This document shows positions 1 through 35,792 of a stretch of 35,792 nucleotides of DNA, piece after piece. Every line of letters starts with the position of its first letter. The first letter of the stretch is position 1. Below the pieces are notes generated by a model, which was given only the letters and a program-made list of their open reading frames with translations, had not been told where the DNA came from and searched no databases. Origin of the DNA: a virus. Position numbers and translations under genes: made by a program. Location of the stretch: positions 1 to 35,792 of the IMG/VR virus record IMGVR_UViG_3300035661_000186. One strand, given 5' to 3'.

Positions 1-110
1 CAGCAAACAGCGGGGTTCCCCGCAACCAGCTGGAATCTTTGGCAAAAGCAACACACGGAGCATTGGAAGCTCTGCTGGAGTTTACTAAAGCGAAAGCAGA
101 AGCAGAATAA
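1..110 (+). CDS. C-terminal end of a D5-like DNA-binding protein (partial)
   Basis: The window opens inside a reading frame that ends with TAA at 108-110, leaving about 35 residues. The tail is Lys/Ala/Glu rich (KAKAEAE) and resembles the end of the 250-residue protein at 33699-34451 (AKAEAKEAKAA). The segment LESLAKATHGALEAL also resembles the C-terminal motif of the minus-strand protein next door and of the protein at 26594. I infer a member of the same phage DNA-binding family. The start lies outside the window. Confidence 0.6.
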   Translation, partial: ANSGVPRNQLESLAKATHGALEALLEFTKAKAEAE

Positions 111-111
111 G

Positions 112-150
112 AAAAAGCCCCTAACTGCTCATACCAGTTAGGGGCTTTTT
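112..150. terminator. Bidirectional intrinsic terminator
   Basis: A 16 bp perfect inverted repeat (112-127 with 135-150) has a 7-base loop, a GCCCC/GGGGC core and A and T tracts on both sides. It lies between two convergent genes and can stop transcription from both. The last T also belongs to the stop codon of the minus-strand gene. Confidence 0.9.
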
Positions 151-467
151 TACTTCTCTAGTCGATCAACAATAAGCATTAGAGCAGTTTTAGTTACTTT
201 TTCAAGACTCTCCAGTAGGTCAATATCTATCTTCAAAATCTTGGAGATCTTAGCAATATACTCTTCTTTCTTAATTGGTGCACTACCAGTTTTACTAGTA
301 TATACTTTCCTCTTGTAAACTCCCAAAGAACTTAACTTCGCTATAACACTTCGTTCCGGTACTACTTGACCCATCTCTTTAGTTAGATTAGATGCTATCA
401 TCTTAACATCTACTCCAGCATTATAATCTTCAACTATCTTTTTAACTATTTCATTGGTGTATTTCAT
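150..467 (-). CDS. Small D5-family DNA-binding protein
   Basis: The protein has 105 residues. The N-terminal half (about 1-45) looks like a helix-turn-helix sensing region (IVEDYNAGVDVKMIASNL), followed by a basic segment (YKRKVYTSK) and a C-terminal helix DIDLLESLEKVTKTALMLI. That last helix is shared with the partial gene at 1-110 and, more loosely, with the protein at 26594. The family is common in large phages and is usually annotated as a transcriptional regulator, but its true role is not known to me. The gene converges on the partial gene across the terminator. Repeated AGTCTAAAT elements lie just upstream of its start. Confidence 0.75.
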   Translation of the reverse strand: MKYTNEIVKKIVEDYNAGVDVKMIASNLTKEMGQVVPERSVIAKLSSLGVYKRKVYTSKTGSAPIKKEEYIAKISKILKIDIDLLESLEKVTKTALMLIVDRLEK

Positions 468-486
468 TATATTTTGCTCATCATAT

Positions 487-544
487 AGTCTAAATTACTC
501 AGTCTAAATAGCTCATTATGTAGTCTAAATTATCAAGTCTAGTT
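487..544. repeat. Short direct repeats AGTCTAAAT upstream of the minus-strand gene
   Basis: AGTCTAAAT occurs at 487-495, 501-509 and 522-530, with a degenerate copy (AGTCTAGTT) at 536-544. The start-to-start spacing is 14, 21 and 14 bases. The array fills the gap between the two minus-strand genes, which is where an operator or activator site would sit. No consensus promoter is visible here. Confidence 0.6.
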
Positions 545-1522
545 TTCCCAGGGTAGATCACTAGTAGTGTATACTGGTGCAGGTTTATCTCTATACTTAG
601 ACTCATTAGTAGGCTTTAATACCTCAATATCAATTAAAGGCTGAGGCATTTTATCCCAATTTATCCAATCTAATACCATTAAATTAGTCCTAATACTAGG
701 ATGTGCTACCCATATTTGAGTAGCCATTACTTGACAATACCAAGGCAATGCTTTTAACTCATCATCAAAACTACCAAATAGTTTATATGTGGATATTGGA
801 TCTCTTCTAGTACCTGCCTTTTCTCCTGTCTTAACAATTAGAGCATGTTCTCTGTTTTCTAGTAATCTTTCATTTGTAAGTGTTAAAACATCAGTGCAAC
901 TCATAGCCTCAAATAGGTTCTTATCTAAAATAAGATGTAGTCCTTCTCTAGACCATTCTGAATATTGTACTGCATCAAACTTCTTAAAAGGCATCATAAG
1001 TAATGGAACAAGAGCGGAATAGTTCCTAAACTGCTCTGCAATCTGCTTTGGTACAATTGATCCACGCAGTCTAGCCGTGCAGTAACGATATAAACCTTTA
1101 TGCCAATCATCTACACTAAAATTAGCTTTTAGAAACTCCCGAGGTGATATCTTACCATCTTTATCACGAGGTAGTGTCATTTTAGCAATATATGCAGTTA
1201 CTTGAGGTAGTAACCACAGTGCCTTTGCACTAATACCATATTTCTTAGCCCAAGCATTAAAAGCCTCATTCTCTGCTTTAATCTTTTCCTCTTGTAACAA
1301 CTCCTCACTAGGAGGACGGAAAGGATATCGCTCTCTTAGCTCACCCTCATCTGGGGCTTCATGAGTACCTGCATAATACTTCTCTTTTGAAGCAATTAAC
1401 CTCTCATGAGCCTCTAGCTCTTTTGTGTACAGTATATCTTGTATATTACGACTAGCTAAAGTCATCTGTTCATGAAGGATCTGAAATGGAATACTTTTAA
1501 TATCTTGCTTAGCTAAAAACAT
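539..1522 (-). CDS. Hypothetical phage protein, 327 residues
   Basis: I do not recognise a domain. The protein is soluble in appearance, with a charged helical N-terminus (about 1-90, rich in Glu and Lys), a central Pro/Trp-containing region (ALWLLPQVTAYIAKM near 105) and a C-terminus ending TTSDLPWEN. There is no signal peptide or membrane segment. The start ATG (complement 1520-1522) is preceded by AAGAGG. A -10-like TATAAT lies at complement 1534-1539 but has no good -35 box, so transcription may come from the minus-strand promoter at 2242-2270. Confidence 0.75.
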   Translation of the reverse strand: MFLAKQDIKSIPFQILHEQMTLASRNIQDILYTKELEAHERLIASKEKYYAGTHEAPDEGELRERYPFRPPSEELLQEEKIKAENEAFNAWAKKYGISAKALWLLPQVTAYIAKMTLPRDKDGKISPREFLKANFSVDDWHKGLYRYCTARLRGSIVPKQIAEQFRNYSALVPLLMMPFKKFDAVQYSEWSREGLHLILDKNLFEAMSCTDVLTLTNERLLENREHALIVKTGEKAGTRRDPISTYKLFGSFDDELKALPWYCQVMATQIWVAHPSIRTNLMVLDWINWDKMPQPLIDIEVLKPTNESKYRDKPAPVYTTSDLPWEN

Positions 1523-2016
1523 GTTAACCTCTTATTATACACTATTTTAAACAGGTATAGTGTTTAAACCTGACCCTATCTGATCTAGCCTGACCCTAAC
1601 TTTCTAAAGGCTTTCTTAGCTGATCTAACTTTCTAAAGGATTTTCTAGAAAGATTCTTTGGTTTTCCTAGCGGGGGGTGGCCGGGGTAGTTAACTTGCTA
1701 CAACAAGTTGTAGCCAAAAACATATAGTTACAATTTCCCCAATTTGCTTAAATTTCTTAAAACTCTCTCACGCACACAGTGAAATTAAGGAGTTTCTTGA
1801 AATACCTAATTCCAGGTGGAAACCTTACAACAAGGCATTTTTAGAAACTCTTAAATTTGTCTGTGTGCCTAAGAGAGGATAAATTTAACTGTTTCGTTAA
1901 TTTATATAATATTATATCACGAACAATAAAAAAGTGCAAGATTATTTTTATCAATGCCCCTTGCTACATATTTCTCAATTAGATAATTTCATAATTTCTA
2001 TGTTATTATCGGAATA
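1523..2016. other. Gene-free, repeat-rich gap containing a large inverted structure
   Basis: No open frame with a ribosome-binding site is present. The part at 1560-1640 has internal direct repeats (CTGACCCTA twice, CTGATCTA twice, ACTTTCTAAAGG twice). A perfect hairpin lies at 1697-1714 (GCTACAAC/GTTGTAGC). The part at 1748-1888 is a nested imperfect inverted repeat: 1748-1755 pairs with 1881-1888, 1763-1768 with 1872-1877, 1772-1779 with 1861-1868, and an inner stem joins 1791-1797 with 1843-1849. Two small hairpins (1805-1816, 1823-1835) sit at the centre. Confidence 0.65.
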
Positions 2017-2196
2017 TTATGCAAGCTCTAGGTCTTTGTTATCCACTGCTAGGACTAGACAAGTCCTAGCATCAGGGTATTCTTTTAGTGCTTTCATAGC
2101 ATCTTCCCAAGTATTAATTGGGTACTCATCAGTATGTTGAACACTGATAATATGCTTCTTACCATTCTTTAGACGTACTGCTCCTGTGAAGTCCAT
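2017..2196 (-). CDS. Small hypothetical protein, 59 residues
   Basis: The frame reads ATG (complement 2194-2196) to TAA (2017-2019). AAGGAA is seven bases before the start and a perfect minus-strand promoter lies at 2242-2270. The protein begins MDFTGAVRLKNGKKHIISVQ and contains TWEDAMKALKEYPDA, a compact alpha/beta appearance. I do not recognise the family. An open frame on the opposite strand here is its shadow. Confidence 0.75.
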   Translation of the reverse strand: MDFTGAVRLKNGKKHIISVQHTDEYPINTWEDAMKALKEYPDARTCLVLAVDNKDLELA

Positions 2197-2241
2197 TTTA
2201 GTTTCCTTTTTAGTTAAGAGTTGGGTTAACTCTATTTATAT

Positions 2242-2270
2242 ATTATACACTCTTTAGCTCGAAAAGTCAA
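2242..2270 (-). promoter_or_regulatory. Sigma70 promoter (minus strand)
   Basis: Read on the minus strand, TTGACT (complement 2265-2270) and TATAAT (complement 2242-2247) are 17 bases apart. It points to the 59-residue gene at 2017-2196 and is back to back with the plus-strand promoter at 2301. The leader contains a small hairpin (AGAGTT/AACTCT, about 2218-2234). Confidence 0.9.
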
Positions 2271-2300
2271 GATTATTTTATAGTTACGAAAATTTTATAC

Positions 2301-2329
2301 TTGACTCTCAAGCCCTATTAGCGTATAAT
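2301..2329 (+). promoter_or_regulatory. Sigma70 promoter
   Basis: TTGACT (2301-2306) and TATAAT (2324-2329) are 17 bases apart, with GCG before the -10 box. It drives the cluster that starts at 2351 and forms a divergent pair with the minus-strand promoter at 2242-2270. Confidence 0.9.
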
Positions 2330-2350
2330 ATAAAAATAAATGGAGAGTTT

Positions 2351-2524
2351 ATGCGAGCGTATATAAAAGAACTAGAGGATATTATATCAGATGTGTTACT
2401 GCCTGGATATATAGAAAACTGTAGATCCAAAGGCTTATCACCTAAGACCCCTAAGATACTTTCTAGGCTAACTAAGGCTAGAAAGCTTTTAAAGGAAGTA
2501 CCAATGTTATTGAGGAAATACTAG
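2351..2524 (+). CDS. Small basic hypothetical protein, 57 residues
   Basis: ATG at 2351 follows GGAGAG and is the first start after the promoter at 2301. The protein is helical and Lys/Arg/Leu rich (TPKILSRLTKARKLLKEV). It has no recognised domain. Its TAG stop overlaps the GTG start of the next gene by one base, implying translational coupling. Confidence 0.7.
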   Translation: MRAYIKELEDIISDVLLPGYIENCRSKGLSPKTPKILSRLTKARKLLKEVPMLLRKY

Positions 2525-2835
2525 TGCTTGAAGAAAAACAGCTTGATACTATAGCGGCTATACATCCCCCAGTTGATTGGGCGCGCTATGAGGAAGATAC
2601 AACCAGATCAGATAGGGTCAATAGCCCAGCTCATTATACCTCCCATCCTAGCGGAATTGAAGCAATAACCATTGCAGAACACTATAATTTCTGTATAGGG
2701 AACGCTATAAAATACCTATGGAGAGCAGGACTTAAAAAGGAGTCATCATTATCAGCACGACAGAAAGAGATAGAGGATCTGAACAAGGCCCTATATTACA
2801 TACAGAGACAGATCAAGAATCTAGAGACTACATAG
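2524..2835 (+). CDS. DUF3310 protein (T7 gp1.7-like nucleotide kinase family)
   Basis: Translation starts at GTG 2524, overlapping the preceding stop (taGTG). Residues about 30-100 carry the DUF3310 pattern: SPAHYTSHPSGIEAI, then FCIGNAIKYLWRAGLK and the helix DLNKALYYIQRQI. This family includes T7 gp1.7, described as a nucleoside monophosphate kinase; catalysis by this copy is inferred. At 103 residues it is compact but complete over the conserved part. A second frame overlaps its 3' part (see 2748-2975). Confidence 0.8.
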   Translation: MLEEKQLDTIAAIHPPVDWARYEEDTTRSDRVNSPAHYTSHPSGIEAITIAEHYNFCIGNAIKYLWRAGLKKESSLSARQKEIEDLNKALYYIQRQIKNLETT

Positions 2836-2975
2836 AGCTTACCGATACCACAGACTTTGTACCATATAATAAAGTATCGGAAGACATATTAAAAGTATTA
2901 AGTCAGCATCCAAAAGCTGCTTATACAGTTTATTTAAACTTATGTTCCAAATTTGGAACGGGAAATGGAATGTGA
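2748..2975 (+). CDS. Probable gene with a non-AUG start (AUU)
   Basis: This frame overlaps the end of the DUF3310 gene in another frame and is open from TAA 2733 to TGA 2973-2975. No ATG, GTG or TTG occurs in frame before the body of the protein. A strong Shine-Dalgarno sequence AAGGAG (2737-2742) lies five bases before ATT 2748 (ATC at 2751 is the alternative). The product would be about 75 residues, including DFVPYNKVSEDILKVLSQHP. Two points favour real translation: the frame fills a gap otherwise empty in a tight operon, and its stop overlaps the next start as GTGA. The alternative is a -1 frameshift at AAA AAG in the DUF3310 gene. Confidence 0.45.
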   Translation: MISTTERDRGSEQGPILHTETDQESRDYIELTDTTDFVPYNKVSEDILKVLSQHPKAAYTVYLNLCSKFGTGNGM

Positions 2976-3184
2976 AAAAAGAAACACTAGTAGATGTTCT
3001 ATATAGAACTAATTCTACTATTAGTAGAGTATGTGAAGAATTAGGAATAGTTTTTGACGAGTCCTTATTAGAGGACCTTGAGAGATGTACTGGATGTAAT
3101 ATCTGGTATCACTCATATCAGTTAATACCAGATGAGGATGATAATAATATATGCCCCTATTGTTTAGAGTATGTAGGTAGATAA
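2972..3184 (+). CDS. Small zinc-ribbon-like protein
   Basis: Two Cys pairs (CTGC and CPYC) about 25 residues apart suggest a small zinc-binding domain after a helical N-terminus (DVLYRTNSTISRVCEELG). I favour GTG 2972, which overlaps the upstream TGA (GTGA) and gives 70 residues. ATG 2942 would give 80 residues but has no ribosome-binding site. The function is unknown; a nucleic-acid-binding role is inference. Confidence 0.6.
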   Translation: MKKETLVDVLYRTNSTISRVCEELGIVFDESLLEDLERCTGCNIWYHSYQLIPDEDDNNICPYCLEYVGR

Positions 3185-3221
3185 GCTGCACATTAGAACC
3201 AATTTTTAAATTAGGATATAT

Positions 3222-3806
3222 ATGTCACATAAACAAGACCCAGCAGTAAATCCCGATACTTTCATTGATGTACACACAGCGAAAAAGATCACCTTCTATA
3301 TTAGCGGGGCTATTGAAGCTCCCGAGAAATATACTAATATGCTAAATACTATTAGAAATAGTGGCCCAGAAGATGAGATTGTAATACACATTAATAGTTA
3401 TGGCGGTGATCTATTCGCAGGACTGCAGATTATGCATGCACTACTAAGTACACAGGCAACAGTTACTGCTAGTGTAGAAGGTGCATGTATGAGTGCAGCA
3501 ACCCTAATCTTTTTAGCAGCCACGAATTACTATGTTAATGAACATAGCATTTTCATGATGCATAATTACAGCGGTGGAGCTTTTGGAAAAGGTGGAGAAC
3601 TCTTTGACCAAGTTGCCCATGAACGCATGTGGAGTAAGAATCTCCTAGAATCAGTGTATAAAGACTTCCTTACTAAGAAAGAGGTTAAATCCATCTTAGA
3701 TAATAAAGATATTTACATGACTGCTGATGAGGTCATTAAACGCTTGAAGAAGCGGGCTAAAAAGCTAGAAATAAAAACTAGTGTTGACTCGCCAACTGAA
3801 GAGTAG
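3222..3806 (+). CDS. ClpP-like serine protease
   Basis: The 194-residue protein follows the ClpP peptidase fold: the INSYGGD oxyanion strand near residue 60, the putative nucleophile Ser in EGACMSAATL near 90, the His in MMHNYSGG near 115, and a late Asp in the DIYMTADEVI region. ClpP forms barrel-shaped peptidases fed by Clp ATPases. Phage copies often act in head maturation or replace host ClpP; here no capsid gene is nearby and no ATPase is seen, so the target is unknown. ATG 3222 follows AGGATAT. The 3' end of the gene carries the promoter for the next operon. Confidence 0.85.
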   Translation: MSHKQDPAVNPDTFIDVHTAKKITFYISGAIEAPEKYTNMLNTIRNSGPEDEIVIHINSYGGDLFAGLQIMHALLSTQATVTASVEGACMSAATLIFLAATNYYVNEHSIFMMHNYSGGAFGKGGELFDQVAHERMWSKNLLESVYKDFLTKKEVKSILDNKDIYMTADEVIKRLKKRAKKLEIKTSVDSPTEE

Positions 3807-3812
3807 TATAAT
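3784..3812 (+). promoter_or_regulatory. Sigma70 promoter inside the clpP-like gene end
   Basis: TTGACT (3784-3789) and TATAAT (3807-3812) are 17 bases apart. The -35 box encodes the last codons of the ClpP-like protein. It drives the gene at 3837 and the tandem paralogues. Confidence 0.85.
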
Positions 3813-3836
3813 ATATCTTTAAGTGGGAGAAATCAA

Positions 3837-4013
3837 ATGAAAAATGAGATCATTGAAGTTCTTATGCGCCGTGATGGTATGACTCAAGCCGAGGCTAAAA
3901 AGCTCCTGCGTGAGTTGCGTTCTATGATTGAAGAAGGCGCAGATCCAGAGGATATTCTGTATGAGGAATTGGGACTGGAACCCGACTATATTTTTGACTT
4001 GATGGAGATTTGA
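3837..4013 (+). CDS. Small acidic phage protein, 58 residues
   Basis: ATG 3837 follows GGGAG. The sequence begins MKNEIIEVLMRRDGMTQAEA and ends EELGLEPDYIFDLMEI, a pattern I have seen in small proteins of T5-like and other large phages without known function. It is predicted to be all helical. Its last codons (…TTGACTTGATGGAGATTTGA) are copied in front of each downstream paralogue, showing how the cluster was duplicated. Confidence 0.75.
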   Translation: MKNEIIEVLMRRDGMTQAEAKKLLRELRSMIEEGADPEDILYEELGLEPDYIFDLMEI

Positions 4014-4014
4014 A

Positions 4015-4206
4015 ATGGTATACACACTGGTAAAAGAAGGTAAGATGACCCAAGAAGAATTTGAGAAATTCCTTTCTGCCAAATGCGATGAGAGATACAA
4101 TGATGGATATACTTATGGGTATGATGAGGGGTATAATGACGGGAAGGCTGACGGGCATTCTGACGGATATGATGAAGGGTTTGATGATGGATCTTTTGGG
4201 CAATAA
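4015..4206 (+). CDS. Gly-spaced repeat protein, paralogue 1
   Basis: ATG 4015 is preceded by GGAG inside the upstream gene. The N-terminal 30 residues (MVYTLVKEGKMTQEEFEKFL) are shared with the two following proteins. The rest is a four-residue repeat of the form x-(D/E)-G-(Y/H), for example GYDEGYNDGKADGHSDG. Such YxxG repeats resemble the GxxxG arrays of the Yae1 family, but no function follows from that. The protein has 63 residues. Confidence 0.7.
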   Translation: MVYTLVKEGKMTQEEFEKFLSAKCDERYNDGYTYGYDEGYNDGKADGHSDGYDEGFDDGSFGQ

Positions 4207-4253
4207 GAAGATTTAATAACTCTCATATAGTCTTGACTTGATGGAGATTTGAA

Positions 4254-4454
4254 ATGGTATATACGCTGGTAAGAGAAGGTAAGATGACCCGTAAAGAATT
4301 CGAGAAGTACCTTTCTTCCGTACATGATGAGAAGTACAATGCTGCATATAATGAAGGGTATAATGAGGGTATAGTGACGGGTATGCTAAAGGGTACTAAA
4401 AAGAGTATGAGGAAGGATATGATGATGAATTTTTTGGGTAATAAGAAGATTTAA
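4254..4454 (+). CDS. Gly-spaced repeat protein, paralogue 2 (frameshifted tail)
   Basis: The first 30 residues match paralogue 1, and the repeat begins (YNAAYNEGYNEG). The frame then slips: GAGGGTATA replaces the GAGGGGTATA of the sister genes, one G short. The tail becomes IVTGMLKGTKKSMRKDMMM instead of more GYSDGY units. The original frame downstream also has a stop, so this copy is probably decaying or has acquired a new tail. Confidence 0.55.
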   Translation: MVYTLVREGKMTRKEFEKYLSSVHDEKYNAAYNEGYNEGIVTGMLKGTKKSMRKDMMMNFLGNKKI

Positions 4455-4491
4455 TAACTCTCGTATATTTTTGACTTGACGGAGATTTGAA

Positions 4492-4803
4492 ATGGTATAC
4501 ACACTGGTAAAAGAAGGCAAAATGACCCAAGAAGAATTCAAGAAGTTCGTTTCTACCATGTATGATGGGGGGTATAGTGACGGGCATAGCGAAGGCCATA
4601 CTGAGGGGCGGGCTGAGGGGTATGATGAGGGGCGGGCTGAGGAACGGGCTGAGGGGTATGATAAGGGGCATAATGACGGGTATAATGAGGGGTATAATGA
4701 AGGGCGAGCTGAAGGGCATAGTTTTGGGCATGCTGAGGGGTATGATGAGGGGCATAGTGACGGGTATAATGAGGGATATAATGAAGGGCAGGCTAAGGGG
4801 TAG
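4492..4803 (+). CDS. Gly-spaced repeat protein, paralogue 3 (longest)
   Basis: This 103-residue copy has the shared N-terminus and about 17 tetrapeptide repeats (units such as YDEG, RAEG, HSDG and YNEG). It stops at TAG 4801, after which the same frame continues briefly with repeat-like codons (AEGHDD), so the stop may be a recent substitution. The low-complexity DNA also gives long spurious frames in other registers, including a 219-residue frame on the minus strand. Confidence 0.65.
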   Translation: MVYTLVKEGKMTQEEFKKFVSTMYDGGYSDGHSEGHTEGRAEGYDEGRAEERAEGYDKGHNDGYNEGYNEGRAEGHSFGHAEGYDEGHSDGYNEGYNEGQAKG

Positions 4804-4860
4804 GCTGAGGGGCACGATGATACTGGATGGAATTTTTGAGCAGTAAGAAAGATTAATAAT

Positions 4861-4936
4861 GCCCCCATAGCGTAGTGGATAACGCAGAGAGCTTCTACCT
4901 CTCTATACGGCAGTTCGATTCTGTCTGGGGGTGCCA
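4861..4936 (+). tRNA. tRNA-Arg (anticodon TCT)
   Basis: The cloverleaf has a GCCCCCA/TGGGGGT acceptor, anticodon loop CTTCTAC, T-loop TTCGATT and an encoded CCA. It reads AGA, a codon rare in enterobacteria but frequent in this phage. Confidence 0.95.
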
Positions 4937-4951
4937 TAAATAGGTAGCATA

Positions 4952-5152
4952 ATGTGTAGTGAATTAGAAAAGAAACATCCTCATATAATTGGAAAGCTAA
5001 ACCTATTATGGGGGTATGATATACTTGATAAGTACTTAAACTCATTGATCTTATCTGATCGGATAAATCGAAGTGGATTTAGTAGAGCAGTAATGGGTGA
5101 ACTAATGACTATTCAAAGAGTTCATCAACAACTATTTGGAGCATCATTATGA
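4952..5152 (+). CDS. Small hypothetical protein, 66 residues
   Basis: The helical protein begins MCSELEKKHPHIIGKLNLLW and lies directly after tRNA-Arg. Its ribosome-binding site is weak. The stop overlaps the next start as ATGA, so it is probably coupled to the lipoprotein gene. I recognise no family. Confidence 0.6.
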   Translation: MCSELEKKHPHIIGKLNLLWGYDILDKYLNSLILSDRINRSGFSRAVMGELMTIQRVHQQLFGASL

Positions 5153-5835
5153 AAAGAGTAATACCGTTAATACTAGCAGTATCCGTATCAGGCTGCGCGA
5201 GTGCAGATGAATATATAAAGTATGCAGATACACAACTGCTTATAAAGCAAGAGGATACTAAAGCGGAAATAGCCAGGGCACAAGCCGAAGCAGCACGATA
5301 TAATGCTATTAGTGCAATTGCTGTAGCAGGTAATGACACAGCTAAAGCTGTAGGTATGATGGCGCTACAGAACACATCTAGTGCAAGCTCGCGCCAAACC
5401 GGCCAAACCGTATTAGTGCAGCCTAGAAGTTTCTCTGATACTGCACTGCAATGGACGTCAATACTTCTTAATCCTATTGTAAGTATTTACGGTATTGTGT
5501 CTAATAGGCATATAGCCGAGACCCAATCTAATAATGCAAGAGATACCACTATTAGCGGGTATAATACTATGCTAGGTATTGCATCACAAAATAAAGCCCC
5601 TAATCTTACTATTGGTGGAAATGGGGTAATTGGAAATGGTCAGTATACTACTACAGACTTTAGCGGTACAGGTGTTCTTGGTACAGGCTCGTACACTACA
5701 AATGCCCTTGGTGGTGCAGGTGTAATTGGCAGCGGCTCATACTCCACTCCTATTGACGATCATACTATTAGTAATAGTTATAATCCGCCCACAAACAGCA
5801 ATAACCTACTAACTTGTACAACTGGTCCCTGTTAA
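5149..5835 (+). CDS. Putative lipoprotein with Gly-rich repeats
   Basis: A signal peptide ends in the lipobox VSGC (Cys16), so the mature protein should be lipidated and anchored to the cell membrane or outer membrane. After a helical segment (about 30-70, Ala/Glu rich) and a linker, residues about 155-205 hold three imperfect repeats of the form GxGVxGxGxYTT. The end is Cys-containing (TCTTGPC). Candidates are an outer-membrane spanin-like or superinfection-exclusion lipoprotein, but no spanin partner is visible, so this stays open. Confidence 0.7.
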   Translation: MKRVIPLILAVSVSGCASADEYIKYADTQLLIKQEDTKAEIARAQAEAARYNAISAIAVAGNDTAKAVGMMALQNTSSASSRQTGQTVLVQPRSFSDTALQWTSILLNPIVSIYGIVSNRHIAETQSNNARDTTISGYNTMLGIASQNKAPNLTIGGNGVIGNGQYTTTDFSGTGVLGTGSYTTNALGGAGVIGSGSYSTPIDDHTISNSYNPPTNSNNLLTCTTGPC

Positions 5836-5843
5836 AAACAGAC

Positions 5844-5872
5844 TTGACTCTCTTAGTTAAATAGCGTATAAT
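5844..5872 (+). promoter_or_regulatory. Sigma70 promoter (first of a duplicated pair)
   Basis: TTGACT (5844-5849) and TATAAT (5867-5872) are 17 bases apart. The segment around it is repeated almost exactly 76 bases downstream, so gene 5975 has tandem promoters. Confidence 0.9.
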
Positions 5873-5919
5873 ATTATTTTAAATCGGGGAAAATTAAGTA
5901 TAATCTGTAAAAAACAGAC

Positions 5920-5948
5920 TTGACTCTCTTAGTTAAATAGAGTATAAT
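5920..5948 (+). promoter_or_regulatory. Sigma70 promoter (second of a duplicated pair)
   Basis: TTGACT (5920-5925) and TATAAT (5943-5948) are 17 bases apart. The duplicated unit covers about 5834-5890 and 5910-5966 and includes the start of the untranslated leader (TTAAATCGG). Confidence 0.9.
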
Positions 5949-5974
5949 ATTATTTTAAATCGGAGAAACTGAAA

Positions 5975-6277
5975 ATGCTGGAAATTGTCAAAGAATATGT
6001 AGAGGCGAATGAAGACTACGAAAACTATGTAGAGGCAGTTAATAAAGCATTTGGTGGCGACAACTATATTGTAGATATGGTTCCGGCTTCTTATAGTAAT
6101 AATAGGGAGCACCTGCTGCAAGCTGCAATTGGTGATGAGAATTTTGACTGGCTGATGTGGTTTCTGTATGAACGTACAGTGCATAACGATGGTACTCCTA
6201 ATGTGTGGATTAATGAAGTAGGATATGCTATAAATACTTTAGAGGATCTTGTATCTATTTGCTTTACTAAAAAGTAG
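5975..6277 (+). CDS. Hypothetical protein, 100 residues
   Basis: ATG 5975 follows CGGAGAAA. The acidic N-terminal helix (MLEIVKEYVEANEDYENYVE) is followed by an aromatic stretch FDWLMWFLYERTV, which looks like a core helix rather than a membrane span. No family is recognised. Tandem promoters suggest strong expression. Confidence 0.7.
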   Translation: MLEIVKEYVEANEDYENYVEAVNKAFGGDNYIVDMVPASYSNNREHLLQAAIGDENFDWLMWFLYERTVHNDGTPNVWINEVGYAINTLEDLVSICFTKK

Positions 6278-6279
6278 AC

Positions 6280-6308
6280 TTGACTTTAAATGCTAAATAG
6301 CGTATAAT
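6280..6308 (+). promoter_or_regulatory. Sigma70 promoter
   Basis: TTGACT (6280-6285) and TATAAT (6303-6308) are 17 bases apart. It follows gene 5975 directly. The 60 bases before the next promoter hold no open frame, so it probably reinforces the RNA unit beyond. Confidence 0.88.
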
Positions 6309-6367
6309 ATTATTTTAAGTCGCAATAACAAGAAAATTTACAATTTATTGATAAGAAAAAAATAGAC

Positions 6368-6396
6368 TTGACTTTAAATGCTTTTTAGCGTATAAT
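6368..6396 (+). promoter_or_regulatory. Sigma70 promoter of the first RNA unit
   Basis: TTGACT (6368-6373) and TATAAT (6391-6396) are 17 bases apart. The expected start near 6403 begins with ATTGGGA, as does the RNA after the promoter at 9398. Confidence 0.9.
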
Positions 6397-6402
6397 ATTA
6401 TT

Positions 6403-6633
6403 TATGAATTGGGAAAGACGGACTTCTCCAACCTACAAAACGCGATTGCTAAGATGCCCCCGCTCTTATGCTCAGTTCAGACATACCACGAGTTTCGGCT
6501 ATCTCTCAGAAAAGATAGCCACCTTTTATATACTTTACCGTATATGCGCTACTGATAGTAGAGTACATAAAAGGGTGTTTCAATGGTAATCTACGTATCC
6601 ATAAAAACTTAATTGCTAGTGAAACGTGCCCTA
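6403..6633 (+). ncRNA. Promoter-driven structured segment upstream of the tRNA-Tyr element
   Basis: There is no credible gene here: the only open frame starts at the transcription start without a ribosome-binding site. Visible hairpins are GGCTATCT/AGATAGCC (6497-6520) and CCTTTTAT/ATAAAAGG (about 6522-6574, with an inner CTACTGATAGTAG). AATGGTA at 6582-6588 can pair with TACCATT at 6632-6638, which competes with the long stem of the next element. The 3' end is undefined. Confidence 0.45.
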
Positions 6634-6857
6634 CCATTTAGTAATATACCTATCGAAGAACTAAGTATCCGCCTCTGCGCTACTCCCCAAATGAGTTAGG
6701 CAAGCACCTGGGCAAGTTGGTCGGTAAAGGTTATATCTATATACTTGCGCAACTTTACTACTAGCTATAATACAGATGCGCTTGATTTAGATACGACTAA
6801 GTCCGATGATTCCTACTTTGGGCAATGGGATGACAAGATAGGTATATTACTAAATGG
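6634..6857 (+). ncRNA. Stem-bounded structured RNA 1 (21 bp terminal stem)
   Basis: Bases 6634-6654 and 6837-6857 form a perfect 21 bp inverted repeat enclosing about 180 bases with no gene. The right arm runs two bases into tRNA-Tyr, so the helix and the mature tRNA cannot coexist. Cleavage of the stem (RNase III) or at the tRNA 5' end (RNase P) may separate them; this is inference. Confidence 0.6.
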
Positions 6858-6939
6858 AGATGTAAACCGCTAAGGAGGCGGGGCAGTCTGTAAAACTGTC
6901 GCTTCGGCTCTGTTGGATCGTTACCATCCATCTCCACCA
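6856..6939 (+). tRNA. tRNA-Tyr (anticodon GTA)
   Basis: The acceptor is GGAGATG/CATCTCC, with A73 and an encoded CCA. The anticodon loop is CTGTAAA, and there is a long variable arm as in bacterial tRNA-Tyr. The T-loop is ATCGTTA instead of TTCGAAT, so positions 54 and 58 are swapped (A54, T58). Confidence 0.9.
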
Positions 6940-6954
6940 TATATAATAGTATTT

Positions 6955-7157
6955 TTAATAAGTAGAAGCATAGCTAGTGCCCCCTAATCTGGGGGAAACC
7001 TTGCTGGTAAAGTATTGAGGTGTGCACACCAAAATATACCAATTCCATGTAGAGTTTAGTAGATATACTAATAGCGGATGTAGTTGGTTGCGCCAACGAA
7101 AGCACTCTCTAGAGATTGTTAATAATTTCTGTAGTAAACTGTGCTTCTACTTATTAA
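6955..7157 (+). ncRNA. Stem-bounded structured RNA 2 (19 bp terminal stem)
   Basis: Bases 6955-6973 pair with 7139-7157 (18 of 19 Watson-Crick, one G-T). Inside are CCCCC/GGGGG, the palindrome GGTGTGCACACC and TTGG/CCAA hairpins. It begins 16 bases after tRNA-Tyr and ends just before the promoter at 7166. An open frame inside (from 7022) has no ribosome-binding site. Confidence 0.58.
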
Positions 7158-7165
7158 AAATAGAC

Positions 7166-7194
7166 TTGACTCATAAGTTAAAAGGCTGTATAAT
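7166..7194 (+). promoter_or_regulatory. Sigma70 promoter
   Basis: TTGACT (7166-7171) and TATAAT (7189-7194) are 17 bases apart. It drives the 37-residue gene at 7218 and the tRNA genes after it. Confidence 0.88.
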
Positions 7195-7217
7195 TATTCT
7201 TTAAATGAGAGAATTAT

Positions 7218-7331
7218 ATGAAACCTCGTAATAAGGGCATTGTGCCTATGTTAGCACGAAAACAGGGCCCGCATGGTAAGACTTTTAAAGCCATGCGTAG
7301 GCAATCAAAAGTAGAGTTAATGCGCGTATAG
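7218..7331 (+). CDS. Small basic protein, 37 residues, overlapping tRNA-Lys
   Basis: ATG 7218 follows GAGAG. The product begins MKPRNKGIVPMLARKQGPHG and is strongly basic, suggesting RNA binding (inference). Its stop TAG at 7329-7331 lies inside tRNA-Lys, so the last codons are shared with the tRNA acceptor stem. Confidence 0.65.
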   Translation: MKPRNKGIVPMLARKQGPHGKTFKAMRRQSKVELMRV

Positions 7332-7397
7332 CTCAGCGGTAGTAGCAGCCGGCTTTTAACCGGCAGGTCATCGGTTCGACCCCGATTGCGCGTACCA
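7322..7397 (+). tRNA. tRNA-Lys (anticodon TTT)
   Basis: The acceptor is GCGCGTA/TGCGCGT with two wobbles, the anticodon loop CTTTTAA and the T-loop TTCGACC; CCA is encoded. Its first ten bases overlap the preceding gene. Confidence 0.93.
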
Positions 7398-7412
7398 TTA
7401 AATTTAATAAAT

Positions 7413-7533
7413 TTGGAATCTGGTGTAAACGCCCAGCTTAGGACTTAGTAGACGGCAGGGAACATGCTTCTCTGAAACCAGTACGAAAAGATAATCTAGA
7501 AAAATACTTCCTACTAGTGAAGCTAGATTCCAA
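7413..7533 (+). ncRNA. Stem-bounded structured RNA 3 (9 bp terminal stem)
   Basis: TTGGAATCT (7413-7421) pairs with AGATTCCAA (7525-7533). An inner stem joins CTTAGTAG near 7450 with CTACTAG near 7511. There is no open frame and no T-loop. It lies between tRNA-Lys and the next stem-bounded element. Confidence 0.45.
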
Positions 7534-7545
7534 TTTTATTAGATT

Positions 7546-7767
7546 TAATAAGTGGTAGTAATACCTTTTAAGATATCAAGATATGTTCAATGGTTTGGGT
7601 GAGCTGTTGGGGCAATAATTCCTACTATTATGAACTACTAAGATAGATTTGAAGGGGTAGCAAATTATTGAGCTTCATTGAGTGTTAGGGCAGTGGTAAC
7701 CACCCAACCCACATGCCTTCCCCAGGAATGTTGCTTTATATAGTCTACCAATTACTACCACTTATTA
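7546..7767 (+). ncRNA. Stem-bounded structured RNA 4 (17 bp terminal stem)
   Basis: Bases 7546-7562 and 7751-7767 form a perfect 17 bp stem (core AGTGGTAGTAAT) around about 190 gene-free bases with further hairpins, such as GTGG/CCAC near 7695. It ends nine bases before tRNA-Glu, so cleavage of the stem would also free the tRNA precursor. Confidence 0.58.
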
Positions 7768-7776
7768 GATTTTTAT

Positions 7777-7851
7777 ACCTCTATCGGCTAAAGGTAGGCC
7801 AACGGGTTTTCATCCCGTAAATCGTGAGTTCAATTCTCCGTGGAGGTACCA
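7777..7851 (+). tRNA. tRNA-Glu (anticodon TTC)
   Basis: The acceptor is ACCTCTA/TGGAGGT, the anticodon loop TTTTCAT, the T-loop TTCAATT, and CCA is encoded. The T-stem needs a bulged base to pair fully. Confidence 0.92.
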
Positions 7852-7858
7852 AGTTTTT

Positions 7859-7944
7859 GGGAGAGTGGCGTAATTAGGTAGCCGCGCTAGACTTAGGATC
7901 TAGTCTCGAAAGGGGTAAGAGTTCGATTCTCTTCTCTCCCACCA
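7859..7944 (+). tRNA. tRNA-Leu (anticodon TAG)
   Basis: This is a type II tRNA with acceptor GGGAGAG/CTCTCCC, anticodon loop CTTAGGA, a long variable arm (TCTCGAAAGGGG), T-loop TTCGATT and an encoded CCA. Confidence 0.95.
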
Positions 7945-7977
7945 ATTAAAGAAGCATGAGGTATTAAATTAGAATAA

Positions 7978-8066
7978 CGGCTGGTGGCGAAGCAGGTTGA
8001 AACGCATCAGACTTAAAATCTGACACACTAGAAACACCGAGGGTTCGATTCCCTCCCAGCCGACCA
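7978..8066 (+). tRNA. tRNA-Leu (anticodon TAA)
   Basis: This is a type II tRNA with acceptor CGGCTGG/CCAGCCG, anticodon loop CTTAAAA, a long variable arm, T-loop TTCGATT and an encoded CCA. It reads UUA, the typical Leu codon of AT-rich genes. Confidence 0.95.
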
Positions 8067-8083
8067 AATTAAAGGAGAATCAA

Positions 8084-8233
8084 ATGACTCCGCAACAGTT
8101 TCAAAAATTAGTTGAAAAAGATATTGAACGTATTTTAAAACTGGATAAAGATGCCTCACGAGTTCTATCAGATAAATACAAAGTACAGAATTATACCCCA
8201 TCCCGACACGTTCAAATGTATCGGGTTCACTAG
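8084..8233 (+). CDS. Small hypothetical protein, 49 residues
   Basis: ATG 8084 is preceded at a good distance by AAAGGAG (8071-8077), right after tRNA-Leu. The product begins MTPQQFQKLVEKDIERILKL, helical and charged, and ends HVQMYRVH. The family is not recognised. Confidence 0.7.
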   Translation: MTPQQFQKLVEKDIERILKLDKDASRVLSDKYKVQNYTPSRHVQMYRVH

Positions 8234-8267
8234 AACTCATGCAGTTTTGCTCTCTGAGCAGAGAGGT

Positions 8268-8336
8268 ATGAAGTATAGTATTCCACATTATAAACAAAAT
8301 TTGTGGGTATATAAAGTTCCTGGGCCTGTAGCTTAA
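8268..8336 (+). CDS. Possible 22-residue peptide overlapping a tRNA
   Basis: ATG 8268 follows AGAGAGG, and the frame ends with TAA at 8334-8336 inside the CAT tRNA. The peptide begins MKYSIPHYKQNLWVYKVPGP. Only the ribosome-binding site and the similarity to other gene-tRNA overlaps here support it. Confidence 0.3.
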   Translation: MKYSIPHYKQNLWVYKVPGPVA

Positions 8337-8396
8337 TGGTAAAGCAAAATCCTCATAAGATTTAGAGTATTCGTTCAATTCGAATCAGGCCCACCA
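8322..8396 (+). tRNA. tRNA with anticodon CAT (Met or Ile2), copy 1
   Basis: The acceptor is GGGCCTG/CAGGCCC, the anticodon loop CTCATAA, the T-loop TTCAATT, and A73 plus CCA are encoded. Elongator Met and lysidine-modified Ile2 cannot be told apart by eye. Confidence 0.93.
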
Positions 8397-8407
8397 ATAA
8401 TTTAATC

Positions 8408-8436
8408 TTGACAAATAACGCTTATTAGAGTATAAT
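8408..8436 (+). promoter_or_regulatory. Sigma70 promoter
   Basis: TTGACA (8408-8413) and TATAAT (8431-8436) are 17 bases apart, a full consensus. It drives the gene at 8460. Confidence 0.92.
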
Positions 8437-8459
8437 ATTATTTTTAAGTGAGATAAACT

Positions 8460-9368
8460 ATGAAATACCCTGATAAATTGATTGCGGTTGGTATGAAATA
8501 CCAGCCGGAAGCGCAAAATTTTCTGCGTAGTATATCTCCTAAGTACCCAGTCTCTATCTGGAGAGAGTCAAGTGGAAATGGTACTACAAATGAAGTAACT
8601 TATGCAGTTACTGCATTTATTGCGGGTGGATCCTCAATAAGGCTTGGATACATTAGAAATATAGATATACCCCTGCTAGATAGACCCAGCTATCATAATG
8701 TATATGAAATCACTTCAATACGGACTAATTATCTGATACTTAAACCAAGTGATAGTATATCAAGTGATAATGTACCAAGCGATAATGCTTGGGATGTGCC
8801 TAAATATGATGAAATACCTGATAAAAAGGAAACTAAAATGAATACAAGCTCTATGCGCGACTCTTTTTTCCGTGAAGTAAAGAATGCTGTACTTGATATC
8901 ACTACTGGTAGTTTTGGTATTGTAACTGCTGATGGTATTTCAGTGTATAAAGATGGTGCAGTATCTGTAAATCCTCTAGTAGATATGGGTGTTAAAGTAC
9001 CTGCGTTCGCCATGCGGGTAGACGTTGCTACATTGACTGAGGGCGACATTATCCTTAACGGCAATACTACCTACTTCTACAAAGGTAAGACCGAAACTGG
9101 TTATGAAATAGTTGCAATGAACGGAGAAGTAAAGCAAGTAGGCGCAGTTACTAACCTGTTCTTTGGTAAGAATACCGTTCTAGCTATTAAGAATATGATG
9201 GCGGGTACTGGCATGAATCCCCTGATCATGGCTATGATGATGGGTGACACTGAAGGTAAGGGTTTCAATATGAAAACTTTTGCTATCATGAGTATGCTGG
9301 GTGCTAAATCAGAAAATGGTGGAATGGATAGCAATATGCTGATGATGATGCTTATGATGGACAAGTAA
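8460..9368 (+). CDS. Two-part hypothetical protein with Met-rich tail
   Basis: The 302-residue protein has two unlike halves. Residues 1-126 look alpha/beta and end in a Ser/Asp-rich linker (SISSDNVPSDNAWDVPKYDE). Residues 127-302 begin MNTSSMRDSFFREVKNAVLD and contain a beta-rich domain (GIVTADGISVYKDGAVSVN). The tail has many Met residues (MNPLIMAMMMGD, MLMMMLMMDK). An AAGGAA sequence stands before Met127 (8838), so the second half may also be made separately. I recall stand-alone relatives of the second half in other phages. The function is unknown. Confidence 0.7.
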   Translation: MKYPDKLIAVGMKYQPEAQNFLRSISPKYPVSIWRESSGNGTTNEVTYAVTAFIAGGSSIRLGYIRNIDIPLLDRPSYHNVYEITSIRTNYLILKPSDSISSDNVPSDNAWDVPKYDEIPDKKETKMNTSSMRDSFFREVKNAVLDITTGSFGIVTADGISVYKDGAVSVNPLVDMGVKVPAFAMRVDVATLTEGDIILNGNTTYFYKGKTETGYEIVAMNGEVKQVGAVTNLFFGKNTVLAIKNMMAGTGMNPLIMAMMMGDTEGKGFNMKTFAIMSMLGAKSENGGMDSNMLMMMLMMDK

Positions 9369-9397
9369 TATAGTATTTGGTACGCTATAATTCTCAC

Positions 9398-9426
9398 TTG
9401 ACTTTAGTTGCTGAATAGCGTATAAT
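9398..9426 (+). promoter_or_regulatory. Sigma70 promoter of a small RNA
   Basis: TTGACT (9398-9403) and TATAAT (9421-9426) are 17 bases apart. The expected start near 9434 coincides with the left arm of a closing stem, and no gene follows before the next promoter at 9599. Confidence 0.9.
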
Positions 9427-9433
9427 ATTATTT

Positions 9434-9597
9434 ATAGATTGGGATAGCCGTACAGCCTTGCGTAAGATTTTCTTTTCTTATAACCGTTCTGGTAAAACGG
9501 GTTGTGTAGAGGAACAACTTCTTACAATACGCTGGCCGCGATAAAGAGGGTACAACTATACAATACCAGTATATTAGAGGCCACTTTCCCAATCTCA
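9434..9597 (+). ncRNA. Promoter-driven structured RNA of about 160 bases
   Basis: The ends close perfectly: AGATTGGGA (9436-9444) with TCCCAATCT (9587-9595). Inside, GCC plus GCGTA can pair with TACGC plus GGC, and CCGTT/AACGG forms a 5 bp stem with a 7-base loop (CTGGTAA) like an anticodon arm. GGTA/TACC forms another hairpin. There is no open frame with a ribosome-binding site, and the RNA is framed by two promoters. Confidence 0.6.
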
Positions 9598-9598
9598 C

Positions 9599-9627
9599 TT
9601 GACTTTAGTAACTGAATAGCGTATAAT
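9599..9627 (+). promoter_or_regulatory. Sigma70 promoter of the large RNA
   Basis: TTGACT (9599-9604) and TATAAT (9622-9627) are 17 bases apart. Transcription should start near 9635 and meets no convincing gene until 10420. Confidence 0.9.
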
Positions 9628-9635
9628 AGATTTAT

Positions 9636-10388
9636 AAAGTGATAGAAACCATCTGATGACTCTAGTATAGAGCATGTTTAAGTACATGGACTATTGAAAT
9701 ATAGTCGAAACATTGGCTGATGGTGTAGCCTTATTAAGGCAGCTCCAGCCATTGTAATGGTAAAGATCACGAAGTGCGGAAAATGGATAAGCCGCTAGTA
9801 CCGCCGTGTAAGCCAGGGACTGTACTCAGCCAGTCAGAGCGAGAGATTACAATGCGGAGACCTACTATAGTTCTAAAAGGCCCTATATTGTTCCTAGTTA
9901 CCATTAGGATTAGATATAGAATAATTACTCAGAACCGTGATACCCTAAATATACTTTAACGTAGGCCTTTTCACCGGAGCTAGCTCGCAAGGTGAATTCT
10001 AGGAATCCTGCAGTTAAAGTATGACTCTGATGTCTCCAAGAGTATAAATATGTGAGAATATGGTACTGACAGCGTACTAGAGGATTTCTTAGCTAGTCTC
10101 TATAATCCTATATAACTATGCAACCCACCCGTGGTTGGCCTGGTAAGTGAAACGGTATACCTGACGAGGTACGTGCTTATTGATTACCGATAAGAGAAGA
10201 CACGAGAGACTACTGAGGAGTTCTTCGACCTTTTAGTAGTCTAGGTATACTGAGTGGCCCCCGCATCGCCACCTTAAATATTCTACGGACGCGGTAAGTT
10301 ACGACAGCGTTAAAACTCAATCAGTACAGACGTAAGGTATACGTCTATAAAAATAATCCCGTAAGCTACGGCTTACGTTATTATTTTT
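9636..10388 (+). ncRNA. Candidate large ornate RNA, about 750 bases
   Basis: The segment has a promoter at one end and a terminator at the other and no credible gene. Pairings seen: 9648-9653 with 9719-9724, enclosing three consecutive hairpins (9660-9672, 9673-9688, 9689-9706); 9750-9758 with 9846-9854; 9951-9960 with 10013-10022, enclosing 9970-9975 with 9991-9996; 10155-10161 with 10244-10250; and 10207-10214 with 10235-10242. Size, phage setting and tRNA neighbourhood recall the GOLLD and ROOL RNA classes, but identity is untested. Confidence 0.55.
10349..10388 (+). terminator. Intrinsic terminator with UACG tetraloop
   Basis: AAAAATAAT (10349-10357) pairs with ATTATTTTT (10380-10388), and GTAAGC pairs with GCTTAC around the hyperstable loop C(TACG)G. 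The U-rich 3' arm ends the large RNA. Confidence 0.85.
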
Positions 10389-10419
10389 GTTAGAGTAATA
10401 ACGTAAGCTGGAGAATACT

Positions 10420-10617
10420 ATGAGAGTAAGGAAAATACATCGTTATGTAATGGTTTCTACCCCTACTAAATCCATAACTATCTTAGAAGATATTGACGGC
10501 TGGTTTTATATCGCCAAACTTCCTATAGATCAGTATAACACTTGGTCTAGTATTGAAGAGATTGAGCAGTATTTGGGGGTTAAAATTAAACCCTATGATA
10601 TAAAGGAAGTATGGTGA
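10420..10617 (+). CDS. Small hypothetical protein, 65 residues
   Basis: ATG 10420 follows GGAG. The basic N-terminus (MRVRKIHRYVMVSTPTKSIT) leads into a beta-rich domain and a helix (WSSIEEIEQYLGVKI). The family is unknown. It overlaps the phosphoesterase gene start by seven bases. Confidence 0.7.
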   Translation: MRVRKIHRYVMVSTPTKSITILEDIDGWFYIAKLPIDQYNTWSSIEEIEQYLGVKIKPYDIKEVW

Positions 10618-11357
10618 AAGTAAAAATCCTATCTGATCTACATTTACTTCCTATGGAAGCCTATTGGGGGTTTGTATACCAAGATAATGGTGAAAGTATC
10701 TGTATTCTAGCAGGGGATATTGCCGAAGGTATGGCAGGAGTAATATGGGCTGAACGATATATTCCTAATCATATTCAGGTACTATATGTACCAGGGAATC
10801 ATGAATACTATGGGGAGAATTACCAAACCTTAAATGGTAAATTCAGAGACTATAATACACAGGGTTCTCATGTTAAAGTACTACTAGACAGTGTACATAC
10901 CATTCAAGGGCGTAGATTTGTAGGTACTACATTATGGACTAACTTCAAACTATATAATAATCCACTCAGCCCTGTACAGTGGAAACAAGGTCTAAATGAC
11001 AGTGTCTATATTAGGTATAATGATTACGTATTTCAGTCAGATGATATGGTGTCCCTAAATAGGGCATCCCTTAAATTCCTAGACAATACTGAGGGAGACG
11101 TATTAATTACCCACTATTGTCCAAGTACTAGTGATATTACAAAATATCGGGGTAATGTTCTTACTCCAAGTTTTATGACAGAGATTCCTGAGGGTATCCA
11201 CAATAAGTTTGCTTATCATATTCATGGGCATACTCATTGCTCTCTAAGGTATAAAGTGCCTAGAGGTCCTGAAGTTATCTGTAACCCCCGAGGGTATGTT
11301 AGTAAGTATGGTACTGAAAATCCTGAGTTCCAATCTGATCTGATTATTGAGATTTAA
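10611..11357 (+). CDS. Calcineurin-like metallophosphoesterase
   Basis: All family motifs are present in the 248 residues: SDLHL (Asp9, His11), AGD (Asp36), GNHEYY (Asn63, His64) and HGHTH near residue 209. They should bind two metal ions and hydrolyse phosphoesters. Protein phosphatase, nucleotidase or RNA end-processing activity cannot be decided from sequence; phages of the T5 group carry similar enzymes near tRNA genes. ATG 10611 has AAAGGA upstream and overlaps the previous stop. Confidence 0.88.
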   Translation: MVKVKILSDLHLLPMEAYWGFVYQDNGESICILAGDIAEGMAGVIWAERYIPNHIQVLYVPGNHEYYGENYQTLNGKFRDYNTQGSHVKVLLDSVHTIQGRRFVGTTLWTNFKLYNNPLSPVQWKQGLNDSVYIRYNDYVFQSDDMVSLNRASLKFLDNTEGDVLITHYCPSTSDITKYRGNVLTPSFMTEIPEGIHNKFAYHIHGHTHCSLRYKVPRGPEVICNPRGYVSKYGTENPEFQSDLIIEI

Positions 11358-11358
11358 A

Positions 11359-11532
11359 ATGAGAATGTACCCTATAGATTTCTGGAATGATAAAAGAACT
11401 AAACTAACTAACTATAGACCTTGTTGGATGCTAACAATTCCAATAACAAAAGCAGAGAGGACAATCTATTATTTTGCTCATGGCGTACATCCTGATAAGA
11501 TTTGTAAATTTAGACTTGACTCTTTCACTTAA
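11359..11532 (+). CDS. Small hypothetical protein, 57 residues
   Basis: ATG 11359 is one base after the phosphoesterase stop; an in-frame TTG at 11347 is less likely. The sequence (for example YRPCWMLTIPITKAERTIYY) suggests a small beta domain. Its last codons (KFRLDSFT) are encoded by the promoter at 11516-11544, so gene end and promoter are fused. Confidence 0.55.
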   Translation: MRMYPIDFWNDKRTKLTNYRPCWMLTIPITKAERTIYYFAHGVHPDKICKFRLDSFT

Positions 11533-11544
11533 TCAGCGTATAAT
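11516..11544 (+). promoter_or_regulatory. Sigma70 promoter inside a gene end
   Basis: TTGACT (11516-11521) and TATAAT (11539-11544) are 17 bases apart. The -35 box is coding sequence of the preceding gene. It drives the gene at 11579. Confidence 0.88.
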
Positions 11545-11578
11545 ATTATTTTAAGTCGCAATAACAAAGGAATTTAAC

Positions 11579-11812
11579 GTGATCCCATTTCTAGTAGAGT
11601 ATCGTACAGATTATGATACTGATTGTGGTGGTAGTGCTGTTGTATACGCAGAAGATGAAGGTGAAGCACTAATTAAGTCTGAAGATTACTGCCAAATTAA
11701 AATCTCTGAGGAAATAGATGATACTGACGCAGATTTCTCTGTCAATATCCTAGTTAGGGAGTTTAATAACCTAGAAGATGGCGATATTCGTGATTATGAA
11801 GTAATTGACTAA
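11579..11812 (+). CDS. Small acidic hypothetical protein, 77 residues
   Basis: Translation starts at GTG 11579 with AAAGG eight bases before; there is no in-frame ATG. The protein (MIPFLVEYRTDYDTDCGGSA…) is strongly acidic with an alternating beta pattern, like small phage proteins that mimic nucleic acid or bind host enzymes. That role is only a suggestion. Confidence 0.7.
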   Translation: MIPFLVEYRTDYDTDCGGSAVVYAEDEGEALIKSEDYCQIKISEEIDDTDADFSVNILVREFNNLEDGDIRDYEVID

Positions 11813-11830
11813 GCATTAAAAATTTTAGTC

Positions 11831-11859
11831 TTGATTAATTTTCCTTAATGGCGTATAAT
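11831..11859 (+). promoter_or_regulatory. Sigma70 promoter
   Basis: TTGATT (11831-11836) and TATAAT (11854-11859) are 17 bases apart. It drives the gene at 11884 and probably the tRNA cluster after it. Confidence 0.88.
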
Positions 11860-11883
11860 ATATCTTTAAGTGGGAGAATAAAC

Positions 11884-12078
11884 ATGGCAGGATACACTAA
11901 AGAGTTTTTGGTTGATGCCTACCTCTCCAGATTTTTAAAAACTGCCAGCATTGAGGATCTCGTACAGCTAGAAGCTGATGCTATTAAACTGTATGATCGA
12001 GTAGGTAAAGATCAGTTTCGTAAGTACGCATCACTTGATGCTGAGGCTATTGCAAATGCGCGAACTTTGGTTGGCTAA
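11884..12078 (+). CDS. Small helical protein, 64 residues
   Basis: ATG 11884 (MAGYTKEFLVDAYLSRFL) follows GGGAG. An upstream in-frame start would lie within the promoter and is rejected. The protein is entirely helical in appearance, with no known family. The next gene starts inside its 3' end. Confidence 0.7.
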   Translation: MAGYTKEFLVDAYLSRFLKTASIEDLVQLEADAIKLYDRVGKDQFRKYASLDAEAIANARTLVG

Positions 12079-12277
12079 AGATGAAGCACTTATTATCTTT
12101 GATACTAGAGAGTACAAGGAAATTTTAGGTTGTCCTAAATTCGAGTCAGATGTAGTAGTACAGTTAACAGATAATGAGTACGCTGATTATTGTAGGGTTC
12201 TAGCGGAGTTCTATACTTGGCAGCGTAGATTTGAAGATTTAATAGCGGGTTCCGATAGTCGGACGGCAGCCTCATAA
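12056..12277 (+). CDS. Hypothetical protein, 73 residues, ending inside a tRNA
   Basis: ATG 12056 is preceded by GAGG and overlaps the previous gene by 23 bases. The product begins MRELWLAKDEALIIFDTREY. The reading frame runs 34 bases into the following CAT tRNA, and its TAA stop is formed by the anticodon-loop bases, so the last residues (GSDSRTAAS) are a by-product of tRNA sequence. Confidence 0.6.
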   Translation: MRELWLAKDEALIIFDTREYKEILGCPKFESDVVVQLTDNEYADYCRVLAEFYTWQRRFEDLIAGSDSRTAAS

Positions 12278-12316
12278 GCTGCTTGGGATAGGGAGCGTTA
12301 CCCTAGCCCGCTTCCA
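12244..12316 (+). tRNA. tRNA with anticodon CAT, copy 2, atypical T-loop
   Basis: The acceptor is AGCGGGT/GCCCGCT, with discriminator T and an encoded CCA. The anticodon stem is GCAGC/GCTGC with loop CTCATAA. The T-loop is AGCGTTA, lacking the TTC motif and swapping bases 54 and 58, as in tRNA-Tyr here. Confidence 0.82.
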
Positions 12317-12323
12317 GTAATAT

Positions 12324-12399
12324 CTCTCCTTGGTGTAGTCAGGTAACATACCGCATTTGGGATGCGGCGTCGTAGATTCGAATTCTACAGGGGAGACCA
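12324..12399 (+). tRNA. tRNA-Pro (anticodon TGG)
   Basis: The acceptor is CTCTCCT/AGGGGAG, the anticodon stem CCGCA/TGCGG with loop TTTGGGA, the T-loop TTCGAAT, and CCA is encoded. Confidence 0.95.
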
Positions 12400-12405
12400 G
12401 TAATA

Positions 12406-12480
12406 GGGCTGTTAGTGATAATGGGAGCACATCTGCCTTGCACGCAGAAAGTCGGAGTTCGATCCTCCGACGGTCCACCA
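12406..12480 (+). tRNA. tRNA-Ala (anticodon TGC)
   Basis: The acceptor is GGGCTGT/ACGGTCC, the anticodon stem TCTGC/GCAGA with loop CTTGCAC, the T-loop TTCGATC, and CCA is encoded. The acceptor contains a G3-T70 wobble, the alanine identity element. Confidence 0.94.
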
Positions 12481-12488
12481 AGTTTTAT

Positions 12489-12564
12489 TCCTCAGTAGCT
12501 CAGTGGTAGTAGCAAAGCACTGTTAATGCTTGGGTCACTCGTTCGAATCGAGTCTGAGGAGCCA
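12489..12564 (+). tRNA. tRNA-Asn (anticodon GTT)
   Basis: The acceptor is TCCTCAG/CTGAGGA, discriminator G, anticodon loop CTGTTAA, T-loop TTCGAAT, with an encoded CCA. Confidence 0.95.
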
Positions 12565-12571
12565 ATAAATA

Positions 12572-12641
12572 GCGGATTAGTCATCTGGTGAAGACAACTG
12601 GTTTTGATCCAGTCTAGCAGGGTTCGATTCCCTGATCCGCC
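12572..12641 (+). tRNA. tRNA-Gln (anticodon TTG), CCA not encoded
   Basis: The acceptor is GCGGATT/GATCCGC, the anticodon stem ACTGG/CCAGT with loop TTTTGAT, and the T-loop TTCGATT. The 3' end must be completed by CCA-adding enzyme. The next structured element begins six bases later. Confidence 0.92.
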
Positions 12642-12646
12642 TTTAG

Positions 12647-12813
12647 TAGTATTTATAGATAGCAGCGAGGGCAGTTCGTCGAAATAAGACGTTTGTTTAA
12701 GGTAGCCAATGGAAGACCCCATATGGGAATTGGTAAATATCGGGACTTACGAGTTGATATCCGGTTGGGAACACATTAAACGACTGAGCGACCTGGCCTA
12801 TCTATAAATACTA
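12647..12813 (+). ncRNA. Stem-bounded structured RNA 5 (16 bp terminal stem)
   Basis: Bases 12647-12662 and 12798-12813 form a perfect 16 bp stem. Within it, CAGTTCGT pairs with ACGACTG around a bulge, and two hairpins follow: CCAAT…CCCATATGGG…ATTGG, and ATATC…ACT-TACG-AGT…GATAT. There is no open frame. It fills the space between tRNA-Gln and tRNA-Asp. Confidence 0.6.
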
Positions 12814-12817
12814 TTTT

Positions 12818-12894
12818 GGATTGTTAGCTCAGTTGGTTAGAGCGCTGCCCTGTCACGGCAGAGGTCACGGATTCGAGTTCCGTACAGTCCGCCA
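12818..12894 (+). tRNA. tRNA-Asp (anticodon GTC)
   Basis: The acceptor is GGATTGT/ACAGTCC, discriminator G, the anticodon stem CTGCC/GGCAG with loop CTGTCAC, and CCA is encoded. It starts five bases after the preceding terminal stem. Confidence 0.95.
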
Positions 12895-12906
12895 GAAAAA
12901 ATAGAC

Positions 12907-12935
12907 TTGACTTTGTATGCTTAACGGCGTATAAT
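12907..12935 (+). promoter_or_regulatory. Sigma70 promoter of the ro60 unit
   Basis: TTGACT (12907-12912) and TATAAT (12930-12935) are 17 bases apart. The transcript runs through a structured leader into the Ro60 gene and then the Y RNA-like gene. Confidence 0.9.
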
Positions 12936-12953
12936 ATTATTTTAAGTCGCAGT

Positions 12954-13222
12954 AATTTGATTAGTACTTCTATAGCGTAGAAATAGGATACTTCTTATTA
13001 TAGGCAGTAGCAAAACTCGTTTCGTAACCATTAGGGAGTATAAACATAAGGTTGCAGCTCCTAATTCGAATATTCTTAGGGTGCTAATCAAATTTAAGGA
13101 TTCCGTGGCGTGTTAAAACGAGTTCATCATTCGGAGATAAATCCTCGTTTTAGCTATGTTCCCGGTAAAGTTTAAAATTGTGGTGTTAATATTAGTTACT
13201 TCAATCGCCTGATTATCTATAA
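12954..13222 (+). ncRNA. Structured leader or separate RNA upstream of ro60
   Basis: AATTTGATTAG (12954-12964) pairs with CTAATCAAATT (13084-13094), enclosing 119 gene-free bases. A second hairpin, 13112-13122 with 13144-13154 (core TAAAACGAG/CTCGTTTTA), follows. A third (ATATTAGTT/AACTAATAT, about 13183-13232) ends just before the protein start. It could be a regulatory leader of ro60 or an additional Ro60-bound RNA. Confidence 0.5.
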
Positions 13223-13263
13223 AAACTAATATGCATGTTCCCAATTCTCAATATGGAAAGAAA

Positions 13264-14580
13264 ATGTCAAGCCTGAATAAAAAAGCAAATACTCGTACTG
13301 AAATGACTCACGAAGGTGCTATGGTACGTCCTATCAGTGCAGAAGCACAACTAGAGCGTATGACCCTGGCCGCAATGCTATGGGAAGATACCTTCTATGT
13401 AGATGGGGTTACTTTAGCTGAAAAAATCAAGGAACTTGTAGTTAAAGTTCCTACTGACAAAGTACAGGCGCTTGCTGTGAAAGCACGTACTGAATTTAAA
13501 CTTCGTCATATCCCACTGCTATTAGCCCGTGAATTGGCTCGTGGTGGACGGCTGACCGCATCTGGTCTGGATGCTGTAATTCAGCGTGCAGATGAAATGG
13601 GCGAGTTTATGTCTCTGTACTGGTCTGAGGGTAAGACCGCAGTTTCTGCACAAGTGAAAAAAGGTCTTGCAAAAGCCTTCGTTAAGTTTAATGAGTATCA
13701 GCTTGCTAAGAATGATAAAAACTCTGCTGCAGTATCGGTACGTGATGTGATGTTTATTTCGCATCCAAAGCCTACTAATGATGCCCAGGCTGAGATGTTC
13801 AAGCGTGTAGCTAATAAAGAGTTAAAAACTCCTGACACTTGGGAAGTAGCTCTTTCAGCCGGAGCAGATAAAAAAGAAACCTTTAGCCGTTTAATGGAAG
13901 AAGGTAAATTGGGTGCGCTTGCGTTCCTTCGTAATTTGCGTAATATGATTAACGCAGGAATTACTGAAAAAGAAATTCGTGCATATGCCCGTAATTTGAA
14001 CGTAGATATGGTTCTGCCATTCCGCTACGTTTCGGCAGCTAAGATCGTTCCACAACTGGAAGATATGCTGGAAGAAATGATGCTACGTTCACTGGAACAT
14101 GCTCCTAAACTTCCAGGTCGTACAGTGCTTATGGTTGATGTATCTGGGTCTATGTGGCATGGTACTGTTAGTGCTAAGTCAGACCTAACCCGTTTCGATG
14201 CAGCAGCTGCACTAGCTATGATGGCTCGTGAAATATGCGAAGAAGTAGCAGTATATACTTTTAGCAATTGCCTAGTTAAAGTTGCCCCTCGTCGCGGATT
14301 TGCAGTAAGCGAGTTACTATCTAACTCGCAAGTACATGGCGGGACTTACTTAGGTAACGCTATGCAAGAGTTAAATATTTATGAGACGTATGATCGTGTA
14401 ATTGTTTTCACGGATGAGCAATCTGCAGATATAGTCCCTAATCCAAAAGGTAAAGGTTATATTCTTAATGTAGCGTCTTATGAGAATGGTATTAACTCTG
14501 GTGCATATACTACTATTACCGGCTTCTCAGAAGCTGCTTTAGAGTATATTCGCCTAAGCGAAAAATCTAGCGAAAGCTAG
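13264..14580 (+). CDS. rsr: Ro60/Rsr-like TROVE domain RNA-binding protein
   Basis: The 438-residue protein has the two-part Ro60 architecture. Residues about 1-270 are the helical TROVE ring (THEGAMV near the start, then LLLARELARGGRLTASGLDA). Residues about 280-435 are a von Willebrand A fold with the metal-ion site DVSGS (Asp292, Ser294, Ser296) and VIVFTDEQ. Ro60 binds Y RNAs on its outer surface and misfolded RNA ends in its ring; in bacteria it works with PNPase in RNA maturation and decay. I chose ATG 13264, preceded by GGAAAG; ATG 13231 has no ribosome-binding site. A Y RNA-like gene lies directly downstream. Confidence 0.9.
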   Translation: MSSLNKKANTRTEMTHEGAMVRPISAEAQLERMTLAAMLWEDTFYVDGVTLAEKIKELVVKVPTDKVQALAVKARTEFKLRHIPLLLARELARGGRLTASGLDAVIQRADEMGEFMSLYWSEGKTAVSAQVKKGLAKAFVKFNEYQLAKNDKNSAAVSVRDVMFISHPKPTNDAQAEMFKRVANKELKTPDTWEVALSAGADKKETFSRLMEEGKLGALAFLRNLRNMINAGITEKEIRAYARNLNVDMVLPFRYVSAAKIVPQLEDMLEEMMLRSLEHAPKLPGRTVLMVDVSGSMWHGTVSAKSDLTRFDAAAALAMMAREICEEVAVYTFSNCLVKVAPRRGFAVSELLSNSQVHGGTYLGNAMQELNIYETYDRVIVFTDEQSADIVPNPKGKGYILNVASYENGINSGAYTTITGFSEAALEYIRLSEKSSES

Positions 14581-14587
14581 TAAAGCC

Positions 14588-14772
14588 CTAAACCGAAAGG
14601 TTTAGGTACAAACTTTATAGCGGCAGAAATAGATACTTCACTTCTAATGACGGGGTCGTTGGTTCGAATCCAACCTGAGGCCGAAAGCCAAAGTAGCTCA
14701 GTGGTAGAGCGCGAAAAATCTCTATTTCGAATTATTCTTAAAGTTTGTACCTAAACCTTAGCATAGGTTTTT
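14588..14772 (+). ncRNA. yrlA: Y RNA (YrlA-like) with tRNA-mimicking domain
   Basis: A perfect 21 bp stem (14597-14617 with 14739-14759) leads to an internal loop, a second stem GAAATAGA/TCTATTTC (14626-14633 with 14721-14728), and a tRNA-like module in permuted order. First comes a T-arm, GTTGG-TTCGAAT-CCAAC (14658-14674). A closed GGC/GCC end follows in place of the open acceptor, then a D-arm, GCTC-AGTGGTA-GAGC (14696-14710). This matches bacterial YrlA RNAs, where the tRNA-like part sits on the Ro60-binding stem. The only partly paired acceptor and missing CCA argue against a real tRNA. A 5' hairpin (CCTAAACC-GAAA-GGTTTAGG, 14588-14607) competes with the long stem. Confidence 0.85.
14753..14772 (+). 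terminator. Weak terminator at the end of the Y RNA-like gene
   Basis: AAACCT (14753-14758) pairs with AGGTTT (14765-14770), followed by a short T run. It uses the same bases as the long stem, so termination and stem formation compete. Confidence 0.45.
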
Positions 14773-14779
14773 AAATAAT

Positions 14780-14870
14780 GGAAGATTGGCAGAGTGGCCG
14801 ATTGCATTTGTTTGCTAAACAAACGTTCGGGGAAACCCTTACCGCTGGTTCGAATCCAGCATCTTCCGCC
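14780..14870 (+). tRNA. tRNA-Ser (anticodon GCT)
   Basis: This is a type II tRNA with acceptor GGAAGAT/ATCTTCC, discriminator G, anticodon loop TTGCTAA, a long variable arm (CGGGGAAACCC), T-loop TTCGAAT and an encoded CCA. Confidence 0.95.
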
Positions 14871-14917
14871 ACCCAAGATTTGGCCTGCGCCAAACCTCGA
14901 CAAAATAAGGACTAATA

Positions 14918-15073
14918 ATGACTAAAGCCGATGAAGTACAAGCAATTCTGAATCATGTTAAAGCACCCTATAACCAGCCCTTTAACCTTGGTGCTGGTAT
15001 TAAGTGTAAATCCAAATCTCGCGCTTGGTTTCAAGTAGGTAAGGATAATAATGGACGTAAGAAGTCCAAGTAG
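14918..15073 (+). CDS. Small basic hypothetical protein, 51 residues
   Basis: ATG 14918 has AAGGA upstream. The protein begins MTKADEVQAILNHVKAPYNQ and ends in a basic tail (NNGRKKSK). A hairpin (TTTGG/CCAAA, 14878-14893) lies between the tRNA and the gene. The family is unknown. Confidence 0.7.
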   Translation: MTKADEVQAILNHVKAPYNQPFNLGAGIKCKSKSRAWFQVGKDNNGRKKSK

Positions 15074-15100
15074 GCTAATCTATCATATAAGGAGGATATT

Positions 15101-15112
15101 ATGCGAATGTAA
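15101..15112 (+). CDS. Three-codon minigene (Met-Arg-Met)
   Basis: ATG CGA ATG TAA follows AAGGAGG (15089-15095), the strongest ribosome-binding site in the area. It stands alone between two real genes. It may be a translated leader or a drop-off minigene; it could also be the remnant of a lost gene. Confidence 0.3.
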   Translation: MRM

Positions 15113-15132
15113 ATAATTACAGGAGTATAATA

Positions 15133-15510
15133 ATGTCTAGAACTTATCGCCGTCGCCGCTATCGTCAGTACTGGAATAGTGATGATCCTCTTTTAGCTTT
15201 TAATGCATTTGAAAAAGATATTGTATGGCAAGATGTGGACTATATTAAGGAACATCATTGCTATACAGCAATTCTTGGATACACAGTGAAGTACAAAAAA
15301 GGGAGCAAAACTGGGCGTAAAATGGTTGCAATTGCTAATAGTGATGCTGCAACTATTAGACATAAAGAACCAGGTCCAGGGTGGTTTCGTACTGAATCTA
15401 CACAAGCACCCTATCGTAGAAGAGCAAGAGATTTAATTCAGCAGTACCTAAATGGCACTATTGAAGATGTAGTATTAGAGTCCATGCCGTATTTAGAGTA
15501 TTGGACTTAG
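15133..15510 (+). CDS. Basic hypothetical protein, 125 residues
   Basis: ATG 15133 follows AGGAG. The N-terminus is very basic (MSRTYRRRRYRQYW), then comes a beta-rich central part (CYTAILGYTVKYKKG) and a second Arg cluster (YRRRARDLI). This suggests nucleic-acid binding, which is inference. It ends six bases before tRNA-Ser. Confidence 0.75.
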   Translation: MSRTYRRRRYRQYWNSDDPLLAFNAFEKDIVWQDVDYIKEHHCYTAILGYTVKYKKGSKTGRKMVAIANSDAATIRHKEPGPGWFRTESTQAPYRRRARDLIQQYLNGTIEDVVLESMPYLEYWT

Positions 15511-15516
15511 AATAAT

Positions 15517-15607
15517 GGAGGGGCAATCCGACTGGTGACGGAAGCGCTCTTGAAAAGCGTCGAGGCCTAATAAGCCCTTGTGGGTTCAACTCCGACCCCC
15601 TCCGCCA
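15517..15607 (+). tRNA. tRNA-Ser (anticodon TGA)
   Basis: This is a type II tRNA with acceptor GGAGGGG/CCCCTCC, discriminator G, anticodon stem GCGCT/AGCGT with loop CTTGAAA, a long variable arm, T-loop TTCAACT and an encoded CCA. Confidence 0.95.
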
Positions 15608-15645
15608 GATAAAAGTTAATGAAGTACGCACACTGCTATAGATGA

Positions 15646-15769
15646 GGGGTAGTGATTCGATACTACCATTTTAAAGTTGTCTACTTGCCCGTCCGAAAAA
15701 GACGCGGAAAACTATTAGAGAAAGAGGTTCAAATCCTCGGGACTGGTAGACAGCTTTAAAATGGTAGTA
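15646..15769 (+). ncRNA. Stem-bounded structured RNA 6 (24 bp terminal stem)
   Basis: Bases 15661-15684 pair with 15746-15769 over 24 positions with one G-T, the longest stem in the window. The 61 bases inside contain a T-arm-like hairpin GAGG-TTCAAAT-CCTC and GTC/GAC. A 5' hairpin GGTAGT-GATTCGAT-ACTACC (from 15648) uses the same bases as the left arm, as in the Y RNA gene. It lies between tRNA-Ser and tRNA-Cys. Confidence 0.6.
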
Positions 15770-15772
15770 AAT

Positions 15773-15843
15773 ATTGGGATGGCCGAGAGGTTAGGCAGTT
15801 GACTGCAAATCTTCCTACACCAGTTCGAATCTGGTTCCCAATT
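15773..15843 (+). tRNA. tRNA-Cys (anticodon GCA), CCA not encoded
   Basis: The acceptor is ATTGGGA/TCCCAAT, the anticodon loop CTGCAAA, and the T-stem ACCAG/CTGGT with loop TTCGAAT. The anticodon stem (GTTGA/TCTTC) has two T-T mismatches, so folding or function may be weak. Confidence 0.82.
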
Positions 15844-15877
15844 CTCAATTCTTAACTCTCAATTACAAGGAAAACAA

Positions 15878-16078
15878 ATGTCAGAGAATATTTTAGATGA
15901 TATTAAAGTATTGGAATCAATGTGTTTTGCTATTGAGAAAAGGCTTCCTAGAATGTTCTCAAATAATTACGAGACAGTAGAAAGCAGGACACGTTTAGAG
16001 CTTTATGGTGTTAGATGTAAACTAGCAAGTATCTCTGAGTTTGCAAAACAACACAGTGTAAAATATACGGAAAATTAG
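15878..16078 (+). CDS. Small helical protein, 66 residues, overlapping a tRNA
   Basis: ATG 15878 follows AAGGAAAA. The product begins MSENILDDIKVLESMCFAIE and is helical throughout. Its TAG stop lies ten bases inside the next tRNA, sharing the acceptor strand. The family is unknown. Confidence 0.7.
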   Translation: MSENILDDIKVLESMCFAIEKRLPRMFSNNYETVESRTRLELYGVRCKLASISEFAKQHSVKYTEN

Positions 16079-16142
16079 GCTAGAGGTAAACCGAGTGCTT
16101 CATACGCACTTCTCCCAAGTTCGACCCTTGGATTTTCCACCA
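16069..16142 (+). tRNA. tRNA with anticodon CAT (Met or Ile2), copy 3
   Basis: The acceptor is GGAAAAT/ATTTTCC, the anticodon stem AGTGC/GCACT with loop TTCATAC, the T-loop TTCGACC, and A73 plus CCA are encoded. Its start overlaps the preceding gene end. Confidence 0.92.
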
Positions 16143-16148
16143 AATAAT

Positions 16149-16226
16149 GGCCTCCTAGCTCAATTGGAATAGAGCACCTCGCTACGGACGAGGAGGTTGG
16201 GGATTCGAATTCCTCGGAGGTCACCA
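16149..16226 (+). tRNA. tRNA-Arg (anticodon ACG)
   Basis: The acceptor is GGCCTCC/GGAGGTC, the anticodon stem CCTCG/CGAGG with loop CTACGGA, the T-loop TTCGAAT, and CCA is encoded. It needs host TadA to form inosine at position 34. Confidence 0.95.
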
Positions 16227-16232
16227 AATAAT

Positions 16233-16307
16233 TCCGGACTAGCTCAGTGGTAGAGCAGTGTGTTGATAACGCATTGGTCACTGGTTCAAATCCAGTGTCC
16301 GGAACCA
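16233..16307 (+). tRNA. tRNA-Ile (anticodon GAT)
   Basis: The acceptor is TCCGGAC/GTCCGGA, the anticodon loop TTGATAA, the T-loop TTCAAAT, and A73 plus CCA are encoded. The anticodon stem uses two G-T pairs. Confidence 0.93.
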
Positions 16308-16321
16308 AAGAATTCTAAGAT

Positions 16322-16392
16322 GTGGCCGTATTGTAACGGTAGCAACCTCTCTTGTGACGTGAGTAGTATGGGTTCAAGCCCCATCGGCCACC
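16322..16392 (+). tRNA. tRNA-His (anticodon GTG), CCA not encoded
   Basis: The acceptor is GTGGCCG/CGGCCAC, the anticodon loop TTGTGAC, and the T-loop TTCAAGC. One mismatch lies in the anticodon stem. CCA must be added. Confidence 0.9.
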
Positions 16393-16416
16393 TCTTAGAG
16401 TTTTAAAAGATTAAAT

Positions 16417-16490
16417 GCAGGTAAGCTCAAGGTGAGACGCCAGCCTTCCAAGCTGCGCTGAGTGGAGTTCGACTCTCCCTACCTGCTCCA
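16417..16490 (+). tRNA. tRNA-Gly (anticodon TCC)
   Basis: The acceptor is GCAGGTA/TACCTGC, discriminator T, the anticodon stem CAGC/GCTG with loop CTTCCAA, the T-loop TTCGACT, and CCA is encoded. Confidence 0.95.
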
Positions 16491-16497
16491 AATTAAT

Positions 16498-16572
16498 AGT
16501 CGGTTAGCTCAGTGGCAGAGCGCTTGTCCTACAAACAAGAAGTCGAGATCTCGGAACTCTCACCGACTACCA
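16498..16572 (+). tRNA. tRNA-Val (anticodon TAC)
   Basis: The acceptor is AGTCGGT/ACCGACT, the anticodon stem CTTGT/ACAAG with loop CCTACAA, and CCA is encoded. The T-loop reads CTCGGAA, away from consensus. Confidence 0.9.
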
Positions 16573-16573
16573 A

Positions 16574-16649
16574 GGAGCTTTAGCTGATGTGGTCATAGCG
16601 GCGGTTTGAAGAACCGTTGAAACTGGTTCGATTCCAGTAGGCTCCACCA
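16574..16649 (+). tRNA. tRNA-Phe (anticodon GAA)
   Basis: The acceptor is GGAGCTT/AGGCTCC, the anticodon loop TTGAAGA, the T-loop TTCGATT, and A73 plus CCA are encoded. Only one base separates it from tRNA-Val. Confidence 0.95.
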
Positions 16650-16660
16650 AGGATATAACA

Positions 16661-17194
16661 ATGTTTAATACGTTTTTTATTAGTGATACCCATTTTGGAC
16701 ACAAAAATAGCCTTAGTTTTCTACGCTCTGATGGAGTTACGAAACTAAGGCATTTTTCTTCGGTTGAAGAAATGGATGAAACTATGGTGAAAAATTGGAA
16801 TGAAAAAGTATCCCCAAAGTCAAAAGTCTATCATCTAGGGGATGTTGCTATGAGCCATAAAGAACTGCCTATTCTAGGTAGACTTAATGGTGAAAAAATA
16901 CTTATCAAAGGCAATCATGATACTGGTAAGCTATCACAGTACATGAAATATTTTAAAGATGTGCGTGGAAGTCACCAGATTGATAAGTTGCTACTTACTC
17001 ATATTCCAGTCCACAGATTAAGTATTGGAAAGCATAGAGCTAATATTCATGGGCATACCCATGATAACATAGTTAGGCATGAATTTCCGCCATATGAGCA
17101 CGATGAAGCATATCTATGTGTATGTGTAGAACAAATCAATTATACACCTATTTCACTAGCAGAAATTAATGAGATACTAAAAAATAGATCTTGA
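16661..17194 (+). CDS. Second metallophosphoesterase, 177 residues
   Basis: The protein has the short phage/YfcE-like version of the calcineurin fold: SDTHFGH (Asp9, His11, His14), YHLGDVA near 58, KGNHD near 84, LLTHIP near 112 and HGHTH near 130. It should be a di-metal phosphatase; the substrate (nucleotide, protein or RNA end) is unknown. It is shorter than and clearly different from the one at 10611. ATG 16661 follows AAGGATA. Its stop lies within the next promoter. Confidence 0.88.
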   Translation: MFNTFFISDTHFGHKNSLSFLRSDGVTKLRHFSSVEEMDETMVKNWNEKVSPKSKVYHLGDVAMSHKELPILGRLNGEKILIKGNHDTGKLSQYMKYFKDVRGSHQIDKLLLTHIPVHRLSIGKHRANIHGHTHDNIVRHEFPPYEHDEAYLCVCVEQINYTPISLAEINEILKNRS

Positions 17195-17219
17195 TTTTAT
17201 AAGTATATTAGTGTATAAT
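17191..17219 (+). promoter_or_regulatory. Sigma70 promoter overlapping a stop codon
   Basis: TTGATT (17191-17196) and TATAAT (17214-17219) are 17 bases apart. The -35 box contains the phosphoesterase stop. It drives tRNA-Trp and the genes at 17377-18246. Confidence 0.85.
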
Positions 17220-17257
17220 AGTATTTTAAGTCGAGGAAAAACTGCAATATTTAACTA

Positions 17258-17341
17258 CTACCGATTCGCATAGCGGCGATTGCATTGGTCTCCAAAACCA
17301 ACGACGTAAGTCCACAGGGGTTCGAGTCCCTTATCGGTAGC
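17258..17341 (+). tRNA. tRNA-Trp (anticodon CCA) with a long variable arm
   Basis: The acceptor is CTACCGA/TCGGTAG, extendable to 8 bp, the anticodon stem TTGGT/ACCAA with loop CTCCAAA, and the T-loop TTCGAGT. The variable region is 14 bases and forms GAC-GTAA-GTC, a type II feature not normal for tRNA-Trp. The discriminator is C and CCA is incomplete in the gene. Confidence 0.8.
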
Positions 17342-17376
17342 CCTATATTAACTTTCTAACAACAAAAGGCAATAGA

Positions 17377-17661
17377 ATGAAAATTTACTTTGGACAAATT
17401 ACTGGTGAATACCTTGAATCTCGCGTAAAAGATAATGTTACTATGTTTATGCATGAAGGTAGGGCGTATGAGTACGCACTAGATATTAACTCAGACTATA
17501 TAACAATTACTGATACAATTGGCCGTACAATTCCATTTGATATGAATGATATTGGTAGTTTGTGCAGTGCACTAATACCTGTAATCGAGATCGCACATGC
17601 AACTAAAGAGTATAATGCACTGTGCGAAAGAATTGAGAATACTAATATTGTATGCGTATAG
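17377..17661 (+). CDS. Hypothetical protein, 94 residues
   Basis: ATG 17377 follows AAAGGCAA. The first half looks beta-rich (MKIYFGQITGEYLESRVKDN) and the second helical (SALIPVIEIAHATKEYNALC). I recognise no family. It overlaps the next gene by ten bases. Confidence 0.7.
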   Translation: MKIYFGQITGEYLESRVKDNVTMFMHEGRAYEYALDINSDYITITDTIGRTIPFDMNDIGSLCSALIPVIEIAHATKEYNALCERIENTNIVCV

Positions 17662-17891
17662 CACTAACAAATATTAATCCACTAAAAGATTTAATTGATA
17701 TTCTTCCAGAAGTTGCGAAACCACTTCTGGAAGAAGATTTGTCGCGTATATCTTTGATGTTATCAGCAGGAGGTGTTATTTGCGAAACTGAGGATGAAGT
17801 TGTGGATGCACTAAGACTCTTAGAAGAGTTAAAGGTAGTAGAACTATCTTACTTACCAAATAATACAATATCTATAAGGAAACTAATATGA
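17652..17891 (+). CDS. Hypothetical protein, 79 residues
   Basis: The helical protein begins MRIALTNINPLKDLIDILPE and resembles a winged-helix layout at its end (DEVVDALRLLEELKVVELSY), which would fit a DNA-binding role; this is only a suggestion. It starts inside the preceding gene and ends in an ATGA overlap with the next. Confidence 0.65.
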   Translation: MRIALTNINPLKDLIDILPEVAKPLLEEDLSRISLMLSAGGVICETEDEVVDALRLLEELKVVELSYLPNNTISIRKLI

Positions 17892-18001
17892 AACAAGTAG
17901 TAAAAGAAAAAGAATCGCATAAGGGGTTCAATAAGTGCGATTTTAGCATTAAAGCCCGCGCGCATGATAAAAAGGGGAATCTTATTTGGAAACAGGCATA
18001 A
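17888..18001 (+). CDS. Small basic protein, 37 residues
   Basis: This is an ATGA overlap start (17888). The product begins MKQVVKEKESHKGFNKCDFS and is Lys rich. Its TAA overlaps the next ATG (TAATG). The tight coupling on both sides is the main support. Confidence 0.65.
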   Translation: MKQVVKEKESHKGFNKCDFSIKARAHDKKGNLIWKQA

Positions 18002-18246
18002 TGCTATACCTAATTTTTGCACTAGCAACATCATTAACTGCCCTAATTATTCTCATTAGGCCCGTTTTAAAGCTAATTGAAAAGGATCATCCATTAAGTG
18101 TAGTTATACAAAATAAGTTTATAACGTATTTTACGTTCTTTATACTTACTATGTTAGCCGCACCCCTATTGATTATAATTACAATTATTCCAGATTTGGG
18201 TGAGCGTTTTAAAGTATCTCTTGAAGAATCTTTAAGCGCAGTATGA
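18001..18246 (+). CDS. Small membrane protein with two transmembrane segments
   Basis: ATG 18001 overlaps the preceding stop; a TTG 15 bases earlier is less likely. Hydrophobic segments at about 2-24 (LYLIFALATSLTALIILI) and 46-66 (FFILTMLAAPLLIIITIIP) predict an inner-membrane hairpin. The function is unknown; holin or host-membrane modification are options. Confidence 0.7.
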   Translation: MLYLIFALATSLTALIILIRPVLKLIEKDHPLSVVIQNKFITYFTFFILTMLAAPLLIIITIIPDLGERFKVSLEESLSAV

Positions 18247-18252
18247 CCACAC

Positions 18253-18281
18253 TTGACTTCTTTGCTTAATCTTGCTATAAT
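18253..18281 (+). promoter_or_regulatory. Sigma70 promoter
   Basis: TTGACT (18253-18258) and TATAAT (18276-18281) are 17 bases apart. It drives gene 18312, the tmRNA and tRNA-Thr. Confidence 0.9.
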
Positions 18282-18311
18282 ATATTTTTAAATGATGAAA
18301 AAGGAAATAAA

Positions 18312-18584
18312 ATGAAGATTATGAACTTTACCTATACTAAACCTGATGGTAAAACTAGTAAGCGTACATTCGTATCTATTCGTTCACCATTCACAGATTA
18401 TTTTGGTGTAGATATTAGCGAATTGAGTGAAGAGGATCAAGCTATCTTTACTGCTGAAATGCAGAGTATTGAAGATGCTAAAACTAATGCTATTAATGAA
18501 CTAATGGCGGAGTTTGATGTAAAAAATAACTACCGTAAGTTTCTAGCAGAACGTATGTCTGATATTTCAGTAGAGGATATCTAA
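18312..18584 (+). CDS. Hypothetical acidic protein, 90 residues
   Basis: ATG 18312 follows AAAGGAAA. The product (MKIMNFTYTKPDGKTSKRTF…) is beta at first and then an acidic helix (SELSEEDQAIFTAEMQSIED). A perfect hairpin (GAGGATAT-CTA-ATATCCTC, 18573-18591) spans the stop codon and may attenuate or process the transcript before the tmRNA. Confidence 0.7.
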   Translation: MKIMNFTYTKPDGKTSKRTFVSIRSPFTDYFGVDISELSEEDQAIFTAEMQSIEDAKTNAINELMAEFDVKNNYRKFLAERMSDISVEDI

Positions 18585-18596
18585 TATCCTCAGTAA

Positions 18597-18850
18597 ATGG
18601 TTGTAAACATTAAAGTAAGGCGCTCAAGACGCGGAGTGCAAATCTCCGCCAGATCCACCAGTAAGTGTACTAAATAGTATACTTACTAATGGGTCTGATC
18701 TAGTTTCGATTGGGTGAGATAGGATAAATGCAACCCGCTATGTAAAGCGTTAAAACAAAAAACTATAAACGCAAACGATGAAGTTTACGCTTTAGCTGCT
18801 TAAGCTAAAGTAAGGTTCCGGCTCTCTCCCTTATTACCAAATAGAGAGCC
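18597..18850 (+). ncRNA. ssrA: Circularly permuted (two-piece) tmRNA
   Basis: The acceptor piece comes first: T-arm and CCA end (…GACGCGGAG-TGCAAAT-CTCCGC…CAGATCC-A-CCA, to 18660). An excised spacer with a 12 bp hairpin (18660-18688) follows, then the coding piece from GGGTCTG (18691). GGGTCTG pairs with CAGATCC (18650-18656), keeping the alanine identity pair G3-T70 and A73. The tag frame at 18771-18803 encodes ANDEVYALAA and a stop; E. coli has ANDENYALAA. Helix 2 forms across the pieces (18710-18716 with 18621-18627, and AATGCAACC with GGTTG…CATT). A pseudoknot (18811-18815 with 18829-18833, interleaved with 18820-18827 and 18843-18850) follows the tag. tmRNA with SmpB frees stalled ribosomes and marks the unfinished protein for proteolysis. 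Confidence 0.93.
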
Positions 18851-18885
18851 AATACATATGGGTATTAGTAATACTCATATGTATT
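18851..18885 (+). terminator. Hairpin between tmRNA and tRNA-Thr
   Basis: AATACATATG (18851-18860) pairs with CATATGTATT (18876-18885), with an inner GTATT/AATAC stem. It has no T run, so it is more likely a processing or protective hairpin than a terminator. Confidence 0.6.
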
Positions 18886-18886
18886 A

Positions 18887-18960
18887 GCCCTGCTAGTTAA
18901 ATGGTATAACACCTGCTTTGTAATCAGGTATCGGCAGTTCGATTCTGTCGCGGGGCACCA
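18887..18960 (+). tRNA. tRNA-Thr (anticodon TGT)
   Basis: The acceptor is GCCCTGC/GCGGGGC, the anticodon loop TTTGTAA, the T-loop TTCGATT, and A73 plus CCA are encoded. The last pair of the anticodon stem is mismatched. Confidence 0.92.
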
Positions 18961-19042
18961 GAAAACCGTAGTGAACTTGGCTACATCTATTGGTTGAGAA
19001 CGTAATTAAGCTGGATGCTAATAATTTTTTAAGGAAAGAGGT

Positions 19043-19270
19043 ATGTACCCAAGAGATAAATACGGCAGCTATAAGGTGACGCATAAGTGGATAGAAGCAT
19101 GGCGTGGCCATACATATGGGTTCGTGGAGAACGAACTTCGTGAGTATGAGGATGGGGAGGTGCGCGTTCATGCTAGCAACGTGGTTCATATATTTGACCA
19201 CCCCAGAATGGCCGCTATACACGAGGTTTTCCTGATAGCTCAGGATGAGTTGAAATCTTTTATTAGATAG
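19043..19270 (+). CDS. Hypothetical protein, 75 residues
   Basis: ATG 19043 follows AAGGAAAGAGG. The product (MYPRDKYGSYKVTHKWIEAW…) is beta-rich with many charged residues. The base composition is less AT-rich than the preceding region, marking the start of an accessory block up to about 21300. Confidence 0.7.
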   Translation: MYPRDKYGSYKVTHKWIEAWRGHTYGFVENELREYEDGEVRVHASNVVHIFDHPRMAAIHEVFLIAQDELKSFIR

Positions 19271-19311
19271 AAAAAATCACCGAAACCAACAAAACTATGC
19301 AGGAGAACGAG

Positions 19312-19482
19312 ATGGCGTTTGACGATATACCAGAAGATAAAGAACTCAGTTTTAAATGTGACTGTGGTGGAAACATTAAAAAGCGCAACGGAAAGTGGGA
19401 GTGCGACTCCTGTGACTGGAGATGGGGTTGTGGTGAGTGTGTACGAGTAAGTGACCTTATTTACGCGCACAATCATGATTAA
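19312..19482 (+). CDS. Small zinc-ribbon protein
   Basis: Cys pairs CDC near residue 17 and CDSC near 33, followed by CGEC, suggest a zinc ribbon (FKCDCGGNIKKRNGKWECDS). I chose ATG 19312, preceded by AGGAG, over the earlier in-frame ATG 19297. At 56 residues it is probably a nucleic-acid or protein adaptor; the role is unknown. Confidence 0.7.
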   Translation: MAFDDIPEDKELSFKCDCGGNIKKRNGKWECDSCDWRWGCGECVRVSDLIYAHNHD

Positions 19483-19777
19483 CTCATGGTCTAGTGGTGG
19501 CGCTGATTACTCTACACGTTCTGGAATTGATATATTGAAGTGCACTACCTCAGATAGTTCACGAATGGCAGTACCATCCAATAACACGGAAGAAAACACG
19601 CTAAAGCAGATCGCAGACATTGCACACTGTGGTGGCCTTGCCGGGTTGACCGAGGTGGAGGCGCTGATCGCTGTACGGCGATTGACACTGATATATTTGG
19701 ACAAGGGGCGCAACACTGACGCGATGACAATGGACACGCTTGCAGCGTTAAGGGCGTCGAAAGCGGCTGGTAACTAA
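19475..19777 (+). CDS. Hypothetical protein, start uncertain
   Basis: The conserved-looking part is helical (NTLKQIADIAHCGGLAGLTE, then EALIAVRRLTLIYLDKG). Possible starts are GTG 19451, ATG 19475 and ATG 19565; none has a clear ribosome-binding site. From 19565 it would have 71 residues. Overlap with the zinc-ribbon gene would suit translational coupling. Confidence 0.5.
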   Translation: MINSWSSGGADYSTRSGIDILKCTTSDSSRMAVPSNNTEENTLKQIADIAHCGGLAGLTEVEALIAVRRLTLIYLDKGRNTDAMTMDTLAALRASKAAGN

Positions 19778-19802
19778 CGCTGAATAGACACCAGAAAAAG
19801 TC

Positions 19803-19831
19803 TTGACATTCTTTCTGACTTCTTATATAAT
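19803..19831 (+). promoter_or_regulatory. Sigma70 promoter
   Basis: TTGACA (19803-19808) and TATAAT (19826-19831) are 17 bases apart. It lacks the GCG typical of the other phage promoters. It drives the genes from 19871. Confidence 0.9.
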
Positions 19832-19870
19832 TTGTTCATAATGTAGTCAAACAGCGAAGAAGGAAATAAA

Positions 19871-20110
19871 ATGAAAAAGAAACCTGTATTAGCATTAAAG
19901 TTCCTTGAGTTGCGTGATGAGCTTCAGGATGTCTGTGAAGAAATCACTGCAGAAATAAACAGAGGTAACACAGATCTAGCACTGTTGATGCTCGGGCGCA
20001 ATAAGGCCGAACAGGTAGGTAAGCGAGTACCAGGTCCAGTGGGAACTGAGGAGATGCAAGCAGTATTGACATTTGTGGGAGCCAGATTCGACCTTGAAGT
20101 AGCTATTTAG
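19871..20110 (+). CDS. Helical hypothetical protein, 79 residues
   Basis: ATG 19871 follows AAGGAAA. The product begins MKKKPVLALKFLELRDELQD. It is mostly helical, has no signal peptide and no recognised family. Confidence 0.7.
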   Translation: MKKKPVLALKFLELRDELQDVCEEITAEINRGNTDLALLMLGRNKAEQVGKRVPGPVGTEEMQAVLTFVGARFDLEVAI

Positions 20111-20143
20111 CACAGTGAGAAATTACAGAGAGAATAAAATAAA

Positions 20144-20380
20144 ATGAAATGGGTAAAAGATACCGCGAAGCATTCAATCGGTGAAGTATTGTTTCTTGGA
20201 CCATGGAACGTTGGGAGTATTAACTATAACCGTCTCTGGTCTAAGGGCGACGTAGTGAAATACATCTCTGTATGTAAATTGCCGGGCTTCGAACGGCGTG
20301 GAGAATTCCGGTTTAAGAAGGACGCAAAAGTAGCAGTTGAGTCTGCCGTCAAGTATTGGTTAAGCCAATTGCCACAATAG
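20144..20380 (+). CDS. Hypothetical protein, 78 residues
   Basis: The product begins MKWVKDTAKHSIGEVLFLGP and is rich in aromatic and basic residues, ending in a helix (AVESAVKYWLSQLPQ). A purine-rich AGAGAG precedes the start. The family is unknown. Confidence 0.7.
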   Translation: MKWVKDTAKHSIGEVLFLGPWNVGSINYNRLWSKGDVVKYISVCKLPGFERRGEFRFKKDAKVAVESAVKYWLSQLPQ

Positions 20381-20431
20381 TAAAAGGGAACTAGAAATCA
20401 TTATATGAAAAATAAACTTGTAGGATAACGA

Positions 20432-21082
20432 ATGAAGATGGTTACTGTTGCTGCGCTGTACGTTGAGACTTCTGGGGCCTATTTTGGGCTAGAGGGTGTT
20501 GACCCTTGGGATGAATCGAGAGATGCCAGAAAATATAACGGCCCGTATCCAGTAGTAGCGCACCCTCCTTGCCAGCGATGGGGTAAATTCTGGGCTGGAA
20601 GTCCACTATGGATTGCTAGAACGGGGGAACGCAAGATAAAAGGCGATGATGGTGGTTGTTTTGCCGCAGCATTGAATAGCGTTTACCGATTTGGTGGAGT
20701 GCTAGAGCATCCGTGGGGGAGCCATGCTTGGCCACATTTTGGCCTTACTGTGCCGTCTCGCTCAGGTGGTTGGGTAAAGGCCGATGACTTTGGCGGGTGG
20801 ACATGCTGTGTTGAACAGGGAAAATACGGCCACTATGCGCGGAAGCCTACGCTATTATATGCAGTTGGCACGGATTTGCCAGAGCTTCTGTGGGGAAAAA
20901 GTGAGGCGGTATTTCCACAGTGGGCGATAGATAAATACGGTATAGAAAAATGCAGGCGGATAGGTGAATTAGGGTTAAAGGGGGGCGGGACTAACAGCAC
21001 TGTGAGAATCCATACACCGACTGAGTTTAGAGACCTGCTGCTAGGAATGGCTAGGAGTGTAGGCAATAGGGGAATAAAATGA
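20432..21082 (+). CDS. Methyltransferase-like phage protein (PPCQ motif)
   Basis: The 216-residue protein contains VAHPPCQRWGKFW near residue 41. It resembles the PCQ catalytic motif of cytosine-5 methyltransferases and the conserved pocket of related phage proteins annotated as DNA methylase-like. LEHPWGSHAWPHFGL follows near 92, and several aromatic stretches come later. A complete SAM-binding motif (FxGxG) is not obvious, so catalysis is uncertain; it may be a degenerate or unusual methylase fold. Its stop overlaps the next start (ATGA). Confidence 0.6.
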   Translation: MKMVTVAALYVETSGAYFGLEGVDPWDESRDARKYNGPYPVVAHPPCQRWGKFWAGSPLWIARTGERKIKGDDGGCFAAALNSVYRFGGVLEHPWGSHAWPHFGLTVPSRSGGWVKADDFGGWTCCVEQGKYGHYARKPTLLYAVGTDLPELLWGKSEAVFPQWAIDKYGIEKCRRIGELGLKGGGTNSTVRIHTPTEFRDLLLGMARSVGNRGIK

Positions 21083-21291
21083 CAGATATATCCAAGAGTA
21101 GCAAATGGCAGCCTATAGAAACTGCCCCAAAAGATTGTAGGATTCTAGTGGGTAAAGTTGGAGATCCGTGGGTATATCCTGCATGGTGGGATGCCTACCG
21201 TAATAACTGGGCCTTGGCAGATTTTCCCCTGGATTATTATTTGACACCTACTCACTGGATGGAGTTCCTTGACCCTCCTCAGGAAGATTAA
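21079..21291 (+). CDS. DUF551-like protein
   Basis: The pattern W-Q-P-I-E-T-A-P-K-D near residue 10, a central Trp-rich part (YPAWWDAYRNNW) and the ending PTHWMEFLDPPQ match the DUF551 family, common in phages and prophages and of unknown function. It is coupled to the methylase-like gene by an ATGA overlap. Confidence 0.8.
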   Translation: MTDISKSSKWQPIETAPKDCRILVGKVGDPWVYPAWWDAYRNNWALADFPLDYYLTPTHWMEFLDPPQED

Positions 21292-21317
21292 AGCTGGAAC
21301 TACACAAGGAGAATGAA

Positions 21318-21413
21318 ATGGATTTACTACTTGCGCTACTCATCTGGTTTCTCTTGTCGATACCAGTGGCCTTGTTTATTGGTTGGTTTATTAGCTCCGG
21401 AACAGACGAATGA
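21318..21413 (+). CDS. Single-span membrane peptide, 31 residues
   Basis: ATG 21318 follows AAGGAG at ideal distance. The peptide (MDLLLALLIWFLLSIPVALF…) is one hydrophobic helix with a short polar end (SSGTDE). It may modify the host membrane; the function is unknown. Confidence 0.65.
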   Translation: MDLLLALLIWFLLSIPVALFIGWFISSGTDE

Positions 21414-21640
21414 ACCAATCGTGGCAATCAAAATTTGTGGACTTAGCACACTTAGTGGGGTAGTGGTCGAAAGACCCAAGCACTAAGGTTGAGTGCTGCG
21501 TTATCAACGAAGCGAATCGCATGCAATAGGCGATTTGGGACTAGAGATCCCATCGGCCTTATAGAAAATGACTAGTAAAATCGAGAGATCCAGCATGAGG
21601 CTGGTTGGTTATGGGAGTGGGTAAGCTACGTCCTTTAGAG
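21414..21640 (+). ncRNA. Multi-hairpin non-coding segment upstream of the QueD-like gene
   Basis: There is no gene. CTTAGTG/CACTAAG encloses GGTC-GAAA-GACC near 21456-21487. Further hairpins are AATCGC/GCGATT (near 21515-21535), GGGA/TCCC (near 21538-21552), CCAGC/GCTGG (near 21592-21606) and GTAG-TTGA-CTAC (near 21645). No promoter is seen directly before it. It may be a leader (possibly a riboswitch) for the next gene or an independent RNA. Confidence 0.45.
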
Positions 21641-21683
21641 CGTGGTAGTTGACTACACTACAATTTTACAAAGGGATTTACAA

Positions 21684-22595
21684 ATGAACACTTCGACGAT
21701 GTGGTTAGGTCAGGTTACTACCATTGATTGTGCTTTTATTATGGAAGATGGAAATGTTTTGGGAGCTTCGTATAACCCAAAATTCACTGTCTCTGGATCA
21801 ATCGACAATGAAGAACAAGTTGTCGAAGATTTTTCTTCCATTAAAAAGAAATTGAAGAGTCAGATTGACGACAAAGAGACTGGATTTGACCATAAGTTAA
21901 TCATTTCTAATCGATCTGGTATTATTTCAACGAAGTTAGTTGGACATACCTATGTTATTAAAACGAAGATGTTTGAGATCAGAGTTCCAGATAATGGGGT
22001 TCGGTTCATAGAAGAAGATCTCGAAAAGAATTCGTTTGATACCTTCACAATTGCACTGGAAGAATATCTGAATAAGTTGAACCCAACTCTTAAGATTAAA
22101 TGTTTCAATACAACTGACATCGAAGGAATGCCTGGTCAAAATAATAGAAACGTATTTTATTTCTCCTATACCCATGGATTGAAGAACTCTTCTTCGTTTG
22201 GATGTCAGACTTTACATGGTCATCTGTCTTATTTGGCGGTTGCATCTGTTCCCATTTCAAATGATGAAGTAGTTGAGTTTGGAAAAACAATTAAAAAGGT
22301 TGTAGATAAATTTGACAATACAATGTTCATTTGGTCTAGCAATTGGGATGAATTATCAAAGACTGTCACATATGAAAGCAAGTGTAGGGGAACTATTCAA
22401 ATTAAGATTATTTCGGACGATGCAAAATATCAAATCATTGACACTGAAACCACAGTTGAAAACCTTACCAACTTTTTTGTAGAACAAATAAAGGCCGAGT
22501 GCTTGACAGACGGGCTGGACGTAAACAAAATCTCGTCTATATACGTTTCTGAGGGCTTGACTAAGGGTGCAATGTACGAAAATACAAATGTCTGA
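21684..22595 (+). CDS. Duplicated QueD/6-pyruvoyl-tetrahydropterin synthase-fold protein
   Basis: The C-terminal half carries QueD hallmarks: SYTHGL near residue 162, the zinc and catalytic segment C-x-x-LHGH (178-180), TVEN (258-260) and a closing SEGLTKGAMYE. The N-terminal half repeats the outline without the HGH zinc site: VEDFSSIKKKL (47-57), DHKLI (69-73), then a helix and a strand. QueD makes carboxytetrahydropterin in 7-deazaguanine (queuosine, phage DNA modification) synthesis. With no QueC/E or FolE nearby, the role is unclear. I chose ATG 21684 (AAAGGG upstream). Confidence 0.6.
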   Translation: MNTSTMWLGQVTTIDCAFIMEDGNVLGASYNPKFTVSGSIDNEEQVVEDFSSIKKKLKSQIDDKETGFDHKLIISNRSGIISTKLVGHTYVIKTKMFEIRVPDNGVRFIEEDLEKNSFDTFTIALEEYLNKLNPTLKIKCFNTTDIEGMPGQNNRNVFYFSYTHGLKNSSSFGCQTLHGHLSYLAVASVPISNDEVVEFGKTIKKVVDKFDNTMFIWSSNWDELSKTVTYESKCRGTIQIKIISDDAKYQIIDTETTVENLTNFFVEQIKAECLTDGLDVNKISSIYVSEGLTKGAMYENTNV

Positions 22596-22667
22596 GATTA
22601 CGCAAAGAAAAACGAGCTAGAGTAAGTCAAACATTAAAAAAGACGCAGTAAACATGTCAAAACGGGT

Positions 22668-22725
22668 AAGCCACGAGCAGAAACCTAGTCCTTTCTTAAA
22701 AGCCCTAGGTTTCTGCTCGTGGCTT
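22668..22725. terminator. Long perfect inverted repeat, probable terminator
   Basis: Bases 22668-22688 and 22705-22725 form a perfect 21 bp stem with a 16-base loop, ending in TTTTC. It separates the QueD-like gene from nrdA. The length is far beyond a normal terminator and matches the long stems in the RNA region. Confidence 0.7.
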
Positions 22726-22755
22726 TTCATATAAAAATAACATGGAGTTTTCAAT

Positions 22756-25002
22756 TTGAACGTAATTAAACGTGACGGATCGGTACAACCTCTTGATTTA
22801 ACTAAAATTCATAATGTCCTAGAATGGGCATGTAGTGGCGCCAACGACGACGGCCTCACCCCCATTAGAGGTGTCTCCGTATCCCACATAGAAATGCAGG
22901 CACAAATACATTTCTATAATAGGATGAAAACAAGTGAGATACACTCACTTCTGATAAAAGCAGCATCCGATTTGATTTCTGAAGATACACCAAACTATGA
23001 CCACGTAGCAGCAAGACTGGTTTGGTTTGCAGTTCGTAAAGAAGCATTTGGCACTAATATGCCCCCGCACCTACGAACAGTCTTAAATCGTAACATTGAA
23101 TCTGGGTTCTACTCGGGTGATGTGCTACAGTACTATAACGATGAAGAAATAGACGAACTCAATTCAATGATCGACCACCGTAGAGATGATCTATTTAGAT
23201 ATGCTGGCGCTGAACAGATGCGCAAGAAATACTTAGTACAAAATAGAAAGACTAGGAAGATATATGAATCTTTCCAGTTTCCATATATCATGGTTGCTGC
23301 TACGCTATTTGCACGTTATCCGAAAGAATCTCGAATGATGTGGGTTAAGAAATTCTATGATTTAGCAAGTCAACATTATATTTCATTGCCCACGCCAATC
23401 ATGGCTGGTATGAGAACTCCAGTAAAACAATTCTCATCTTGTACAGTAATTGATAGTGGAGATTCGCTGTTATCTATAAATTCCACTGCTTCCGCTATTG
23501 TTGAATATGCATCTAAGAAAGCAGGAATTGGTATCAATGTTGGACGTATTCGTGGTGTTGGACAATTAGTCAATAAAGGCACGGCAGTTACTACTGGGGT
23601 CATTCCTTTTGCAAAGTATTTTAATGCCGCTCTTAAATCATGTTCACAGGGGTCAGTTCGTGGTGCATCTGCTACAGTGTCGTACCCAGGTTGGCATATT
23701 GAGTTTGAGAGCTTGATTGAGCTTAAGAACAACAAAGGTACAGAAGAAACACGAATTAGAACCATGGATTATTCGGTTGCATTAAATGGATTCATGTATG
23801 AACGACTTGTAACTGGTGGCAATATTACTTTATTCAGCCCAGAAGAATTACCAGATTTATACGACGCCTTCTATAGCAATGACACTGAACTTTTCAAAAC
23901 TTTGTATGAAAAATACGAAACGTCTCCAAAGGTCACTCGTAAAAGTATCCCAGCAATGGAATACTTTTCCAAGTTGATGAATGAACGATTTGAGACTGGT
24001 CGAATCTACATCTTTAATGCTGATAATGTTAATAAGCAAACTCCATTTTATGAGAACATTTTCTTATCTAACCTATGCCAAGAAATCTGTCTCCCAACTG
24101 CCCCAATGGGCGATGATGAATCCCTTATTGCTCTATGTACTTTAGCCGCTGTTAATGTGGGTAAATTCAGTAAAGAAATGACAGAGTCACAGATTGATAT
24201 TCTTAGGGATTGTTGTCAAGTGTTAAACAGAGGACTGGACGAGCTACTATCATATCAAGATTATATGAACGATGCTGCTCGACGTCACACCGAACGATAT
24301 CGTCCACTTGGAATAGGTATTATTGGATATGCACACTGGTTAGCTAAGGGTCGAATGACATGGGGGTCAGACGAAGCACTGTTAGAAACCGATAAGTTGA
24401 TGGAGCGTATTGCTTATTATCTAACAGAATCGTCAATCAGTCTTGCGGAAGAACTAGGAAGTATTGATGTTCACACTCGATACCATGATGGCATTTTCCC
24501 TAAAGATGTCAGTATGGGGCCTGTACAAACTAGAATGGATTGGGTTGCATTGAAAACTCAAGTACTCAAATATGGTATTCGTAACGCAACTTTAATGGCA
24601 CTAATGCCATGTGAAACAAGTTCACAACTATCTAACGAAACATCTGGATTTGAACCGCCAAGAAGTCTAATCACCATCAAAGGCTCTAAAGAGGGTGTAT
24701 TGCCACAAGTTGTTCCAGAATTTAGCAAACTGAATAACGTATATGAGACTCTATGGAATGTCGATGTTCGAGATTATCTTAAAACAGTTGCAGTAATGCA
24801 ACGTTGGGTTGACCAATCAATCTCAGCAAATACCAGTTATAACCCATCCCGTGGTGAAATTACTATGAGTTGTCTTATTTCTGACCTATTGTTTGCTTAT
24901 CAGTCTGGAGTGAAAACGTTATACTATTCAAACACATATGATGGATCCGGGGATGATATGTTAGAAGATGGTGGATGTGAAAGTGGTGCATGTAAACTCT
25001 GA
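22756..25002 (+). CDS. nrdA: Class Ia ribonucleotide reductase, large subunit
   Basis: The 748-residue protein is collinear with E. coli NrdA. It has the N-terminal ATP-cone (VIKRDGSVQPLDLTKIHNVL), the active-site cysteines in FSSCTV, SNLCQEICLP (radical Cys, with Asn and Glu) and ALCTLAAVN, and the C-terminal redox pair in GGCESGACKL. It reduces ribonucleotides to deoxyribonucleotides for phage DNA synthesis, with NrdB supplying the tyrosyl radical. It starts at TTG 22756 with GGAG upstream; no ATG fits. Codon use differs from the AT-richest neighbours, suggesting a separate origin. Confidence 0.97.
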   Translation: MNVIKRDGSVQPLDLTKIHNVLEWACSGANDDGLTPIRGVSVSHIEMQAQIHFYNRMKTSEIHSLLIKAASDLISEDTPNYDHVAARLVWFAVRKEAFGTNMPPHLRTVLNRNIESGFYSGDVLQYYNDEEIDELNSMIDHRRDDLFRYAGAEQMRKKYLVQNRKTRKIYESFQFPYIMVAATLFARYPKESRMMWVKKFYDLASQHYISLPTPIMAGMRTPVKQFSSCTVIDSGDSLLSINSTASAIVEYASKKAGIGINVGRIRGVGQLVNKGTAVTTGVIPFAKYFNAALKSCSQGSVRGASATVSYPGWHIEFESLIELKNNKGTEETRIRTMDYSVALNGFMYERLVTGGNITLFSPEELPDLYDAFYSNDTELFKTLYEKYETSPKVTRKSIPAMEYFSKLMNERFETGRIYIFNADNVNKQTPFYENIFLSNLCQEICLPTAPMGDDESLIALCTLAAVNVGKFSKEMTESQIDILRDCCQVLNRGLDELLSYQDYMNDAARRHTERYRPLGIGIIGYAHWLAKGRMTWGSDEALLETDKLMERIAYYLTESSISLAEELGSIDVHTRYHDGIFPKDVSMGPVQTRMDWVALKTQVLKYGIRNATLMALMPCETSSQLSNETSGFEPPRSLITIKGSKEGVLPQVVPEFSKLNNVYETLWNVDVRDYLKTVAVMQRWVDQSISANTSYNPSRGEITMSCLISDLLFAYQSGVKTLYYSNTYDGSGDDMLEDGGCESGACKL

Positions 25003-25003
25003 C

Positions 25004-25032
25004 TTGACTTATCAGGTAATTTAGCGTATAAT
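25004..25032 (+). promoter_or_regulatory. Sigma70 promoter between nrdA and nrdB
   Basis: TTGACT (25004-25009) and TATAAT (25027-25032) are 17 bases apart, immediately after the nrdA stop. It gives nrdB its own transcription. Confidence 0.88.
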
Positions 25033-25052
25033 TAAACTTTATGGAGTTACTA

Positions 25053-26108
25053 ATGACCACTTTTCAACCAGTTCTATCAATGAATGTTCACCCCGACAAG
25101 TTATTCTTTGGCGAGAGTGGACATGGCATCTGTCGTTACGATACAATACGTTATCCAATCTTGGACAAAATTGACGAGAAGATGAAATCCTTTTTTTGGC
25201 GTCCACAGGAAATTGACTTTTCTCAAGAGAAACGTAGTTTCGGTAATATGACAGATGCCGAACAGTTCATCTTTACATCTAATCTTAAACGACAAATCCT
25301 ACTAGATTCGATCCAGGGAAGGGCACCAGCTCTCACTTTCTTGGAACACTGCACTGATCCGACATTAGAAAATGCTATTCTAACATGGTCATTTTTCGAG
25401 TCTATCCACAGTGCAAGTTATACTTACATCTTACGGGCTATCTATCCAAACCCTGCTGAAGTGGTTGACGATATGCCCAATATTCGGCCAATAGTGGATT
25501 GTGCACATGATATCACCAAATCGTATGATCGTTTACGTAATAATCCAAACAAAGAAAATCTTTATCTTGCGTTAATTTCTGCAAATGCACTTGAAGCCAT
25601 TAGGTTCTATGTTTCTTTTGCATGTACGTTTGCATTCATGGAACGAGGAATGGTTGAAGCATCGGCTAAGACTATCAAGATGATTGCTCGTGATGAGAAC
25701 ATGCATCTTGTTTTAGTTCAGCACATCCTAAAACTACTACCGCAAGATGACCCAGAGTTTGTGCAAATCATCGGTGACAATCGAAAGAATGCAACACAGA
25801 TTTTCATGGCGGCAGCAGAACAAGAAAAAGAATGGGCAAGGTATTTGTTTGAGAATGGAACGATGTTAGGTTTGAACGAGAAAATTCTGTCAAATTATAT
25901 TGACTACTTGTTACCTAGACGTATGAAGGCAGTGAAATTAGTGGATAGCATCCCACGAATTGAGCATCCTTTACCCTGGATTGAAAAGCATTTCACTAGC
26001 GAAAATTCACAGGTGGCTCCACAGGAAGTAGAGTTGTCTAGTTATCTAGCATCCTCTGTGAGGAATGATTTGGGCGATCTTAATTTGCAAGACCTTTGGG
26101 TACAATGA
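25053..26108 (+). CDS. nrdB: Class Ia ribonucleotide reductase, small subunit
   Basis: The protein has the R2 signature: LLDSIQGR (first Asp ligand), the helix FFESIHSASYTY with Glu and His ligands and the radical Tyr, then ALEAIRFYVSFA and ARDENMHLVL with the remaining ligands. The length (351 residues) is normal. I chose ATG 25053, placed after GGAG; the in-frame ATG 25041 contains that ribosome-binding site. Confidence 0.97.
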   Translation: MTTFQPVLSMNVHPDKLFFGESGHGICRYDTIRYPILDKIDEKMKSFFWRPQEIDFSQEKRSFGNMTDAEQFIFTSNLKRQILLDSIQGRAPALTFLEHCTDPTLENAILTWSFFESIHSASYTYILRAIYPNPAEVVDDMPNIRPIVDCAHDITKSYDRLRNNPNKENLYLALISANALEAIRFYVSFACTFAFMERGMVEASAKTIKMIARDENMHLVLVQHILKLLPQDDPEFVQIIGDNRKNATQIFMAAAEQEKEWARYLFENGTMLGLNEKILSNYIDYLLPRRMKAVKLVDSIPRIEHPLPWIEKHFTSENSQVAPQEVELSSYLASSVRNDLGDLNLQDLWVQ

Positions 26109-26126
26109 TAGTATTGTGGAGTGAAT

Positions 26127-26423
26127 ATGACACCTAAAACATATATGAAGAAACCGGAGTTCATCGAGGCGCAACAGTTTCTAAATGATGACAATAGTAA
26201 TTCATTGCTAAATTGGATTAATACAAGTCTACTTACTGGTGCAAAATTTAAGAGTGGAGGCCATTCAGAATTGGTAAATGAGGTTCTACTCATCCCAACT
26301 TTGTATGGGTACTATATTGCTAAGATAAGTGATTGGGTTGTTAGAGATGTACAGGGTAACTTTTTAGTATATACCAATGATACTTTTAACAAGCTATTCG
26401 AAGAAGTTAAACTTTATTCATAA
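26127..26423 (+). CDS. Hypothetical phage protein, 98 residues
   Basis: ATG 26127 has GGAG upstream; an in-frame GTG 26121 is less likely. The N-terminus (YMKKPEFIEAQQFL) and the late segment GYYIAKISDWVVRDVQGNFLVY…FNKLFEEV recall a widespread small phage family whose members carry a pattern like GxYIAKGxNGExYPCKPxIFExTY. The function is unknown. Confidence 0.75.
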   Translation: MTPKTYMKKPEFIEAQQFLNDDNSNSLLNWINTSLLTGAKFKSGGHSELVNEVLLIPTLYGYYIAKISDWVVRDVQGNFLVYTNDTFNKLFEEVKLYS

Positions 26424-26509
26424 TGAGACGTATCTCATACTCCAATTAAGCATATACTAAGATTAGCTGTTTATTAAGAACTCCTAATTTAGCATTAAAA
26501 AAATTATAC

Positions 26510-26538
26510 TTGATTTCTTTTATTAAAGAGCGTATAAT
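26510..26538 (+). promoter_or_regulatory. Sigma70 promoter
   Basis: TTGATT (26510-26515) and TATAAT (26533-26538) are 17 bases apart. It drives the DNA-binding protein at 26594. Confidence 0.88.
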
Positions 26539-26593
26539 ATTATTTGTAGTCGCGTAGTAAACAATTTATTTTAACTAAAACAAAGGAAAGAAT

Positions 26594-26944
26594 ATGGCAT
26601 GGGATGATGAAGGTAAGGCACGGGTAATTGCAGCGTACAAAGCAGCCGGCCCAACCCCTGAAAATAGCACAGAAATTATTAAAGATATTGCAGAAGAAGA
26701 GAACCAGTCGCCTAATGGTGTACGCATGATTTTGGTTCAAGCCGGGGTATATGTGAAGAAAGAAACTGCTTCCGGTACAACTAAGAAAGAGGGTGATGCT
26801 CCCAAACGTGTAAGCAAGGAGTCTCAAATTGATGCGCTTCGTAAAGCAATAGAAGATAAAGGTGCAAATGTTGACGAGGAGATCCTTTCCAAACTAACAG
26901 GTAAAGCAGCAGCATATTTCCTAGAAGTTCTGCAAACTAAATAA
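26594..26944 (+). CDS. Phage DNA-binding/regulatory protein, 116 residues
   Basis: The N-terminal half (KARVIAAYKAAGPTPENSTE, then DIAEEENQSPNGVRMILVQA) looks like a helix-turn-helix sensing start, with a basic middle and a C-terminal helix DEEILSKLTGKAAAYFLEVL. Near-identical layouts are annotated as transcriptional regulators in other large phages. It is related to the proteins at 150-467 and 1-110. ATG 26594 follows AAAGGAAAG, and a clean hairpin follows the gene. Confidence 0.8.
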   Translation: MAWDDEGKARVIAAYKAAGPTPENSTEIIKDIAEEENQSPNGVRMILVQAGVYVKKETASGTTKKEGDAPKRVSKESQIDALRKAIEDKGANVDEEILSKLTGKAAAYFLEVLQTK

Positions 26945-26946
26945 AA

Positions 26947-26974
26947 TTAAGGGGCGGCTCAGGTCGCCCCTTAA
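26947..26974. terminator. GC-rich hairpin after gene 26594
   Basis: TTAAGGGGCG (26947-26956) pairs perfectly with CGCCCCTTAA (26965-26974) around an 8-base loop. There is only a weak T run, so it may act partly, or protect the mRNA 3' end. Confidence 0.75.
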
Positions 26975-26990
26975 TGTCTCTGGGGGAAAC

Positions 26991-27137
26991 ATGAACTGGA
27001 AAAGGCTTATAAGCGTTACCCTTATCTCATTTATATGGGTAGTACTAGACGGTATAAAAGGCAACCCTCATAACTATGAGCTAGCACTATTAGCCGGATT
27101 TGTTGCAACTTGGGTAGGAGAAAAGAATGGCTGTTAG
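26991..27137 (+). CDS. Small membrane protein, 48 residues
   Basis: ATG 26991 follows GGGGG. Two hydrophobic stretches (LISVTLISFIWVVL and ELALLAGFVATWVG) flank a short polar loop. It overlaps the next gene by 11 bases. The function is unknown. Confidence 0.65.
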   Translation: MNWKRLISVTLISFIWVVLDGIKGNPHNYELALLAGFVATWVGEKNGC

Positions 27138-27726
27138 AAGGAATAAAGAAGATGAACATCTTGATGATGCAAGTATAGAAGCAGCAATTAAACTTCTAGA
27201 GGATAAAGCCACTAAGAAACTTGTTTGTGCGAAATTAAATATTTCGTACAATGTTGCACGCCTAGATAAAATTATTGAAACCTACAAACTTAAGAAGATT
27301 GATGATGCACGTAGACGTGCAGAAAAACGTGGAAAAGCAGCAACACAGGATGAAATACAGCATATAATTACAGAGTATCTAGAAGGTGCCACACTAGAGA
27401 ACATTAGTAAAACACTATATCGTGGAACATCCTTTATTAAATCTGTTCTAAATGATTATGCTGTTCCTATTAGGAATACCTCTCAGGATTATTTTAATCC
27501 AGCACTTATCCCGGACGGCGCAGTTCGCGAACGGTTCGCAGTTGGCGAAACTGTATATTCTGCTAGGTATGATTCACTAGCTAAAATTCGTAATGAGATC
27601 AAGCAAAAAGAAGGATATGTTTATGGTATCTACTTAGTATCTGATAAGTGGAGAGAAAACGCATATCAACCAGCATGGGAACTAGCCTCTTTAGAGAGGT
27701 TACGTGAGGTTGGAATTAAACTGTAA
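27127..27726 (+). CDS. Helix-turn-helix protein, 199 residues
   Basis: Residues about 12-55 (SIEAAIKLLEDKATKKLVCA) and 72-112 (DEIQHIITEYLEGATLENIS) each look like a resolvase-type helix-turn-helix, joined by a basic linker (DDARRRAEKRGKA). The C-terminal half has a beta appearance (YVYGIYLVSDKWRENAY). It probably binds DNA and is similar in layout to the D5-type proteins; target unknown. Confidence 0.7.
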   Translation: MAVRRNKEDEHLDDASIEAAIKLLEDKATKKLVCAKLNISYNVARLDKIIETYKLKKIDDARRRAEKRGKAATQDEIQHIITEYLEGATLENISKTLYRGTSFIKSVLNDYAVPIRNTSQDYFNPALIPDGAVRERFAVGETVYSARYDSLAKIRNEIKQKEGYVYGIYLVSDKWRENAYQPAWELASLERLREVGIKL

Positions 27727-27764
27727 TATAAGTATCAGGAGATACACATCAGCAGAGGTACATA

Positions 27765-28370
27765 ATGAAAGACTATAAACTTGTAGAGACGAAAAGGGCA
27801 TCTTACTTTAAAAAGAAAGTAAGTAAGCCCCTTTTAATTATGATAACCCTAGCAGTATTTGGAATTGGTATTCCTATTACTGCTCATAAAGAGGAGCCAC
27901 TACCACATCCTGTGGCTCCAATAGTTCACGTAGACACATCAGCCGCGCTAATATCTTGGATTAGATCTCATAATCCAAAAATATCAGATAAAACCGCAAG
28001 AGCAATACTAAGTAGTAGTACGTATTGGGCAAGTATCCGTGGACTAGATCCACTTTTAGTATTATCCCTAATTAAAATCGAATCTAGGTTTAATGTCTTT
28101 GCAGTATCAAACTCTAATGCGTTAGGATTAATGCAGTATATCCCACGATGGCACAAAGAAAAAATAACACAAGAAACCAATCCTTTTGACATTAATAGTA
28201 ATATTAGTATAGGTACTCTTATTCTAAAGGAGTACCTAGATAAACATGGTACAGTAGAGAAAGCTCTATTAAAATATAATGGTGCTCTTAATAATCCAAA
28301 TAATTATGCCTCAAATGTACTTAAAACCAGAAAAGAACTTAAAGAATATTTAAATAGGCAGGTAATTTAA
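27765..28370 (+). CDS. Membrane-anchored lytic transglycosylase
   Basis: After a cytoplasmic basic N-terminus, residues about 20-40 form one transmembrane anchor (KPLLIMITLAVFGIGIPI). The SLT domain follows: catalytic Glu106 in LIKIESRFN, SNSNALGLMQYIP, and the late LLKYNGALNNPNNYASNV. Such enzymes cut peptidoglycan in the periplasm, either for lysis or for DNA entry. The signal-anchor form suits a periplasmic role. ATG 27765 lies after an AGGTAC stretch. Confidence 0.88.
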   Translation: MKDYKLVETKRASYFKKKVSKPLLIMITLAVFGIGIPITAHKEEPLPHPVAPIVHVDTSAALISWIRSHNPKISDKTARAILSSSTYWASIRGLDPLLVLSLIKIESRFNVFAVSNSNALGLMQYIPRWHKEKITQETNPFDINSNISIGTLILKEYLDKHGTVEKALLKYNGALNNPNNYASNVLKTRKELKEYLNRQVI

Positions 28371-28420
28371 ATATACCTGCGCCAACCTTAACAAGTTCAA
28401 TCTAATAAAGAGTTACGTGT

Positions 28421-28642
28421 ATGACAATAATTGAAGAACTAGAAAGACTATGTAAACAGTGCACTTTAATAGACGAAATAGTAGTAGCAAGAACTATAGA
28501 AGCTATAAATGCAGCCAAAGATGCTTTAGAATCATGCCACGAGTATGAAGATAATATTGTAGATGCACCTTTTTATCCTCAAACTAGACAACAATATAAC
28601 AGAGAGAGTGTGAAGTTAGCGCTAAAACTATTAAATGAGTGA
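28421..28642 (+). CDS. Small helical protein, 73 residues
   Basis: The product begins MTIIEELERLCKQCTLIDEI and is helical throughout. It has no recognised family. Its end overlaps the next gene by eight bases. Confidence 0.7.
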   Translation: MTIIEELERLCKQCTLIDEIVVARTIEAINAAKDALESCHEYEDNIVDAPFYPQTRQQYNRESVKLALKLLNE

Positions 28643-28937
28643 TTCAGAGGTTCTATACGAGAAAATCCTATTTGAGAATGAAGCCAAAGGATTTCAACTA
28701 AGATTAGTAGTAAATGAGTTTAAGGATATACAGTATCTACATATTAGAAAGTATTTTCTATCTTTTGAAGATGGGTATGTACCATCAAAAGAGGGTATAA
28801 GTATGGCTGCTAGTATTTCTAATATCTATGCACTTCTTGATGGGTTAATTGAAATATGCTCTCATGAAGAAGGAGTTGATGCTATAGCAACACATTTTGC
28901 ACAAAAAATTAAGGACTTGACTTTACTAGCCAATTAG
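28635..28937 (+). CDS. PC4/p15-like single-stranded DNA-binding protein
   Basis: Residues about 20-85 follow the PC4 pattern: FQLRLVVNEFKDIQYLHIRK, then YVPSKEGISM and a C-terminal helix. PC4-like proteins bind single-stranded DNA as dimers and act in transcription or replication; phage T5 encodes one by my memory. The last residues (KDLTLLAN) are encoded by the next promoter. Confidence 0.75.
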   Translation: MSDSEVLYEKILFENEAKGFQLRLVVNEFKDIQYLHIRKYFLSFEDGYVPSKEGISMAASISNIYALLDGLIEICSHEEGVDAIATHFAQKIKDLTLLAN

Positions 28938-28945
28938 AGTATAAT
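28917..28945 (+). promoter_or_regulatory. Sigma70 promoter inside the PC4-like gene end
   Basis: TTGACT (28917-28922) and TATAAT (28940-28945) are 17 bases apart. It drives the operon leading to ligA. Confidence 0.88.
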
Positions 28946-28966
28946 ATACTTTTAATGGAGAATAAT

Positions 28967-29158
28967 ATGACTAGACAAGAGGCAGCTATTGTATCAGCGT
29001 ACACAGGGATCCTAATAGGTAAATTCTCAGATCTACACAGGTACATTGAAACTCTATTAGATAGGCCAGTATTTACGCACGAACTAGCGGATGATAGTTT
29101 ATTTGACAAGATTAAAGCTAAAGCAAAGAAAGATTTTATATCTTTGGAGGTAAAATGA
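28967..29158 (+). CDS. Small conserved phage protein, 63 residues
   Basis: I chose ATG 28967, preceded by GGAG; the in-frame ATG 28955 includes that site. The sequence begins MTRQEAAIVSAYTGILIGKF and contains DLHRYIETLLDRPVFTHEL, a pattern I recognise from many phages and prophages without known function. It overlaps the next start by four bases. Confidence 0.78.
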   Translation: MTRQEAAIVSAYTGILIGKFSDLHRYIETLLDRPVFTHELADDSLFDKIKAKAKKDFISLEVK

Positions 29159-29355
29159 AGAAGTGCTTTGAACTTGAACAAGAGATACTAGACTGCTGGG
29201 GCATTGTTGATGATATTGATATTCTTTTAAGTGGTATTAAGGATAAAGATATACCAATTAATAATATTTGTAATATCTTAATTGGTCTACGAGATTTATA
29301 TACTTTGAGATTCGAAAAGGCACTTGAAACACTTAAAGAAGGAATAAATAAATGA
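29155..29355 (+). CDS. Small phage protein, 66 residues
   Basis: The product (MKKCFELEQEILDCWGIVDD…) has the FELEQEILDCWxxVDDID motif of a widespread small phage family. It is acidic and helical. Coupled overlaps join it to both neighbours. Confidence 0.75.
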   Translation: MKKCFELEQEILDCWGIVDDIDILLSGIKDKDIPINNICNILIGLRDLYTLRFEKALETLKEGINK

Positions 29356-30299
29356 CCCTAACGCAATACTTAGATAATTGCTCTCGCCACTATTATAATG
29401 GGGATCCCATTATTAGTGACGAGGTTTTTGATCGTCTAGCAGATAGTATTGGATACTCTAAGATCGGGGCAAAACAGCATGAGCATATTCAAAAGCACTA
29501 CTATCCTCTTTATTCCCTACAAAAGTTTTATGAGGGGGAAGGTAAAGTTAACCCCCTAGAAGGGGAGAAGGACGTATCTATCTCCCCTAAGCTTGATGGT
29601 GCTGCTATTTCTATCCTGTATGTTAATGGAGAGCTAGTACGTGTCCTTACTCGTGGCGATGGTATAGAAGGTACGGATATAACTGATAAGTTTATTGGTT
29701 CTACTCTAATACCACAGACGCTACATCATAGTGGAGTACTGCAAATTACTGGAGAAGTTGCAGCTCCGGCAGTAGTACCCAATTCCCGCAACTATGCTGC
29801 AGGTGCTTTAAATCTTAAAGATCGCAATGAGTTTAAAACTCGTAGTGTAGAAGTATTTGTATACGGTATGCAGCCAACATACAATGAGACTTACAACGAA
29901 GATATAGCAATGCTTAAACGCATGGGTTTCAATACAGTAAAAGATGATCTAATTACTGAAATCTATCCTACAGATGGTGTAGTATTTCGTGTAAATAATA
30001 ATAAACGCTTTGCTGAGCTAGGGTATACTTCACTATTCCCTAGGGGTGCTTATGCACTTAAGACTAGAGGAGAAGCTGTTGAGACTACTATATTAGATGT
30101 AGTATGGCAGACGGGTAAATCTGGTAAAGTAACTCCAGTAGCAATACTTGAGCCAGTGTATATTGGCGACAAATTAGTAAGTAAAGCTACACTTAATAAT
30201 CCGGGGTTTATTGAAATGCTGGATATTCAAATAGGTAGTAAAGTAGGAGTAATTCTTGGAGGAGAGATCATACCATGCATTGTCCACAAGGTAGAGTAA
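29352..30299 (+). CDS. ligA: NAD-dependent DNA ligase, adenylation subunit
   Basis: The 315-residue protein contains the nucleotidyltransferase motif SPKLDGAA with the catalytic Lys80, RGDGIEGTDIT near 100, GEVAAP near 135, and the DGVVFRVNN and YALKTRG motifs, followed by the beginning of the OB fold. The zinc finger, helix-hairpin-helix and BRCT parts are missing here and occur in the gene at 32933. T5 has the same kind of split. It seals nicks using NAD+. Confidence 0.92.
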   Translation: MTLTQYLDNCSRHYYNGDPIISDEVFDRLADSIGYSKIGAKQHEHIQKHYYPLYSLQKFYEGEGKVNPLEGEKDVSISPKLDGAAISILYVNGELVRVLTRGDGIEGTDITDKFIGSTLIPQTLHHSGVLQITGEVAAPAVVPNSRNYAAGALNLKDRNEFKTRSVEVFVYGMQPTYNETYNEDIAMLKRMGFNTVKDDLITEIYPTDGVVFRVNNNKRFAELGYTSLFPRGAYALKTRGEAVETTILDVVWQTGKSGKVTPVAILEPVYIGDKLVSKATLNNPGFIEMLDIQIGSKVGVILGGEIIPCIVHKVE

Positions 30300-30300
30300 A

Positions 30301-30414
30301 ATGAAAGAAAAACTTATATGGATGTATAATCGCAGTATTAACGACCTTAATCAAGAGCATTATGGAATGCCCATAGTATCTTGGATAATATATTTAGAAT
30401 TGGATCATGTATGA
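30301..30414 (+). CDS. Small hypothetical protein, 37 residues
   Basis: ATG 30301 is one base after the ligA stop. The product begins MKEKLIWMYNRSINDLNQEH. Its stop overlaps the start of the HNH gene (ATGA). Support is the tight packing only. Confidence 0.6.
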   Translation: MKEKLIWMYNRSINDLNQEHYGMPIVSWIIYLELDHV

Positions 30415-30692
30415 AATATTGGATTGCAGCAATAGTACTAGCATTAGTACTCTCAGTATCAATTAAGTCAGAAGCAGCAATTAAGCGTTCTGCTACTCAA
30501 AAACATCACTTTATGTTAAAAAACCCATGCCCCTCTACTTTAGCACATGAAAAGTATTCCTGCCCAGGTTATGTAGTAGATCATATTATACCTTTAGCTT
30601 GTGGTGGTGCAGATACCCCTGATAATATGCAGTGGCAAACTATTGAAGAAGGTAAGGCAAAGGATAGATGGGAGCGCAAAGGATGCAAATGA
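30411..30692 (+). CDS. Secreted HNH endonuclease-like protein
   Basis: A signal peptide (MKYWIAAIVLALVLSVSIKS, cleaved near EAA) precedes a small HNH fold: CPGYVVDHIIPLACGG with Asp57-His58, then NMQWQT and a basic end. Such proteins with exported HNH domains occur in phages and conjugative plasmids. A periplasmic nuclease that attacks incoming DNA (superinfection) is a reasonable inference. An upstream in-frame TTG is rejected in favour of ATG 30411. Confidence 0.82.
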   Translation: MKYWIAAIVLALVLSVSIKSEAAIKRSATQKHHFMLKNPCPSTLAHEKYSCPGYVVDHIIPLACGGADTPDNMQWQTIEEGKAKDRWERKGCK

Positions 30693-30826
30693 AAATGTTT
30701 AGATTTAAAGATAAGGATAAAGAAGTTAATGTAATAGCTGAAACCGAAACAGAAGCAAGAAAGAAAGCCAAACTAAGTAAGGATGCAGTATTTGTAGAAG
30801 CATTTACGTTAAACGAGGATTGGTAA
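30689..30826 (+). CDS. Small charged protein, 45 residues
   Basis: ATG 30689 overlaps the HNH stop (ATGA). The sequence MKMFRFKDKDKEVNVIAETE followed by TEARKKAKLSKDAVFVEAF is a recognisable small phage protein pattern of unknown role. Confidence 0.7.
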   Translation: MKMFRFKDKDKEVNVIAETETEARKKAKLSKDAVFVEAFTLNEDW

Positions 30827-30855
30827 TAAGGGTTAGATAAAGGGATAAAAATAAA

Positions 30856-31128
30856 ATGCGCTTTATAGAATATATTGAGGACTTTGTGCCAGAGGATACG
30901 GACGCACCCTCTTATAGTACATATCCACAGACAGGAATTTATAGAACCAAGAGTAATATGTATTACTTAGTTAATAAAGAAGCATACTCAGTTACCTTTA
31001 TAGGTAATACATTAAACTTTAGTACAGATAGAAAAGAGACTAGTAATATTAATGAGGACTTCGTTCTAAAGTTAATAGCCGTAACCAGTAGTCCTGTATT
31101 AGCAACGCAACTAATTAAAGTAAACTAA
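30856..31128 (+). CDS. Hypothetical protein, 90 residues
   Basis: The product begins MRFIEYIEDFVPEDTDAPSY and looks beta-rich afterwards (MYYLVNKEAYSVTFIGNTLN). The family is unknown. A terminator follows the gene. Confidence 0.7.
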   Translation: MRFIEYIEDFVPEDTDAPSYSTYPQTGIYRTKSNMYYLVNKEAYSVTFIGNTLNFSTDRKETSNINEDFVLKLIAVTSSPVLATQLIKVN

Positions 31129-31157
31129 TAACATATCAACCGATATTGCAACATCTT

Positions 31158-31186
31158 AAGCCGCGTTATTTTAGCGCGGCTTTTTT
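31158..31186 (+). terminator. Intrinsic terminator
   Basis: AAGCCGCG (31158-31165) pairs with CGCGGCTT (31175-31182), followed by a run of T. It ends the ligA operon just before the next promoter. Confidence 0.92.
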
Positions 31187-31191
31187 ACATC

Positions 31192-31220
31192 TTGACTTAT
31201 CTGATCTAAACTGATAAAAT
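31192..31220 (+). promoter_or_regulatory. Sigma70 promoter
   Basis: TTGACT (31192-31197) and TAAAAT (31215-31220) are 17 bases apart. The -10 box is one base off consensus, so it is probably weaker than the others. Confidence 0.8.
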
Positions 31221-31244
31221 ATTATTTTAAATGGGAGAATAATC

Positions 31245-31439
31245 ATGAATAACAAAGCATTCAAAAAATTAGCTAAAGAAGCAGGTTTCGTATTTTTGGA
31301 TAACAAATCAAAAGATGCAAATATTGATTGGTCTTCTGACTATACAGAGGAACTTAAAAAGTTTGCAAAACTTATTGTAACCAAAGAACGTGATAAAGCT
31401 CGTAGAGATAGAATCTTTGATGAAGCGTGGTCAAAATGA
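31245..31439 (+). CDS. Small basic hypothetical protein, 64 residues
   Basis: ATG 31245 follows GGGAG. The product (MNNKAFKKLAKEAGFVFLDN…) ends in a charged helix (VTKERDKARRDRIFDEAW). It resembles many small phage proteins but has no known function. Confidence 0.7.
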   Translation: MNNKAFKKLAKEAGFVFLDNKSKDANIDWSSDYTEELKKFAKLIVTKERDKARRDRIFDEAWSK

Positions 31440-31503
31440 AAGAGCATACCTTGAGCCTTAGTAGTTTGAAGAATATGTGACAGTGGCATAGAAAAAACTA
31501 GTC

Positions 31504-31532
31504 TTGACTATCTTTGCTTATTAATGTATAAT
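31504..31532 (+). promoter_or_regulatory. Sigma70 promoter
   Basis: TTGACT (31504-31509) and TATAAT (31527-31532) are 17 bases apart. It drives the phosphatase-like operon at 31564. Confidence 0.9.
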
Positions 31533-31563
31533 ATTATTTTACAGTCAAGTAAAAGATAAAATA

Positions 31564-31971
31564 ATGAGCAGAAATAGAATGGCAAATGCAAGAAATATGT
31601 ACCAAGGATCTGATCTAAAAGTACTATGTGTATGCTCGGCTGGGCTGCTTAGAAGCCCAACTATGGCACGCCTACTTCATCGTAACTATGATAATGTAAA
31701 TGCACGTCCAGTAGGCTTTTCCACAGAGTATGCACTTATTCCTATGGAGCCGGTGCATCTATTTTGGGCAGAATTAGTACTATGTGCAGATGACGATGCT
31801 TTTAGCGTAGTAAATCAGCAATTGCAAGAAACAGGCTTTGATAGAGATGTGTATAATCTAGGTATTCCTGATAATTATGACTTTGGGGATAAAGTACTAG
31901 AAGGTATTATCCAAGCCAAGTTTGACCAAATTCAGGAATTAAAAGACCAATGTTTAGTACAGAACAATTAG
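31564..31971 (+). CDS. Low-molecular-weight tyrosine phosphatase-like protein
   Basis: The 135-residue protein has the phosphate-binding loop VLCVCSAGLLRSPTMA with the C-x5-R motif near residue 24, and a late Asp in GIPDNYDF that could be the general acid. The fold and size match small phage phosphatases. The substrate is unknown. It overlaps the next gene by 22 bases. Confidence 0.82.
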   Translation: MSRNRMANARNMYQGSDLKVLCVCSAGLLRSPTMARLLHRNYDNVNARPVGFSTEYALIPMEPVHLFWAELVLCADDDAFSVVNQQLQETGFDRDVYNLGIPDNYDFGDKVLEGIIQAKFDQIQELKDQCLVQNN

Positions 31972-32411
31972 ATGTAGTAAAAGACTTTATCAAAGAAAGC
32001 TCAGATGACTCCAAGATTTACTTTGGGGCAGATTCTGAAAGGTTCAAAAAAGATGGAAAGTGGTTTGCTCGTTACACAGTAGTAGTGGTCGTCCACAAAG
32101 ATGGTAAACATGGCGCTAAAGTATTTGGATACTCTGAGTCGGAACCTGATTATGATAAGAAGTTCAATAGGCCATCTTATAGAATGATGAATGAAGTATA
32201 CAAAGTATCAGAGCTCTTCTTAGAACTAACAGATACTATAGGGAACAAACATTGCGAAATTCATTTAGATATCAATCCTAACGAATTACATGGTTCTTCA
32301 TGCGCTTTGCATCAAGCAATTGGGTATATTAAAGGGGTGCATGGAATTAACCCAAAAGTTAAACCAGAGGCATTTGCAGCAAGTTATGCCGCAGATAAAG
32401 GAAATTGGTAA
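31950..32411 (+). CDS. DUF458 (YkuK-like) RNase H-fold protein
   Basis: Residues about 20-55 (KIYFGADSERFKKDGKWFAR) and the later ELTDTIGNKHCEIHLDINPN, LHQAIGYIKGVHG and PEAFAASYAADK match the DUF458 family, predicted to have an RNase H-like fold with acidic metal ligands. The role is unknown; a nuclease is likely. The stop overlaps the next start (TAATG). Confidence 0.78.
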   Translation: MFSTEQLDVVKDFIKESSDDSKIYFGADSERFKKDGKWFARYTVVVVVHKDGKHGAKVFGYSESEPDYDKKFNRPSYRMMNEVYKVSELFLELTDTIGNKHCEIHLDINPNELHGSSCALHQAIGYIKGVHGINPKVKPEAFAASYAADKGNW

Positions 32412-32647
32412 TGAAGGACTGCCCATTTTGCGGAAAGAAAGTAGATTTAGATGACCCGGATACACTCTATCCTAATGGCATTGGGTGGAAATTTAATGAA
32501 GAGCTACAATGTCGCACGTATCATAAGCTTAGTGAAGTACCAAAAGAGCAGTGGTGCTATTCGCTACATTGCTCTGTAGGTTGTGGTGCAGAAATGCATG
32601 GAGATACACGAGAAGAAGCAATCGAAAAGTGGAATAAGAGGAAATAA
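32411..32647 (+). CDS. Lar-like zinc-finger protein
   Basis: The start MKDCPFCGKKV, the later CSVGCGAEMHGDTREEAIEKWN and the basic end match the Lar family, named for restriction alleviation by Rac prophage Lar. That protein modulates host type I restriction; whether this copy does is unknown. ATG 32411 overlaps the previous stop; an in-frame TTG is less likely. Confidence 0.8.
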   Translation: MKDCPFCGKKVDLDDPDTLYPNGIGWKFNEELQCRTYHKLSEVPKEQWCYSLHCSVGCGAEMHGDTREEAIEKWNKRK

Positions 32648-32649
32648 AA

Positions 32650-32853
32650 ATGAAACTAAAAAATATGGTAATTGGTGATAAAGTTGAGCGTAAGAAGGAT
32701 ATTAGGTATTTTGTTACAGTAACCCACATAAATGAAGATGAAAATAGTTTTTCTGGCGTAGTTGTACATGCTGATAATGATGCCCCCTATGAAGATGGTG
32801 ACTTTGTTGAGGGTATGCATCCCAAGTACTTTAAATCAGTATCAATTCATTAA
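32650..32853 (+). CDS. Small hypothetical protein, 67 residues
   Basis: The product (MKLKNMVIGDKVERKKDIRY…) is beta-rich with acidic loops (NDAPYEDGDFVEG), suggesting a small barrel. AGGAAA precedes the start. The family is unknown. Confidence 0.7.
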   Translation: MKLKNMVIGDKVERKKDIRYFVTVTHINEDENSFSGVVVHADNDAPYEDGDFVEGMHPKYFKSVSIH

Positions 32854-32871
32854 GCATCAAAAAAATTAGTC

Positions 32872-32900
32872 TTGACTTTAATGCCTAAACCCTGTATAAT
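32872..32900 (+). promoter_or_regulatory. Sigma70 promoter of ligB
   Basis: TTGACT (32872-32877) and TATAAT (32895-32900) are 17 bases apart. It gives ligB separate transcription from ligA. Confidence 0.9.
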
Positions 32901-32932
32901 ATCTATATACACTGAGAGATCGCTAAGAGAAG

Positions 32933-33676
32933 ATGAAAATACAAATTCCTACTAATTGCCCCTGCTGCGAGTACCCCTTGATCAAGGTGAACGACCAGCT
33001 CTTCTGCCGTAATACTGCGTGCTCAGCGCAAGTCAACGGAAAGTTACAGCACTTCGCTAAGACTTTGGGCATTAAAGGACTTGGTGAAAAGAGTATAGAA
33101 AAATTAAATCTCTCAGATCTGACCGAGTTGTTCTATCTTGATCCAGTAGAAACTGGAAGGCTACTAGGAAGCGAGAAAGTAGCCCTTAAACTACTGGATG
33201 AAATCGAAAGAGCAAAATCGGCATCTTTAGCAACAGTACTAGCATCTTTTTCTATTCCCCTTATTGGGAATTCTGCTAGTAATAAAATAGCTCCACTAGT
33301 AAGTAATATTGATGATATAACCTTGGAGATATGTAAAAAAGCAGGACTTGGGGAAAAAGCAACAGCCAATCTTATGGATTGGATTAACACGGAGTATCAA
33401 GAGTTAAAAGAATTTTTACCTTTTTCTTTTGAAACTCCATGCAGTAAGCCAGTAGATGTAAATGCAAAAACAGTATGCATTACTGGAAAATTAAAGTCCT
33501 TTAAAACTAAAGCGGAAGCAACAAATATTCTAATAAATGCTGGTTTTAGGGTAGTAGAAAATATAACAAAAACAACCAACTACCTAGTTGATGAGGACAA
33601 TAAAAATAGTTCTAAGCGAAAAAAAGCTGACGAATATGGTATCACAATCATAACAAATCTTCTTGATTTGATTTAA
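32933..33676 (+). CDS. ligB: NAD-dependent DNA ligase, C-terminal subunit
   Basis: The 247-residue protein holds the parts missing from the ligA gene: a four-Cys zinc finger (CPCC near 9-12, CRNTAC near 26-31), helix-hairpin-helix motifs (LGIKGLGEKSIEKL, then FSIPLIGNSA and CKKAGLGEKAT), and a C-terminal BRCT domain (VCITGKLKSFKTKAEATNIL). It should assemble with LigA into a working ligase. ATG 32933 follows a purine stretch (AGAGAAG). Confidence 0.92.
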   Translation: MKIQIPTNCPCCEYPLIKVNDQLFCRNTACSAQVNGKLQHFAKTLGIKGLGEKSIEKLNLSDLTELFYLDPVETGRLLGSEKVALKLLDEIERAKSASLATVLASFSIPLIGNSASNKIAPLVSNIDDITLEICKKAGLGEKATANLMDWINTEYQELKEFLPFSFETPCSKPVDVNAKTVCITGKLKSFKTKAEATNILINAGFRVVENITKTTNYLVDEDNKNSSKRKKADEYGITIITNLLDLI

Positions 33677-33698
33677 TATAAATTATAAAGGCAATAAA

Positions 33699-34451
33699 AT
33701 GACTGAAAAGACAAAGAAATGGACTGACGAAGCTGTTACAACCTTGAATAATATTGTAGGCTCTGAGTCCCCCGTATCTGTAGCTACTGTTGAGAAAGCA
33801 GCTGAGGCTCTAGGATTTAGCGTTCGTTCCGTAGCATCTAAGCTACGTACTCTGGAACATACTGTTGCTTCTATGGCTAAAGAGAAAGTATCTGCATTCT
33901 CCGAAGATGAAACAACTGAACTAATTAGTTTCGTTAACTCTAACGCCGGTAAGTATACCTACAAAGAAATTGCTGAAGCCTTTGCTAATGGTAAGTTCAA
34001 CGCTAAACAAATTCAGGGCAAGGTTCTCGCTCTGGAGTTGACTGGCGCAGTTAAAGCAACTGAGAAAGTTGAAGTTCAACGTAATTACACTGAAGAAGAA
34101 GAAGCAAAGTTTATTTCTATGGCTGAAAGTGGTAAGTTCATCGAAGAAATAGCTGATGCTCTTGGTAAGAAACTTTCTAGTGCTCGTGGTAAGGCTCTTT
34201 CACTGTTGCGTTCTGGCGCTATTACTAAGATTCCAGCGCAGAAAGAAAGCCATGCTAAAGATGTGGTTGATCCTGTAGACACACTTGGTAAGGCTCTTGC
34301 TGGTATGACTGTAGCTGAAATTGCTAAGGCAGTTGATAAGACAGAGCGTGGTATCAAAACCCTACTTACTCGTCGTGGTATTGACTGCGCTGACTATAAA
34401 GGGTCTGAGAAAAAGGCCAAAGCAGAAGCCAAAGAAGCTAAGGCAGCTTAA
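33699..34451 (+). CDS. D5-like DNA-binding protein
   Basis: The 250-residue protein contains several repeated helix-turn-helix-like units: SVATVEKAAEALGFSVRSVA, then SEDETTELISFV…KEIAEAF, EEEEAKFISMAESGKFIEEI and MTVAEIAKAVDKTERGIKTL. It ends in a Lys/Ala tail. It resembles T5 D5, an abundant DNA-binding protein needed for late transcription, which sits next to replication genes. This assignment is from memory of layout. The codon use (GCT, GGT, AAG) suggests strong expression. A terminator follows. Confidence 0.8.
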   Translation: MTEKTKKWTDEAVTTLNNIVGSESPVSVATVEKAAEALGFSVRSVASKLRTLEHTVASMAKEKVSAFSEDETTELISFVNSNAGKYTYKEIAEAFANGKFNAKQIQGKVLALELTGAVKATEKVEVQRNYTEEEEAKFISMAESGKFIEEIADALGKKLSSARGKALSLLRSGAITKIPAQKESHAKDVVDPVDTLGKALAGMTVAEIAKAVDKTERGIKTLLTRRGIDCADYKGSEKKAKAEAKEAKAA

Positions 34452-34466
34452 TTAAGTAAATGAGAA

Positions 34467-34502
34467 GGGCAGAGAGTTTTGAAAGACTCCTGCCCCTTTT
34501 TT
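34467..34502 (+). terminator. Intrinsic terminator
   Basis: GGGCAG (34467-34472) pairs with CTGCCC (34490-34495), with an inner GAGT/ACTC stem, followed by seven T. It ends the ligB-D5 unit. Confidence 0.92.
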
Positions 34503-34518
34503 CTATGGATAGAGTATA

Positions 34519-34821
34519 ATGAAAGTAAAAATTGAATACCATGATAATGAGTCTTTCCTAATAGAAGAAGTAATAAAAAACGCAAAAAATAACTATGGTA
34601 ATTCAGTTAAGGTGGAAGTTGGTCCTGAATCCTCGTCTCCTTTGGACTATATATACTTTGGAATACAAAGGTATATAACTGGTAAACATCTATCCTTAAT
34701 ATATGATAGTGGTTCTACTTATCAAACAGATCTTGGAGTTCTAAGAGCAGATACTTTATATAAACTTGGAGAAATCCTAGATGAAGTATTAATGGATACA
34801 GAAGAAAAAGCATCAATATGA
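34519..34821 (+). CDS. Hypothetical protein, 100 residues
   Basis: The product begins MKVKIEYHDNESFLIEEVIK and looks alpha/beta. There is no recognised domain. It has no clear promoter and may depend on readthrough past the terminator. The stop overlaps the next start (ATGA). Confidence 0.68.
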   Translation: MKVKIEYHDNESFLIEEVIKNAKNNYGNSVKVEVGPESSSPLDYIYFGIQRYITGKHLSLIYDSGSTYQTDLGVLRADTLYKLGEILDEVLMDTEEKASI

Positions 34822-34910
34822 CTATTGATAATTATAAATTAGCCTTTAGTAATGGTTATTTTTATGTAGTATGTAGTTCTAATATAGAGAAGTACATAAA
34901 AAGGATCTAA
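34818..34910 (+). CDS. Small hypothetical peptide, 30 residues
   Basis: ATG 34818 overlaps the preceding stop. The peptide begins MTIDNYKLAFSNGYFYVVCS and is aromatic. Its end contains AAGGA, which could serve the four-codon minigene that follows. Confidence 0.55.
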   Translation: MTIDNYKLAFSNGYFYVVCSSNIEKYIKRI

Positions 34911-34912
34911 AA

Positions 34913-34927
34913 ATGGAAAGTGTATAA
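34913..34927 (+). CDS. Four-codon minigene upstream of the helicase
   Basis: ATG GAA AGT GTA TAA (Met-Glu-Ser-Val) follows AAGGA. It lies in the same frame as the helicase and its stop overlaps the helicase ribosome-binding site, so it may be a translated leader or the residue of an earlier start. Confidence 0.35.
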   Translation: MESV

Positions 34928-34939
34928 AGGAGAAGTACC

Positions 34940-35792
34940 ATAGATATTTCAGCGGTAGTTCTTAATAAGCTATTGACTGAGGGCAGCCTAGATTTATGGG
35001 CAAAATTAAAGATATCCTTCTTAGATTCTGCATACTCCTCAGTATATAGTGCAATATCAAGACACTATAATAAATATAATAGTCTTCCAACATTTGAAGA
35101 TTTAGAAATTTCTTTAAGAGAGGGTGCAACCTCCAAAGTAGTTGCTGCTCTTAAATTAGTACAAGTTGACGAAATAAGCGCGGAAGTCGCGCTAGATGCG
35201 TTAATAGATCAGTATACGCAAGACGAAACCATTAGGTTACTAGATAGGTTTGTAGATAAACTACCACTATTTGACACAATAGAAATTAAAGATAATCTAG
35301 CACACATAGTGCAAACCATTGATGAAAAGACCCTTACTACTGAGGGTGTATATTCAATGAATAATATGCTATTATTTGAACATGAAGATGAAGTAGCACG
35401 TAATAGAGTATTCTTAGGTCTTAACAATACCTTTGATGCAGATATCGGTGTTCTTAGACAGGATCTGATCTTAATTGGTGGAAAGCGCGGATCTGGTAAA
35501 TCTATTACAGCGGCTAACGTGGTGGTAAATCAATATGAGATGGGTAATTCATCAGTGTATTTCACTATTGAGATGACTAGCGCAGAAACTCTGAAACGTA
35601 TTATGAGTATTCATGCAGACATTAATCATCAGAACCTGAAACATAATAAACTGACTCCAGATGAGACCCTCAAGCTAGTAAAAGCACGAGCTAATATGTT
35701 TCAGGACGCATCTGATCTAGTTAAAGAGTTTATAGAAACTGGTGATAGGTTTAAGTTTGAAAGTCGTCTAGTAAAAGAAAAAGAACTAAAAG
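34940..35792 (+). CDS. DnaB-type replicative helicase (partial, AUA start)
   Basis: The frame runs open to the window edge (284 codons). The N-terminal domain (about 1-140) is helical. The RecA-like domain follows with the Walker A motif GGKRGSGKS (180-188) and YFTIEMTSAETLKRIMS, which matches the DnaB pattern after Walker A. It should unwind DNA at the phage fork. No ATG, GTG or TTG occurs in frame between the stop at 34925 and ATA 34940, while AAAGGAG stands at the ideal distance before that ATA. The next candidates, ATT 34946 and TTG 34973, are too far from it. Confidence 0.85.
   Translation, partial: MDISAVVLNKLLTEGSLDLWAKLKISFLDSAYSSVYSAISRHYNKYNSLPTFEDLEISLREGATSKVVAALKLVQVDEISAEVALDALIDQYTQDETIRLLDRFVDKLPLFDTIEIKDNLAHIVQTIDEKTLTTEGVYSMNNMLLFEHEDEVARNRVFLGLNNTFDADIGVLRQDLILIGGKRGSGKSITAANVVVNQYEMGNSSVYFTIEMTSAETLKRIMSIHADINHQNLKHNKLTPDETLKLVKARANMFQDASDLVKEFIETGDRFKFESRLVKEKELK

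Follow-up and report, generated by a model that had tools for sequence, protein, structure and literature searches.

A gene-free stretch of the phage DNA analysed here (the window: 35,792 nucleotides, IMG/VR record IMGVR_UViG_3300035661_000186) appears to hold a noncoding RNA gene, whose conserved 5′ domain of about 133 nt is plausibly, and on balance probably, derived from a type I hammerhead self-cleaving ribozyme or still active as one. The distinctive part of the stretch is this predicted hammerhead-type junction, which the earlier note on the DNA had not named. The promoter, the terminator, the absence of a gene, the junction fold, the core letters and the conservation come from the sequence and from predictions made on it, and from these transcription and cleavage may be inferred. 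Comparisons were made mainly with the close relative IMGVR_UViG_3300035661_000228 (loci L003, L004, L005 and L034; hereafter L003), the only one found in the collections searched. The main features are as follows:

9427–9598, + strand: upstream gene-free structured RNA of about 170 nt, closed by AGATTGGGA/TTTCCCAATCT, behind a promoter at 9398–9426 that lies 200 bp upstream of the one at 9599 (z −3.2)
9599–9627, + strand: sigma-70-type promoter, TTGACT-17-TATAAT (11 of 12 consensus positions)
9634–10388, + strand: predicted noncoding transcript of about 755 nt, bracketed by promoter and terminator and without a gene, its start placed from the −10 box
9639–9771, + strand: 5′ domain with the hammerhead-like junction, closed by the outer stem GUGAU/AUCAC (unconstrained minimum free energy fold)
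9945–10163, + strand: non-conserved middle of about 212 nt, in place of which L003 has about 860 nt with a GIY-YIG ORF (L003 positions 11556–12305)
10164–10348, + strand: moderately conserved 3′ segment (15 of 226 sites, 6.6 %, differ from L003 over 10164–10390)
10349–10388, + strand: intrinsic terminator with a UACG tetraloop closed by C-G

The predicted transcription unit and its surroundings

As part of the genome of a T5-like phage, the window includes genes for a D5-like regulator, NrdA, NrdB and an NAD-dependent DNA ligase, the last split into two (29352–30299 and 32933–33676) with about 2.6 kb between them. It also contains about 20 tRNA genes, a tmRNA and a TROVE/Ro60-like protein with a von Willebrand-type domain (13231–14580), relatives of which are found in many phages (Xanthomonas, Brevundimonas, Caulobacter and crAss-like). 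The stretch is flanked on one side by an ORF of unknown function (8460–9368) and on the other by a small ORF (10420–10617) followed by a metallophosphoesterase gene (10611–11357).

The consensus promoter claimed in the earlier note was confirmed, and further copies were found at 9398–9426, with the same hexamers and spacing, and at 6280–6308, with three mismatches, none being expected by chance. The promoter zone (9592–9627) does not differ from L003 at any site. The UACG-tetraloop terminator was likewise recovered, as CGTAAGC-TACG-GCTTACG (10360–10377) within an A-tract/T-tract stem. Transcription would start at about 9634, behind the promoter at 9599–9627, and end at this terminator. The view that no credible gene lies between the two also held, the longest ORF on the + strand having 61 codons with a GTG start (9774–9959) and no Shine-Dalgarno sequence being seen before it. 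A noncoding RNA unit beside the phage tRNAs is thus supported by the promoter, the terminator, the absence of a gene and the sequence constraint in the 5′ half. Read-through RNA might form another hairpin within 10371–10418, in which the terminator's 3′ arm pairs with 10396–10408, just upstream of the ribosome-binding site of the ORF at 10420.

The earlier description of the stretch as structured RNA stood for the first ~140 nt and the terminator and failed for the whole length. The fold of the whole 757 nt had z = −5.1 (−2.8 with the terminator removed), within the range of twelve coding stretches of 707 nt from the same phage that served as controls (z −5.4 to +1.1). The first 142 nt (9634–9775) had z −4.5, whereas 9776–10340 had −1.2 on its own and the non-conserved middle −0.8. 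Although numerous stems are possible on paper, structure above chance is confined to the first ~140 nt and the terminator. In phages of this kind the fold energy of a whole stretch says little in favour of an 'ornate' RNA, since coding sequence gives equal values.

The upstream RNA differs from L003 at only 1 of 166 sites over 9427–9592 (p = 2e-6 against pooled fourfold-degenerate sites), which indicates strong constraint. No terminator was found between it and the next promoter, and it is probably either an RNA in its own right or the beginning of a longer transcript that reads through. Gene-free segments are also present between the tRNAs (6634–6857, 6950–7162, 7397–7549, 7543–7770, 12646–12815 and 15604–15770), several with long near-perfect terminal stems of 15–25 bp and with z from −3.8 to −9.0 where folded. 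These segments resemble a series of closed-stem noncoding RNAs placed among the tRNAs, and similar ones are visible in the divergent sibling phage L012 (below). In the gene-free parts of 6404–7772, 1120 sites are identical to L003 and several nearby genes differ by 6–9 %, reflecting either recent recombination or very strong constraint. A stretch resembling tRNA-Tyr by eye (6865–6939), with a similar one in locus L017, was reported by neither ARAGORN nor Rfam. The sequence at 15517–15603 was assigned to tRNA-Sec by Rfam and is probably a tRNA-Ser, since its anticodon as read by eye is TGA. The tmRNA (18545–18871), not reported by ARAGORN, has a circularly permuted, two-piece layout, matches the Rfam models beta_tmRNA and tmRNA_permuted and has the tag ANDEVYALAA as read from the sequence; the tmRNA_permuted model was also matched in loci L006 and L007.

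The hammerhead-like 5′ domain

The elements of the domain, in order, are:

9648–9652, + strand: 5′ strand of stem I, ACCAU, with its partner AUGGU at 9757–9761 (fold and descriptor)
9653–9659, + strand: core block CUGAUGA (sequence and descriptor match)
9660–9688, + strand: 29-nt insertion that separates CUGAUGA from stem II and forms two hairpins, CUCUA/UAGAG and CAUGU/ACAUG (sequence and minimum free energy fold)
9689–9706, + strand: stem II equivalent, hairpin GACUAU-UGAAAU-AUAGUC (pair probabilities 0.96–1.00)
9707–9710, + strand: core block GAAA (sequence and descriptor match)
9711–9754, + strand: stem III, CAUUGGCUG ... CAGCCAUUG, with an inner hairpin (fold and descriptor)
9755–9756, + strand: predicted cleavage dinucleotide UA, cut after 9756 (position required by hammerhead geometry)

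The junction is the unconstrained minimum-energy fold of both the full 757 nt and the domain alone, with pair probabilities of 0.70–1.00. Stems I and III, both of which a hammerhead requires, are formed in the predicted fold, stem I with 5 pairs and stem III with 8 pairs and one U.U mismatch. The junction positions hold the required letters, CUGAUGA, GAAA, U16.1 and H17, including the A15.1–U16.1 pair. L003 has the same junction fold within 0.3 kcal/mol of its minimum. Its cleavage site is UC rather than UA (9756 A>C), which lies within the permitted H and is the only change in that dinucleotide, and a change in stem III (9740 C>T) keeps the pair as G-U.

Stem II does not directly follow CUGAnGA in the window and L003, the 29-nt insertion lying between them, whereas known hammerhead alignments have at most 1–2 nt inserted at this place (PMC10085705). 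Since an insertion of this kind is unknown in hammerheads according to the literature, activity of the window copy is doubtful. The domain is similar to type I hammerheads (Rfam RF00163 and relatives), of which Bcep176 and PaP3 are phage examples (Perreault et al. 2011, PMC3088659), in CUGAUGA, GAAA, the U-H site, the three-way junction, the open stem I and its intergenic position in a phage. It differs from them in the two-hairpin insertion of the window and L003, in the large structured loop of stem III, and in being part of an RNA of about 755 nt from promoter to terminator that the Rfam models do not recognize; the hammerhead models gave no match at E ≤ 10 in the window or L012. Type II and type III layouts were also looked for, and neither the window nor any sibling locus that was scanned had one.

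The likeliest mechanism is RNA processing. After transcription from about 9634 and folding of the 5′ domain, the RNA would, if the domain is active, be cut between 9756 and 9757, yielding a folded 5′ fragment of about 123 nt with a 2′,3′-cyclic phosphate and a 3′ fragment of about 632 nt with a 5′-hydroxyl end, and the unit would act as an RNA-processing device. Circularization of the RNA by RtcB was considered and is unsupported, no RtcB having been found in 20 related records, which are possibly fragments.

Conservation, relatives and specificity of the motif

The 5′ part of the RNA differs from L003 at 11 of 311 sites (3.5 %). Fourfold-degenerate sites differ at 94 of 903 (10.4 %) over 13 genes, and at 32 of 225 (~14 %) in three adjacent genes. 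The 5′ part is under constraint, since it diverges less than the pooled fourfold sites (p = 9e-5); the 3′ segment is not significantly slower than these (p = 0.10). Because the middle is exchanged for a GIY-YIG endonuclease gene in L003, the RNA may be regarded as modular, with a conserved 5′ domain and a variable tail, the 3′ part probably being a loosely constrained module that tolerates a homing endonuclease gene. Phage tRNAs often have free-standing homing genes as neighbours. L003 resembles such cases in having a GIY-YIG gene within the unit, whereas the window has an unrelated sequence of 212 nt in that place.

The divergent sibling L012 (IMGVR_UViG_3300046000_006185), a T5-like phage found through its TROVE gene, shares ATAGTCGAAACAT with the window, and CTGATGA lies upstream of it in both. 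In L012 the motif reads CUGAUGA-GACU..AGUC-GAAA-CAUAUAG..CUAUAUG-UA-AAGA, in a gene-free region behind a promoter, with the stems UCUU/AAGA (I), GACU/AGUC (II) and CAUAUAG/CUAUAUG (III) and the same core letters as in the window. The letters of stems I and III differ between the window and L012 and pairing is possible in both, in a comparison of three sequences of which two are close relatives. Stem I of L012 has 4 pairs before a mismatch, with a predicted probability near 0. Its stem II is canonical and directly follows CUGAUGA, the 29-nt insertion being absent. With its insertion, the window copy may be weakened or dead; the core of the L012 copy is intact. Outside the motif, the window and L012 RNAs aligned no better than shuffled sequence. 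A 3′ pseudoknot UAAGU/ACUUA, common to L003 and L012, was dropped, because one of its pairs is mismatched in the window and the alignment was not significant.

A descriptor with at least 5 pairs in stem I and at least 8 in stem III, one mismatch being allowed in each, was run on both strands of 3.22 million bases of fetched DNA. It matched in four places, namely the window, L003, L012 and one place in L022, stem II also being present only in L012. Looser cut-offs added a handful of places in real sequence, and 1.43 Mb of shuffled sequence gave no match under them, the motif having been picked out by eye before these chance tests. In IMG/VR, CTGATGA-N35-65-TAGTCGAAACAT was found in 8 places, the contigs of L003 and L012 and six with coding-like surroundings. 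Among the TROVE-anchored loci scanned (L006–L033 and L050–L106), the motif was found only in L003 and L012. In 20 whole sibling contigs a pattern with a gap of 10–40 nt had no match, and one with a gap of 41–70 nt matched the contig of L012 and one place in that of L059. The latter (L114, 54296–54354, minus strand) is a CTGATGA-N-GTCGAAAC match without the TAGTCGAAACAT continuation and is coding-like by eye.

The whole-contig DNA search gave strong matches to the contig of L003 (E 1e-149 and 7e-100); four other contigs matched only in short pieces at chance level. Searches of phage records with the window and L012 RNAs gave short chance-level matches only, and when IMG/VR was scanned with 17-mers taken from both the 5′ and 3′ halves and from the upstream RNA, the contig of L003 and unrelated matches were obtained. 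No divergent relative of full length was found in these searches, and a literature search yielded no paper that links self-cleaving ribozymes with the tRNA regions of T5-like phages.

Alternative explanations and significance

A dead or structural remnant, that is, a hammerhead that lost catalysis and serves the noncoding RNA as a stable cap at its 5′ end or as a fold for protein binding, is a tentative alternative, appreciably less probable than not. It accords with the insertion in the window and L003 and with a domain that is constrained and stable all the same. In the window, GACU, the stem II strand of L012, comes directly after CUGAU, as though GAGA had lost GA, and catalysis was possibly lost by such a 2-nt GA slippage (CUGAUGA-GACU in L012 against CUGAU-GACU in the window). 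This arrangement favours a core that was broken and kept for its fold; against it, neither close copy has lost any of the catalytic core letters, and the single substitution at the cleavage site is of a permitted kind, a weak argument given the few differences. The opposite possibility, a natural hammerhead with two hairpins between CUGAUGA and stem II that is catalytically active within the phage noncoding RNA, is rather unlikely.

The earlier note had proposed that the stretch is a member, or a new class, of the very large ornate RNAs, such as GOLLD and ROOL. In the Rfam comparison of the window, L003, L012 and the upstream gene-free zone, at gathering score and at E ≤ 10, only tRNA, tmRNA and chance-level matches were obtained, and membership of GOLLD, ROOL, HEARO or OLE was rejected, since no family matched at E ≤ 10. 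The RNA resembles GOLLD in being phage-encoded, near tRNAs, of comparable length, noncoding and partly variable, and ROOL in being phage-encoded, near tRNAs and several hundred nucleotides long. In contrast to GOLLD, it has no family-model match and no demonstrated conserved 3′ domain and is well structured only in the 5′ domain; in contrast to ROOL, it has neither a family-model match nor an intricate conserved fold over the whole length. A new class that works like GOLLD or ROOL through a whole-molecule fold, perhaps a homo-oligomeric cage, would fit the length of about 755 nt, the RNA's own promoter and terminator and the tRNA-rich phage, GOLLD and ROOL often being found near tRNA islands (PMC12286853). 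It was judged improbable, as the 3′ part is not unusually stable, coding controls equal the whole-length z, an ORF takes the place of the middle in L003, and detectable homology with the sibling is limited to the hammerhead-like motif. Hardly more can be said for the stretch or the neighbouring closed-stem RNAs being Y-RNA-like partners of the TROVE/Ro60-like protein, an explanation given slightly less probability still. The TROVE domain lies 3 kb downstream and several closed-stem RNAs are present in the region, but Rfam gave no Y-RNA match and most of the TROVE phage loci scanned lack this RNA; the co-occurrence of TROVE and the RNA is itself biased, since it was mainly the TROVE gene that led to the relatives. 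The GIY-YIG ORF within the unit in L003 could recall a self-splicing intron with a homing endonuclease, intact in L003 and a remnant in the window, but this is very improbable, as no group I or group II intron model matched at E ≤ 10 in the window or L003 and no gene is interrupted. Least probable is an unrecognized small protein gene or genes. Its candidate would be the 61-codon ORF, which has no visible ribosome-binding site and the upstream of which is equally conserved. Its differences from L003 fall 1, 2 and 4 times at codon positions 1, 2 and 3, too few for showing coding constraint, and of the codons that differ, 3 do so synonymously and 3 non-synonymously; codon-position conservation was looked for between the window and L003 and was not seen.

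If the 5′ domain is active, the known tolerance of the hammerhead core would be wider than hitherto described, and a T5-like phage would have a self-cleaving ribozyme among its tRNA genes. If it is inactive, it would be an example of a ribozyme that has become a structural domain of an RNA, and together with the L012 sibling and its canonical core it would form a testable evolutionary pair.
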